Of a stretch of 64,000 nucleotides of DNA, positions 1-64,000 are shown piece by piece. The notes under the pieces were generated by a model. That model did not search any database, had not been told where the DNA came from, and saw only the letters and a list, made by a program, of their open reading frames with translations. Source of the stretch: Modestobacter versicolor (GTDB lineage Bacteria; Actinomycetota; Actinomycetes; Mycobacteriales; Geodermatophilaceae); contig NZ_JACIBU010000001.1 of assembly GCF_014195485.1 (NCBI RefSeq), forward strand, positions 310,001 to 374,000, given 5' to 3'. The position numbers and the translations under genes are program-made. Each line of letters opens with the position of its first letter. The first letter of the stretch is position 1.

Positions 1-70
1 CGGCGACACCCCGACGACTGCGGGCGGGTCGTCGTCCTCGCGCCATGATCGTCGGCGCGCGCGGCGGCTC
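1..70. other. window edge, possible 3' end of a gene
   Basis: Reading the plus strand from base 1 gives fifteen codons ending DCGRVVVLAP and a TGA at 46-48. This could be the tail of a gene that converges on the reductase gene at 71-784. It is too short to identify and may be chance. Confidence 0.2.
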
Positions 71-784
71 TCAGGAGCGGAGCGCGTAGCGGGTGAAGAG
101 GACGCTGTCCTCCTCGAGCAGCTGCGTCAGCTGCGCGGCGGCCGGGGTGGGCAGTCCGTGCGGCAGCAGGGCCGGGCCCCCGCCGACCAGCAGCGGGGCG
201 ATCGTCAGGTCCAGCTCGTCGACCAGCCCGGCGGCCAGCGCGGCCTGGAACAGCGCCGGCCCGCCCTCGCACAGCACCTGCTGGTGGCCGCGGTCGGCGA
301 GCTCGTCGCACGCGGCGACCAGGTCGACCTCGTCGTCCCCGCACACCAGCACCTCCACCCCGGCGGCGCCGAGCGCTGCCCGGCGGTCGGCGTCGGACGC
401 GCCGCAGGTCACCAGCAGCGTCGGGGTGACGGCGCCGGTGACGAGTTGGTGGTCCGGCGACAGCGACGCCCGCCGGGAGACCACGACCACCGGCATCGTC
501 GCCGGCCGGTCCAGCACGGTGCGCAACCGCCCGACCTCCGAGTCGGCCAGCACCGGCCGGTACCCCTCGGCCGCCGCCGTCCCCGCGCCGACCAGGACGG
601 CGTCGGCCAGCGCCCGCAGCACCCGGAACACCCGGCGGTCACCGGGGGAGCCGAGCCCGCCGCTGCGGCCCTCGACGCTGATCGCGCCGTCCAGCGAGGC
701 GACGAAGTTGACCCGCAGGTGCCGGCCCGGCGCGACGCGGTAGGCGTCGGCCAGACCGGCGGGGTCCCGGGGGAGCGGGAGCAC
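71..784 (-). CDS. RibD C-terminal-domain (pyrimidine reductase) family protein
   Basis: A 237-residue protein of the RibD C-terminal/dihydrofolate-reductase-like fold. Family members reduce a pyrimidine or pterin substrate with NADPH; stand-alone actinobacterial members have no proven substrate. Supporting motifs are the N-terminal RVNFVASLDGAIS strand-loop, the DAVLVGAGT loop near residue 65, and LCEGGPALFQAAL with GLVDELDLTIAPLLVGGG in the C-terminal half, typical of the NADPH site. There is no deaminase half, so it is not a full RibD. The GTG start lies 2 nt after the treZ stop, so it is probably cotranscribed with treZ. Confidence 0.8.
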   Translation of the reverse strand: MLPLPRDPAGLADAYRVAPGRHLRVNFVASLDGAISVEGRSGGLGSPGDRRVFRVLRALADAVLVGAGTAAAEGYRPVLADSEVGRLRTVLDRPATMPVVVVSRRASLSPDHQLVTGAVTPTLLVTCGASDADRRAALGAAGVEVLVCGDDEVDLVAACDELADRGHQQVLCEGGPALFQAALAAGLVDELDLTIAPLLVGGGPALLPHGLPTPAAAQLTQLLEEDSVLFTRYALRS

Positions 785-786
785 GG

Positions 787-2541
787 TCAGCGGGTGCTGA
801 CCACGGCGGCGCTCTCGGCCGGCAGGGTCACCGTCGCGCCGTCGAGCCGCGGTGCGTCGCCGGTGCTGAACAGCACCCCGGTGGCCGGCACGTCGAGGTC
901 GATCTCGCGCGGCTGCTCGGCCAGGTTGGCCACCACCCGCAGCGAGCCGCGGTGCACGACCAGCCAGCGCTCGTCGTCGTCCCAGCTGACCGCGACCCCG
1001 GACAGGTCCGGGTCGACCAGCTCGGGCTGCGCGCGGCGCAGCGCGAGCAGCGCCCGGTGCACCGCGAGCACGTGCGCGTGCGGCTCGGTGGTGAGCTCCG
1101 ACCAGTCCAGCTTGGACCGGGTGAAGGTCTCCGGGTCCTGCGGGTCGGGGACGACGTCGGCGTCCCAGCCGTGCTCGGCGAACTCACCGATGCGGCCCTC
1201 GGCGGTGGCCCGGCCGAGCTCGGGCTCCGGGTGGCTGGTGAAGAACTGCCACGGGGTGGACGCGCCCCACTCCTCGCCCATGAACAGCATCGGGGTGAAC
1301 GGGCTGGTCAGCACCAGGGTCGCGCCGACGCCGAGCAGCCCGGGGGAGACGGACGCGGAGATCCGGTCGCCGACCGCGCGGTTGCCGATCTGGTCGTGGT
1401 CCTGCAGGTAGGCCAGGAACTTCCAGCCCGGCAGCGCGGCGGTGTCGACCGGCCGGCCGTGGTGCCGCTTGCGGAAGCTGGACCAGTCGCCGGCGTGGAA
1501 GTAGGCGCCGGTGAGCACCTTGGCCAGCCCGCCGAGGCCGGCCGCCTCGAAGTCGGCGTAGTAGCCCTGCCCCTCGCCGGTCAGCTGGGTGTGCAGCGAG
1601 TGGTGGAAGTCGTCGCTCCACTGCGCGTCCAGCCCGGTGCCGCCGGCCACCCGCGGGGTGACCAGCCGCGGGTCGTTGAGGTCGCTCTCGGCGATGAGCG
1701 TGAGCGGGCGGCCCTCGGCGACGGAGAGCTTCTCCACCTCCACGGCCATCTCCTCGAGCACGTGGGTGGCCCGCTCGTCGACGAGCGCGTGCACGGCGTC
1801 CAGCCGCAGGCCGTCGGCGTGCATGTCGCGCAGCCACATCAGCGCGTTGTCGATGATGTAGCGGCGCACCTCGTCGGAGTCCGGGCCGGAGAGGTTGACC
1901 GAGTTGCCCCAGGTGTTCGCCCCGCCCTCGGCGAAGACCGGGAAGAACTCCGGGAGGTAGTTCCCCGACGGGCCCAGGTGGTTGTAGACGACGTCCTGGA
2001 TGACGCCGAGCCCGCGCTGGTGGCAGGCGTCGACGAAGCGCTGGTAGCCGGCCGGCCCACCGTAGGTCTCCTGCACCGCGTACCAGGCCACGCCGTCGTA
2101 GCCCCAGTTGTGCGTGCCGTTGAAGGCGTTGACCGGCAGCAGCTCGACGAAGTCGACGCCCAGGGAGACCAGGTGCTCCAGCCGGCCGATCGCGGCGTCG
2201 AAGGTGCCCTCGGGGGTGAACGTGCCGACGTGCAGCTCGTAGACGACGCCGCCGGCCAGCGGGCGCCCGGTCCACGCGCCGTCGCCCCAGCCGTGGGCGG
2301 CCGGGTCGAAGCGGCGGGACAACCCGTGCACGCCGTCGGGCTGCCGGCGGGAGCGCGGGTCCGGGCGCGGGGTCTCCGTGTCGTCGAGCAGGAAGCCGTA
2401 GTCGGCCTCGGCGGACGCCGGGACGGAGGCGCGCCACCAGCCGGCGTCGTCCCGCTGCATCTCGTGGACCTCGCCGTCGACCTGCAGGCGGACCCGCTCG
2501 GGCAGCGGCGCCCAGACGGAGAAGTCGACGGGCTCGGACAT
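787..2541 (-). CDS. treZ: maltooligosyltrehalose trehalohydrolase TreZ
   Basis: Releases trehalose from the maltooligosyltrehalose made by TreY, in the cytoplasm. The 584-residue protein has an N-terminal carbohydrate-binding-type sandwich (about 1-95) and then a GH13 barrel. Visible catalytic motifs are [10 protein letters not shown] (nucleophile about Asp248), LIAESD (acid/base about Glu285) and LQDHDQIGN. The ATG at 2541 is chosen because GGAGG lies 8 nt upstream and the family fold begins there; the frame stays open upstream but without family sequence. Its partner treY lies 4.3 kb away on the same strand. The reductase gene follows directly. Confidence 0.93.
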
Positions 2542-2724
2542 GCGGGGTCCTCCAGTGGCGTGGTGCGGTGCGCGGGTCCGCTGATCATGCCCGCGCACCC
2601 GCGGGTCAACCGTGCCGCGCCGCGAGGCCCGCACAGCCGGCCACGACCGGCGTCCACCCGGGGGATGACCTGCGTCTTCGGCGTTTCCGCCGCCAGGATG
2701 ACCACAGCGGCACCTCGGCGCCGC

Positions 2725-2730
2725 TACGTT
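2725..2730 (+). promoter_or_regulatory. -10 box for the efflux operon
   Basis: TACGTT lies 36 nt before the ATG of the membrane fusion protein gene, which has its own GAGGAGA ribosome site. No convincing -35 is seen. Confidence 0.35.
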
Positions 2731-2766
2731 CCTGTCGCTTCCGTTCCGCCGACGAGGAGAAGTGCC

Positions 2767-3798
2767 ATGAGCGTGGTCCGGACCTGGGTGTTCCCGGTGC
2801 TGAGGTTGGTCATCTGGGCCGTGATCGCCGTCGCGCTCGTCGTCCTCGCCTTCCGGGGCGGCACCGGGGGGTCGGTCGACCCGGCCGGGGCCACCGGCGC
2901 GCCCGGCGTCGACCTCGGCTCGCCGGAGATCCCGGTCGCCCGCGGCACGGTGACCAACACCGTCTCCGTGCAGGGCTCCGTCGTCGCCGACACCGCCGTG
3001 CTGGTCAAGGCCACCGCGGCCGGGACGGTCAGCCGGCTGCACGTCGCCGCCGGGGCCACGGTCGCCGCGGGCGACAAGCTGCTCGACGTCCGGTACGAGG
3101 AGGAGCGCCCGCCGGTCGTCGGCAAGGACGCCGAGGGCAACCCGACGTCGACGCCGCGCGACCCGCTGGTCAAGGTCGTCACCGTGACCGCCCCGGTCGC
3201 CGGCCGGCTCGCCACCCTCGACGTGCTCAAGGACCAGGTCGTCGCCGTCGGCGACAAGGTGGGCACCGTGTCCGCCGGCACGCTGTCGGTCACCGCGCCG
3301 CTCACCCAGGCCGAGCAGTTCCGGCTGCTGAGCCCGCCGAGCACCGCGCAGGTCACCGTCACCGGCGGGCCGGCGCCGTTCACCTGCACCGGCCTCACGC
3401 TCGGCGTGCCGGAGGGCCAGGCGGACGCCGGCAGCGCGGGCACCGACCCGATGACCGGTGCGCCGATCAGCGCGACCACGACCGCCCGCTGCGCCGTCCC
3501 GGCCGGCACCACCGTCTTCTCCGGGATGGCCGCCACCGTGGCGATCCAGGCCGGCGAGGCCACCGACGTGCTGGTGGTGCCGGTGACCGCGGTGCAGGGC
3601 TCGGTGCAGACCGGCCGGGTCTGGGTGCCCGGCGCGGACGGCACCCCCGAGGAGCGGCCGGTGACCCTCGGGCTCACCGACGGCGAGCAGGTGGAGATCA
3701 CCGGCGGGCTCACCGAGGGCGAGCCGGTGCTGCAGTTCGTGCCGGTGCCCGACGACTCCGCCGCCGGCCCGGCCGGGATGGGCGGGCCGTACGGGTGA
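2767..3798 (+). CDS. MacA-like membrane fusion (HlyD-family) protein
   Basis: A 343-residue efflux adaptor that links the inner-membrane permease to the outside. One N-terminal membrane helix (about residues 8-29) is followed by a lipoyl/barrel-sandwich half ([26 protein letters not shown]), a second half-motif ([22 protein letters not shown]) and a C-terminal beta domain. There is no long coiled-coil hairpin, as is usual in Gram-positive members. ATG 2767 has GAGGAGA 6-12 nt upstream. It overlaps the ATPase gene by GTGA, so the two are probably translationally coupled. The substrate is unknown. Confidence 0.82.
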
Positions 3799-4523
3799 GC
3801 CTGCTGGGGCTGGAGGGCATCGGCCGGGACGTCCGGCTCCCCGACGGCAGCCTGCTGCCGGTCCTCGCCGGCGTCGACCTCAGCGTGGAGGCGGGCGAGC
3901 ACGTCTCGATCGTCGGCCGGTCCGGGTCGGGCAAGTCGACCCTGCTCAACGTGCTCGGCCTGCTCGACAGCCCGACCGCCGGCACCTACCTGCTGGACGG
4001 CGAGCCGACCGACGGCCTCGGCGGGCGCCGGCGCTCGCGGCTGCGCGGGGAGACCTTCGGCTTCGTCTTCCAGCAGTTCAACCTGCTGCCCCGGCGCTCG
4101 GCGGAGGAGAACGTCGCCGCCCCGCTGCTCTACGCCCGCGGCCGCGAGTTCTTCACCCGCAACCGGGCGGCCCGGGTGATGCTCGACCGGGTGGGCCTGG
4201 GGGCGCGCGCCCAGCAGGTGCCCGAGCGGCTCTCCGGCGGTGAGCAGCAGCGGGTGGCGATCGCCCGTGCCCTGGTCCGCCGCCCGCGGGTGGTGCTGGC
4301 CGACGAGCCCACCGGCGCGCTGGACGTCGAGACCGGCGCGTCGGTGATGGCGCTGCTGGCCGAGGTGACCGCGGAGAGCGGTGCCGCCCTGATCACCATC
4401 ACCCACGACCTGTCGGTGGCCGCGCTGGCCGGCCGGCGGTTCCGGCTGGACGCCGGCCGGCTCACCCCGGTGGCCGCGGGCAGCGCGCTGGCGGCGGCGA
4501 CGAGCGACCGGACCGACACGTGA
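3795..4523 (+). CDS. MacB/LolD-type ABC transporter ATPase
   Basis: A 242-residue nucleotide-binding subunit that should drive the FtsX-type permease encoded next. Walker A is GRSGSGKST (about 41-49), the Q-loop is [10 protein letters not shown], the signature is [16 protein letters not shown], Walker B is [12 protein letters not shown] and the switch is ITITHDL. The GTG start at 3795 overlaps the adaptor stop by 4 nt. The [11 protein letters not shown] stretch after the Q-loop is characteristic of the MacB/LolD group. Confidence 0.9.
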
Positions 4524-4596
4524 CCGAGCTCGCGAGGGCACACGGGGGCAGGGCATCGGCGAGCACGGTCCCGACGAGCGCCAGCGAGGAGGGGCT

Positions 4597-5808
4597 GTGA
4601 TCGGCCTGCTGGGCAGCGTGACCGAGGCCTGGGGCGAGGTCCGGGTGCACAAGGCCCGGGTGCTGCTCTCGCTGGTCGGGGTGTTCCTCGCCGTGCTGGC
4701 GATGACGACGGTGACCGCGCTGGGGGAGATGGCCGCCCAGGTGCAGCAGGAGCAGGCCGAGGCCAGCGGCGGCCGCACCGCGACGATCTCGGTGCAGGCC
4801 TACGACCCGATGACCGGCACCCTGCCCCAGGCCGAGTGGGAGGCGGGGGTGGACGCACTGGTCGCCCGGTACGGCATGCCGGCGGAGGCGGTCGCCACCA
4901 CGGCCTACGGCCAGGCGCTGTACCGGATGCCCGGCGGCACCCAGACGATCGACACCATCCGCGTCTCGCCCTCCTACGGGCCGCTGCACCGGATCCAGCC
5001 GGTCGAGGGGCGCTGGTTCCGGGCCGGCGACCGGGAGAGCATGTCGCCGGCGCTGGTGGTGAACGAGGACTTCCTCGGCATGCTCGGCGTGGCCGACCTG
5101 AGCAGCCGGCCGACCGTGGTGATCGGCGGGCCGCAGCCGGTGCTGGCCACCATCGTCGGGGTGGCGAGGTGGAACTCCGGCTACCCGACCGCCTACCGGA
5201 TCGACGAGTCGGCCGGGGACGGCGCCGCGGCGACCGGCTCGGCGGGGTACTGGTCACCGCCCAGCCTCGAGCTGTGGGTGCCCTCGGCGCAGGCCGACGC
5301 GGTCACCGAGGCGGTGCAGACCGACCTGGCCCGGCTGCTGCCCGGCGCGGAGGTGCAGGCCTTCCGGGCCGACCCGGAGAACCTGGAGAGCACCATCGCC
5401 AAGCTGCGGATGGCGGTGCGAGCGGCCGGGCTGGTGGTGCTGGCCCTCGGCGGGCTCGGCGTGCTGAACATCGGCCTGGTCACGGTGCGCCAGCGGATCC
5501 GGGAGATCGGCGTCCGGCGCTCGTTCGGGGCGACGTCGGCGCGGGTGTTCTCCGCGGTGGTGCTGGAGAGCGTCGTCGCGACGGCGCTGGCCGGCCTGGC
5601 GGCGGTCGCGCTGTCGGTGGCGGTGGTGCGGAACCTGCCGCTGGAGCGGTGGCTGGCCGGCGGGATCCCGCTGGTCGACGCCCCGGGCTTCCCGGTGTCC
5701 GCGGCGGTGGAGGGGCTGATCGCGGCGACCGCGGTCGGTGCGCTCGCCGGGCTGGTGCCGGCGCTGATCGCCGTCCGGGTCAAGGTCATCGACGCGATCC
5801 GGTTCTGA
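4597..5808 (+). CDS. MacB-like FtsX-family ABC permease
   Basis: A 403-residue membrane subunit of the efflux system. It has one helix near the N-terminus (VLLSLVGVFLAVLAMTTVTALG), a large extracytoplasmic MacB periplasmic-core-like domain (about 45-270), and three C-terminal FtsX helices. RIREIGVRRSFGATSARVF is the conserved cytoplasmic FtsX loop. The GTG start has GAGGAGG just upstream. A 73-nt gap separates it from the ATPase gene. Function is inferred from the adaptor-ATPase-permease trio; the exported compound cannot be told. Confidence 0.87.
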   Translation: MIGLLGSVTEAWGEVRVHKARVLLSLVGVFLAVLAMTTVTALGEMAAQVQQEQAEASGGRTATISVQAYDPMTGTLPQAEWEAGVDALVARYGMPAEAVATTAYGQALYRMPGGTQTIDTIRVSPSYGPLHRIQPVEGRWFRAGDRESMSPALVVNEDFLGMLGVADLSSRPTVVIGGPQPVLATIVGVARWNSGYPTAYRIDESAGDGAAATGSAGYWSPPSLELWVPSAQADAVTEAVQTDLARLLPGAEVQAFRADPENLESTIAKLRMAVRAAGLVVLALGGLGVLNIGLVTVRQRIREIGVRRSFGATSARVFSAVVLESVVATALAGLAAVALSVAVVRNLPLERWLAGGIPLVDAPGFPVSAAVEGLIAATAVGALAGLVPALIAVRVKVIDAIRF

Positions 5809-5847
5809 GCGGAGCGGCCGGGGAGGACGTCCCCGGCCGCTCGCTCA
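5806..5847. terminator. bidirectional hairpin terminator
   Basis: A 13-bp perfect stem (5812-5824 with 5830-5842, 5-nt loop) extends by another 5 bp after one bulged G. It sits between the converging permease and Rpf genes and has no T-run, as usual in these genomes. Confidence 0.75.
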
Positions 5848-5852
5848 GTGCG

Positions 5853-6635
<783 letters not shown>

Positions 6636-6772
6636 ACGGGGTTGGGCGGTCCGGTGCCTCGTGCCCGTCCGGTGTGGCCCGGGCACGCGCACCACTGTCA
6701 ACGAGACCGCCCGGTTCCGCAGCCGCTGCGCGAGCGGGCTCGGGCATACCCGCAGGACGGCCGCCGACAGGC

Positions 6773-6804
6773 CGGGCCGGGAACGCCGCAGCGTCCCCGG
6801 CCCG
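6773..6804 (-). terminator. treY terminator hairpin
   Basis: A 14-bp stem (6773-6786 with 6791-6804, one G-T-type mismatch) with a CGCA loop begins about 22 nt after the treY stop. It should end the glgX-treY transcript. Confidence 0.7.
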
Positions 6805-6825
6805 TGACCGTCCGTGTGCCGTTCC

Positions 6826-9155
6826 TCAGTGCTCCCGGACGAGCAGGGCGACCGGCAGCTGGGCGAGCACCTCCGCCAGCGGGGCCCCGCCGGCCGTCGA
6901 GACGACCCGGCCGCCGGTGAGCAGGTCCTGCCACGCACCGGTCGGCAGGTGCAGGGCCGTCTCGCCCCACCCGGCCTCGGCCAGGTGCACCGGGCGCCGG
7001 GTGGCGACGGTGACCACCTCGCCGCGGTCGAAGGCGACCACGCAGTCGGCGGCCGCGCCGGTGGCCTCGACCGGGGTGTAGCCGGTGAACGCCTCCGGGT
7101 GGTCGCGCCGGTGCCGCAACGCGCGGGAGACCACCAGCAGCTTGGCCGCCCCGGTCTCGTCGACCGGCGGCACCCAGCCCTCGTCCAGCCGGGCCAGCAG
7201 GCTGCGCCGCTGGTCGTAGTCGACCGGGCGGCGGTTGTCCGGGTCGACCAGCGAGAAGTCCCAGAGCTCGGTGCCCTGGTAGACGTCCGGGACGCCGGGC
7301 ATCGTCAGCTGCAGCAGCTTCTGCGACAGCGAGTTCGAGTACCCGAACGGCGCGATCCGGGCGACGAACTGCTCGATCTCCGCGTGCGTCGTCGCGTCGT
7401 CGAACGCGGCGTCGACCAGGGCGTGCAGCTGGTCCTCGAACTCCTGCACCGGGTTGGTCCAGGTGGTCGAGGTGCCGGCCTCGCGGGCCGCCTTCTCCAC
7501 GTAGGCGTGCGCCCGCTCCCGGGACAGCGGCCAGGCGCCGACCAGGTTCTGCCACACCAGGTGCGCCAGCGACCGGTCGGCCAGCGGGTGCCGGCCGGTC
7601 CAGCCGCGCACCAGGCCGGCCCACTCGGTGGGCAGCTCGGCCAGCACGGCCAGCCGCGACCGGACGTCCTCGCTGCGCTTGGTGTCGTGGGTGGACAGCG
7701 TCGTCATCGACGCCGGCTTGACCTCCTGGCGGTGCTGCTGCGCGGCGTGGAACGCCTCGACCGTCGTCCCGAACCGTGCCGGGTCGCCGCCCACCTCGTT
7801 GAGCGCCACGAACCGCGACCACCGGTAGTAGGCGCTGTCCTCGACGCCCTTGGCCATCACCGGCCCGGAGGTCTGCTCGAACCGGGTGGCCAGCTCGGTG
7901 CCGGCCGTGCCCAGCAGCGGGTGCAGCGCGTCGACGGCGGCGGTGAGGTCGGGACGGCGGAGCTTGACCGCGGCCACCGTCTCGTCCAGGTGCTCGCGGC
8001 CGTCGGGCAGGTAGCTGCGGTAGACCGGGAAGCTGGCGAGCAGCTCGGCCAGCCCCTCGGTGACCTGCTCGGCCGGCACGCCCGGCAGCTCGCCGACGAT
8101 GCGGTGCAGCCGGGCCACCTCCGAGCCGAGCATGCCGTCGGTGACCTCGCGCTTGCAGTCGTGCACCAGCTGCGCGTAGTCGACCCGGTGGCCGGCCAGC
8201 TCGGTGTCCAGCGCGGTGATCGGGGCCTCGCCCGCGGGGTCGACGAGCACGCCGTCGACCTCGGTGAGCGCGTCGTAGCCCGTCGTCCCGGCCGTCCGCC
8301 AGCTGCCCGGCAGCTCCTCGCCCGGCTCGAGGATCTTCTCCACCACGGTCCACCGGTCGCCGGTGGCCTCGGCGAGCCGGTCCAGGTAGCCCTTCGGGTC
8401 GGCCAGCCCGTCCGGGTGGTCGATCCGCAGCGCGTCGACCGCGCCGGACCCCACCAGCTCCACGACCAGCGCGTGGGTGGCCCGGAAGACCTCGGGGTCC
8501 TCCACCCGCAGCCCGGCGAGGGTGTTGATCGCGAAGAACCGGCGGTAGTTGAGCTGGTCGTCGGCGCGGCGCCAGTCGACCAGCTCGTAGTGCTGGCGGT
8601 CGTGCACCTCCTGCGGGGTGCCGTCGCCGGTGCCCGGCGCGATCGGGAACCGGTTGTCGTAGTAGCGCAGCTCGCCGTCGACGACCTCGAGCTTCGAGAC
8701 GTCGTCCGCGCTGCCCAGCACCGGGACGCGGACCCTCCCGCCACCGAAGTCCCAGTCGACGTCGAACGCGTCGGCGTGCGCGCTGCCCCGGCCGTGCTGG
8801 AGCAGGTCCCACCACCAGCTCGACTCCGCCGGGTCGCTGACGCCCATGTGGTTGGGCACCAGGTCCAGCACCAGGCCGAGACCCCGCTCGTGCAGCGCGG
8901 CGACGAACCGGTCGAGGCCGGCCCGCCCGCCGCGCGGCTCGTCGACGTGCTCGTGGTCGACGGTGTCGTACCCGTGCGTGCTGCCCGCGGCGGACCGCAG
9001 CAGCGGCGAGGAGTAGGCGTGGGTCACCCCGAGGTCGGCGAGGTAGCCGGCCACCGACGCCGCGTCGTCCAGGGTGAACTCCGCCGTCACCTGCAGCCGG
9101 TAGGTGCCGGCCGGCACCTCCCGACGGCGGCCGTGCTGCTCGGGAGCCTGCTCGG

Positions 9156-9159
<4 letters not shown>
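6826..9159 (-). CDS. treY: maltooligosyltrehalose synthase TreY
   Basis: Converts the reducing end of maltodextrins to an alpha-1,1-linked trehalosyl end, the first step of the TreYZ route. The 777-residue length is normal for TreY. Motifs are GTYRLQVTAEFTLDDA at the start of the GH13 barrel, LGVTHAYSSPLL, VLDLVPNHMG, ALRIDHPDGL with the nucleophile Asp, VVEKIL with the acid/base Glu, and the late LSTHDTKRSEDVR TreY signature. The GTG start overlaps the glgX stop by 4 nt (GTGA), so translation is coupled to the debranching enzyme that supplies linear substrate. Confidence 0.95.
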
Positions 9160-11264
<2,105 letters not shown>

Positions 11265-11290
11265 GAAGAGGTCGTCCTCCTGAAGCAGTG

Positions 11291-11315
11291 CGTGCCTGCG
11301 CGGGGGGCAGGCACG
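11291..11315 (-). promoter_or_regulatory. hairpin in the glgX leader
   Basis: A perfect 9-bp inverted repeat (11291-11299 with 11307-11315) lies about 26-51 nt upstream of the glgX start. On the transcript its 7-nt loop is C-rich. It may be an attenuator or a stability element. Confidence 0.4.
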
Positions 11316-11510
11316 GGTCGTGGCGGCTGGACCCCAGGGGGTCCGAGGTCAGATGCCCGCAGCTCGGGCTCCGCACACCTGTTCATGAGGCAGGACACGT
11401 GCGCGGGGGCGCCGGGTGGGGGCGGATCTCCGACCGGAGTCTGCCAAGACGTCGCCCGGCGTGGCGGGGAGCGGGTCGCGACGGTGTCCGCGCAGGTGGG
11501 CCCGGGGACG

Positions 11511-11546
11511 ACGACGCCCTCCGCGGTGGACCGCGGAGGGCGTCGT
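11511..11546. terminator. strong hairpin of unknown parent transcript
   Basis: A perfect 16-bp stem (11511-11526 with 11531-11546) with a TGGA loop. It resembles the other terminators in this window but lies between two divergently transcribed genes, about 245 nt from glgX and 265 nt from uvrB. Confidence 0.55.
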
Positions 11547-11798
11547 GCGTGGCCCGGTGGACCCCGGACCGGGCGGCAGCGGCCGGGCCCACCGACCTCG
11601 CCCGGGGTCCGGGTGGCGCTGGTGGGGGAGCGGTGCTGCGCGCGCTGGTGCGGGGAGGACGGTAGGGCCCCGGCGGGGTCGGGGCAAGGGCCCGGGCCGG
11701 GCCGGTCGCGCCCCGGGCACCACCAGTCCCACCAGTCGCGCGCCCCGGCTCCGGGGCCGGGGGACGGCGACGGGTGCCGTTCTGTCGCACCCCCGTCG

Positions 11799-11804
11799 TA
11801 CCGT
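11799..11804 (+). promoter_or_regulatory. -10 box for leaderless uvrB
   Basis: TACCGT lies 7 nt before the GTG start, the spacing expected when transcription starts at the start codon. There is no Shine-Dalgarno site. Confidence 0.45.
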
Positions 11805-11811
11805 CGTCCCC

Positions 11812-13929
<2,118 letters not shown>

Positions 13930-13942
13930 TCAGGGGCGCCTG

Positions 13943-13988
13943 GCGCCCCACCGCTCGCACGCTCGCCGCAGGCCCCTGCGAGGGGGCC
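13943..13988 (+). repeat. post-stop GC-rich repeat, copy A
   Basis: A 46-nt element starting 14 nt after the uvrB stop. It contains CCGCTCGCACGCTCGC and then GGCCCCTGCGAGGGGGCC. It closely matches copies at 48149-48194 and 52470-52514, which lie at the same distance and orientation after other stop codons. It probably acts as a terminator or 3'-end stabiliser. Confidence 0.75.
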
Positions 13989-14189
13989 GGGCGAGCAGCT
14001 GGCCGACGGTCACGGTGTGCGCTCCGGCGGGGTGATCGAGCCTCCGGGTCGGCCTCCTCGCACACCGTCGCCGGGCGGAGCTGAGGGCCGAGCAGAAAAG
14101 ATCTCGGCGGCGGGAACCCTGGCCGGCGGTTGAGCGTTCACCCAGAGACGAACCGGGGCCGCTGGGCGATGCCGCCTGCTCGGAGCCGG

Positions 14190-14300
14190 TTCGACGTGGA
14201 GGGGAGTACCCCGCCCACAGCACCGTCGTCAACACGAGGTCCCACGACCTCCGGCGCTGCTGGCCGACAACGTCCGTCGGTGGGGGAGACCTCCGGTACT
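14190..14300 (+). ncRNA. Mn2+ riboswitch (yybP-ykoY class)
   Basis: The terC leader holds the class hallmarks in order: GGAGGGGAGTA (14198-14208), CGTCAACAC (14227-14235) followed by a 6-bp hairpin (14236-14251), and GGGGGAGACCTCC (14282-14294). The first helix pairs GGAGG (14198-14202) with CCTCC (14290-14294). This class binds Mn2+ and is widely found upstream of TerC-family and other Mn exporters, usually as an on switch. See the expression platform entry. Confidence 0.88.
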
Positions 14301-14323
14301 GACACACGTCTGTCTACCGGAGG
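14290..14323 (+). promoter_or_regulatory. ribosome-site-sequestering hairpin of the Mn2+ riboswitch
   Basis: CCTCCGGTA (14290-14298) pairs perfectly over 9 bp with TACCGGAGG (14315-14323), which holds the terC Shine-Dalgarno site (GGAGG, 8 nt before the ATG). The same CCTCC is also the 3' strand of the riboswitch's first helix, so the two pairings exclude each other. Mn2+ binding should free the ribosome site. Confidence 0.75.
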
Positions 14324-14331
14324 CACCCTGT

Positions 14332-15507
14332 ATGGACGTCCCGTTCTGGATCTGGGCGATCACGATCGCCGCGATCGTCGGCATGCTCGTCTTCGACTTC
14401 GTCGGCCACGTGCGCACCCCGCACGCCCCCTCGCTGAAGGAGGCCGCGACCTGGTCGGCGGTCTACGTCGGCATCGCCGTGCTGTTCGGTCTCGGCGTCT
14501 TCTGGTTCGGCGGGGCCACCCCGGGCGGTGAGTACTTCGCCGGCTACATCACCGAGAAGAGCCTCTCGGTCGACAACCTCTTCGTCTTCGTGCTGATCAT
14601 GGCCAGCTTCGGCGTCCCCCGGATCGCCCAGCAGAAGGTGCTGCTCTTCGGCATCACCTTCGCGCTGGTGCTCCGCACGATCTTCATCCTCATCGGCGCG
14701 GCGGCGATCGAGAACTACAGCTGGGTGTTCTGGATCTTCGGCGGCATCCTGATCTACACCGCCGTCGTCCAGGCCCGCAGTGGTGGCCACAACGGTGACG
14801 AGGAGTTCAAGGAGAACGCCGTCCTCCGGCTGGTGCGCCGGGTCGTGCCGACCACCGAGGAGCACCACGGCGACAAGATGACGGTGAAGCTGCAGGGCAA
14901 GCGGTACATCACGCCCCTGGCCATCGCGCTCATCGCCATCGGCAGCGCCGACATCATCTTCGCCGTCGACTCGATCCCGGCGATCTTCGGTCTGACCCAG
15001 GACACCTACCTGGTGTTCGCCGCCAACGCCTTCTCCCTGCTGGGCTTGCGGCAGCTGTTCTTCCTCATCGACGGCCTGCTCGACCGGCTGGTCTACCTGG
15101 CCTACGGGCTCGCGGTGATCCTCACCTTCATCGGCGCCAAGCTGGTCATCCACGCCATGCACACCAACGAGCTGTCCTGGATCAACGGCGGCGAGCACAT
15201 CACCGTGATCCCGGAGATCCCGACCTGGCTCTCGCTGGCGGTCATCCTGGTGACCCTGCTGGTGACGACGGTGACCAGCCTCCGGCACGACCGGAAGGTG
15301 CGCGAGCGCCGTCAGGCCCGGGACGCCGCCGCCGGCACCGCGACCCCGGCCACCGGCACGGCGACCCCCACCACCGGCATCGAGGGCACGGATACCCGGA
15401 CCGCCACCGACGACCGCACCAGCCACGACGCCGACGGCACCGACGACGTCGACCGGATCAGCGACGACCCGGACGCCGAGCGCGTCGGCCCGGCGGCCGG
15501 GCGATGA
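14332..15507 (+). CDS. TerC-family membrane protein, probable Mn2+ exporter
   Basis: A 391-residue integral membrane protein of the TerC/Alx family with about nine helices to residue 315. The tail to 391 is hydrophilic and Thr/Asp-rich. Family-conserved acidic membrane motifs are seen: VFDFVGHVRTPH, SLSVDNLFVFVLIMASF, SADIIFAVDSIPAIFGLTQD and the GLRQLFFLIDGLLDRL stretch. Relatives export Mn2+ or load it into secreted enzymes. The riboswitch upstream supports Mn2+ as substrate. The next gene (MarR-like) starts within its stop codon (ATGA). Confidence 0.9.
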   Translation: MDVPFWIWAITIAAIVGMLVFDFVGHVRTPHAPSLKEAATWSAVYVGIAVLFGLGVFWFGGATPGGEYFAGYITEKSLSVDNLFVFVLIMASFGVPRIAQQKVLLFGITFALVLRTIFILIGAAAIENYSWVFWIFGGILIYTAVVQARSGGHNGDEEFKENAVLRLVRRVVPTTEEHHGDKMTVKLQGKRYITPLAIALIAIGSADIIFAVDSIPAIFGLTQDTYLVFAANAFSLLGLRQLFFLIDGLLDRLVYLAYGLAVILTFIGAKLVIHAMHTNELSWINGGEHITVIPEIPTWLSLAVILVTLLVTTVTSLRHDRKVRERRQARDAAAGTATPATGTATPTTGIEGTDTRTATDDRTSHDADGTDDVDRISDDPDAERVGPAAGR

Positions 15508-16076
15508 CCACCGCCCCGTCCGTCGTGGACCGGTGCCTCGACCGCGTCGACGTCGGCGAGCTGCTCCGGGCCCCGGCCCAGCCGGTCGACGGGCTGGCCG
15601 ACGTGCTCGGCCTGCTCGACGACCTCTCCGCGCTCGGCCGGGTCGTCGACGGCGTGGCCCGCCGGCTGGACGTGGTCTCCGGGCTGCGGTCCGGCGAGCT
15701 GCAGGCGCTGGCCGCGGTCGCCGAGGGTGCGGTGCACCCCCGCGCCGTCGCCCGGCGCACCGGCCAGGTCGACGAGGCAGGTGCGGCGACGGTCGAGTCG
15801 CTGGTGCAGCGCGGGCTGCTCGGCCGGCACCGCCACCCGGCGTCCCCGGCCACCGAGGCCTCGCTGGTCCACCTGACCGAGGCGGGCCGGGTCGTCCTCG
15901 CCCAGGTGCAGGGCCTGCAGATCAGGGCGCTGGCCGCCGTGGTGCAGCAGCTCGGCGATGCCGGGGCGGCCAGCCTGCGCAGCACGGTGTCGGCGCTCGG
16001 GACGGCGCTCGCGGCGGACCGGCCGGTCGTCGGGGTTCCCGCAGCGCAGCGGACGGTGCAGCCGCTCGGTACCTGA
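15504..16076 (+). CDS. MarR-like winged-helix regulator
   Basis: A 190-residue predicted cytoplasmic DNA-binding protein. Residues about 65-130 read as a winged helix (GELQALAAVAEGAVHPRAVARRTGQVDEAGAATVESLVQRGLL followed by a wing and HLTEAGRVVL). Flanking N- and C-terminal helices would dimerise. It starts inside the terC stop (4-nt overlap), so it is translated with TerC and may control one or both terC genes. The match to MarR is by pattern only; the ligand is unknown. Confidence 0.65.
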   Translation: MTTAPSVVDRCLDRVDVGELLRAPAQPVDGLADVLGLLDDLSALGRVVDGVARRLDVVSGLRSGELQALAAVAEGAVHPRAVARRTGQVDEAGAATVESLVQRGLLGRHRHPASPATEASLVHLTEAGRVVLAQVQGLQIRALAAVVQQLGDAGAASLRSTVSALGTALAADRPVVGVPAAQRTVQPLGT

Positions 16077-16084
16077 CCAGGTCA

Positions 16085-16117
16085 CCGGCGGGGGAGGCGG
16101 TGTGCGTCCCCCGCCGG
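16085..16117 (+). terminator. terminator after the MarR-like gene
   Basis: A perfect 11-bp stem (16085-16095 with 16107-16117) with an 11-nt loop begins 9 nt after the stop codon. Confidence 0.7.
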
Positions 16118-16188
16118 GGTCCGGGCCGGCCGAGCGGGGCCGCAGCCGGCCGCGGAGAAGTTGGCCGGTGCACCTCACAGCCGCCCCG

Positions 16189-16194
16189 TAGAGT
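16189..16194 (+). promoter_or_regulatory. -10 box for the second terC gene
   Basis: TAGAGT lies 8 nt before the GTG start at 16203, with no Shine-Dalgarno site between, which suggests a leaderless transcript. Confidence 0.45.
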
Positions 16195-16202
16195 TCGCGC
16201 TC

Positions 16203-17279
16203 GTGGAGCTCCCCGTCTGGTTCGAGATCGCGACGTTCGTGGGGCTCACCGTCCTGCTCCTCGCAGACCTCGCCCTCGTCGTCCGCCGCCCGCACGAGCC
16301 CTCCGTGAAGGAGGCGAGCATCTGGGTCACGTTCTACGTGGTGCTGGCCCTGCTCTTCGGCGTGGTCGTCCTGGCGGTGACCAACGGGCAGTTCGCCACC
16401 GAGTTCTACGCCGGGTGGCTGACCGAGTACTCGCTCTCGGTCGACAACCTCTTCGTCTTCGTGATCATCATGGCCCGCTTCCAGGTGCCCAGGAAGCTGC
16501 AGCAAGAGGTCCTGATGGTCGGGATCATCATCGCCCTGGTCCTCCGCGGGATCTTCATCCTGCTCGGCGCCGAGCTGATCGAGCGCTTCACCTGGGTCTT
16601 CTACATCTTCGGCGCCTTCCTCGTGTACACCGCGATCAACCTCGTCCGGCACCGCGACGAGGACGAGGACTACGAGGAGAACGCCTTCATCCGGCGGATG
16701 CGCAAGGTCCTGCCGATGACCCCGGACTTCCACGAGAGCAAGATCCGCGTCGTCCAGAACGGCAAGAAGCTGTGGACGCCGATGATCGTGGTGTTCCTGG
16801 CGCTGGGCACGACCGACCTGCTCTTCGCGCTGGACAGCATCCCGGCGATCTTCGGGCTCACCCGCGAGCCGTTCATCGTCTTCACCGCGAACATCTTCGC
16901 GCTGATGGGCCTGCGCCAGCTGTACTTCCTGCTCGGCGGCCTGCTCAAGCGGCTCGTCTACCTGTCGATCGGCCTGGCCGTCATCCTCGCGTTCATCGGC
17001 GTGAAGCTGATCATGGAGGCGCTGCACACCAACGAGCTGCCGTTCATCAACGGCGGTGAGCACATCGAGGCGGTGCCGGAGATCCCGATCTGGCTGTCGC
17101 TGTCGATCATCCTCGGCGTCCTGCTGGTGGCGACCGTGGCGAGCCTGCTCAAGACGCGTGGCGAGACGACCGAGGACGCCCCGGCCGAGGTCGCCGAGGG
17201 CGAGTCCCCGGTGGGCACCGAGACCACCGGCCGGCCCGCTCCGGCGCCGGAGACCGCCGAGGAGCCCCGGCACACCTGA
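16203..17279 (+). CDS. second TerC-family membrane protein
   Basis: A 358-residue paralogue of the first TerC protein, with the same helix order and signature motifs (VKEASIWVTFYV, SLSVDNLFVFVIIMARF, TTDLLFALDSIPAIFGLTRE, GLRQLYFLLGGLLKRL). The C-terminal tail is acidic, Pro/Glu-rich and different. GTG 16203 is chosen because the first membrane segment follows at once and a -10 box sits 8 nt upstream; the open frame upstream adds only 14 unlikely residues. No riboswitch precedes it, so it is probably regulated differently from its twin. Confidence 0.85.
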   Translation: MELPVWFEIATFVGLTVLLLADLALVVRRPHEPSVKEASIWVTFYVVLALLFGVVVLAVTNGQFATEFYAGWLTEYSLSVDNLFVFVIIMARFQVPRKLQQEVLMVGIIIALVLRGIFILLGAELIERFTWVFYIFGAFLVYTAINLVRHRDEDEDYEENAFIRRMRKVLPMTPDFHESKIRVVQNGKKLWTPMIVVFLALGTTDLLFALDSIPAIFGLTREPFIVFTANIFALMGLRQLYFLLGGLLKRLVYLSIGLAVILAFIGVKLIMEALHTNELPFINGGEHIEAVPEIPIWLSLSIILGVLLVATVASLLKTRGETTEDAPAEVAEGESPVGTETTGRPAPAPETAEEPRHT

Positions 17280-17286
17280 GCCGCAG

Positions 17287-17318
17287 CCACCTCCGCCGCC
17301 CGCGGGCAGCGGAGGTGG
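17287..17318. terminator. bidirectional terminator
   Basis: A 10-bp stem (17287-17296 with 17309-17318) whose loop is itself palindromic (CCCGCGGG). It separates the converging terC and amidohydrolase genes. Confidence 0.7.
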
Positions 17319-17331
17319 TCGAGCAGCCCGC

Positions 17332-18576
17332 TCAGCGCGGCGGGATCGTCCCTGCGTCGACGGTGGCGCCGCCGGCGGCGACCAGCTCGCCGTCCCGCCA
17401 GACCTCGCGCACCCGGCCGGGCAGCCCGGTGAGGTCGCCGGCGTCGCCGTCCAGGACGACGACGTCCGCGCGCTTGCCCGGCTCCAGGCTGCCCAGCTCG
17501 TCGGCCACGCCCAGCAGCTCGGCCGCGGACAGGGTGGCGGCGTGCCAGGCCTGCTCGGGGCTCATCCCGCAGCCGGCCATCAGGCCCAGCTCGGAGAGGT
17601 TGTCGCCGTGCGGGCCGACGCCGCTGTCGGTGCCCATGGCGACCTTGACCCCGGCCTCGACGGCCCGGGCGACGGACGCGTCGTGCACCGACTGCACCGA
17701 CCGCGCCTTCTCGACCACCGCGTCCGGGAGCGAGGCGCCGTTGGCCACCGCGGTCAGCACCGCGCGGGGAGCGGCGAGGGTCGGCACCAGCCAGGTGCCC
17801 CGCGTCAGCATCAGCTCGATCGCCTCGTCGTCCAGGTAGATGCCGTGCTCGATGGAGCGGATGCCGGCCCGCACGGCGGCCTTGATGCCCTCCGCACCCT
17901 GCGCGTGGGCCATGACGAAGGCACCGGCCGCCTCGGCCTCCTCGACCAGGACGTCGAGCTCGGCCGGGCGGAAGTGCGGGTGCCGCGGGTCGTCCCGGGC
18001 GGAGAGAACGCCGCCGCTGGTGGCGACCTTGATGACGTCGGCGCCGGCGCGGAACAGCTCGCGCACGGTGCGGCGCATCTCGTCGGGTCCGTCGACGACG
18101 GTGTCCGGGCGCCCCGGGTGCGGGCCCATCAGCGGCACCTCGGCGCCGCAGACGTGCCAGCCGTCGCCGTGCCCGCCGGTCTGGGACAGCATGCTGATCG
18201 CGATCTGCATCCGCGGGCCGGCGATGAGGCCGTTGCGCACCGCCTCCGCGACCCCGAGGTCCGCGCCGCCGGCGTCGCGCACGTTCGTGATGCCCAGGGC
18301 CAGGGTGCGGCGCAGGTTGTGCACCGCCTCGTAGAACCCGTAGCTGAACGGGGTCTGCAGGTGCCGCAGGGTGTCGACGCCGCTCAGCATCACGTGCACG
18401 TGGCAGTCGAACAGGCCCGGCAGCACGGTGGCCCCGGTGCAGTCGACGACCTCGTCGCCGTCCAGCCCGGTGCCGACCTCGACGACCCGGCCGTCCTCCA
18501 CCGCCACGTCACCTGGTGCTGGGGGGCTGCCCGTGCCGTCGAGGACCTGCCCACCGGAGAACACGCGTCGCGTCAT
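17332..18576 (-). CDS. metal-dependent amidohydrolase (imidazolonepropionase/prolidase-like)
   Basis: A 414-residue TIM-barrel hydrolase. Metal and catalytic residues are visible: DCHVHVML (His-x-His), DVIKVATSGG (candidate carboxylated Lys), FVMAHAQG (His), SIEHGIYL (His) and AMGTDSGVGPHG (Asp). N- and C-terminal strands (GGQVLDG, SLEPGKRADVVVLDG) form the usual composite domain. Members cleave cyclic amides or dipeptides; the substrate cannot be read. ATG 18576 has a TAGGGT -10 box 5 nt upstream, so the mRNA is probably leaderless. Confidence 0.82.
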   Translation of the reverse strand: MTRRVFSGGQVLDGTGSPPAPGDVAVEDGRVVEVGTGLDGDEVVDCTGATVLPGLFDCHVHVMLSGVDTLRHLQTPFSYGFYEAVHNLRRTLALGITNVRDAGGADLGVAEAVRNGLIAGPRMQIAISMLSQTGGHGDGWHVCGAEVPLMGPHPGRPDTVVDGPDEMRRTVRELFRAGADVIKVATSGGVLSARDDPRHPHFRPAELDVLVEEAEAAGAFVMAHAQGAEGIKAAVRAGIRSIEHGIYLDDEAIELMLTRGTWLVPTLAAPRAVLTAVANGASLPDAVVEKARSVQSVHDASVARAVEAGVKVAMGTDSGVGPHGDNLSELGLMAGCGMSPEQAWHAATLSAAELLGVADELGSLEPGKRADVVVLDGDAGDLTGLPGRVREVWRDGELVAAGGATVDAGTIPPR

Positions 18577-18581
18577 ACCGC

Positions 18582-18587
18582 ACCCTA
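18582..18587 (-). promoter_or_regulatory. -10 box of the leaderless amidohydrolase gene
   Basis: TAGGGT on the minus strand ends 5 nt before the ATG; no ribosome site is present. Confidence 0.5.
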
Positions 18588-18656
18588 GCGCCTCGTTAGC
18601 GGTGCTCAGGATCATCCGGCCGGGCACGGTGGACGGGCGCCTGGTTGGCTGCGGGC

Positions 18657-19994
18657 ATGGGCCCCCCGACCGACGCCGGACGGATCGCCGGTCTGGTCGG
18701 CCTGCTGTTCGGCCTGGCCGGCATGGGCAGCGCGGCGGTCGCGGTCACGCTCCCGGCGATCGCCGCCGACCTCGACCTGACCACCGGTGGCGTCTCCTGG
18801 GTGATCAGCCTCTACGCGCTGATGCTCGCCGTGGCCACCGCCGTCTACGGCCGGGTCGCCGACCTCGCCGGCATCCGGCTGCCGCTGGTCGTCGGCGTCG
18901 GCCTGATGGCCGCCGGCGCGGTGCTCGGCGGCCTGGCACCGAGCTACCCGGTGCTGCTGGGTGCCCGCCTGCTCCAGGGCATGGGCGCGGCCGCGGTGCC
19001 GGTGCTCGGCATGGCCATCGTCAGCGCCCGCTACGAGGGCACGGTGCGCACCACGGCGCTCGGCCAGGTCGCCGGCACGGCCGCGGCGGTCAGCGCGCTG
19101 GGCCCGCTGACCGGCGGGCTCGTCGCCGACTGGGCGGGCTGGCGGGCGGTCGTGGTGCTTCCGGCGCTCGGGTTGCTGCTGGTGCCGGTGCTGTGGCGCT
19201 CGGTCCCCACCGCGGGGACCGGGGCCCGGCTGGACCTGCTGGGTGCGGTCCTGGTCGCCGGCACCGCCGCCGGCCTGGTGCTCCTCGTGCAGTCCCCGGC
19301 GTCGGGCGCGGTGATCGCCGCGGTCGGTGCCGCCCTGCTCGGGCTGGGCATCCCGGCGGTCGCCGCGCAGGTGCGTCGCCGGCCGGAGGGCTTCCTGCCC
19401 ACGGCCGTCCTGCGCGAGCCGGTGGTGGTCCGCAGCGCGCTGGCCGCCTCCGCCGTCCCGGCCGCCTGGTTCGCCCTGCTGATCGCCGTCCCGGCCGTGC
19501 TGGCCGGCGAGGGGTGGACGCCGCTGCACATCGGCCTGGCGCTGCTGCCCAGCGCGCTCACCGGGTTCCTCGCCCCGCGGCTGGCCGGCCCGCTGCTGGC
19601 CCGGCTGCGCCCCGCGCGGTCGCTGGCCGTCTCCGGGGTCACCGCGACCGTCGCGCTGCTGGTCGCCGCTCTCGGCGCCGCCACCGGGTCGGCGCCCGGG
19701 CTGGTGGCGGCCGTCGTCCTGGTGACCTTCGCCTTCGGGCTGGGCCAGCCGGCGCTGATGGCCGCGGTCGGCGGCGCCGTCCCGGTCGAGGTGCGCGGCG
19801 TCGCCCTCGGCATCGCCACCCTGGTCTTCCTGGTCGGCGGTGGCGTGGGGTCGGCGGTGGTCGGCGGTGCGGGGGAGGTGCTGGGGCTGGACCGCAGCCT
19901 GCTGCTCCTCGCCGTGCTGCCGCTGCTCGGCGCGCTGGGGCTGGTCCCCGGCATCCGGGCGGACCGCCGCGACCCGGGAGCGCTCACCCCTTAG
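18657..19994 (+). CDS. MFS transporter
   Basis: A 445-residue permease with about 12-14 membrane helices. The motif-A region VYGRVADLAGIRLPLVVGVGLMAAGAVLGGLAPSY and the LLGARLLQGMGAAAVPVLGMAIVS helix place it in the drug:H+ antiporter branch. ATG 18657 is preferred over an in-frame TTG 12 nt upstream. It is divergent from the amidohydrolase gene across 80 nt. No regulator gene adjoins it; the substrate is unknown. Confidence 0.85.
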   Translation: MGPPTDAGRIAGLVGLLFGLAGMGSAAVAVTLPAIAADLDLTTGGVSWVISLYALMLAVATAVYGRVADLAGIRLPLVVGVGLMAAGAVLGGLAPSYPVLLGARLLQGMGAAAVPVLGMAIVSARYEGTVRTTALGQVAGTAAAVSALGPLTGGLVADWAGWRAVVVLPALGLLLVPVLWRSVPTAGTGARLDLLGAVLVAGTAAGLVLLVQSPASGAVIAAVGAALLGLGIPAVAAQVRRRPEGFLPTAVLREPVVVRSALAASAVPAAWFALLIAVPAVLAGEGWTPLHIGLALLPSALTGFLAPRLAGPLLARLRPARSLAVSGVTATVALLVAALGAATGSAPGLVAAVVLVTFAFGLGQPALMAAVGGAVPVEVRGVALGIATLVFLVGGGVGSAVVGGAGEVLGLDRSLLLLAVLPLLGALGLVPGIRADRRDPGALTP

Positions 19995-20029
19995 CGGTGC
20001 TCACCACCTGGATGGCGACGTCGCTGGGC

Positions 20030-20035
20030 TAGCGT
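20030..20035 (+). promoter_or_regulatory. -10 box of the leaderless S9 peptidase gene
   Basis: TAGCGT ends 7 nt before the ATG at 20043, with no Shine-Dalgarno site. Confidence 0.55.
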
Positions 20036-20042
20036 GCCGGTC

Positions 20043-22112
20043 ATGCGGCCGACCGACCTCTCCCTGCTGCGCACGCCCGGCGTCCCCACCGTGTCCCCGG
20101 ACGGGACGACCGCCGTCGTCGCCGTCTCCCGGCTCGACCTGGACGCCGACGAGTACCGCAGCCAGCTGTGGACCGTGCCCACCGACGGCTCGGCGCCGGC
20201 CCGCCCGCTGACCCACGGCCACCGCGACCAGGCCCCGGTGTTCTCGCCCGACGGCCGCTGGCTGGCCTTCCTGTCGGCCGAGCCGAAGGGCCGCCCGCAG
20301 CTGCACGTGCTGCCGACCGCCGGGGGAGCGGCGCGGAGGCTCACCGACCACCACCTGGGCGCGGGGGTGCCGGTGTGGTCACCGGACTCCCGCCGGCTGG
20401 CCTACACCGCCCGGGTGCCCGAGGCCGGTCGCTACGGCACCGACGAGGACGTCCCGCCGGCGGCCGAGGCGCCGCGGCTGATCACCACGCTGAAGTACCG
20501 GCAGGACGACCTGGGCTTCACCAACGACCGGCGCAGCCACGTCTTCGTCGTGGGCCTGCCCGCCGACGCGGACGACGACGGCGTGGCCCTGGCCGAGCCG
20601 TTCCAGGTGACCGGCGGGGACGTCGACGACGCCGACGTGGCGTGGAGCCCGGACGGCACCGAGCTGGCGTTCGTCTCCGCGCGGCACGAGGGGGCCGACC
20701 TCGACCGGGTCAGCGACGTCTACGTCGTCCGGCCCGACGGCACTGGCCTGCGCAGGGTCACCGAGTCGCGGTCGGCGTGCGCGCACCCGGCGTACGACCC
20801 GCAGGACCCGGCCGGCAGCACCATCTACCTCACCGCCCAGCCCGACCTCGGCCCGCTGGGCCGGGACTTCGTCGGGCGGAACACGACGCTGTGCCGGGTC
20901 GCCGCGGCCGGCGGACCGGTGGAGCCGCTGCTCGACCCCGAGGAGCACGACCGCGGCGACGAGACCCCGGCGACGGTCGTCGCCGACGGGGCGGCGTTCG
21001 TCGGCGTCCAGCGGCGCGGGGCGGTCGAGCTGCTGCGGGTGCCGCTGTCCGGCGGTGCGCCCGAGCCGCTGGTCGACGGGCCGTACACGGTGCGCGGCAT
21101 CGGGGTCGGCGGCGGCGTCGTCGTGGCCACCGTCGCCCACGACCGGTCGGCCGGCGAGCTGATCGCCATCACCCCGGGCCGCCGCCGGCTGATCACCGGG
21201 TTCGGCGCCCAGCTGCAGGCCACCGGGCGGCTGCACCGGATGCGCGAGCGGACCGCGACCGCACCGGACGGCTACCCGGTGCACGGCTGGGTCACCACGC
21301 CGCCCGGCCCCGGCCCGCACCCGGTGCTCCTCACCGTGCACGGCGGCCCCTTCGCCCAGTACGGCTGGACGCTGTTCGACGAGACCCAGGCCTACGTCGA
21401 GGCGGGGTACGCCGTCGTGCAGTGCAACCCGCGCGGCTCCTCCGGCTACGGCCAGGCGCACGGCCGGGTCATCAAGGAGCACATGGGCGAGCTGGACGCC
21501 GACGACGTCGTCGCCTTCCTGGACGACGCCCTGCAGGACCCGGCGCTGGACTCCTCGCGGGTCGGCATCATGGGCGGCTCCTACGGCGGCTTCATGACGA
21601 CGCTGCTGCTCGGCCGCACCGACCGGTTCGCCGCGGGGATCAGCGAGCGGGCGTTCAACGACCCGGTGAGCTTCGTCGGCTCCTCGGACATCGGGTTCTT
21701 CTTCCCCGACGAGTACGTGGGCACCGACCCGGAGCGGATCGCGGCGCAGTCGCCGATGGCCACGGCGCACCGGATCACCACGCCGACGATGGTGATCCAC
21801 TCGGAGGAGGACTGGCGCTGCCCGCTGGAGCAGGGGACCCGGCTCTACGTCGAGCTGAAGCGCCGCGGCGTGCCCACCGAGCTGCTGCTGTTCCCGGGGG
21901 AGGGGCACGAGCTCTCCCGCACCGGCCGGCCGCAGCACCGGCGGGCCCGGCTGGAGCACGTGCTGCGCTGGTGGGGGCGCTGGCTGCCCACCCCGCAGAA
22001 CAGCTCGGCGATGGGCGCGCTGCCCGCCGGGTCCACCGCGGCCACGGCCCCGCCGCCGGTCGAGCGCCGGACGGCGGAGCCGCTGACCGTGCAGGCCACG
22101 CGGGTCGGTTGA
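20043..22112 (+). CDS. S9-family serine peptidase (acylaminoacyl-peptidase-like)
   Basis: A 689-residue prolyl-oligopeptidase-family enzyme that cleaves short peptides. The N-terminal 400 residues form a beta-propeller with TolB/WD-like repeats (SPDGRWLAFLSAEPKG, WSPDSRRLAYTAR, WSPDGTELAFVSARHEG). The C-terminal alpha/beta hydrolase domain has GIMGGSYGGFMT (nucleophile about Ser513), HSEEDWRCP (Asp region) and FPGEGHELSRTGRPQHR (His). No signal peptide is seen, so it is probably cytosolic. ATG 20043 is chosen for leaderless spacing to TAGCGT; a GTG 9 nt upstream is in frame but overlaps the -10. Confidence 0.9.
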   Translation: MRPTDLSLLRTPGVPTVSPDGTTAVVAVSRLDLDADEYRSQLWTVPTDGSAPARPLTHGHRDQAPVFSPDGRWLAFLSAEPKGRPQLHVLPTAGGAARRLTDHHLGAGVPVWSPDSRRLAYTARVPEAGRYGTDEDVPPAAEAPRLITTLKYRQDDLGFTNDRRSHVFVVGLPADADDDGVALAEPFQVTGGDVDDADVAWSPDGTELAFVSARHEGADLDRVSDVYVVRPDGTGLRRVTESRSACAHPAYDPQDPAGSTIYLTAQPDLGPLGRDFVGRNTTLCRVAAAGGPVEPLLDPEEHDRGDETPATVVADGAAFVGVQRRGAVELLRVPLSGGAPEPLVDGPYTVRGIGVGGGVVVATVAHDRSAGELIAITPGRRRLITGFGAQLQATGRLHRMRERTATAPDGYPVHGWVTTPPGPGPHPVLLTVHGGPFAQYGWTLFDETQAYVEAGYAVVQCNPRGSSGYGQAHGRVIKEHMGELDADDVVAFLDDALQDPALDSSRVGIMGGSYGGFMTTLLLGRTDRFAAGISERAFNDPVSFVGSSDIGFFFPDEYVGTDPERIAAQSPMATAHRITTPTMVIHSEEDWRCPLEQGTRLYVELKRRGVPTELLLFPGEGHELSRTGRPQHRRARLEHVLRWWGRWLPTPQNSSAMGALPAGSTAATAPPPVERRTAEPLTVQATRVG

Positions 22113-22117
22113 TCGTG

Positions 22118-22144
22118 CCGCCGCCGGTTCAGCGCCGGCGGCGG
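22118..22144. terminator. bidirectional terminator
   Basis: A 10-bp stem (22118-22127 with 22135-22144) and 7-nt loop overlap the last codons of the minus-strand gene and follow the peptidase stop by 5 nt. Confidence 0.65.
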
Positions 22145-22563
22145 ACCACCGCGTAGCCGAGGGCGAGCAGGCCGGCGACCAGCGCGGTCCCGGTGGTGCG
22201 GGCACGGAGGCTGGCCCGCACGATGCCGAGGGGGTCCGGCTGCGCCAGCCGGGTGCCCAGCAGCGCGCCGCCGAGCGGGGAGTCGACGCCCGACCCGACG
22301 GTGACGATGTGCTGCGAGGGGGAGTCGAGTCGGGCGGTGAGCCCGGCGTCGGCGAGCGCGCCGGCCAGCTCAGCGAGGTCGGCGCGGCCGGGCCGCGTGC
22401 CGTTGCGGGCGGTTGCCGCGGCCCGCAGGCCGAGCACGAAACCGCGGACGTCGTCGGCGACCACGTGCAGGTCACCGCCCCCTGCGGTGACCCGCACGGG
22501 CGCGCCGTCGACCTCGATCGACAGGTCGGCGGTCACGTCGAGGCGGGCCGCCTCCGGGTTCAT
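22129..22563 (-). CDS. unrecognised protein with C-terminal membrane anchor
   Basis: A 144-residue protein I cannot assign. The N-terminal half reads as short beta strands (VTADLSIEVDGAPVRVTAGGGDLHVVADDVRGFVLGLRA). The middle looks helical. The last 20 residues are a single hydrophobic segment (ALVAGLLALGYAVV) ending in four basic residues, as in a tail-anchored protein. Its ATG overlaps the stop of the 82-residue gene upstream (ATGA), so the two are made together. The paired start and shared terminator make it a real gene. Confidence 0.65.
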   Translation of the reverse strand: MNPEAARLDVTADLSIEVDGAPVRVTAGGGDLHVVADDVRGFVLGLRAAATARNGTRPGRADLAELAGALADAGLTARLDSPSQHIVTVGSGVDSPLGGALLGTRLAQPDPLGIVRASLRARTTGTALVAGLLALGYAVVRRRR

Positions 22564-22808
22564 CCCTGGCTGGCGTTCTCGGTGGTGGTGATGCGGAGCG
22601 TGCCGTTCAGCCGCCAGGTGGCGCGCGGCGCGTCCGGGCCGGTCTCCCGGGGGACCTCGACGATCATGTCGACGAACTGGTAGTTGATCGCCGCGCCCTT
22701 GCCGGTCAGGTAGGTCCACATCTCCTTGCCGAGGTCGGCGAAGCTGGTGGCCTCGTGGGACTTGATGTCGCGCTCGCCGGTCGCTGCGTCGCTGTTCGCC
22801 ATGCTCAT
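22560..22808 (-). CDS. unrecognised 82-residue protein, partner of the anchored protein
   Basis: A small soluble protein of unknown function. The N-terminal part is polar. A central stretch (SFADLGKEMWTYLTGKGAAINYQFVDMIVEVP) and a beta-like end (ATWRLNGTLRITTTENASQG) look conserved in style rather than random. ATG 22808 has GAGGAGA 7-12 nt upstream; a second in-frame ATG lies 6 nt later. It is first of a coupled two-gene unit. Confidence 0.65.
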   Translation of the reverse strand: MSMANSDAATGERDIKSHEATSFADLGKEMWTYLTGKGAAINYQFVDMIVEVPRETGPDAPRATWRLNGTLRITTTENASQG

Positions 22809-22897
22809 GGGGATCTCCTCGATCGGTCGGTGTTCGCGGGGGTGCGGCTCTTCCAGAGGCGCCGGCGACGCGTTCGTCGACGGCTTCGGTTGTGCAC

Positions 22898-22922
22898 TAC
22901 CCGGTTCGGCTGCGGCGAACCG
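22898..22922 (-). promoter_or_regulatory. candidate stress-sigma promoter and operator of the unknown pair
   Basis: The minus strand has GTTC (22920-22917) and GGGTA (22902-22898), the two halves recognised by actinobacterial SigB/SigF-type factors, but with a 14-nt spacer, one short of normal. A 7-bp inverted repeat (CGGTTCG 22902-22908, CGAACCG 22916-22922) overlaps it and could be a repressor site. Confidence 0.35.
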
Positions 22923-23004
22923 GTGACCGACCAGGTGATCGCCGTCCGGACGCGCCGCCCACCGCTCCGGCGCCGACGCGGGCTGCCCGGTGCCCGTGCC
23001 GGGC

Positions 23005-23010
23005 TAGCGT
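23005..23010 (+). promoter_or_regulatory. -10 box of a leaderless small gene
   Basis: TAGCGT ends 6 nt before the ATG at 23017; no ribosome site is present. Confidence 0.55.
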
Positions 23011-23016
23011 GCTCCC

Positions 23017-23298
23017 ATGGCGCTCATCTACCCCGTCCACGCCGACCTCCCCGAGCCCGACGAGGACAGCGAGCCGGACTTCGCCGAGCTGGCGGCCGAC
23101 CTGTCCGACAACTGGCTGGTCGAGATCGCCGTGGGGGAGGACGGCGACGACGCGTGCTTCGGCCCGCTCACCGCCCGGGCCGCCTGGGACCTGGCGATCG
23201 ACCTCGACGACCGGCGTCCCGACTGGTCGATCTCGGTGGTGCCGCTGCACGTCGCCGGGACGGCGGACGAGCTGGTCGAGCTCTTCGACGAGGAGTAG
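23017..23298 (+). CDS. small acidic protein of unknown function
   Basis: A 93-residue, strongly acidic cytoplasmic protein (runs such as EPDEDSEPDFAELAADL at the start and ELVELFDEE at the end), with Trp residues in NWLVEIAVGEDGDD and RRPDWSISVVPL. I do not recognise a family. The leaderless promoter at the correct spacing and the codon structure support a real gene. Convergent with the response regulator gene. Confidence 0.6.
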   Translation: MALIYPVHADLPEPDEDSEPDFAELAADLSDNWLVEIAVGEDGDDACFGPLTARAAWDLAIDLDDRRPDWSISVVPLHVAGTADELVELFDEE

Positions 23299-23346
23299 CG
23301 GCCGACGCGGTCACGACGGCGGGTGCTCGGCGGCAGAGAGCTCGTC

Positions 23347-23366
23347 GACGTTCCCGCGGGAACGTC
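23347..23366. repeat. 20-nt perfect palindrome
   Basis: GACGTTCCCG is followed directly by its own complement. It lies 49 nt after the small acidic gene and 86 nt beyond the response regulator stop. The lack of a loop fits a dimeric protein site as well as a terminator. Confidence 0.5.
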
Positions 23367-23451
23367 ACCGCCCCGTGAGATCAGTCGTCCAGCCCCCACT
23401 CGCCGAGGTGCGGACCTCCGATGCCCTGCGTCGAGTCGTCGCCATGACGGG

Positions 23452-24096
23452 CTAGGTCAGCCCGGCTTCGTACGCGGCGATCACGAGGTGGACCCGGTCG
23501 CGAGCGCCCATCTTCGCGAGGATGCGGCCCACGTGGGTCTTGGCGGTCAGCGGGCTGACGACCAGCTCGTCCGCGATCTCCTGGTTGCTCCTGCCCGCGG
23601 CGACCAGCCGGAGCACCTCGCGTTCGCGCGCCGTCAGGCTGGCCAGCCGCTCGGGCGCCGGCGCGTCCGGGCGACTCAGCGCACGGGTGATGACCGCCCT
23701 CGTCGCGCCGGGCGACAGCAGCGCCTCGCCCGCCGCGACGGTGCGGATGGCGTCCAGCAGTGCAGCCGGGCGGGTGTCCTTGGGCAGGAAGCCGCACGCC
23801 CCCGCGCGGAGGCCGCGCAGCACGTTCGTGTCCGTCTCGAACGTGGTCAGGATCAGCACCTTGCTGCCGCTCGATCCCTCGTCGGCGACGATCTGCCGGG
23901 TCGCCTCGATGCCGTCGGTGCTCGGCATCCTGATGTCCATCAGGACGACGTCGGGGCGCAGCTCCAGGGTCAGCGTCACCGCGTCGTCGCCGGTGCCGGC
24001 CTCCCCGACGACCTCCATGTCACCAGCGGAGCCGACCAGCAGCGCGAAGGCGCCGCGCACCAAGGCCTGGTCGTCGGCGAGCAGGACCCGGATCAT
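23452..24096 (-). CDS. NarL/LuxR-family response regulator
   Basis: A 214-residue output regulator of a two-component system. The receiver domain (1-120) has the acidic pair ADDQ, phospho-acceptor about Asp54 in VVLMDIRMPSTDG, and the Lys in GFLPKD. The C-terminal LuxR helix-turn-helix (about 148-210) reads LTAREREVLRLVAAGRSNQEIADELVVSPLTAKTHVGRILAKMGARDR. It overlaps the kinase stop by 4 nt (ATGA) and forms one transcription unit with the kinase and MMPL genes, which it probably controls. Confidence 0.93.
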   Translation of the reverse strand: MIRVLLADDQALVRGAFALLVGSAGDMEVVGEAGTGDDAVTLTLELRPDVVLMDIRMPSTDGIEATRQIVADEGSSGSKVLILTTFETDTNVLRGLRAGACGFLPKDTRPAALLDAIRTVAAGEALLSPGATRAVITRALSRPDAPAPERLASLTAREREVLRLVAAGRSNQEIADELVVSPLTAKTHVGRILAKMGARDRVHLVIAAYEAGLT

Positions 24097-25262
24097 GACG
24101 GCACCCGCCAGGACTCCGGCAGCGGCAGGCTGGCCCGCACCTCGAACCCCCCGGACTCGCCGGGCCCGGCGGACAGCTCGCCGCCGACGGCCTGCGCCCG
24201 GCCGGTCATCCCGACGATCCCGAAGCCGGCCGGTGTCACGGTCGAGCCCGGTCGCGCGGGCCCGCGGTCGACGACCGCGATCTGCAGCCGGTCGCCGTCC
24301 TGGCTGAGCCGGACGGTGGCGTGCTCGGCCGTCGAGTGCCGGATCACGTTGGTCAGCGACTCCTGGATGATCCGGTAGGCCACGACGGACACCGTCGACG
24401 CCACCTCGTCCGGCAGCCCGGCAGCCTCCACGTCGACCCGGACACCGGCGGCCTCGGCCATGTCCACCAGACGCTGCAGCTCACCGAGCTGGGGCACCGG
24501 CTCGGTCGGCTCGGCGTCGCCACCGTGCAGGACGTCCAGGATGGCACGCAGCTCGTGGAGCGTGGCCCGGCTCGTGTCCGACAGGTCGTGCAGCGTGCTG
24601 GACAGCTCCCGCAGCGGCACGTCGTCCCGCCCCGGCAGCTGGTCGATCAGGTGCGCAGCGACCGACGCCTGGACGTTCGCGACCGCGAGGCCGTGTGCCA
24701 GGACGTCGTGCAGTTCGGCAGCGATCAGCACCCGCTCTCCGGCGACCCGCCGCTCGACCTCGTCGGCACGCTCCTGCTCGAGCCGCGCGGTGACGGCGGC
24801 CTTCCAGTTCTCGCGGAAGCGGACCGCGAGCCCGGCGAAGAAGGCCATGAGCAGCCAACCGACGCCGAGGAGCGCGTTGCCCAGTGCCCCCGACGCGGCG
24901 ACGACCGGCAGTGCCACCGCGCCCACCGCCACCAGGGCGGCGTAGCCCGGTCGTGGTGGCTCGCTGTAGCGCGCCGCCGTGAACGCCGCCACGACCAAGG
25001 CCGGCATCGTGGCTTCGTGGGGGTAGTCGAGGAGGTGGTACGGCGTCGACACGGCGAGGACCGCGAGGACGACGGGGATCGGCCAGCGCCGGCGGACCAG
25101 CAACGGCGACGACATCGCGGCCAGGAGCGCGATCGCCCAGAGGTCCACGCGTCGCTCGTCCCCGGCACTGACCGCCTGGAGCGTGATCGCGCCGACGACG
25201 CCGAGCGCGAACGACCCCGCCGCCAGCAGCCGGTCGGCCACTGGCGGACGGAGTGCTCTCAT
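24093..25262 (-). CDS. DesK/NarX-type sensor histidine kinase
   Basis: A 389-residue membrane sensor. Four to five hydrophobic segments fill residues about 10-148, with little extracytoplasmic loop, so the signal is probably felt in or near the membrane. A short coiled region leads to the HisKA_3 dimerisation domain with AAELHDVLAHGLAVANVQ (phospho-His about 185). The ATPase domain has ESLTNVIRHS (N box), AVVDRGP and GFGIVGMTGR (G boxes). The gene begins 3 nt after the MMPL stop. This small-sensor design is common where a kinase watches membrane stress caused by drugs. Confidence 0.92.
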   Translation of the reverse strand: MRALRPPVADRLLAAGSFALGVVGAITLQAVSAGDERRVDLWAIALLAAMSSPLLVRRRWPIPVVLAVLAVSTPYHLLDYPHEATMPALVVAAFTAARYSEPPRPGYAALVAVGAVALPVVAASGALGNALLGVGWLLMAFFAGLAVRFRENWKAAVTARLEQERADEVERRVAGERVLIAAELHDVLAHGLAVANVQASVAAHLIDQLPGRDDVPLRELSSTLHDLSDTSRATLHELRAILDVLHGGDAEPTEPVPQLGELQRLVDMAEAAGVRVDVEAAGLPDEVASTVSVVAYRIIQESLTNVIRHSTAEHATVRLSQDGDRLQIAVVDRGPARPGSTVTPAGFGIVGMTGRAQAVGGELSAGPGESGGFEVRASLPLPESWRVPS

Positions 25263-25265
25263 CGT

Positions 25266-27383
25266 TCACACACGGTCGTCGACACTGTCCTCACTCGTCC
25301 GGGAGAGCCTGCTGGGCCACCAGATCCTCGACCCCAGCGACATCGTCAGTGCGGGGACCACGACGGACCGCACCAGCAAGGTGTCGATGAGCACGCCGAC
25401 GGCGACCAGCACCCCGATCTCGACGAGCATGACGAGCGGCAGCGAGGCGAGCACCGCGAACGTCGCCGCCAGCACGACGCCGGCCGAGGTGATCACGCCA
25501 CCTGTCACCGCGAGGCCCCGCTTCGTGCCCTCGGCAGTCCCGTGCCGGACGGCTTCCTCGCGTACCCGGGTCATCAGGAAGATGTTGTAGTCGACACCGA
25601 GCGCGACCAGGAAGAGGAACCCGATCAGGGGCACCGACGACTCCAGCCCGGCGAACCCGAGCACGTGGTCGAACAACAGGTTGCTGAGCCCGAGGGCTCC
25701 GAAGTACGACACCACGACGGTGGCGACCAGCACCAGCGGAGCCACGATCGCCCGCAGCAGCAGCCCGAGGATGCTGAGCACCACCAGCAGGATCAGCGGC
25801 ATCACCAGGTTGCGGTCGGTCCGGTTGGTCTCGGCCTCGTCGAGCCTCTCGGCACTCGGACCGCCGACCAGCGCACCCTCCTCCCCGGCGACCTCGCGCA
25901 CGTTCTCCCGCAGCCGCTCGATCGTCGCCGTCTCACCCGTGGTGTCCGGGGCGTCGACCGGGATCACGGAGATCTCCACCCAGTCGTCGCTGGACCGACG
26001 GAGCTCGGCCTGGGCGACCCCCGGTGTGCCCTCGACGGCGGTCAGGACCTCGAGGCTCTGGCCCGGCCGGCTCATCACGGTGAGCGGCTGACCGCTCTGG
26101 TCGGGGTAGCGGGCCTCGATCAGCTTCGCCCCGACCACCGAGTCCGGCGTCGAACGGGCGAACTGGTCCAGCTGCGGGAGCGTGCCGCTGGCACCCAGCG
26201 TGCCCAGCGCGAGACCGCCCAGGACCACCAGCGGGACCACCCAGCTGACGACGCGGCGGCGCGAGACCAGCTCGCCGAGCCGGGCCCACCCAGACCGGGG
26301 CTTGTGCGACTCGCCCCCGAGTCGCGGGACGAAGGGCCAGAAGACCCGTCGCCCGAGCACCACCAGCAGCGCCGGGAAGAGCGTCAGCATGACCAGCATC
26401 GCGGCCACGATGCCCGCTGCACCCACCGGGCCGAGACTGCTGATGCTGTTCAGGTCCGCGGCCAGCAGGCACAACAGGCCGGCGACCACCGTCGCCGCCG
26501 AGGCGAGGATGGCCGGGCCGGCCCCACGCAGCGCCTGCAGCATCGCGTCGATCGGCCGTTCGTGGCGGTGCAGCTCCTCGCGGTAGCGGGACACCAGGAG
26601 CAGGGCGTAGTCGGTGCCCGCGCCGAAGACCAGCACGATCAGCAGCGCCGAGCTCATGCTCGTGATGGTGAAGTCGAAGACCTGGGTGAGCGCGTAGACG
26701 GTGGCCATCGCAGCGATCGCCGCGACCCCGACCGAGGCGAGCGGGACCAGCCACAGCAGCGGGCTGCGGTACGTGATGATCAGCAGGAGCGCCACCACCA
26801 CGGCCGTGGCGAGCATCAACGTCGCGTCGACGGCGTCGAAGACCTCGTCCATGTCGGCCCCCAGCGCGGTCGGACCGGTGACGTGTGCGTCCAGGCCGCT
26901 GGGCCGGTCGGCGAGGAGGGCACGCGCGTCCGCGGTGGCGGCGGCGTCCTCGGCGACCGCATCGCGGTCGAGCGGGAACGCGTACATCAGGGCCGTGCCG
27001 TCGGCGGAGTCGACGATGTCGGGCAGTGCGTCGGTGCCGTTGCCGAATCGCTCCGCCAGCTCGGACCGGCCGCGTTCGACCGCCTCCCGATCGCCCGGCT
27101 GGAGGCCACCCGGTCGTTCGTAGACGACCACGAGCAGGCCGTTCTCGCCACCGGGCAGGTCGGCCTCGGCCTGGAGCACCTTGGTCGACTGGGCGCTGGC
27201 CGGCAGGTAGTCGACCTGCCCGTCGCGGGTCACCGAGTCGAGCTTGCCGGAGAGCGAGTAGCCGCCCACCATCAACCCGACCCACACGGCCAGCACGAGC
27301 CAGGGCAGCAGCGTCTTGGTCCGTGATCGCTTCGGTCTCTCATCGGCACCGGTGTGGTCGGGCGCCGCCAGTTGAGTGGTCAT
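25266..27383 (-). CDS. MMPL/RND-family transporter
   Basis: A 705-residue lipid or drug exporter with two repeats of an extracytoplasmic domain followed by about five membrane helices. Landmarks are LLPWLVLAVWVGLMVGGYSLSG, FGAGTDYALLLVSRYREELHR in helix 4-5 of repeat one and its twin ALGVDYNIFLMTRVREE in repeat two, typical of the MMPL proton relay. The ATG at 27383 is chosen, though an in-frame GTG at 27404 is possible and neither has a good ribosome site. First gene of an MMPL-kinase-regulator operon, with a 24-nt inverted repeat upstream. Confidence 0.9.
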   Translation of the reverse strand: MTTQLAAPDHTGADERPKRSRTKTLLPWLVLAVWVGLMVGGYSLSGKLDSVTRDGQVDYLPASAQSTKVLQAEADLPGGENGLLVVVYERPGGLQPGDREAVERGRSELAERFGNGTDALPDIVDSADGTALMYAFPLDRDAVAEDAAATADARALLADRPSGLDAHVTGPTALGADMDEVFDAVDATLMLATAVVVALLLIITYRSPLLWLVPLASVGVAAIAAMATVYALTQVFDFTITSMSSALLIVLVFGAGTDYALLLVSRYREELHRHERPIDAMLQALRGAGPAILASAATVVAGLLCLLAADLNSISSLGPVGAAGIVAAMLVMLTLFPALLVVLGRRVFWPFVPRLGGESHKPRSGWARLGELVSRRRVVSWVVPLVVLGGLALGTLGASGTLPQLDQFARSTPDSVVGAKLIEARYPDQSGQPLTVMSRPGQSLEVLTAVEGTPGVAQAELRRSSDDWVEISVIPVDAPDTTGETATIERLRENVREVAGEEGALVGGPSAERLDEAETNRTDRNLVMPLILLVVLSILGLLLRAIVAPLVLVATVVVSYFGALGLSNLLFDHVLGFAGLESSVPLIGFLFLVALGVDYNIFLMTRVREEAVRHGTAEGTKRGLAVTGGVITSAGVVLAATFAVLASLPLVMLVEIGVLVAVGVLIDTLLVRSVVVPALTMSLGSRIWWPSRLSRTSEDSVDDRV

Positions 27384-27439
27384 GGCGATCACGCTGTCAA
27401 CCACGCGGGGCTGACGCGTCCGGCCACGGCACGCACTCC

Positions 27440-27463
27440 GCCGTACTCCGTGCGGAGTACGGC
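27440..27463. promoter_or_regulatory. 24-nt inverted repeat, candidate operator
   Basis: GCCGTACTCCG and CGGAGTACGGC flank a central TG (11-bp arms). It lies 57-80 nt upstream of the MMPL ATG and 50 nt after the MBL-fold gene stop. The 2-nt spacer favours a dimeric repressor site over a terminator. Confidence 0.5.
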
Positions 27464-27512
27464 AGGCGGCCGGGTCAGGCGACCAGGGCCTGCCTCCCGA
27501 GGTGAGCGGGTG

Positions 27513-28181
27513 TCACCAGCCGCGCTCGCGCCACTCCGCCAGCTGGGGGCGCTCGGTGCCGATGGTGGTGTCCTTGCCGTGGCCCGGGTACACCCACGCC
27601 TCGTCGGGCAGCTCGCCGAACAGCCGGGCCTCGACGTCGTCGATGAGGCTGGCGAACCGGGTGGCGTCCTGCTGGGTGTTGCCCACGCCGCCGGGGAACA
27701 GGCTGTCGCCGGTGAAGACGTGCGTGCCGGCGTCGCCCGGGCCGCGCCACACCAGCGCGATCGAGCCGGGCGTGTGCCCGCGCAGGTGCACCACCTCCAG
27801 CACCTGGTCGCCCACCGCCACCGTGTCCCCGTGCTCCACCGGCCGGGTCACCTGCACCGGGAGGTCGGCGGCGTCGGCCGGGTGCGCCACCGTCTGCGCC
27901 CCGGTCGCCTCGACGACCTGGGGGAGCGCGCGGTGGTGGTCCCAGTGCCCGTGGGTGGTGACGACGGTGCGCAGGTCCGCGCCGCCGACCAGGGCGAGCA
28001 GCGCCTCCGGTTCGGCAGCGGCGTCCACGAGCAGCGCCTCGCCGGTCGAGGTGGCGGTCAGCAGGTAGGCGTTGTTCGCCATCTCGCCCACGGCCAGCTT
28101 CGCGATGGTCAGCCCCGGCAGTTCCCGGACGTCGGCCGTGCCGCCGACCTGCACGTCGCCGGTGTACGTCTGCCCGCTCAT
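27513..28181 (-). CDS. MBL-fold metallohydrolase (glyoxalase II-like)
   Basis: A 222-residue cytoplasmic zinc hydrolase. The metal motif TTHGHWDHH (HxHxDH), HLRGHTPGSIAL, VFTGDSLFPGGVGNT and WVYPGHGKDTTIG are the five landmark elements of the glyoxalase II-like branch. The likely reaction is hydrolysis of a thioester or similar ester. ATG 28181 has GGAG 6-9 nt upstream. Divergent from the amidase gene across 48 nt. Confidence 0.88.
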   Translation of the reverse strand: MSGQTYTGDVQVGGTADVRELPGLTIAKLAVGEMANNAYLLTATSTGEALLVDAAAEPEALLALVGGADLRTVVTTHGHWDHHRALPQVVEATGAQTVAHPADAADLPVQVTRPVEHGDTVAVGDQVLEVVHLRGHTPGSIALVWRGPGDAGTHVFTGDSLFPGGVGNTQQDATRFASLIDDVEARLFGELPDEAWVYPGHGKDTTIGTERPQLAEWRERGW

Positions 28182-28216
28182 CCCGCTCCGATCTGAGAAC
28201 TGTCGGTGCCCCCGGA

Positions 28217-28222
28217 TAGGTT
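28217..28222 (+). promoter_or_regulatory. -10 box of the leaderless amidase gene
   Basis: TAGGTT ends 7 nt before the ATG at 28230, with no ribosome site. Confidence 0.55.
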
Positions 28223-28229
28223 CGACCGC

Positions 28230-29687
28230 ATGGACGCTAGTGCAGGTTCCGCGCGCCCTGACCCGTCGACCGGGTCGGTGACCGACCGCGCTGCGGAGGG
28301 CACCGGCATCGTGGGGGCACCAGCCACCGAGCTGGCCGCCCGGGTCCGCTCCGGCGAGCTGTCCGCCGTCGAGGTGGTCCGCGCGCACCTGGCCCACCTG
28401 ACCGAGGTGGAGGCCCGGATCGGCGCCTTCCGCGTCGTGCGCGCCGAGGCCGCCCTGGCCGAGGCCGCCGCCGTCGACGCGTCCACCCGGCGCGCCGAGC
28501 TGCCGCTGGCGGGGGTGCCGATCGCGGTGAAGGACAACGTCGCGGTCGCCGGCGAGGTCGCCACCGACGGCTCGCTGGCGCACCGCCCGGCCCCGGCGAC
28601 GGCCGACCACCCGGTCGTCGCGCGGCTGCGGGCCGCCGGTGCCGTGGTGGTCGGCATCAGCCGGGTGCCCGAGCTCTGCCTCTACTCCGCCACCGACGCG
28701 CCGGGCACCGTCACCCGCAACCCCTGGGACACCGCGCGCTCGTCCGCCGGCTCCAGCGGGGGCAGCGCGGCCGCGGTCGCCGCCGGCGTCGTGCCGCTGG
28801 CCCAGGGCAACGACGGCATGGGCTCGCTGCGGCTGCCGGCCGCAGCCTGCGGCCTGGTCACCCTCAAGCCCGGCTCGGGCGTCGTCCCGGCGCAGATCGG
28901 CGCCGACGACTGGTCCGGGATGGCGGAGAACGGCGTGCTCGCCACCACCGTCGCCGACCTCGCCACCGGCTTCGCGGTGCTGGCCGGCACCCCGGTGGTC
29001 CCGCCGGCGGCCCCTGCGGCGCCGCTGCGGGTCGCCGTCTCCACCCGCTCACCCGTCCTCGGGGTCCGGCTCGACGATGCCGGGCGCGCGGCGGTCGACG
29101 CGGTGGTCGCCGAGCTGCGAGCGGCCGGGCACACCGTCGTCCGCAAGGACCCGGTGGTCACCCCGGCCGCCGCGCTGGGCACGGTCGCCCGGTGGCTGGC
29201 CGGCGCCGACGCCGATGCCGAGGCGCTCGACCTGGACCGGCCGGCTATGGAGCCGCGCAGCCGCACGCACGCCCGGCTGGGCCGCTGGGTGCGCCGGGCC
29301 GGGCTGGTCCGGCCGCGCACCGCGGCGGCGTTCCGGCAGCGGATGGCCGGCTTCTTCACCGACGTCGACGTGCTGCTGACCCCGGTGGTCACCGGCCCAC
29401 CGCTGGCCGCGCGGCCGTGGCACGAGCGCGGCTTCCTGGCCAACATCACCGCCAACGCCCGCTGGGCGCCCTGGACGTCGGCCTGGAACCTGGCCGGTCT
29501 GCCGGCGCTGGTCCTGCCCGCCGGCCCGGGCCGCGAGGGCCTGCCCACCTCGGTCCAGCTGGTCGGCCCGGCCGGGTCCGAGACGCGTCTACTCTGGCTG
29601 GCCGGAGAGCTGGAACGCCGGCTGCCCTGGCGGCGGCACGCGCCGGTCTTCGACCCCGTTCAGCCGGCCGGCACCGGTACCGGCTGA
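28230..29687 (+). CDS. amidase-signature family amidase
   Basis: A 485-residue amide hydrolase with the Ser-cisSer-Lys triad visible: PIAVKDNVAV (Lys), SSAGSSGGSAAAVAAG (cis-Ser region) and GNDGMGSLRLPAAACGL (nucleophile Ser). The normal GSD before the nucleophile reads GND here, a mild deviation. Not part of a gatCAB operon, so tRNA amidation is unlikely; a stand-alone amidase is favoured. The start at 28230 fits leaderless spacing. Confidence 0.88.
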   Translation: MDASAGSARPDPSTGSVTDRAAEGTGIVGAPATELAARVRSGELSAVEVVRAHLAHLTEVEARIGAFRVVRAEAALAEAAAVDASTRRAELPLAGVPIAVKDNVAVAGEVATDGSLAHRPAPATADHPVVARLRAAGAVVVGISRVPELCLYSATDAPGTVTRNPWDTARSSAGSSGGSAAAVAAGVVPLAQGNDGMGSLRLPAAACGLVTLKPGSGVVPAQIGADDWSGMAENGVLATTVADLATGFAVLAGTPVVPPAAPAAPLRVAVSTRSPVLGVRLDDAGRAAVDAVVAELRAAGHTVVRKDPVVTPAAALGTVARWLAGADADAEALDLDRPAMEPRSRTHARLGRWVRRAGLVRPRTAAAFRQRMAGFFTDVDVLLTPVVTGPPLAARPWHERGFLANITANARWAPWTSAWNLAGLPALVLPAGPGREGLPTSVQLVGPAGSETRLLWLAGELERRLPWRRHAPVFDPVQPAGTGTG

Positions 29688-29870
29688 TCCGCGCCCGTCG
29701 CCCGGCCGGACGGTGGGGGAGACCGAGCCCACACGTGGGTGTCGGGAAGCCGCTCTCCCGGCACACCGTTCGACCAGGTGATGGACCAGCCACGGCCCCA
29801 GCTCCGCCCCGCACCACCCGTCCCCGCCCACCGGGGACAGCACCGAACCACTGCGACCGACAGGGATCAC

Positions 29871-32804
29871 ATGGACCGGCTCGTCGTCAGCGGCGCCCGA
29901 GAGCACAACCTCAAGGACGTCCACCTCGACCTGCCCCGCGACGCGATGATCGTGTTCACGGGGCTCTCCGGCTCGGGCAAGTCCAGCCTGGCCTTCGACA
30001 CGATCTTCGCCGAGGGCCAGCGCCGGTACGTCGAGTCGCTGTCGGCCTACGCCCGCCAGTTCCTCGGTCAGATGGACAAGCCGGACGTCGACTTCATCGA
30101 GGGCCTGTCGCCGGCGGTGTCCATCGACCAGAAGGCGACCAACCGGAACCCGCGGTCGACCGTCGGCACGATCACCGAGGTCTACGACTACCTGCGCCTC
30201 CTCTACGCCCGCGCCGGTCAGCCGCACTGCCCCAACTGCGGCAAGCCGATCTCCCGGCAGACGCCGCAGCAGATCGTCGACCAGGTGCTGGCGATGGAGG
30301 AGGGCACCCGGTTCCAGGTGCTCGCCCCGGTCGTCCGGGCCCGCAAGGGCGAGTACGTCGACCTGTTCAGCTCGCTGCAGACCCAGGGCTTCTCCCGGGT
30401 GCGGGTCGACGGCACCGTCCACCCGCTGACCGAGCCGCCGAAGCTCAAGAAGCAGGAGAAGCACACGATCGAGGTGATCGTCGACCGGCTGACGGTCAAG
30501 GAGAGCGCCAAGCGCCGGCTCACCGACTCGGTCGAGACCGCCCTCGGCCTGGCCGGCGGCCTGGTCGTCCTCGACTTCGTCGACCTCCCCGAGAACGACC
30601 CGCAGCGCGAGCGCACCTTCTCCGAGCACCTCGCCTGCATCGACGACGGGCTGTCGTTCGAGGCGCTGGAGCCGCGGTCGTTCTCGTTCAACTCCCCGTT
30701 CGGCGCCTGCCCGGAGTGCACCGGCATCGGCACCCGCAAGGAGGTCGACCCCGACCTCGTGGTGCCCGACCCGCAGAAGAGCCTCGGCGAGGGCGCGATC
30801 GCGCCGTGGGCCGGCTCGATGAGCAACGAGTACTTCCAGCGGCTGCTGGGCGGGCTCGGCGACATGCTCGGCTTCTCGATGAAGACCCCGTGGGAGCAGC
30901 TGCCCGCCAAGGTGCAGAAGGCGGTGCTGCACGGGTCCCCGGACCAGGTGCACGTCCGCTACAAGAACCGCTACGGCCGCGAGCGCAGCTACTACGCCGC
31001 GTTCGAGGGCGTGCTGCCCTTCCTCGAGCGCCGGCACGAGGACACCGACAGCGAGTTCATGAAGGACAAGTACGAGGGCTACATGCGGGACGTGCCGTGC
31101 CCCGTCTGCCACGGCACCCGGCTGAAGCCCGAGATCCTGGCCGTCAAGATGAACGGCCGGTCCATCGCCGAGGTCACGGGCCTGTCCATCGGCGACGCGT
31201 CGGAGTGGCTGGACGCGCTGGAGCTGGGCGAGCGCGAGAAGGCCATCGCCGACGCCGTCCTCCGCGAGATCCAGGCCCGGCTGTCCTTCCTCGTCTCCGT
31301 CGGGCTGGACTACCTGTCCCTCGACCGGCCGGCGGCGACCCTCGCCGGTGGTGAGGCGCAGCGCATCCGGCTGGCCACCCAGATCGGCTCGGGGCTGGTC
31401 GGCGTCCTCTACGTGCTCGACGAGCCCTCGATCGGGCTGCACCAGCGCGACAACGTCCGGCTGATCGAGACGCTGGTCCGGCTCCGCGACATGGGCAACA
31501 CGCTGATCGTCGTCGAGCACGACGAGGACACCATCAAGCACGCCGACTGGGTCGTCGACATCGGCCCGGGCGCCGGCGAGCACGGCGGCGAGGTCGTGGT
31601 CAGCGGCACCTACGAGGACCTGCTGGCCAGCGAGCGGTCGATCACCGGGCAGTACCTGTCCGGCCGTCGCGAGATCGCGATCCCCAAGGAGCGGCGGGTG
31701 CCGACCCCGGGTCGCGAGCTGGTGGTCAAGGGCGCCCGGGAGAACACCCTGCGCGGGATCGACGTGACCTTCCCGCTCGGCGTCCTGGTGGCGGTCACCG
31801 GTGTCTCGGGCTCGGGCAAGTCCAGCCTGGTCAACGACATCCTCTACACCACGCTCGCCAACGAGCTGAACCGCGCGCGGATGGTGCCCGGCCGGCACCG
31901 CACCATCACCGGCCTGGACCAGCTGGACAAGGTCGTCGGGGTCGACCAGTCGCCGATCGGCCGCACCCCGCGGTCCAACCCGGCCACCTACACCGGCGTC
32001 TGGGACCACGTCCGCAAGCTGTTCGCCAGCACCTCGGAGGCGAAGGTCCGCGGCTACCAGCCCGGCCGGTTCTCCTTCAACGTCAAGGGCGGCCGCTGCG
32101 AGGCGTGCTCGGGCGACGGCACGCTCAAGATCGAGATGAACTTCCTGCCGGACGTCTACGTGCCTTGCGAGGTGTGCAAGGGCGCCCGGTTCAACCGGGA
32201 GACCCTCGAGGTGCACTACAAGGGCAAGACGGTGGCCGAGGTGCTGAACATGCCGATCGAGGAGGCCGCGGAGTTCTTCGAGGCCATCCCGGCGATCTCC
32301 CGGTACATGCGCACCCTCACCGACGTCGGGCTCGGCTACATCCGGCTCGGCCAGCCCGCCACGACGCTGTCCGGCGGTGAGGCGCAGCGGGTCAAGCTCG
32401 CCAGCGAGCTGCAGAAGCGCTCCAACGGCCGCACCATCTACGTGCTCGACGAGCCGACCACCGGCCTGCACTTCGAGGACATCAACAAGCTGCTGCAGGT
32501 CATCCAGGGGCTGGTCGACAAGGGCAACTCGGTCATCGTGATCGAGCACAACCTCGACGTCATCAAGAGCGCCGACTGGCTGATCGACATGGGCCCCGAG
32601 GGCGGGTTCCGCGGCGGCATGGTCGTCGCCGAGGGTGCCCCGGAGCTGGTCGCGACCGTCCCGGAGAGCCACACCGGCCGGTTCCTGGCCACCATCCTGG
32701 ACCCGGAGGCCGTCGCCGCGGCCGCCGCGCCCGCCGCCCCGAAGAAGCGGACCCGCAAGAAGCCGCAGCTCACCGCTGCGGTCGCCGGCGAGCAGGCCAG
32801 CTGA
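29871..32804 (+). CDS. uvrA: excinuclease ABC subunit A
   Basis: The damage-sensing ATPase of nucleotide excision repair, 977 residues. It has two ABC modules, with Walker [13 protein letters not shown] near the N-terminus and [13 protein letters not shown] in the second half, signature sequences [12 protein letters not shown] and [12 protein letters not shown], and zinc modules ([22 protein letters not shown], and CEACSGDG...CEVCKG). It begins [17 protein letters not shown], the standard UvrA start; ATG 29871 is preferred although the frame is open upstream. uvrB and uvrC are also in this window but in separate units. Confidence 0.97.
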
Positions 32805-32809
32805 CCGCT

Positions 32810-32837
32810 CCGGCCGGGCCCCGCGCGGCCCGGCCGG
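32810..32837 (+). terminator. uvrA terminator 1
   Basis: A perfect 11-bp stem (32810-32820 with 32827-32837), loop CCGCGC, starting 6 nt after the uvrA stop. Confidence 0.75.
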
Positions 32838-32840
32838 CCA

Positions 32841-32874
32841 CCGGACCGGACGGGGTGCGCCCCGCCCGGTCCGG
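32841..32874 (+). terminator. uvrA terminator 2
   Basis: A second hairpin 3 nt later: 9 bp (32841-32849 with 32866-32874), an A-C mismatch, then 5 bp closed by TGCG. It forms a tandem terminator with the first. Confidence 0.65.
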
Positions 32875-32992
32875 CGGTCCGCACTACCAGGTCACGCTCC
32901 GGGGCCGAGTCACCGCCCGGAGTTCCCGGAGCCCGCCGGCTGTGGTTGCCTGGCTGCGCCGAGAGCAGCGTCGCCGCAGGAGGAGCACCACC

Positions 32993-33976
32993 GTGCCGTT
33001 GAGCCGCAGGAACTTCCTCGCCGGAGCCGTCGCCGCACCCGCCCTGGCGGCGCTGTCCGCCTGCGCCGGCACCGTCGTCCAGCCCGGTGACCTCTCCCGG
33101 CTGCGGATGATGGTCCCGGCCAGCCCCGGCGGCGGCTGGGACACCACCGCGCGCACCCTGCAGCGGGTCATCCAGCAGGCCGGTGTCGCCCGCAACGTGC
33201 AGGTCTTCAACGTCGAGGGCGCCGGCGGCACGATCGGCCTGGGGCAGCTGGCCCGCGAGGACGACGACGCGCTGTTGATGATGATGGGCCTGGTCATGGT
33301 GGGCGCCATCGACACCAACGACTCCACCACCCGGCTCGACGACGTCACCCCGATCGCCCAGCTGATCGCGGAGACCGAGCTGATCGTCGTGCCGGCCGAG
33401 TCGCCCTACGACGACCTCGCCTCCTTCGTCGAGGCCTGGGCCGCCGACCCGCGCGGCACACCGATCGCCGGTGGCTCGGCCGGTGGCACCGACCAGATCC
33501 TGGCCGGGCTGCTGGCGCAGGCGGCCGGCATCGACCCCGAGCAGGTCAACTACATCCCGTACTCCGGGGGCGGTGAGTCGCTGTCGGCGCTGCTCGGCAA
33601 CCAGGTCGCCGCCGGCATCTCCGGCACCGCCGACTACGGCGCCCAGGTCACCTCCGGCACGCTGAAGGGCCTCGCCGTGTCCACGGCCGAGCGGTCCGGG
33701 CAGGTGCCCGACGTCCCGACGATCATCGAGTCCGGGTTCGACGTCGAGGTGACCAACTGGCGCGGGCTGATGGCCAGGCCCGGCATGACCGCCGACGCCC
33801 GCGACGACCTGATCGCCGTGGTGCAGGACGCGCACGACACCGACGAGTGGGCCGAGGCGCTGGAGAACAACGGCTGGCTGGACACCTTCCAGACCGGTGA
33901 CGAGTACGGCGACTTCCTCGCCGAGGAGGAGACCCGCGTGCGCCAGGTCCTGACCGAGATCGGGCTGATCCCGTGA
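32993..33976 (+). CDS. tctC: tripartite tricarboxylate transporter substrate-binding lipoprotein
   Basis: A 327-residue extracytoplasmic binding protein of the TTT (Bug/TctC) family for organic acids. The N-terminus carries a twin-arginine motif (SRRNFLAG) and a lipobox (ALSAC, Cys about 24), so it should be Tat-exported and lipid-anchored. The LRMMVPASPGGGWDTTAR start and GGSAGGTDQILAG and VNYIPYSGGGESLSALLGNQV motifs are typical of TctC. GTG 32993 has AGGAGG 9 nt upstream. It overlaps tctB by 4 nt. Confidence 0.9.
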   Translation: MPLSRRNFLAGAVAAPALAALSACAGTVVQPGDLSRLRMMVPASPGGGWDTTARTLQRVIQQAGVARNVQVFNVEGAGGTIGLGQLAREDDDALLMMMGLVMVGAIDTNDSTTRLDDVTPIAQLIAETELIVVPAESPYDDLASFVEAWAADPRGTPIAGGSAGGTDQILAGLLAQAAGIDPEQVNYIPYSGGGESLSALLGNQVAAGISGTADYGAQVTSGTLKGLAVSTAERSGQVPDVPTIIESGFDVEVTNWRGLMARPGMTADARDDLIAVVQDAHDTDEWAEALENNGWLDTFQTGDEYGDFLAEEETRVRQVLTEIGLIP

Positions 33977-34569
33977 GCACCGCCGCCGGGCACCCGAGCG
34001 ACCCGCCGGCGGGTCAGCCGGCCGAGTCACCGGCCGGGGAGCCGGTCCAGCAGCACGTCCAGCAGCCGACCCGGCCGGAGCGGAACACCGGCGAGCTGGT
34101 GATGGCCGCGCTGCTCGCCGCGCTCGGGGTCTACCTGCTCATCGACGCCGGGGCCATCGCCGTCCCGGGCTCGTCGAACACCGTCGGCCCGCGGTTCTTC
34201 CCCTACGCCGTCGGCGGGCTGACCGTGCTCACCGGGGCCGCGCTGGCGATCCGCGCGCTCCGCGGTGACCGCGGGCCCTCCGACGACAGCGAGGACGTCG
34301 ACCCCGACGCCCCCACCGACTGGCGCGCGGTCGCGATCATCGCCGTGGCCTTCGTCGCCCACGCCCTGCTGATCAACGTCGTCGGCTGGCCGCTGGCGGT
34401 GGCGCTGATGTTCGCCGCGGTGGCCTGGGCGCTCGGGGCGGTCGGCACCGTCCGGCCGTTCCTGATCGGGCTGCTGGTCAGCTGCATCGTCTGGGTCATC
34501 TTCGTGAAGGCGCTCAACGTGGCGCTGCCCGGCGGCACCGTCCTCGAGTTCGTGACGGACTGGATCTGA
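33973..34569 (+). CDS. tctB: TTT transporter small membrane subunit TctB
   Basis: A 198-residue, four-helix membrane protein, the small and poorly conserved subunit of TTT transporters. A Pro/Gln-rich cytoplasmic start (about 1-38) is followed by helices near 40-60, 70-90, 115-135 and 140-190. The [17 protein letters not shown] segment is characteristic. GTG 33973 overlaps the tctC stop (GTGA); its own stop overlaps the tctA start by 1 nt. Confidence 0.85.
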
Positions 34570-36155
34570 TGGCCATCGACGAACTGCTCGGCGGTTTCGC
34601 CGACGCGCTCACCCCGCTGAACCTGCTGTTCGCCCTGCTGGGCGTGCTGCTGGGCACCGCCGTCGGCGTGCTGCCCGGCATCGGCCCGGCGATGACGGTC
34701 GCACTGCTGCTGCCGGCCACCTACGTGCTGGAGCCGACCAGCGCGCTGATCATGTTCGCCGGCATCTACTACGGCGGCATGTACGGCGGGTCGACGACGT
34801 CGATCCTGCTCAACACCCCGGGTGAGTCCAGCTCGATCATGACCGCGCTCGAGGGCAACCGGATGGCCAAGGCCGGGCGGGGCTCGGCGGCCCTGGCCAC
34901 CGCGGCCATCGGCTCCTTCGTGGCCGGCACCATCGCCACCCTGCTGCTCGCGCTGGTCGCCCCCACCGTCGTCGACCTGGCCATCGGCGTCACCCCGGCC
35001 GACTACTTCGCGCTGGCGGTGATCGCCTTCGTCGCCGTCGCCACCGTGCTCGGTTCCTCCCCGCTGCGCGGCCTCGCCGCGCTGTGCCTGGGCCTCTACC
35101 TGGGGCTGGTCGGCACCGACGTCCTCACCGGTCAGGAGCGGTTCACCCTCGGCGTCCCGCAGCTGTCCGACGGCATCGACGTCGTGGTGGTCGCGGTCGC
35201 GCTCTTCGCGGTCGGCGAGGCGCTCTACGTGGCCTCCCGGCTGCGCCGCGGCGCCGTCCAGGTGATCGACCACAAGGGCAACTGGATGACCAGGGACGAC
35301 TTCCGCCGCTCGTGGAAGCCGTGGCTGCGCGGCACCGCGTTCGGCTTCCCGTTCGGTGCGCTGCCGGCCGGCGGTGCGGAGATCCCGACGTTCCTCTCCT
35401 ACGCGACCGAGCGGAAGCTCACCAAGCACCCGGAGGAGTTCGGCAAGGGCGCCATCGAGGGCGTCGCCGGCCCGGAGGCGGCCAACAACGCCGCGGCCGC
35501 CGGCGTGCTGGTGCCGCTGCTCACCCTGGGCATCCCGACCTCGGCCACCGCCGCGATCATCCTGGCCGCCTTCCAGGGCTACGGCATCCAGCCCGGGCCG
35601 ACGCTGCTCACCACCGAGGGGCCGCTGGTCTGGGCGCTGATCGCCTCGCTGCTGATCGGCAACGCGATGCTGCTGGTGCTGAACCTGCCGCTGGTCGGGC
35701 TGTGGGTGAAGCTGCTGCGCATCCCGCGGCCCTACCTCTACGCGGGCATCCTGATGTTCGCCTCGCTGGGCTCCTTCGCGGTGAACGCCGACCCGCTGGA
35801 CCTGGTGCTGCTGCTGGTCCTCGGCCTGCTCGGCTTCCTGATGCGCCGGTACGGCTGGCCGGTCGCCCCGGCGGTCATCGGCCTCATCCTCGGGCCCATC
35901 GCCGAGACCAACCTGCGCCGCGCGCTGGCGATCAGCGGCGGCGACCTCGGCGTGCTGGTGGACAGCTGGTTCAGCCGGATCGTGCTGTTCCTGGCACTGG
36001 TGGCCCTGGTCGGGCCGATCGTGCTGCGGTTGGTGAAGGGCCGCCGGTCGACGCCGGCGGAGGTGCAGGCCGACGGTCGGCTCGAGCACCGCGACCGGGA
36101 CCAGGCCGTCCGCACGGGCGCCGACCGGGAGGACTGGGGGGCGTCGGACGGATGA
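34569..36155 (+). CDS. tctA: TTT transporter large membrane subunit TctA
   Basis: A 528-residue permease with about 12 helices that carries the substrate, probably a di- or tricarboxylate driven by an ion gradient. Landmarks are [21 protein letters not shown], the [20 protein letters not shown] loop, and [30 protein letters not shown] in the second repeat. All are hallmarks of TctA. Translationally linked to tctB before it and the stress protein gene after it. Confidence 0.93.
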
Positions 36156-36571
36156 GCGGAGACACGGACATGGCAACGGTCGTCGTGGGGCACGTGCCCA
36201 GCCCGCGTGGTGCTGCCGCGCTGGAGCACGGGCTGCAGGAGGCCCGCCGCCGGGGCGCCCGGCTGGTGGTCGTCAACAGCTCCCGGGGTGACGCGCTCGT
36301 CGACCCGGAGTACCTGCAGGGCGACGCGCTGCGCCGGCTGGAGGACCAGCTGGCCACCTCGGGGGTGCCGTTCGAGGTGCGCCAGCCGGTCGGCCGGGAC
36401 GTCGCCGAGGAGCTGTCCCAGGTGACCGCGGAGACCGGCGCCGAGCTGCTGGTCATCGGCATCCGGCACCGGTCGGCGGTCGGCAAGCTGCTGATGGGCA
36501 GCGCCGCCCAGCGGATCCTGCTGGACGTCGACTGCCCGGTGCTCGCGGTCAAGACACCGCCGTCGTCCTGA
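36152..36571 (+). CDS. universal stress protein (UspA family)
   Basis: A 139-residue single-domain Usp. The C-terminal ATP-site motif [32 protein letters not shown] matches the family pattern G-2x-G-9x-G-(S/T). It starts inside the tctA stop (ATGA); a second in-frame ATG at 36170 has GGAG upstream and could be the true start. Its place in the transporter operon suggests regulation or sensing tied to organic-acid uptake; that is inference. Confidence 0.88.
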
Positions 36572-36597
36572 TCCCGGCGACCGAGGAGGAGCGCGCG

Positions 36598-37503
36598 ATG
36601 CCCGGAGAGCGGCACGTCATCGAGAGCGTCGGCGGGGTGCACGTCACCTACCGGCGCTGGCTGCCCGGCGGCGACGCCCGGGCCACCGTCCAGGTGGTGC
36701 ACGGCGCGTCCGAGCACTCCGGCCGGTACGACCGGCTGGCCGCCGCCCTCACCGCGCGCGGCCTGGCGGTCTACGCCATGGACCTCCGCGGCCACGGCCG
36801 GACGGCGGAGGGCACCGGCACCGGCCGGTTCGGCGCCCCCGGCGTCTCCGGCGTGCTGGACGACGTCCGGGCGCTGCACCTGGTCGCCGCGGAGCAGCAC
36901 CCCGGCGTGCCCCGGCTGCTGGTCGGGCACTCGATGGGCTCGGTCATCGCACTCGCCGCGGCGGAGCAGGACGGCGGCGACCTCGCCGGGCTGGTGCTCT
37001 CCGGCCCGCTCGGCGTCGACCCGGACCTGGTGGACACCGTCTCCGCCCTGGAGGCCGCGCTGGCCGCCGGGCGCGGGGACCAGCCGCTGGACGCGCTCGG
37101 TGCCTTCAACGCCTCCTTCGAGCCGGCCCGCACCCCCTACGACTGGCTGTCCCGTGACGAGGCCGAGGTGGACGCCTACCTCGCCGACCCGCTGAGCGGC
37201 GACGACATGCCGCTGACCCACGCCTACGCGGCCGGCGTCTTCGGGCTGAACGTCCGGGCGACCAGCCCCGAGGGAGTGGCCGAGCTGCCCGCCGGGCTGC
37301 CCGTGCTGCTGCTGTCGGGTCAGCGCGACCCGGTCGGCGGCGTCGACGCCGGCCAGGTCACCGCGCTCGCCGGGCTGCTCCGGGACCGTGGGCTGCCGGT
37401 CGAGCAGCACGTCTACCCCGACGCCCGGCACGAGGTGTTCAACGAGACCAACCGGGACGAGGTCGTCGCCGACCTGCTCCGCTGGACCGACGCCCGGATC
37501 TGA
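36598..37503 (+). CDS. alpha/beta hydrolase, monoacylglycerol-lipase-like
   Basis: A 301-residue serine hydrolase of the Hydrolase_4 family. It has the HG oxyanion motif (VVHGASEHSGRYDRLA), YAMDLRGHGRT, the nucleophile elbow LLVGHSMGSVIAL, the Asp strand LLSGQRDPVGG and the His in PDARHEVFNE. Lipase and lysophospholipase activity is typical of relatives. ATG 36598 has GAGGAGG about 9 nt upstream. It follows the stress protein gene by 26 nt and may end the same operon. Confidence 0.85.
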   Translation: MPGERHVIESVGGVHVTYRRWLPGGDARATVQVVHGASEHSGRYDRLAAALTARGLAVYAMDLRGHGRTAEGTGTGRFGAPGVSGVLDDVRALHLVAAEQHPGVPRLLVGHSMGSVIALAAAEQDGGDLAGLVLSGPLGVDPDLVDTVSALEAALAAGRGDQPLDALGAFNASFEPARTPYDWLSRDEAEVDAYLADPLSGDDMPLTHAYAAGVFGLNVRATSPEGVAELPAGLPVLLLSGQRDPVGGVDAGQVTALAGLLRDRGLPVEQHVYPDARHEVFNETNRDEVVADLLRWTDARI

Positions 37504-37561
37504 GCCCGCGCGCATCCGCGCAGGTCGGGAACGGGGCGTCCGGAGTGTCGGGGGGCCGACC

Positions 37562-37567
37562 TAACCT
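37562..37567 (+). promoter_or_regulatory. -10 box of leaderless uvrC
   Basis: TAACCT ends 6 nt before the ATG at 37574; no ribosome site is present. Confidence 0.55.
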
Positions 37568-37573
37568 GGGGTC

Positions 37574-39643
37574 ATGCCCGACCCGTCCACGTACCGCCCA
37601 GCGGTCGGCAGCATCCCGGAGGACCCCGGGGTCTACAAGTTCCGCGACCCGGCCGGCCGGGTCATCTACGTCGGCAAGGCCAAGAGCCTCCGGCAGCGGC
37701 TGAACAGCTACTTTGCCGACGTCTGGGGCCTGCACCCGCGCACCCGGCAGATGGTCACCACCGCGGCCAGCGTCGAGTGGACCGTCGTCGGCACCGAGGT
37801 CGAGGCGCTCCAGCTCGAGTACAACTGGATCAAGGAGTTCGACCCGCGGTTCAACGTCCGCTACCGCGACGACAAGAGCTACCCGTCGCTGGCAGTCACG
37901 CTGAACGAGGAGTTCCCGCGGCTGCAGGTGATGCGCGGGCCCAAGCGCAAGGGCGTCCGCTACTTCGGCCCCTACGCCCACGCCTGGGCCATCCGCGAGA
38001 CGCTGGACACCCTCACCCGGGTCTTCCCGGCGCGCACCTGCTCCAACGGCGTGTTCAAGCGGGCCAGCCAGATCGGCCGCCCGTGCCTGCTCGGGTACAT
38101 CGGCAAGTGCGCGGCGCCCTGCGTCGGCCGGGTCAGCGCCGAGGAGCACCGCGAGATCGTCGACGACTTCTGCGACTTCATGGGCGGCCGCACCGACCAG
38201 ATGATCCGCCGGCTCGAGCGGCAGATGGCCGAGGCCGCGGAGGAGCTGAACTACGAGAAGGCCGCTCGGCTGCGCGACGACCTCGGCGCGCTGCGGCGGG
38301 CGCTGGAGAAGCAGGCCGTCGTCCTCGGTGACGGCACGGACGCCGACGTGGTCGCGTTCGCCCAGGACGAGCTGGAGGCCGCCGTCCAGGTCTTCCACGT
38401 CCGCGGCGGCCGGGTCCGCGGCCAGCGCGGCTGGATCATCGACAAGGTCGAGGACGTCACCACCGGGCAGCTGGTCGAGCAGTTCCTGCTGCAGGTCTAC
38501 GGCGGCGTCGACGAGCAGACCGGCACCGGCGAGGTGGGCGACTCCGTGCCGCGGGAGGTGCTGGTCCCCGAGCTCCCCGACGACGCCGAGGTCTACGCCG
38601 AGCTGCTCAGCGAGCTGCGCGGGTCGCGCGTGTCGCTGCGCGTGCCGCAGCGCGGCGACAAGCGGAGCCTGATGGAGACCGTCGAGCGGAACGCCAAGGA
38701 GTCCTTCGCCCGGCACCGGGTGAAGCGGGCCAGCGACCTCACCGCCCGCTCGATGGCGCTGTCGGAGATCCAGGAGGCGCTCGACCTGGCCGAGGCGCCG
38801 CTGCGCATCGAGTGCATCGACATCTCGCACGTCCAGGGCACCAACGTGGTCGCCAGCATGGTGGTGTTCGAGGACGGCATGGCGAAGAAGTCGGACTACC
38901 GGCGCTTCTCGGTCGCCCAGGGCACCGACGACACCGCCGCGATGGCCGAGGTCGTCCGGCGGCGCTTCGCCCGGCACCTCAAGGACGAGGCCGACCGCCG
39001 CGACGAGCAGGGCGTCGCCGCGGAGGAGGGCCGGCCGCGCCGGTTCGCCTACCCGCCGAACCTGCTCGTCGTCGACGGCGGCGCCCCGCAGGTGGCCGCG
39101 GCCAGCCGCTCGCTCGCCGAGCTGGGCATCGTCGACGTCGCCGTCTGCGGGCTGGCCAAGCGGATGGAGGAGGTGTGGCTGCCCGACGACCCCGACCCGG
39201 TGATCCTGCCGCGCACGTCCGAGGCGCTGTACCTGCTGCAGCGGGTACGTGACGAGGCCCACCGGTTCGCCATCACCTACCACCGGCAGAAGCGATCCAG
39301 CACCATGCTCGTGTCGCTCCTGGACGACGTCCCGGGGCTCGGCGACACCCGGCGGAAGGCCCTGATGAAGCAGTTCGGATCCCTCAAGCGGCTGCGTGCG
39401 GCCTCGGTCGAGGAGCTCATGGCGGTGCCCGGCATCGGCCGGCGCACGGCCGAGGCGGTGCTGGCGGCCGTTGCCGAGCCGGTGGCGGCCGGCGCGGACC
39501 CCGACCGGGTTGCCGAGGACGCCGTCGAGCTGGAGGAGGCGCCGGTGGGCGCGGCCATGCCCGTCCGGCCGGTGCACGGCGCCGAGGCGGGGGAGAGCGC
39601 CGAGATCGGCCGGGTCCACCGGGTGGAGGGGAGCGGGGCGTGA
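37574..39643 (+). CDS. uvrC: excinuclease ABC subunit C
   Basis: The nuclease that makes both incisions in nucleotide excision repair; 689 residues. The N-terminal GIY-YIG domain reads [27 protein letters not shown]. The UVR motif [26 protein letters not shown] (about 215-240) binds UvrB. The RNase H-like domain has [23 protein letters not shown] and [14 protein letters not shown] with catalytic acids. The C-terminal helix-hairpin-helix pair lies near 580-640 ([32 protein letters not shown]). It leads the uvrC-rapZ-yvcK-whiA unit. Confidence 0.97.
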
Positions 39644-40602
39644 GCGTCGACCAGCGGGCCGGGGAGCCCACCGACGCCGAGCAGGATCCCGCGGGGCCGC
39701 AGAGCGACGTCCCACCGGCCACCGACGGCGCCAGCACCGAGCTGGCACCGCTCGACGTCGTCGTCGTCACCGGGCTGTCCGGCGCGGGCAAGAACTCCGC
39801 CGGCCGGGTGCTCGAGGACCTCGGCTTCTTCGTCGTCGACAACCTGCCGCCGGCGCTGCTGCAGCCGATGGTGGAGCTCGGCGCCCGCGGCGACCTGCGC
39901 CGGTTCGCCGCCGTCGTCGACGTCCGCAGCCGGGCCTTCTCCAGCGACCTGCAGGAGGCCATCCGGCTGCTCGCCGAGGCCGGTCACCGGCCCCGCGTCG
40001 TCTACGTGCACGCCCGCAACGAGGTGCTGATCCGCCGGTACGAGTCGGTCCGCCGCGAGCACCCGCTGCAGGGCAGCGGCCGGCTCATCGACGGCATCGA
40101 CGCCGAGCGCGAGCTGCTCACCGGCATCGCCGGCGAGGCCGACCTGTGGATCGACACCAGCGACCTCAACGTCCACCAGCTGCGGGCCACGCTCGAGTCG
40201 GCCTTCGTCGAGGACGGCGCCCCGCCGCAGGTGGTCGCCACTGTGCTGAGCTTCGGCTTCAAGTACGGGCTGCCGCTGGACGCCGACCTGGTCGTCGACG
40301 CCCGCTTCCTGCCCAACCCGCACTGGATCCCCGAGCTGCGCCCGATGAACGGCCGGGACACCGAGGTGCGCGAGTACGTGCTCGGCCAGGAGGACGCCCC
40401 GGCGTTCCTGGACCGCTACACCGAGGTGCTGCGGCTGCTGCTGCCCGGCTACCGGCGGGAGGGCAAGCGCTACCTGACTCTCGCCGTCGGCTGCACCGGC
40501 GGCAAGCACCGCAGCGTGGCCATCGCCGAGGAGTTCGCCCGCCGGCTCAGCGCCGAGGGCGTCCCGGCCACCGCCCGGCACCGCGACCTGGGGCGCGAGT
40601 AG
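39640..40602 (+). CDS. rapZ: RapZ-family nucleotide-binding protein
   Basis: A 320-residue P-loop protein. In Gammaproteobacteria RapZ is an RNase adapter that controls glucosamine-6-phosphate synthase; in Gram-positives the role is less clear. Conserved are [72 protein letters not shown] and the C-terminal [16 protein letters not shown]. Walker A reads GLSGAGKNS (45-53), with Asn where Ser or Thr normally follows Lys. GTG 39640 overlaps the uvrC stop by 4 nt. Confidence 0.92.
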
Positions 40603-41636
40603 TGGGGCCCGACCCGTACGGCGACGAGGCCGTGCGGCTGGCCGCACCCCCGCCCGTCCCGGTGCCGGTGGGCGGCGACCGGCGCTCGGCCGACCGGCTG
40701 CGGGTCGTGGCGCTGGGCGGGGGGCACGGGCTCGCCGCCGCGCTGACCGCCTGGCGCCGGCTGACCCGGGAGCTCACCGCGGTGGTCACCGTCGCCGACG
40801 ACGGCGGCTCGTCGGGGCGCATCCGGCGCGAGATGCCGGTGCTGCCCCCGGGCGACCTGCGGATGGCCCTGGCGGCGCTGGCCGGTGAGCACCCGCGCAC
40901 CCAGGAGGTGGCCCGGCTGCTGCAGCACCGCTTCGGCGGCAGCGGCGTCCTGGCCGGCCACCCGGTCGGCAACCTGATGCTCACCGGGCTCACCGAGATG
41001 CACGGCGGCGACAGCGTGCGCGCCCTCGGCGTGCTCGAGGAGCTGCTCGGCGCGCAGGGCCGGGTGCTGCCCATGGCGGAGGTCCCGCTGGACCTGGTGG
41101 CCACCGTGGCGAGCACCGACCCTGACGACCCGCAGGACACCCGGCGGATCCGCGGGCAGGTCGCGATCGCCTCCACCCCGGGGCGGGTCCGGGAGATCCG
41201 CGTCTCGCCGGCCGACCCGCCGGTGCCGGACGCCGTGCTCCGCGCGATCGCCGAGGCCGACGTCATCAGCCTCGGCCCGGGCTCCTGGTACACCTCGGTG
41301 CTGCCGCACCTGCTGGTGCCCCGGCTGCGGCAGGCGCTGGAGGACAGCCCGGCCCGGGTGGTCGTCGTGCTCAACCTGGAGCCCCAGCCGGGGGAGACCG
41401 ACGGCTTCTCGCCCGAGGAGCACCTGGGGGTCCTGCTGGCCCATCTGGGGGGCGTGTCGCTGCACACGGTCATCGCCGATGCCGCTGCGGTTGTTGACCG
41501 GCGTGGTCTGCTGTCTGCTGTGCAGGGATGTGGTGCGGAACTGGTGCTCGCTCCGGTCGCCGCACCCGACGGTGCACCACGGCACGACCCCGCGCGGCTC
41601 GCCGCGGCACTGGCCTCCATGGTCGGTGCGCGGTGA
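40602..41636 (+). CDS. yvcK: YvcK/CofD-like protein
   Basis: A 344-residue member of the gluconeogenesis/cell-shape factor family that binds UDP-sugars; in mycobacteria the homologue CuvA supports cell-wall growth. Motifs are [64 protein letters not shown] and [19 protein letters not shown]. The GTG start overlaps the rapZ stop by 1 nt. A rapZ-yvcK-whiA run is conserved across Gram-positives. Confidence 0.92.
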
Positions 41637-41709
41637 CCGGGCGGGGGGAGGTCGGGCACGGGGACGACGGGTGCACCGGCCAGCACACAGGGGGAAGGGA
41701 AGACCGCTG

Positions 41710-42690
41710 ATGGCTATGACGGCGATGGTGAAGGACGAGCTCTCCCGCGTGGAGTGCACGAAGACCTCCGAGCGCAAGGCCGAGGTGACGGCGCTGCTGC
41801 GCTTCTCCGGCGGCCTGCACATCGTGGGTGGCCGCGTGGTCATCGAGGCCGAGCTCGACACCGGCTCGGTGGCCAGGCGGCTGCGGCGCGACATCAGCGA
41901 GGTGTACGGCTACACCAGCGGCGTGAGCGTGCTGGCCGGCGGCAACATCCGCCGCGGCGTGCGCTACCTGGTGCGTATCGCCAAGCACGGGGAGGGGCTG
42001 GCCCGGCAGACCGGGCTGGTCGACCAGCGGGGCCGGCCGGTGCGCGGGCTGCCGCCGTCGGTCGTCTCCGGCGGCATCGGTGACGCCGAGGCCGCGTGGC
42101 GCGGCGCCTTCCTGGCGCACGGGTCGCTGACCGAGCCGGGGCGCTCGTCGTCCCTGGAGGTCACCTGCCCGGGGCCGGAGGCGGCGATGGCGCTCGTCGG
42201 CGCCGCCCGCCGGCTGGGCATCGCCGCGAAGGCCCGCGAGGTGCGCGGCACCGACCGCGTCGTCGTCCGCGACGGCGACGCGATCAGCGCGCTGCTCACC
42301 CGGATGGGCGCCCACGACGCGGTGCTCGCCTGGGAGGAGCGGCGGATGCGCCGCGAGGTGCGGGCCACCGCCAACCGGCTGGCCAACTTCGACGACGCCA
42401 ACCTGCGCCGGTCCGCCCGGGCCGCGGTCGCGGCCAGCGCCCGCGTCGAGCGGGCGCTGGAGATCCTCGCCGACGACGCCCCCGAGCACCTGCTGGTCGC
42501 CGGCCGGCTGCGGCTGGAGTTCGGTCAGGCCTCGCTGGAGGAGCTCGGCCAGCGCGCCGACCCCCCGATGACCAAGGACGCTGTTGCCGGGCGCATACGG
42601 CGTCTCCTGGCGATGGCGGACAAGCGGGCCAAGGACCTCGGCATCCCGGACACCGAGTCGGTCGTCACCGACGACATGCTCGCCCAGTAG
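41710..42690 (+). CDS. whiA: sporulation/cell-division regulator WhiA
   Basis: A 326-residue DNA-binding protein with an inactive LAGLIDADG homing-endonuclease-like N-terminal fold (about 85-210, [16 protein letters not shown]...YHLEV-type strands) and a C-terminal helix-turn-helix ([23 protein letters not shown]). In Streptomyces it acts with WhiB to switch on division genes. It begins [15 protein letters not shown], the standard start. The ATG is 74 nt after the yvcK stop. Confidence 0.94.
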
Positions 42691-42735
42691 CAGCCGCGGT
42701 CAGGCGGCCCACCGGTGCGTCGTCGCAGGTCAGGA

Positions 42736-42752
42736 AGACGTCCGCGACGTCT
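42736..42752. repeat. 17-nt inverted repeat upstream of the gap promoter
   Basis: AGACGTC and GACGTCT flank CGC (7-bp arms). It lies 46 nt after the whiA stop and 56 nt before the gap -10 box. It could be a short terminator or an operator of the glycolytic operon. Confidence 0.35.
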
Positions 42753-42807
42753 CATGGGTCTGCGGCGGCGGTCCGGACGCGGGGTCGGGCGGGTGCGCCG
42801 GGGCCGA

Positions 42808-43901
<1,094 letters not shown>

Positions 43902-43902
<1 letters not shown>

Positions 43903-45095
43903 TGCGGTCCGTCGACGAGCTCATCGCCGACGGGGTCTCGGGTCGGCGCGTGCTGCTGCGCGCCGACCTGAACGTCCCCCTGGACAAGGTCACCCGCGAG
44001 ATCACCGACGACGGCCGGATCAAGGCCAGCGTCCCCACGATCTCCGCGCTGCGCGAGGCCGGGGCGCGGGTCGTCGTGGCCGCGCACCTCGGCCGGCCCA
44101 AGGGCGAGCCCGACCCGCAGTTCTCCCTCGCCCCGGTCGCCGCGCGGCTCGGTGAGCTGCTCGGCACCGAGGTGCCGCTGGCCGCCGACGTCGCCGGCCC
44201 GGACGCCACGGCCAGGGCCGCGGCGCTCGGCGACGGCGAGGTGCTGATGCTGGAGAACGTCCGCTTCGAGGCGGCCGAGACCAGCAAGGACGACGCCGTC
44301 CGCGGCGAGCTCGCCGACCGGCTCGCCGGGCTGGCGGACCTCTACGTCGACGACGCCTTCGGTGCGGTGCACCGCAAGCACGCCTCGGTCTTCGACGTCG
44401 CCGAGCGGCTGCCGCACGCGGCCGGCCGGCTGGTGGCCCGCGAGCTCGAGGTGCTCACCCGGCTCACCGAGAGCCCGGAGCGGCCCTACGTCGTCGTCCT
44501 CGGCGGCTCCAAGGTCAGCGACAAGCTCGGCGTGATCGAGGCGCTGCTGCCCAAGGTCGACCGGCTGCTGGTCGGTGGCGGGATGACCTACACCTTCCTC
44601 GCGGCCCAGGGCCACGAGGTGGGGCAGTCGCTGCTGGAGGCCGACCAGGTCGACAGCTGCCGGCGGCTGCTGGCCGAGGCCGGTGACCGCATCGTGCTGC
44701 CGGTCGACGTCGTGTGCACGCCCGAGTTCAACGCCGAGGCGCCCACCACGGTGCTGCCGGCCGACCAGATCCCGGCCGACCAGATGAGCCTGGACATCGG
44801 GCCCCGCAGCGTCGAGCTGTTCGCCGAGGCGCTGTCCGGTGCGCGCACGGTGTTCTGGAACGGCCCGATGGGCGTGTTCGAGCTGGCCCCCTTCCAGGGC
44901 GGCACCCGCGGGGTGGCCCAGGCGGTCGGCGCGATCGACGGGCTCTCCGTCGTCGGTGGTGGCGACTCGGCGGCGTCGGTGCGCCAGCTCGGGCTCGACG
45001 AGGCCGCCTACGGCCACATCAGCACCGGTGGCGGCGCGTCGCTGGAGTACCTCGAGGGCCGCGAGCTCCCGGGCCTCTCGGTGCTGGCCGGCTGA
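43902..45095 (+). CDS. pgk: phosphoglycerate kinase
   Basis: Transfers phosphate from 1,3-bisphosphoglycerate to ADP. The 397-residue two-lobed kinase has [76 protein letters not shown] and [11 protein letters not shown]. Start overlaps the gap stop and the end overlaps the tpiA ATG, one base each, so the three enzymes are tightly coupled. Confidence 0.97.
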
Positions 45096-45907
45096 TGGCG
45101 CGCACCAAGGCCCCCAAGGCGCCCCGCGAGGGGCGACGTCCGCTGATCGCGGGCAACTGGAAGATGCACCTGACGCACCTGGAGGCCATCGGCCTGGTGC
45201 AGAAGCTGGCGTTCTCGCTCACCGAGCCCCAGCTCGAGGCCGCCGAGGTGGTCGTCGTCCCGCCGTTCACCGCGCTGCGCAGCGTGCAGACGCTGGTGGC
45301 CGGCGACAAGCTGGAGATCGGCTACGGCGCGCAGGACCTGGCCGCAGCCGACTCCGGGGCGTACACCGGCGACGTGAGCGGGGCGATGCTCGCCGCGCTG
45401 GCCTGCCGGTACGTGCTGGTCGGTCACTCCGAGCGGCGCACGCTGCACGGTGAGGACGACGCGGTGGTGGCGGCCAAGGTGCAGGCGGCGCTGCGGCACG
45501 GCCTGGTACCGATCCTGTGCGTGGGGGAGGGGCTCGACGTCCGGCGCGCCGGCACGCACGTCCCGCACTGCACCGACCAGCTCGACCTGGCGCTGGCCGG
45601 GCTCAGCACCGAGCAGCTGCAGGAGCTCGTGATCGCCTACGAGCCGGTCTGGGCGATCGGCACCGGCGAGGTGGCCACCCCGGATGATGCGCAGGAGGTC
45701 TGCGGGGCACTGCGGGCGCGGCTCGCCGAGCGTCACGGGCCGGAACTGGCCGCCGGCGTCCGTATCCTCTACGGCGGGTCGGTCAAGGCCGGCAACACCG
45801 CCGGCATCCTCGCCGGACCGGACGTCGACGGAGCGCTCGTCGGCGGGGCCAGCCTGGACGCCGACGAGTTCGCACAGATCTGTCGTACCGCTGCCGGTGG
45901 GAGCTGA
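45095..45907 (+). CDS. tpiA: triosephosphate isomerase
   Basis: Interconverts dihydroxyacetone phosphate and glyceraldehyde-3-phosphate. A 270-residue TIM barrel with AGNWKMH (Lys), VLVGHSERR (His), [14 protein letters not shown] (Glu and loop 6) and [11 protein letters not shown] (phosphate site). The N-terminus has about 15 extra basic residues ([16 protein letters not shown]) before the core, common in this group. Confidence 0.97.
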
Positions 45908-45944
45908 CCGCCGCCGGCACTGACCGGGCGGAGCAGCACCCACG

Positions 45945-47717
45945 TTGAGGCACAGCACCGAACGACGGCTGACCGGCCGACGCTCCTCCCGGGGAGCGCG
46001 GCGGTCGGCCGTCGTGCTGTCCGTCGTCGCCCTGCTCGCGCTGCTGGCCGGCTGCGGCGGCGGCAACAGCGGCGCCGCGGGCGTGCCCACCCAGGCGGGC
46101 GAGGCGAACAGCGGGGTGGCCGGCGTCCGCGCGCCGTCCGACACCCCCGGCGGCACGCTGCGGCTGGTGGCCGGGGAGATCGACAGCCTGGACCCGCAGC
46201 GCTCCTACGTGCCCGGCGTGTGGAACCTGATGCGGCTCTACGCCCGCACGCTGGTCACCTACTCCTCCGTACCGGGCCGCACCGGCGAGCTGGTGCCCGA
46301 CCTCGCCACCGACATGGGGACGACGCCCGACGGCGGTCGGACCTGGACCTTCACCCTCAAGGAGGGCGTCCGGTTCGAGACCGGCCGGCCGATCACCTCC
46401 CGCGACGTGAAGTACGGCATCGAGCGGTCGTTCGCCTCCGACGTCATCGTCGGCGGCCCGACCTACGTGCTCGACCTGCTCGACGACCCGGAGAACCCCT
46501 ACGCCGGGCCCTACCAGGACGAGTCGGCCGACAGGCTCGGGCTGGCCTCGGTCGCGACGCCCGACGACCGGACGATCACCTTCACCCTGACCACGCCGAC
46601 GCCGGACTTCCCGTTCGTCATGGCGCTGCCCTCCAGCAGCCCGGTGCCGGCCGAGAACGACCTCGGCGCCGGCTACGGCACCCACCCGGTGAGCTCCGGC
46701 CCCTACATGGTGGCCTCGGTCGACGCCCAGGCCGGCATCACGCTGGTGCGCAACCCGCAGTGGGACCCGGCGACCGACGAGGTCCGCAGCGCGCTGCCCG
46801 ACCAGGTGGTCGTGCGCAGCGGCCTCTCCGGCGTCGCCCGGGACCAGGCGCTGCTGGCCGGCTCGGCGGACGCCGACCTGTCCGGCACCGGCGTGCAGCA
46901 GGCCACCACCAGCCGGCTGGAAGACGAGGCGCTGGCCGGCCGGATCGACGACGTGACCACCGGCGCGCTGCGGCTGCTCGCCCTGCCGAGCTCGGTGGCG
47001 CCGATGGACAACCCGGCCTGCCGGGCGGCCGTGGCCGCGGTGGTCGACCGGGCGGGCGTGCAGGAGGCCCTCGGCGGCCCGGAGAACGCGGTCCGCTCGT
47101 CGCTGCTCTGGCCACGGTCGCTGGCCGGGGACCTCGAGGACCCTGACCCTCAGCCAGACCTCGAGGCCGCCCGGGCGTCGCTGGCCGCGTGCGGTCAGCC
47201 GAACGGGTTCAGCACCGTCTTCGCCGTGCCCGACGCGCCGAGCAGCGTCGCGGTCGCCACCTCGATCGCCGCCGACCTGGCGCAGGTCGGCATCCAGGCG
47301 GAGGTGCGGCCGCTGGACCCGGCCACCTACTACGCCACGGACGTCGGCAACCCGGAGGCCGTCAACGCCGCCGGCTTCGGGATCGTGCTGGCCACCTGGA
47401 CGGCGGACTTCCCGACCTCCGCCTCGTTCCTGGTGCCGCTGGTCGACGGCCGCTCGATCCGCCAGGTGGGCAACACGAACTACGCGCGGCTCGACGACCC
47501 CGGGGTCAACGGGCTGGTCGACGCGGCGCGAGCGGTCGCCGACCCGGCGGCGGCCGGCGAGGCGTGGCGCCAGGTGGTCGCCGCGGTGCAGACGACGTCG
47601 GCCTACGTGCCGCTGGCGGAGAACCGCGTGCAGCTGCTGGCGGGCCAACGGCTGCGCAACGGGGTGGTCATGCAGCCCTACGGGGGCTACGACGTCGCCA
47701 CCGCCGGCGTCAGCTGA
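45945..47717 (+). CDS. family 5 extracellular solute-binding lipoprotein
   Basis: A 590-residue peptide/nickel-type (SBP_bac_5) binding protein. Signal: a basic N-terminus, the hydrophobic stretch SAVVLSVVALLALLAGC and lipobox Cys about 37. The mature part shows LVAGEIDSLDPQRSYVPGVWNLMRLYARTLVTY, LATDMGTTPDGGRTWTFTLKEGVRFETGRPITSRDVKYGIERSF and HPVSSGPYMV, diagnostic for the family. A TTG at 45945 is the only plausible start, with GGAG about 11 nt upstream. No permease or ATPase gene is near; it interrupts the usual tpiA-secG junction. Confidence 0.88.
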   Translation: MRHSTERRLTGRRSSRGARRSAVVLSVVALLALLAGCGGGNSGAAGVPTQAGEANSGVAGVRAPSDTPGGTLRLVAGEIDSLDPQRSYVPGVWNLMRLYARTLVTYSSVPGRTGELVPDLATDMGTTPDGGRTWTFTLKEGVRFETGRPITSRDVKYGIERSFASDVIVGGPTYVLDLLDDPENPYAGPYQDESADRLGLASVATPDDRTITFTLTTPTPDFPFVMALPSSSPVPAENDLGAGYGTHPVSSGPYMVASVDAQAGITLVRNPQWDPATDEVRSALPDQVVVRSGLSGVARDQALLAGSADADLSGTGVQQATTSRLEDEALAGRIDDVTTGALRLLALPSSVAPMDNPACRAAVAAVVDRAGVQEALGGPENAVRSSLLWPRSLAGDLEDPDPQPDLEAARASLAACGQPNGFSTVFAVPDAPSSVAVATSIAADLAQVGIQAEVRPLDPATYYATDVGNPEAVNAAGFGIVLATWTADFPTSASFLVPLVDGRSIRQVGNTNYARLDDPGVNGLVDAARAVADPAAAGEAWRQVVAAVQTTSAYVPLAENRVQLLAGQRLRNGVVMQPYGGYDVATAGVS

Positions 47718-47774
47718 CAGCCTCGGGAGCATCGCAGGGAGCGCCAGCGACCGAGGAGCGGACCGAGGCGCGGA
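47717..47774 (+). repeat. post-stop covarying repeat, copy 1
   Basis: A 58-nt element overlapping the stop of the binding-protein gene. It shares about 80 percent of its bases with 61325-61379. Its arms GCCTCGG (47720-47726) and CCGAGGC (47763-47769) pair over 7 bp. Confidence 0.7.
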
Positions 47775-47825
47775 AGCTGACCGGGTCGACGGGGTCAGCT
47801 GACGGGGGTCGTCCACGGCGTCGGT

Positions 47826-47831
47826 TAGGCT
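47826..47831 (+). promoter_or_regulatory. -10 box of secG
   Basis: TAGGCT, about 70 nt before the secG ATG. It is the same hexamer as at gap. No good -35 is seen. Confidence 0.45.
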
Positions 47832-47900
47832 GGACCGTCGAGAGCCCCCGATCCACCGGGTGCGAGCCCACCCCGTGGTCAACGGGACAGGAGACTGACG

Positions 47901-48134
47901 ATGATCGAGCTGGTCCTCAACGTGCTGCTGGTGCTCACCAGCGTGCTGCTGATCGTCCTGATCCTGCTGCACCGCGGCAAGGGCGGCGGCCTCTCCTCGA
48001 TGTTCGGCGGCGCGGTGTCCTCGCAGCTGTCCGGCAGCTCCGTCGTCGAGAAGAACCTCAACCGGCTGACCGTCTTCGCCGGGCTGATCTGGACCGTCTG
48101 CATCGTCGCGCTGGGCATCCTGATCAAGGTCTGA
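47901..48134 (+). CDS. secG: preprotein translocase subunit SecG
   Basis: A 77-residue two-helix membrane subunit of the SecYEG channel. Helices lie near 3-23 and 52-73. The link has HRGKGGGLSSMFGGAVSSQLSGSSVVEKNLNRLT, the conserved SecG pattern. ATG 47901 has AGGAG about 8 nt upstream. Confidence 0.95.
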   Translation: MIELVLNVLLVLTSVLLIVLILLHRGKGGGLSSMFGGAVSSQLSGSSVVEKNLNRLTVFAGLIWTVCIVALGILIKV

Positions 48135-48148
48135 GCAACGACCTCCGC

Positions 48149-48194
48149 GCCCCCACCCGCTCGCAAGCTCGCGGCGGGCCCCTGAACGGGGGCC
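48149..48194 (+). repeat. post-stop GC-rich repeat, copy B
   Basis: A 46-nt element starting 15 nt after the secG stop: CCCGCTCGCAAGCTCGCGGCGGGCC core, then the CCCCTGAACGGGGG hairpin. Same family and orientation as copies A and C. Confidence 0.75.
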
Positions 48195-48200
48195 GGAACC

Positions 48201-48243
48201 GCACCACCTCGCTCCGCTCGGCGGCGGGCCCCCGACGAGGGCC
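48201..48243 (+). repeat. degenerate second repeat after secG
   Basis: A 43-nt diverged copy (CTCGCTCCGCTCGGCGGCGGGCCCCCGACGAGGGCC pattern) directly follows copy B. Confidence 0.55.
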
Positions 48244-48345
48244 GTTCCAGCAGGTCGCCAGCGTGCGAACGATTGCATCAGCGGACCGGTGCGTGCCGGT
48301 ACTGACGGTGTCCGCATCGTGACCCGAGAGTGCCTGTCCAGGCCC

Positions 48346-48351
48346 TAGACT
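48346..48351 (+). promoter_or_regulatory. -10 box of rbpA
   Basis: TAGACT, 55 nt before the rbpA GTG. The SigR-type element known for Streptomyces rbpA is not visible. Confidence 0.4.
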
Positions 48352-48406
48352 GCCCGGGCGGTGATCAAGAGCACCGCGATCGAAGCCGACGATCAGGGGG
48401 CCGCTC

Positions 48407-48748
48407 GTGGCTGGTGGGAATGCGATCCGGGGCAGCCGGGTCGGTGCGGGTCCGATGGGTGAGGCCGAGCGGGGCGAGGCTGCGCCCCGGCACCGGGTGG
48501 GGTTCTGGTGCGCGAACGGGCACGAGTCGCGGATCGCCTTCGCGGCCGATGCCGAGGTGCCCGAGACCTGGGACTGCCCGCGCTGCGGGCTCCCGGCCGG
48601 CACCGACCAGCAGAGCCCGCCGCCGGCTCCGCGCACCGAGCCGTACAAGACGCACCTGGCGTACGTCCGCGAGCGGCGCAGCGACGCCGACGGCGACGCG
48701 CTCCTGGAAGAGGCGCTGACCCGCCTGCGCGCCCGCCGCGGCGCCTGA
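48407..48748 (+). CDS. rbpA: RNA polymerase-binding protein RbpA
   Basis: A 113-residue actinobacterial factor that binds the principal sigma factor and RNA polymerase and stabilises the open complex. It starts GGNAIRGSRVGAG, the core-binding N-tail. Two cysteine pairs (WCANGH, CPRCG) fit a zinc site as in Streptomyces RbpA. The C-terminal sigma-interaction segment reads YKTHLAYVRERRSDADGDALLEEALTRLRARRG. GTG 48407 is favoured over an internal ATG because it keeps the conserved N-tail. Confidence 0.94.
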   Translation: MAGGNAIRGSRVGAGPMGEAERGEAAPRHRVGFWCANGHESRIAFAADAEVPETWDCPRCGLPAGTDQQSPPPAPRTEPYKTHLAYVRERRSDADGDALLEEALTRLRARRGA

Positions 48749-48790
48749 CGACGGAGGGCCCGGGTGCACCGCACCCGGGCCCTCCGTCGT
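48748..48790. terminator. bidirectional terminator between rbpA and pgl
   Basis: A perfect 20-bp stem (48748-48767 with 48771-48790) and ACC loop, starting at the last base of the rbpA stop. The strongest hairpin of the window. Confidence 0.88.
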
Positions 48791-48796
48791 CCACGC

Positions 48797-49609
48797 TCAG
48801 TCGCGGGGCAGCTTGCTCGCGGCAGCGGTGTCCAGCAGCCAGCGGGTCGCCCGCCGGCCCCGCGCGCCGGCCGCCGGGAGCTGCAGGCGGTCCGCTCCGG
48901 ACAGCGCCTGGGCGACGGCGTCGGCCTTGCCCTCGCCGCTGACCAGCAGCCAGACCTCCTCGGCCGCGGTGATCGCCGCGAAGCCCAGGCTCACCCGCGT
49001 GGGCGGCGGCTTCGGGCAGTCGCGCACCGCGACGACCGGACGCTCGTCGGAGGCGGCCGGCGACTCCGGGAAGATCGACGCGACGTGGCCCTCGGGGCCC
49101 ATGCCCAGCATCAGCACGTCGATGCGGGGGAGCGGCTGACCGTCACCGGCCGAGGCGGCCAGCTGCTCGGCGTACCAGGCAGCGGCCTCCTCGGGCTCGT
49201 CGAACCCGGCGTCGGAGGACGGCATCGGGTGGATGCGCTCGGGGTCGAGGCCCACCCGGCCGAGGAACGCCTCCCGGGCGCCGAGCTCGTTGCGGTCGGC
49301 CGAGTCGGCGGGCACGAACCGCTCGTCGCCCCACCAGACGTCGACCGCAGTCCAGTCGACGACGGCGTGCTCGGGCTCGGCCGCCAGGTCGGCGACCCGC
49401 TGCAGCACGGCCGTGCCGATCCCGCCGCCGGTGAGCACCACGGATGCCGTCCCGTGCACCGCCTGCGCGGCGGCGAGCCGGGCCACCAGCGCCGAGGCGA
49501 CCGACCGGGCCAGCTGGTCGGCGTCGGGCTCGATCACCACGTCGGGGGTGGGCAGGCCCTCGGCGACCAGGGCCTGCTCGACGCGCTCGCCGGGGGAGTG
49601 CTGGCTCAC
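48797..49609 (-). CDS. pgl: 6-phosphogluconolactonase
   Basis: Hydrolyses 6-phosphogluconolactone, the second step of the oxidative pentose phosphate route. A 270-residue NagB/DevB-fold protein: VVLTGGGIGTAVL, WTAVDVWWGDERFVPADSADRNE, VLMLGMGPEGHVASIFP and VWLLVSGEGKADAVAQAL are diagnostic. GTG 49609 overlaps the opcA stop by 4 nt. Last gene of the tkt-tal-zwf-opcA-pgl operon. Confidence 0.95.
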   Translation of the reverse strand: MSQHSPGERVEQALVAEGLPTPDVVIEPDADQLARSVASALVARLAAAQAVHGTASVVLTGGGIGTAVLQRVADLAAEPEHAVVDWTAVDVWWGDERFVPADSADRNELGAREAFLGRVGLDPERIHPMPSSDAGFDEPEEAAAWYAEQLAASAGDGQPLPRIDVLMLGMGPEGHVASIFPESPAASDERPVVAVRDCPKPPPTRVSLGFAAITAAEEVWLLVSGEGKADAVAQALSGADRLQLPAAGARGRRATRWLLDTAAASKLPRD

Positions 49610-50811
49610 TTCCGGCCCGCCTTCCGGGCGGAGGGCGCGGCCGCGGCCTGCACGACCGGCTGCTCGTCGGAGTCGTCGGCGGGGGAGTCGTGCTCGCCGG
49701 CCTCGGCCACCTCGTCGGTGTCGCCCGGCACGTCCGGGACGGTCGGCGCGGGCGCTGCGGCCCCGGAGCCGATCAGCGGGCCGTCGCCATTGCCGTTGGT
49801 CGGCTCGACGGACTGCTCGGGGCGCATCGGGTCGAACCAGACGTGGTCCCGGCAGTCCGGCCGGTCCGACAGCCCGGTGGCGCCGGTGACGGCCTCGAGC
49901 GCCTCGCTGTAGGGCTCGTCGGAGTCCAGCCGGCGCAGCTCCTCACCGATCAGCTCACCCAGCGAGCGGTCGGGCAGCGCCACGACCGACTCCGGGCGGA
50001 ACGGCTGGTCGATGATGGCGCCGCCCTTGCGGTCGTCCTGGAGGCGGACCTCCTCGCCCTCGTCCAGCCGCAGCACGACGGAGTCGATGCCGGACGAGCC
50101 GGGCACCCGGGAGCCCGGGACGACCGGGATGGTGCAGCCGCAGCGGGCGGACAGCCAGCCGGCGACCAGCCGGGCGGTGGCGTTGGCCGGGTCGCCCTCG
50201 ACCTGGCCGCCGAGCACCTGCACGGCCTCGCCTCGGCGGCCGGAGACGGAGTCCAGCGTGGAGGCCAGCGTGGCCCGCCAGGGGGTGCTGCGGGTCCAGG
50301 TCAGGTCGGTGTCGCCGGGGGCGTAGTCCTCGGCGCGGACGTGCAGCGCGGCGATCGCGTCCTCGGCCATCGAGGCGTCGGTGATCCGCCGGTCGGCGAT
50401 CACGCCGAGCGCGTCGCGGGCGATCCGCTCCGGCGGCGCCTCGTGCCACCAGGTGACCACCGGGGCGTCGGCCGCCAGCAGCGGCAGCACGACGGACTCC
50501 GCGTGCAGACCGAGGCGGCCGTACATCCGCATGACGACGGCCTCGCCGGGGCCGAGCCGGCCGCCGATGAGCACCTCGGCGTCCAGCCGTGGCACGGGCG
50601 CCTCGATCTGCCGGCGCACCACGATCAGCAGCCGGCAGGGGTGCAGCTCGGCGGCGGCGGTCGCGGCCTGCTCGGCCTCGGTGACCCGGCCCTCGTCGGC
50701 GACGACGACCAGGGTCAGCGCGACGCCGCTCATGACCGCGCCACCGGTGCGGCGCTGGGCCGCCAGTTCCTTGACCACCGCGGATCCGGTGGTGTCCCAC
50801 AGCGTCGTCAC
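49606..50811 (-). CDS. opcA: glucose-6-phosphate dehydrogenase assembly protein OpcA
   Basis: A 401-residue protein needed for assembly or redox control of glucose-6-phosphate dehydrogenase in actinobacteria and cyanobacteria. Seen are LWDTTGSAVVKELAAQRR, GEAVVMRMYG, DAPVVTWWHEAPPE, DYAPGDTDLTWTRSTPWRATLAS. After about residue 335 the tail is acidic, Ala/Pro-rich and variable. The GTG start has AGGAG upstream; 37 nt separate it from zwf. Confidence 0.93.
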   Translation of the reverse strand: MTTLWDTTGSAVVKELAAQRRTGGAVMSGVALTLVVVADEGRVTEAEQAATAAAELHPCRLLIVVRRQIEAPVPRLDAEVLIGGRLGPGEAVVMRMYGRLGLHAESVVLPLLAADAPVVTWWHEAPPERIARDALGVIADRRITDASMAEDAIAALHVRAEDYAPGDTDLTWTRSTPWRATLASTLDSVSGRRGEAVQVLGGQVEGDPANATARLVAGWLSARCGCTIPVVPGSRVPGSSGIDSVVLRLDEGEEVRLQDDRKGGAIIDQPFRPESVVALPDRSLGELIGEELRRLDSDEPYSEALEAVTGATGLSDRPDCRDHVWFDPMRPEQSVEPTNGNGDGPLIGSGAAAPAPTVPDVPGDTDEVAEAGEHDSPADDSDEQPVVQAAAAPSARKAGRK

Positions 50812-50848
50812 GACAGGCTCCTGGAGATCGGGTGTGCGGGGCGGCGGG

Positions 50849-52366
50849 TCACGGTCGGCGCCACTGCCGGCCCTCGGCCTCGAGCATGGCGTCGGCGGCC
50901 CGCGGGCCCCACTCGCCGGCCCGGTAGGGCTGCGGCTCGGTGGTGGCCCAGTACTCCTCCAGCGGGTCGATGACCGCCCAGGAGGCCTCGACCTCCGCGT
51001 TGCGCGGGAAGAGGGTGGCGTCGCCCAGGAGGACGTCGAGCAGCAGCCGCTCGTAGGCCTCGGGGCTCGCCTCGGTGAACTGCTCGCCGTAGAGGAAGTC
51101 CATCGCGACGTCGCGGACCTCCATGACGCTGCCGGGCACCTTGGAGCCGAACTTCAGCGTCATGCCCTCGTCGGGCTGGACCCGGATCACCAGCTGGTTG
51201 TGGCCCAGCTCCTCGGTGTCGGTCGGGGCGAAGGGCAGGTGCGGCGCGCGCTTGAAGACCAGCGCGATCTCGGTGACCCGCCGGGGCAGCCGCTTGCCGG
51301 TGCGCAGGTAGAACGGGACACCGGCCCAGCGGCGGGTCTCGACGCCCAGCCGCACGGCGGCGTAGGTCTCGGTGGTGGAGTCGGGGCTGACGCCGTCCTC
51401 CTGGCGGTACCCGGTGGCCCGCTGGCCGGCGAGCCAGCCCTGCTCGTACTGGCCGCGGACGGCGAAGCGCTCCATGTCCTCGGGCACCGAGACGGCGCGC
51501 AGCACCTTGAGCTTCTCGGTGCGGATCTCCTCGGCGGAGAACTCGACCGGCTCCTCCATCGCGGTGAGCGCCAGCAGCTGGAGCAGGTGGTTCTGCAGCA
51601 CGTCGCGGGCGGCGCCGGTCTTCTCGTAGAAGCCCGCGCGGCCGCCGATGCCGACGTCCTCGGCCATGGTGATCTGCACCGAGTCGACGTGGTGGCCGTT
51701 CCAGATCGGCTCGAACAGGCTGTTGGCGAACCGGAGGGCCAGCAGGTTCTGGACCGTCTCCTTGCCCAGGTAGTGGTCGATCCGGAAGACGTCGTCGGCG
51801 GTGAACACCGAGTCGACCAGCGCGTTCAGCTCGCGGCTGGAGGCCAGGTCGGTGCCGAACGGCTTCTCCACCACGACCCTGCGCCAGCGGTCCGGCGTGC
51901 TCTCGGCCATCCCGGTGCGCTGCATCTGCTTGAGCACCGTGGGGAACATCGCTGGGGGGATCGACAGGTAGAACGCGGCGTTGCCGCCGATGCCGTGGCT
52001 GCCCTCGAGCTCGGCGAGGTTCTCGGCCAGCTCGTCGAAGGCGTTGTCGTCGTCGAAGGAGCCCTGGACGAAGCGGACGCTGTTGGCCAGCCGCTCCCAG
52101 ACCTCCTCGCGCCAGGGGGTGCGGGCGTGCTCGCGGGCGGCGGAGCGGGCCAGCTCGGAGAACTCCACGTCACCCCAGTCGCGGCGGGCGAAGCCGAGCA
52201 GCGCGAAGTTCGTGGGCAGCAGCCCGCGGTTGGCCAGGTCGTACACGGCCGGGAGGAGCTTCTTGCGCGCCAGGTCGCCGGTGATGCCGAACACCACGAG
52301 GGCGCAGGGCTCCGGCACACGGGGCAGTCGCCGGTCCCGCGGGTCGCGCAGCGGGTTGCTGGGCAT
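50849..52366 (-). CDS. zwf: glucose-6-phosphate 1-dehydrogenase
   Basis: Makes NADPH and 6-phosphogluconolactone from glucose-6-phosphate. The 505-residue enzyme has the Rossmann loop VVFGITGDLARKKLLPAVYDL, VVEKPFGTDLASS and the active-site signature RIDHYLGKETVQNLLALRFAN. ATG 52366 has GAGGA about 10 nt upstream. A 16-bp hairpin lies directly upstream in the leader. Confidence 0.97.
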   Translation of the reverse strand: MPSNPLRDPRDRRLPRVPEPCALVVFGITGDLARKKLLPAVYDLANRGLLPTNFALLGFARRDWGDVEFSELARSAAREHARTPWREEVWERLANSVRFVQGSFDDDNAFDELAENLAELEGSHGIGGNAAFYLSIPPAMFPTVLKQMQRTGMAESTPDRWRRVVVEKPFGTDLASSRELNALVDSVFTADDVFRIDHYLGKETVQNLLALRFANSLFEPIWNGHHVDSVQITMAEDVGIGGRAGFYEKTGAARDVLQNHLLQLLALTAMEEPVEFSAEEIRTEKLKVLRAVSVPEDMERFAVRGQYEQGWLAGQRATGYRQEDGVSPDSTTETYAAVRLGVETRRWAGVPFYLRTGKRLPRRVTEIALVFKRAPHLPFAPTDTEELGHNQLVIRVQPDEGMTLKFGSKVPGSVMEVRDVAMDFLYGEQFTEASPEAYERLLLDVLLGDATLFPRNAEVEASWAVIDPLEEYWATTEPQPYRAGEWGPRAADAMLEAEGRQWRRP

Positions 52367-52390
52367 CGTTTCCGTCCTCGAGTTCTGGGG

Positions 52391-52432
52391 CCACCCGCCG
52401 TCCGGCTCGGCGCTGGGCCGGACGGCGGGTGG
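52391..52432 (-). promoter_or_regulatory. hairpin in the zwf leader
   Basis: A perfect 16-bp stem (52391-52406 with 52417-52432) and 10-nt loop lie 25 nt upstream of the zwf ATG. It has the strength of a terminator, yet the remaining 24 nt cannot hold a promoter, so it may be an attenuator or processing site within the tal-zwf transcript. Confidence 0.55.
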
Positions 52433-52469
52433 GTTGTTCAGTGGGTGGTGCAGTGCCCGAGGGGCATGC

Positions 52470-52514
52470 GGCCCCCTGCAGGGGCCCGCCGCGAGCGTGC
52501 GAGCGGTGGGGGGC
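52470..52514 (-). repeat. post-stop GC-rich repeat, copy C
   Basis: A 45-nt element 14 nt after the tal stop and read in the tal direction. It is nearly identical to copy A over the CCGCTCGCACGCTCGC core and the GGGCCCCTGCAGGGGGCC hairpin. Confidence 0.75.
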
Positions 52515-52528
52515 AGGGGGTCCTTCCG

Positions 52529-53635
52529 CTACGCCTTGTCCTGCAGCTGCTCCTGCACCGAGCCGGTCAGCTCGTCCCAGGCGTCGATGAACTTCTGCAC
52601 GCCCTCCTGCTCCAGGAGCTGGAAGACGTCGTCGAGGTCGACGCCGGCGTCGGCGACGGCCTGCATGACCTTCTCGGCGTCGGCGTAGGCCGACTGCACC
52701 GGGGTGCCCGGCTGACCGTGGTCGGCGTAGGCCAGCATCGTCTTCTCCGGCATGGTGTTGACGGTGCCGGGGGCGATCAGCTCGGACAGGTACAGGGTGT
52801 CCGAGTAGTCGGGGTTCTTGACCCCGGTCGAGGCCCACAGCGGCCGCTGCGGCTTCGCGCCCTTGGCCTCCAGGGCCTTCCAGCGGTCGGAGGAGAAGAC
52901 CTCCTCGTAGGCCTGGTAGGCCAGCTGGGCGTTGGCGACGCCGGCCTTGCCCTTGAGCGAGGGGTCGGCGCCGGCGGCGTCCAGGCGCTTGTCGATCTCG
53001 CTGTCCACGCGGGACACGAAGAACGAGGCGACCGAGGCGATGCCGTCGAACGAGGCGTCGGGGTCCTCCGCCAGCCGCTGCTCGAGGCCGGCGATGTAGG
53101 CCTCCATGACGGCGCGGTAGCGCTCCAGGCTGAAGATCAGCGTCACGTTGACGCTGATGCCCTTGGCGATCGTGGAGGTGATCGCCGGCAGGCCCTCGAC
53201 GGTGGCCGGGATCTTGATGAACAGGTTCTCCCGGTCGACGAGCCACCACAGGTGGGCGGCCTCGGCGGCGGTGGCGTCGGTCTCGTGGGCGAGCCCGGGA
53301 GCGACCTCCAGGGAGACCCGGCCGTCGCCGGGGGCAGCCGCCGCGACCGGGGCCAGCAGGTCGCAGGCGTCGCGGACGTCGGCTGCGGTGATGGTCCGCA
53401 GCGCCTCCTCGACGCTCACGTTGCGGACCGCCAGCGCGTGCAGCTGGTCGTCGTAGCTCTTCGACCCGCTGATCGCGGCGGCGAAGATGCTCGGGTTGGT
53501 GGTGACGCCGACGACGCTGTGCTCGTCGACCAGCTGCTGCAGGTTGCCGCTGCGGATCCGGTCGCGGGAGAGGTCGTCGAGCCAGACGGCGACACCCGCC
53601 TTCGACAGCTGTGCCAGGTTCTCGTTCTGGGCCAT
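52529..53635 (-). CDS. tal: transaldolase
   Basis: Transfers dihydroxyacetone units between sugar phosphates in the non-oxidative pentose phosphate branch. A 368-residue TIM barrel of the long actinobacterial type: [39 protein letters not shown] (Schiff-base Lys), [12 protein letters not shown] and [17 protein letters not shown]. It lies 30 nt after tkt and is followed by repeat copy C. Confidence 0.96.
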
Positions 53636-53665
53636 GTCATACCCTCCAGTCGTGGTGGTGGTTGT

Positions 53666-55891
<2,226 letters not shown>

Positions 55892-56214
55892 GTGGCGCTC
55901 GGTGCTCCCTCGGGGTCGGTCGATGTCAGACCGCCCGGGGGCGCGGGGACCCACCCACCCCGGGCGGACGACGGTGCGCACCACGGCCGCACCCGGATGG
56001 GGCGCGACCGAGAGTCGTACAGCGGTTGGTGCGCCGGCGTCCTCGACGACCGCCCTACCCGCTTCACGCGCAGAGTCAACGTGATCAAACCCTAGTGGTG
56101 CCCAGCAATTCCCGAGGGGCCGCCGGGCTACAGTTGCGGGGCAACCCATCCCCCGGCGGAGAAGGACCTCGTGGTGCCCTGCTGCCCGCGCGACGCCGCG
56201 CTCCTGGGCCCCCG
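55892..56214. other. 323-nt divergent gap between tkt and ctaB
   Basis: Holds the tkt promoter and a roughly 150-nt tkt leader, a ctaB-side -10 box (TACAGT, 56129-56134) and a short open frame (56171-56218). No larger gene is supported. Confidence 0.6.
56052..56079 (-). promoter_or_regulatory. tkt promoter
   Basis: On the minus strand TTGACT (56079-56074) and TAGGGC (56057-56052) are separated by 16 nt. It is the best two-part match to a housekeeping promoter in the window and predicts a leader of about 150 nt. Confidence 0.6.
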
Positions 56215-56218
56215 GTGA
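56171..56218 (+). CDS. possible ctaB leader peptide
   Basis: A 15-codon open frame (VVPCCPRDAALLGPR) with a strong GGAGAAGGA ribosome site just before its GTG-GTG start. Its stop overlaps the ctaB GTG as GTGA. ctaB itself lacks another clear ribosome site, so translation of the leader may feed ctaB. Confidence 0.45.
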   Translation: MVPCCPRDAALLGPR

Positions 56219-57138
56219 CGGCGATCGACGACCGCGCCGTCGACCGCGCCCGGACCCGCCGTCCGGCCCGCGCGACGGTGGGCGCCTACGTCTCGCTGAC
56301 CAAGCCCAAGCTCGTCGAGCTGCTGCTGGTCACCACCCTCCCGGCGATGATGATCGCGGCCGGTGGGTGGCCGGGCACCGGCCTGGTCGTGGCCACGCTG
56401 GTCGGCGGGATGCTCGCCGCCGGGGCCGCCAACACCATCAACTGCTGGTACGACCGCGACATCGACCGGCTGATGTCGCGCACCCGCGACCGGCCGATCC
56501 CCAGCGGCGTGATCGCACCCCGCAACGCGCTGTGGTTCGGCGTGCTCCTGGCGTGGGTGTCGCTGGTGCTGCTGGGCCTGTTCACCACCCCGCTGGCCAC
56601 GGCGCTGGCGGCGGGGGCGGTGCTGGCCTACTCCGTCGTCTACACGATGGTGCTCAAGCGCCGCACCCACCACAACACCGTGTTCGGCGGGCTGCCGGGC
56701 GCGGCGCCGGTGCTGATCGGCTGGGCCGCGGTCACCGGCTCGCTGGACTGGCCGGCCCTGGTCTTCTTCGCCATCGTCTTCTGCTGGCAGATGCCGCACT
56801 TCTGGGCGCTGGCCAGCCGTTTCCGCTTCGACTACTTCCGGGCCGGGGTGCCGATGCTCTCGGTGGTGGCCGGGCCGGTCAGCGTCGGCCGCCAGTCCGT
56901 CGCCTGGGCGTGGGGCACGCTGGCCGCCTCGCTGCTGATGGCGCCGGTGACCCCGCTGCTGGGCTGGACCACCGGCGTCGCCGCGCTGGGCCTGGGCGCC
57001 TGGTACGTCGCGGAGTCGCACGCCTGGCTGAACCGGATCAAGGCCGGCGTGCCCGACCGCCCGATGAAGCTGTTCTCCGTGTCGATCACGTACATGACGC
57101 TGCTGTCCGTGGCGATCGTGCTGGACGTGCTGGTCTGA
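56215..57138 (+). CDS. ctaB: protoheme IX farnesyltransferase (heme O synthase)
   Basis: Adds a farnesyl group to heme B, giving heme O for terminal oxidases. A 307-residue UbiA-family membrane enzyme with about nine helices. The two Asp-rich sites are AANTINCWYDRDIDRLMSRTRDRPIPSG and FDYFRAGVPML; KRRTHHNTVFGGLPGAAPVLIGW is family-specific. The GTG start at 56215 is inferred from conserved length and the overlap with the short leader frame. Divergent from tkt, a common actinobacterial arrangement. Confidence 0.93.
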   Translation: MTAIDDRAVDRARTRRPARATVGAYVSLTKPKLVELLLVTTLPAMMIAAGGWPGTGLVVATLVGGMLAAGAANTINCWYDRDIDRLMSRTRDRPIPSGVIAPRNALWFGVLLAWVSLVLLGLFTTPLATALAAGAVLAYSVVYTMVLKRRTHHNTVFGGLPGAAPVLIGWAAVTGSLDWPALVFFAIVFCWQMPHFWALASRFRFDYFRAGVPMLSVVAGPVSVGRQSVAWAWGTLAASLLMAPVTPLLGWTTGVAALGLGAWYVAESHAWLNRIKAGVPDRPMKLFSVSITYMTLLSVAIVLDVLV

Positions 57139-57197
57139 AGGTCCCCGCGCTCGACATCGGGCGTGGCCTGGCGATCGACCCGTGCTCGCTGCGCACC

Positions 57198-57632
57198 GTG
57201 GTCGGCGACCCGGCCCTCTTCGCGGTCAGCGTGCAGGCCTCCACCGACCCGGCCGACGCCGTCCTCGAGGCGCTGGTGGCCGGCCGGCTGGACGAGGCCC
57301 AGCGCCGTGCGGACCGGATGAACGCCTCGTCGCCGGACTCGCCGTTCCGGGTCCGGGCCCTCGCCGCCGACGTCCGCAGCGCCCGGGGCGAGCACGAGGA
57401 GGCCATCGGCGCCTACCGGGTGCTGCTCGCGGAGACGCTGGGCGGGCCGCAGGAGGCCGTGGTCCGCCAGCACCTGGGCAAGGCGCTGTTCGCCGCCGGT
57501 CAGCTCACCGCGGCCCGGGCGGAGTTCGACGTGGCGCTGCGGCGGCGGTCGGCCGCCGGTGCGGCCAGCGGCCTCGTGGCGTCGTCCCGGCTGGCCCGGG
57601 ACCGGGTCGACGAGCTGATCGCCGGCGCCTGA
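57198..57632 (+). CDS. TPR-like small protein
   Basis: A roughly 144-residue helical protein. Paired helices read ADAVLEALVAGRLDEAQRRADRMNASSPDSPFRVRALAADVRSARGEHEEAIGAYRVLLAETLGG and QEAVVRQHLGKALFAAGQLTAARAEFDVALRRRSAAG, close to tetratricopeptide repeats, which bind partner proteins. The start is uncertain: the GTG at 57198 is the first usual start codon after the ctaB stop, but there is no ribosome site. Function is not known. Confidence 0.6.
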   Translation: MVGDPALFAVSVQASTDPADAVLEALVAGRLDEAQRRADRMNASSPDSPFRVRALAADVRSARGEHEEAIGAYRVLLAETLGGPQEAVVRQHLGKALFAAGQLTAARAEFDVALRRRSAAGAASGLVASSRLARDRVDELIAGA

Positions 57633-57660
57633 GCCGCGTCGTCCAGCGGGTCGCCGGGCC

Positions 57661-58599
57661 TCAGCGGACGGCGGTGGTGGCCACCGGGGCCGCGCCGACC
57701 GGCAGCTCGGAGGCCGGGCCGCGCACCGACCAGACCAGCCGCGCGGTGTAGACGGTGATCAGCACGGCGCCGGCCATGTGCAGCAGCACCAGCACCGCCG
57801 GCAGCTGGGTGAAGTACTGCACGTAGCCGATGAGGCCCTGGGCGAGCTCGACGAGCAGCAGGTCGCGGGCGGCCCGGCGGACCCGGCCGGGGGAGTCGGT
57901 GGCGTGCAGGCCGACCAGCAGCGCGACGGTCAGCCCGATGAGCAGGAAGACGACGTCGGCGTGCAGCTGGCTCATCAGCTCCGGGTCCAGCCCGGTGCGG
58001 CCGGCCTCCGGGTCGCCGCTGTGCGGGCCGCTGCCGGTGACCACGGTGCCGGCGACCTGGACGGCGGCGACGGTGACCGCGATGCCGGTGACCAGCAGCG
58101 CGAAGGGGCGGCGCACCAGGAGCTGCCCGACCCCGGGTTCGCGCGAGCGCAGCCACAGCAGGGTGGCGATGGCCACGAGCACCGCCGACACCAGGAAGTG
58201 CGCGGCGACCGTCCACGGGTTCAGCCCGGTGAGCACCGTGACCCCGCCCAGCAGCGCCTGCGCCGGGATGCCCAGCAGGCTCAGCACCGCCAGCCGGCGC
58301 AGGTCCCGCCGCACCGACGCGAAGACCGCCAGCACGGTCGCGAACGCCACCACGACGAGCACGAAGGTGAGCAGCCGGTTGCCGAACTCGATCAGCCCGT
58401 GGCCGGCGAGCTCCGGGGTGGGCCGGATGCTGCCGTCGGTGCACTCCGGCCAGGTGGGGCAGCCCAGCCCCGAGCCGGTGAGCCGCACCGCGCCGCCGGT
58501 CACCACGATCACGCCGTTGGCGACGACGTTGGCCAGGGCGACCCGGGAGACCACGGACGGGTTCATCCGAGAGCGGAACGACGCGGGAAGAACGGCCAC
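57661..58599 (-). CDS. ctaA: heme A synthase (CtaA/Cox15)
   Basis: Oxidises the C8 methyl of heme O to give heme A. The 312-residue protein has eight helices in two four-helix repeats with paired His: LTGSGLGCPTWPECTDGS, AGHGLIEFGNRLLTF, WTVAAHFLVSAVL, QLHADVVFLLIGL and VLLHMAGAVLI. The extracytoplasmic Cys pair (GCPTWPEC) is present. The GTG start follows a TAGCAT box by 7 nt, so the mRNA is probably leaderless; a downstream ATG (MNPSVVSR) is the alternative. Confidence 0.92.
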   Translation of the reverse strand: MAVLPASFRSRMNPSVVSRVALANVVANGVIVVTGGAVRLTGSGLGCPTWPECTDGSIRPTPELAGHGLIEFGNRLLTFVLVVVAFATVLAVFASVRRDLRRLAVLSLLGIPAQALLGGVTVLTGLNPWTVAAHFLVSAVLVAIATLLWLRSREPGVGQLLVRRPFALLVTGIAVTVAAVQVAGTVVTGSGPHSGDPEAGRTGLDPELMSQLHADVVFLLIGLTVALLVGLHATDSPGRVRRAARDLLLVELAQGLIGYVQYFTQLPAVLVLLHMAGAVLITVYTARLVWSVRGPASELPVGAAPVATTAVR

Positions 58600-58606
58600 G
58601 CCCTCG

Positions 58607-58612
58607 ATGCTA
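58607..58612 (-). promoter_or_regulatory. -10 box of leaderless ctaA
   Basis: TAGCAT on the minus strand ends 7 nt before the GTG start at 58599. Confidence 0.45.
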
Positions 58613-58769
58613 TGTGAGGCGGTGCCCCTCGCCGCCCGGCCCGATCAGCCGCCCGGCGCCCCACCCCGACGCGCGACGTCCGCCGAGCCGAGAAGACGGC
58701 GATCGGTACGCAGAGTCGGCCGTGGGCAGGTGAGCACCGCCACACCCGACACGAGAGGCGCCATCTGCC

Positions 58770-61322
<2,553 letters not shown>

Positions 61323-61324
61323 CG

Positions 61325-61379
61325 ACAGCCGCGGGAGCATCGCAGCGAGGGACGAGCGAGGAGCGGACCGCGGCGCGGA
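61325..61379 (+). repeat. post-stop covarying repeat, copy 2
   Basis: A 55-nt element 2 nt after the unfoldase stop, matching 47717-47774. Its arms are GCCGCGG (61328-61334) and CCGCGGC (61368-61374); compared with copy 1 a T-A pair has become G-C on both sides. Confidence 0.7.
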
Positions 61380-61421
61380 GTCAGACCAACGCGACCGTGT
61401 GACATCGGTCTCGGCCGAGCA

Positions 61422-61465
61422 CGAGGAGCCCGCAAGTAAGGTCCGCCTTCCTTGCGGGCTCCTCG
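61422..61465. terminator. large hairpin upstream of sufR
   Basis: A 15-bp perfect stem (61422-61436 with 61451-61465), one T-C mismatch, then 4 more bp around a TCCG loop. It probably terminates the unfoldase transcript and insulates the suf promoter. Confidence 0.65.
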
Positions 61466-61488
61466 ATTAAGCACACAATCGTGTTGTG
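61452..61488 (+). promoter_or_regulatory. sufR: suf promoter with candidate SufR operator
   Basis: TTGCGG (61452-61457), a 16-nt spacer and CACAAT (61474-61479) suggest a promoter whose transcript starts at the sufR GTG. A perfect inverted repeat CACAA-TCGTG-TTGTG (61474-61488) covers the -10 and the start codon, where an autorepressor would act. Confidence 0.5.
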
Positions 61489-62319
61489 GAAACCGCTGCG
61501 GCACGCGCCGCCCTCCCTCCGGCCGGGGTCCCGGCCGAGGACGGGCGGACCCGCGACCGGGTGGGCAACCTGCTCCTCGAGCACGGCCCGCAGACCGCCG
61601 CCGAGCTCGCCGCCCGGCTGGGCGTCTCCGCCGCCGCCGTCCGCCGGCACCTCGACGGCCTGGTCGCCGCCGGCCGCGTGGCCGAGCGCGAGGCCCCCGG
61701 CACGCAGCGGGGGAGGGGGCGCCCCGCCCGGCACTTCACCCTCACCGACGCCGGCCGCTCCGCCTTCCCGCACGCCTACGACGACCTGGCGCTGACCGCG
61801 CTCCGGTTCGTCGCCGAGCACGGTGGCCCGGACGCCGTCCGGGCGGTCGCCGAGCAGCAGCTGTCCGGCCTGGCCGAGCGCTGCAGCACCGCGGTCGAGT
61901 CCGCCGAGGCCGCTGCCGGGTCCGGGGCCGTCGTCGACCGCGCGCAGGTGCTCGCCGCCGCGCTGACCGCCGAGGGCTACGCCGCGACCGCCTCGGCCAT
62001 CTCCAGCGGTGGGCAGCTGTGCCAGCACCACTGCCCGGTGGCACACGTCGCCGCCGAGTTCCCGCAGCTGTGCGAGGCTGAGACGGCGGTGATCAGCAAG
62101 CTCGTCGGCACGCACGTGCAGCGGCTGGCCACGATCGCCCACGGCGACGGGATCTGCACCACCCACATCCCTGCCCCGCTGACCCTCCGGGCCGAGCAGC
62201 GCGCCGGGAACAAAGCCACCTCCGCACGCCCTGTACCTGCTGGTCGCGCCACGGCCCCACGGGCCGGCGCCAGCACGCGCACCACCCCCTCGATCGACCG
62301 GGAGAGGACCCCCGCATGA
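61486..62319 (+). CDS. sufR: SUF operon iron-sulfur repressor SufR
   Basis: A 277-residue winged-helix regulator that senses Fe-S status through its own cluster and represses the suf operon. The helix-turn-helix (about 24-75) reads [37 protein letters not shown]. Cluster ligand candidates are Cys179, Cys183, Cys196 and Cys224 ([25 protein letters not shown]). A Pro/Arg/Thr-rich tail after about 230 is unusual. The GTG start lies inside the candidate operator. Its stop overlaps the sufB ATG (ATGA). Confidence 0.92.
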
Positions 62320-63755
62320 CCACCACACAGCCGGTGCCCAGCACGCCGATGACGCAGGACGAGACGATCGACTCGCTCGGCAACTACCAGTACGGCTGGT
62401 CGGACACCGACGTCGCCGGGGCCTCCGCCACCCGCGGCATCAACGAGGACGTCGTCCGCGACATCTCGCGCCGCAAGAACGAGCCCGAGTGGATGCTCGA
62501 GCGCCGCCTCAAGGCGCTGAAGATCTTCGGCAAGAAGCCCATGCCCGACTGGGGCTCGGACCTCTCCGGCATCGACTTCCAGAACATCAAGTACTTCGTG
62601 CGCTCCACCGAGGCGCAGGCCGCGTCGTGGGACGACCTCCCGGACGACATCAAGAACACCTACGACAAGCTGGGCATCCCGGAGGCCGAGAAGCAGCGCC
62701 TCGTCTCCGGTGTCGCCGCCCAGTACGAGTCCGAGGTCGTCTACCACAAGATCCGCGAGGACCTCGAGGAGCAGGGCGTCCTGTTCCTGGACACCGACAC
62801 CGCGCTGCGCGAGCAGCCCGAGCTGTTCCGCGAGTACTTCGGGTCGGTCATCCCGGCCGGTGACAACAAGTTCGCCGCGCTGAACACCGCGGTGTGGTCC
62901 GGCGGCTCGTTCATCTACGTGCCCAAGGGCGTCCACGTCGAGATCCCGCTGCAGGCCTACTTCCGGATCAACACCGAGAACATGGGCCAGTTCGAGCGGA
63001 CGCTCATGATCATCGACGAGGGCGCCTACGTGCACTACGTCGAGGGCTGCACCGCGCCGATCTACAAGACCGACTCGCTGCACTCCGCGGTCGTCGAGAT
63101 CATCGTCAAGAAGAACGCGCGCTGCCGGTACACGACCATCCAGAACTGGTCGAACAACGTCTACAACCTGGTCACCAAGCGGGCCGTGGCCCACGAGGGC
63201 GCGACCATGGAGTGGGTCGACGGCAACATCGGCTCCAAGGTGACGATGAAGTACCCGGCCGTGTGGATGACCGGTGAGCACGCCAAGGGCGAGGTCATGT
63301 CCATCGCCTTCGCCGGCGAGGGCCAGCACCAGGACGCCGGCGCCAAGATGGTGCACGCCGCGCCGCACACCTCCTCGACGATCGTGTCGAAGTCGGTGGC
63401 CCGGGGCGGTGGCCGCACCTCCTACCGCGGCCTCGTGCAGATCGACGAGGGCGCCTACGGCTCCCGCTCCACGGTCAAGTGCGACGCCCTGCTGGTCGAC
63501 ACGATCAGCCGGTCGGACACCTACCCCTACGTCGACGTCCGCGAGGACGACGTCTCGATGGGCCACGAGGCGACCGTCTCCCGGGTCAGCGACGACCAGC
63601 TCTTCTACCTGATGAGCCGCGGTCTGTCCGAGGACGAGGCGATGGCGATGGTCGTGCGCGGCTTCGTCGAGCCGATCGCCCGGGAGCTCCCGATGGAGTA
63701 CGCCCTCGAGCTGAACCGCCTGATCGAGCTGCAGATGGAAGGTGCCGTCGGCTGA
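62316..63755 (+). CDS. sufB: Fe-S cluster scaffold subunit SufB
   Basis: Scaffold of the SufBCD complex on which new Fe-S clusters are built; 479 residues, the normal length. Landmarks are [105 protein letters not shown] (conserved Cys) and [39 protein letters not shown] precedes the ATG. Coupled to sufR before and sufD after it. Confidence 0.97.
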
Positions 63756-64000
63756 TGTCCGACCAGAACACCCCGGCCACCGTCGCCGGTCCCGCCGAGT
63801 CCGCCGCCCTCGCCTCGGAGCTCTTCGCCCCGGGCGTGGGCGCGCAGGCCGGCCCCCCGACCACCCCGGCCCCCGGCACCGGTACCGCCGGCGACACGCC
63901 CCCCGGGGCGCACTCGCACGGCGGCCCGGCGCCGACCGGATCCCCGGCCGAGCGGTTCACCTCCACCGACCCGGACGCCTTCGGCGTGCCCACCGGCCGC
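63755..64000 (+). CDS. sufD: Fe-S assembly protein SufD, N-terminal part (cut by window end)
   Basis: The ATG shares one base with the sufB stop. The 82 visible codons begin [23 protein letters not shown], pass through a Gly/Pro-rich stretch with HSHGG, and reach SPAERFTSTDPDAFGVPTGR, the usual entry of SufD into its core. Position after sufB supports the call; the rest of the gene lies beyond the window. Confidence 0.85.
   Translation, partial: MSDQNTPATVAGPAESAALASELFAPGVGAQAGPPTTPAPGTGTAGDTPPGAHSHGGPAPTGSPAERFTSTDPDAFGVPTGR

Follow-up and report, generated by a model that had tools for sequence, protein, structure and literature searches.

We find that the leader of terC, a gene of the 64,000-nucleotide stretch of DNA analysed here (the window), is in all likelihood a riboswitch that senses Mn2+, belongs to the yybP-ykoY class and switches translation on, its Mn2+ response and the direction of the switch being read from homology. 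It is an ordinary member of a known riboswitch class that goes unflagged by Rfam 15. The aptamer occupies 14198-14294 and the expression platform 14290-14323, and, as is a feature of the class, the 3' strand of the sensor helix P1.1 (14290-14294) is shared with the expression platform. Direct reading of the sequence gives GGAGG at 14198-14202, CCTCC at 14290-14294, and CCTCCGGTA at 14290-14298 with its exact reverse complement TACCGGAGG at 14315-14323; 8 nt separate the ribosome-site GGAGG from the terC ATG at 14332, and every coordinate of the original prediction is correct to the base. The predicted aptamer fold, as shown by comparison of relatives, is P1.1-L1-P1.2-P3.1-L3-P3.2-P4 without P2, and the parts of the leader are the following:

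14198-14202 (+): P1.1 5' strand GGAGG, identical to the terC ribosome site; 97.2% of cells paired in 101 relatives, two-sided change in 3 of 5 pairs
14203-14208 (+): 5' side of L1, GGAGUA, read from the sequence; invariant in 30/30 family sequences
14209-14212 (+): P1.2 5' strand CCCC, covarying with 14282-14285
14213-14217 (+): junction linker of 5 nt at the position of P2, a length at which a hairpin is impossible; 4-7 nt in 101/101 aligned rows, and the same three-way junction from RNAalifold without an imposed structure
14218-14227 (+): P3.1 5' strand, pairing with 14253-14262; two-sided change in 7 of 9 pairs
14228-14235 (+): L3 GUCAACAC, aligned to UCA41AU43UC of L. lactis
14236-14251 (+): P3.2 hairpin, 14236-14241 with 14246-14251; two-sided change in 6 of 6 pairs
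14253-14262 (+): P3.1 3' strand, supported by covariation; its first GG is part of the conserved CGG edge of L3 (14252-14254)
14263-14281 (+): P4 hairpin with a variable loop; two-sided change in 7 of 7 pairs among relatives
14282-14289 (+): P1.2 3' strand GGGG (14282-14285) and 3' side of L1, GAGA (14286-14289), from sequence and covariation
14290-14298 (+): switch strand, of which 14290-14294 would close P1.1 (ON) or, with 14295-14298, mask the ribosome site (OFF); complementary arm in 121 of 146 leaders
14315-14323 (+): ribosome-site arm TACCGGAGG, with GGAGG at 14319-14323 as the Shine-Dalgarno sequence; the model of the full leader gives the OFF hairpin a probability of 0.97
14332-15507 (+): terC, encoding an Alx/TerC-family membrane protein of 391 aa (Pfam PF03741, E 1.2e-46)

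The hallmarks of the yybP-ykoY class, noted in the original prediction, are in place. The purine loop L1, GGAGUA opposite (G/A)AGA between P1.1 and P1.2, reads GGAGUA/GAGA in the window, and L3 is formed by GUC+GUCAACAC (14225-14235) with CGG (14252-14254). Crystal structures described in passages of PMC6754395 show L1 with G8, G9 and A10 and L3 with an invariable adenosine, the L3 sequence being UCA41AUUC in L. lactis and ACA48UACU in X. oryzae. The window, with L1 GGAGUA/GAGA and L3 GUC+GUCAACAC/CGG, is of the L. lactis (UCA) type. We infer that the adenosine in contact with Mn2+, A41 in L. lactis, has its counterpart in A14231; the L3 adenosine is invariant in 30/30 family sequences; A14205, placed by alignment, would be the counterpart of the A-minor A10 of the crystal structures.

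The aptamer fold is recovered from relatives of the leader. BLAST matches at E up to 0.001, some of them short, are present in 99 of the 112 genomes of the family (its own included), and the 30 best of these were aligned. RNAalifold, run on this alignment without an imposed structure, returned P1.1, P1.2, P3.1, P3.2 and P4 round a three-way junction. When the named structure is laid on the same 30 sequences, 99.1% of cells pair and 10 of the 31 pairs show two-sided changes, a number as high as which was seen in 0 of 500 shuffles; P1.1 is invariant at this depth. A covariance model, R1, was built from these 30 leaders, window included, and 100 loci given to it yielded 101 aligned matches. In the resulting 101-row alignment (A3) two-sided changes occur in 26 of 31 pairs (0/500 shuffles as high) and 96.3% of cells pair, as against 74.2% in shuffled alignments; A3, like A7, was fitted to the model structure and is biased towards it, while A1 and A2 are free of such fitting. 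The changes are easily followed in P1.2, whose 5' strand is TCCC, TTCC, CTCC or GCCC in relatives: the first pair is UA in 69, CG in 21 and GC in 3 of the 101 sequences and the second CG in 53 and UA in 45, so that the helix takes the forms TCCC/GGGA, TTCC/GGAA, CTCC/GGAG and CCCC/GGGG, the last being that of the window.

A match to the Rfam covariance model of the family, which the original prediction expected, did not materialize: RF00080 (Rfam 15) has no match in the window at the gathering score, nor any at E up to 10 in 14100-14400. The behaviour of this model on E. coli bears directly on how its silence is to be read. There the leaders of mntP and alx, both turned up by Mn2+, are reported Mn2+ riboswitches of the yybP-ykoY family (passages of PMC9603457); with RF00080 the mntP leader scores 41.6 bits, a little short of the cut-off (45), the alx leader is not reported at E up to 1, and neither region has a gathering match. 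Of 19 loci with the core pattern, drawn from several phyla, the model likewise matches 0 at the gathering score. In a control set of 14 named genomes 2 are above the cut-off; E. coli, B. subtilis and C. vibrioides match at E up to 0.01, and at E up to 10 there are matches in 9 of the 14, C. glutamicum and L. lactis included. RF00080 thus recognizes leaders of the mntP type more readily than those of the alx type. Because it also misses the reported riboswitch alx, its silence on an alx-like leader is unusable as a negative, and excluding the terC leader from the class for want of an Rfam match is ruled out by the alx and mntP controls. The scale of the gap is evident from the 394 genomes of the class, of which 0 pass the RF00080 cut-off and 10 reach E 0.01, as against 219 with R1 matches at E up to 0.01; hence, an absent RF00080 match should not be taken as absence of the element. 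R1 matches at the same threshold are present in 46 of 296 genomes of the phylum, some of them shared with the class sample, and both counts are lower bounds because the R1 search of the window's own genome skipped a second riboswitch that was found when its locus was searched directly. The name of the terC RNA motif, which we take to be a separate Rfam family, is absent among the three Rfam matches at E up to 10 in 14100-14400, all of which are to other families and at chance level.

Covariance-model support came from a second model, R2, whose 95 source sequences are all from Actinomycetota but exclude the family of the window. Its single match at E up to 10 in the 64-kb window is 14198-14294 (84 bits, E 4.3e-18), a score that is not fully independent of the window since the R2 sequences were collected with R1, which includes it. 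R2 also matches the E. coli alx leader (L278 4377-4499) with 51.4 bits and E 4e-10, alx not having been chosen with R1, which itself gives this leader 36.6 bits (E 1.1e-5). The covariance-model part of the original prediction is therefore borne out by R2 on both the window and alx, where the Rfam model fails. Neither R1 nor R2 reports the mntP leader of E. coli, in which P2 is present and L3 is of the other type. These results also bear on whether the leader could be a conserved attenuator or protein-binding site without a ligand of its own. The missing Rfam match could be taken to favour this, as could the literature searched, which in the passages available gave no experiment on an actinobacterial member; nevertheless, the metal-site loops are conserved while the helices covary, and a model built from Actinomycetota matches the alx leader, making such a ligand-free element very improbable.

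In place of P2 the aptamer has the short linker of a three-way junction. The compact form is widespread: in a pattern scan, among the matches listed, the gap from GGGGAGTA to GTCGTCA is at most 18 nt in 61 of 64 Actinomycetota and in 11 of 16 other loci. Loss of P2 as a new actinobacterial trait was considered and rejected, because those 11 of the 16 loci listed outside Actinomycetota have a gap of 14-17 nt and alx too is without P2. Given the alx leader, the non-actinobacterial loci and the Streptococcus mgtA riboswitch, for which a three-way junction is described (passage of PMC9495176), absence of P2 appears to be a common form. One actinobacterial leader found with Rfam, L062 1488-1599 (-), has an ACA-type L3 and a long, hairpin-like insertion resembling P2, and precedes an ORF without a Pfam match.

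The known system closest to the window is the E. coli alx leader. It shares with the window a TerC-family gene, the L1 elements GGGGAGTA..GTGAGACC, a UCA-type L3 and a short linker after P1.2 with no P2, but is GC-poorer and has a longer P4; further, its aptamer ends at L278 4499 and the gene starts at 4581, whereas in the window 24 nt separate the P1.1 strand from the ribosome-site GGAGG. In the E. coli region the annotation of Alx is that of a Mn2+ exporter. Since Alx is a TerC homolog (passage of PMC13274385), the window and its nearest reported relative share their gene family. L. lactis yoaB and X. oryzae yebN have, like the window, the P1.1-L1-P1.2 and P3.1-L3-P3.2 legs and the Mn2+-contacting adenosine, and differ from it in P2 and a four-way junction, the X. 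oryzae riboswitch also being transcriptional (passages of PMC6754395). The Streptococcus mgtA riboswitch, unlike that of the window, belongs to a Mn2+/Ca2+ ATPase transporter gene and acts on transcription (same passage of PMC9495176). Within the actinobacteria, C. glutamicum terC (cg2157) has an Rfam-predicted yybP-ykoY leader, which scored 49.13 bits with the Rfam of 2013 and for which a transcript was observed; it is a row in a table of Rfam predictions, and the passage of PMC3890552 that holds the table gives no switch mechanism.

To compare the switch itself, we used a set of 146 actinobacterial leaders from which the low-score matches L157 1013-1102 and L151 2101-2124 had been dropped, together with L132, whose contig ends within the leader. 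The last (genome G662) is a very similar leader, at 97.9 bits, in a genome of another family of the phylum, where contamination of the assembly is possible. In each leader the arm with the best complementarity within 3-18 nt of the start codon was sought, the start codons of relatives being chosen by script rather than curated. This comparison showed that: 1) An arm complementary to the 3' strand of the sensor helix is present in 121 of 146 leaders, 3-15 nt from the start. 2) Two-sided changes in the arms total 111, where shuffling gives a mean of 47.3 (maximum 65 in 500); choosing the arm for best complementarity raises the paired fraction, and the two-sided changes were accordingly compared with shuffles of the same arms. 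3) The sensor 3' strand forms a helix of at least 7 strict pairs with its own downstream leader in 110 of 146, as against a mean of 3.7 (maximum 9 in 100) with shuffled downstream sequence; swapping arms between leaders gives a mean of 63.9 of 146 (maximum 71 in 200), a count that is high because CCTCC is common to 106 of the 146. 4) The three strands agree as GGAGG/CCTCC/GGAGG in 75 leaders, GAAGG/CCTTC/GAAGG in 5 and CAAGG/CCTTG/CAAGG in 5, and the sensor 5' strand is identical to the ribosome-site arm in 86 of 121. 5) Where the switch strand is not CCTCC, 15 of 40 leaders have an arm of their own that gives 7 or more strict pairs; with CCTCC-type arms, the fraction that reaches 7 in these leaders is 0.16. 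6) An exact matching change of the arm is found in 13 of 27 CCTTC or CCTTG leaders (GAAGG in 8 of 19 CCTTC, CAAGG in 5 of 8 CCTTG); a GGAGG-type complement is retained in 5 of the 19 CCTTC leaders, and none of the 5 CTTTC leaders has its own arm of 7 nt or more. 7) By the search used, the arm is absent in 25 of 146 leaders, including 6 GDT1 leaders and L152. The proposal that 14290-14294 pairs in a mutually exclusive manner with 14198-14202 or with the ribosome site is thus supported by comparison across leaders. Its corollary, that the arms are conserved and covary, is upheld by the 121 leaders that keep the arm and their 111 two-sided changes, but the co-change is partial and a minority of leaders lack the arm.

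The position of the arm also speaks to the possibility that the same aptamer acts mainly through early termination of transcription, by Rho or an intrinsic terminator, with masking of the ribosome site as a trigger or side effect. In L152 1501-1620, from a low-GC actinobacterium, the alternative hairpin GGTAAAGG is followed by TTTTTTATTTT (TTTTTT), a terminator-like arrangement with no masking of the ribosome site; Rho acts together with the mntP riboswitch in E. coli (PMC11647493), and a masked ribosome site in a GC-rich leader could conceivably expose Rho sites. In the window, by contrast, the hairpin is followed by CACCCTGTATG with no U-run, on which ground an intrinsic terminator was rejected there, and the location of the arm 3-15 nt before the start codon in most leaders is what control at the ribosome site predicts. 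We accordingly regard termination as the main mode of control as an unlikely alternative, albeit the strongest of those considered, to a switch in translation.

The folding of this proposed translational switch was modelled with nearest-neighbour energies. In the complete window leader the OFF state has a probability of 0.97 and the ON fold lies ~13 kcal/mol higher. Across 140 complete leaders the 3' strand prefers the downstream partner in all 140, with a probability above 0.5 in 134, and P1.1 has a mean probability of 0.00, exceeding 0.5 in 0 of 140. Shorter transcripts fold differently: if the window transcript stops at 14300, no more than 0.4 kcal/mol separates the ON fold from the best one and P1.1 reaches a probability of 0.33, and when leaders are cut 3 nt after P1.1 its probability exceeds 0.5 in 91 of 146. 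The original prediction saw in the two pairings a complete mechanism readable from the sequence. That they exclude each other holds, but exclusion alone gives no switching when OFF is so much more stable. A simple equilibrium switch is unlikely with ON 13 kcal/mol above OFF in the window model, although the model takes no account of the tertiary contacts of L1 and L3. Since modelled folding strongly favours OFF, switching is probably kinetic; timing during transcription is probably needed for it. The following course of events can be proposed: transcription would finish the aptamer ~20 nt ahead of the ribosome-site arm; by binding between L1 and L3, Mn2+ would stabilize P1.1, which would hold CCTCC; the terC GGAGG would then remain accessible, allowing synthesis of TerC, an exporter of Mn2+ or a metalation factor. 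Without Mn2+ the 9-bp hairpin would form and block translation of terC. Stabilization of P1.1 by Mn2+ is described for the X. oryzae riboswitch (passage of PMC6754395), and the literature searched, in the passages available, gave no test of Mn2+ binding or expression for an actinobacterial member. At the level of sequence, the terC leader would be a clear example, among high-GC Gram-positive bacteria, of a Mn2+ switch acting on translation, the evidence being the co-change of strands across the phylum.

From its position upstream of terC, the leader would control a Mn2+ homeostasis gene. A Pfam scan of the window terC and 114 of 144 downstream ORFs, covering none of the 30 family-set genes but the window's, found 89 TerC, 2 P-type ATPases and 1 GDT1 in the first 99 scanned, and 7 GDT1, 3 TerC, 3 P-type ATPases, 1 Na/Ca exchanger and 1 SAICAR synthetase in 16 further ORFs. 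A passage of PMC13274385 names TerC, UPF0016 and P-type ATPases in connection with efflux or detoxification of Mn2+; GDT1, by the title of a reference, was formerly called UPF0016. For TerC proteins a role as metalation factors is described as well (passage of PMC10550928). Such associations weigh on a further alternative, in which the ligand of an aptamer with the yybP-ykoY fold is a different divalent ion, or Mn2+ is sensed jointly with pH. Variants of changed specificity have been suggested for the class (passage of PMC7266159), alkaline pH, too, elicits a response from the alx reporter (passages of PMC9603457), and Ca2+ binds the Streptococcus mgtA aptamer (passage of PMC9495176). Against these stand the UCA-type L3 of the window, which by alignment keeps the Mn2+-contacting adenosine, and the membership of most downstream genes in families tied to Mn2+ export; we therefore think it quite improbable that the ligand is other than Mn2+ alone.

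The two types of L3 sort with the downstream gene. Among the 146 leaders, 123 of the 133 with UCA precede TerC and 9 of the 11 with ACA precede GDT1; no UCA leader precedes GDT1 and no ACA leader TerC. Ten UCA and 2 ACA leaders precede neither gene, and 2 leaders, one of them before TerC, could not be typed. Most ACA leaders entered the set via an Rfam search, so their number is no measure of frequency. The genome of the window has one riboswitch of each type: the second, at G000:C1:2903811-2903904 (L001 1503-1596; 56 bits with R1, 69.3 with R2), has an ACA-type L3 and lies upstream of a GDT1 gene. In some relatives two riboswitches lie close together, e.g. in G023 (L033 1501-1603 and 2792-2885). 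As a wider generalization we tentatively suggest, without regarding it as the probable outcome, that compact Mn2+ riboswitches, almost all of them lacking P2, form a large and little-annotated set in Actinomycetota, one where the sensor 5' strand copies the ribosome site of the gene, CCTCC is swapped between near-identical partners by a kinetic choice, and two L3 subtypes sort by gene. If this were true, the two subtypes could represent two sensors of differing affinity or selectivity in one cell. The interest of these observations is a specialist one and lies in the Rfam gap, the co-change of strands and the sorting of L3 with genes more than in the switch itself.

A second terC, at 16161-17276 (+), is the second gene downstream of the first. 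A further copy of the riboswitch before it was looked for and rejected, R1 with filters off giving at most 7.6 bits in 15900-16260; Rfam has no match in 15400-16300. The ORF between the two terC genes, 15504-16073 (+), has a borderline helix-turn-helix match (HTH_67, 27.3 bits against a cut-off of 27). Elsewhere in the window, a c-di-AMP (ydaO/yuaA) riboswitch at 6465-6624 (-), with 50.5 bits, precedes a transglycosylase-LysM gene at 5856-6479 (-), which is presumably Rpf-like.
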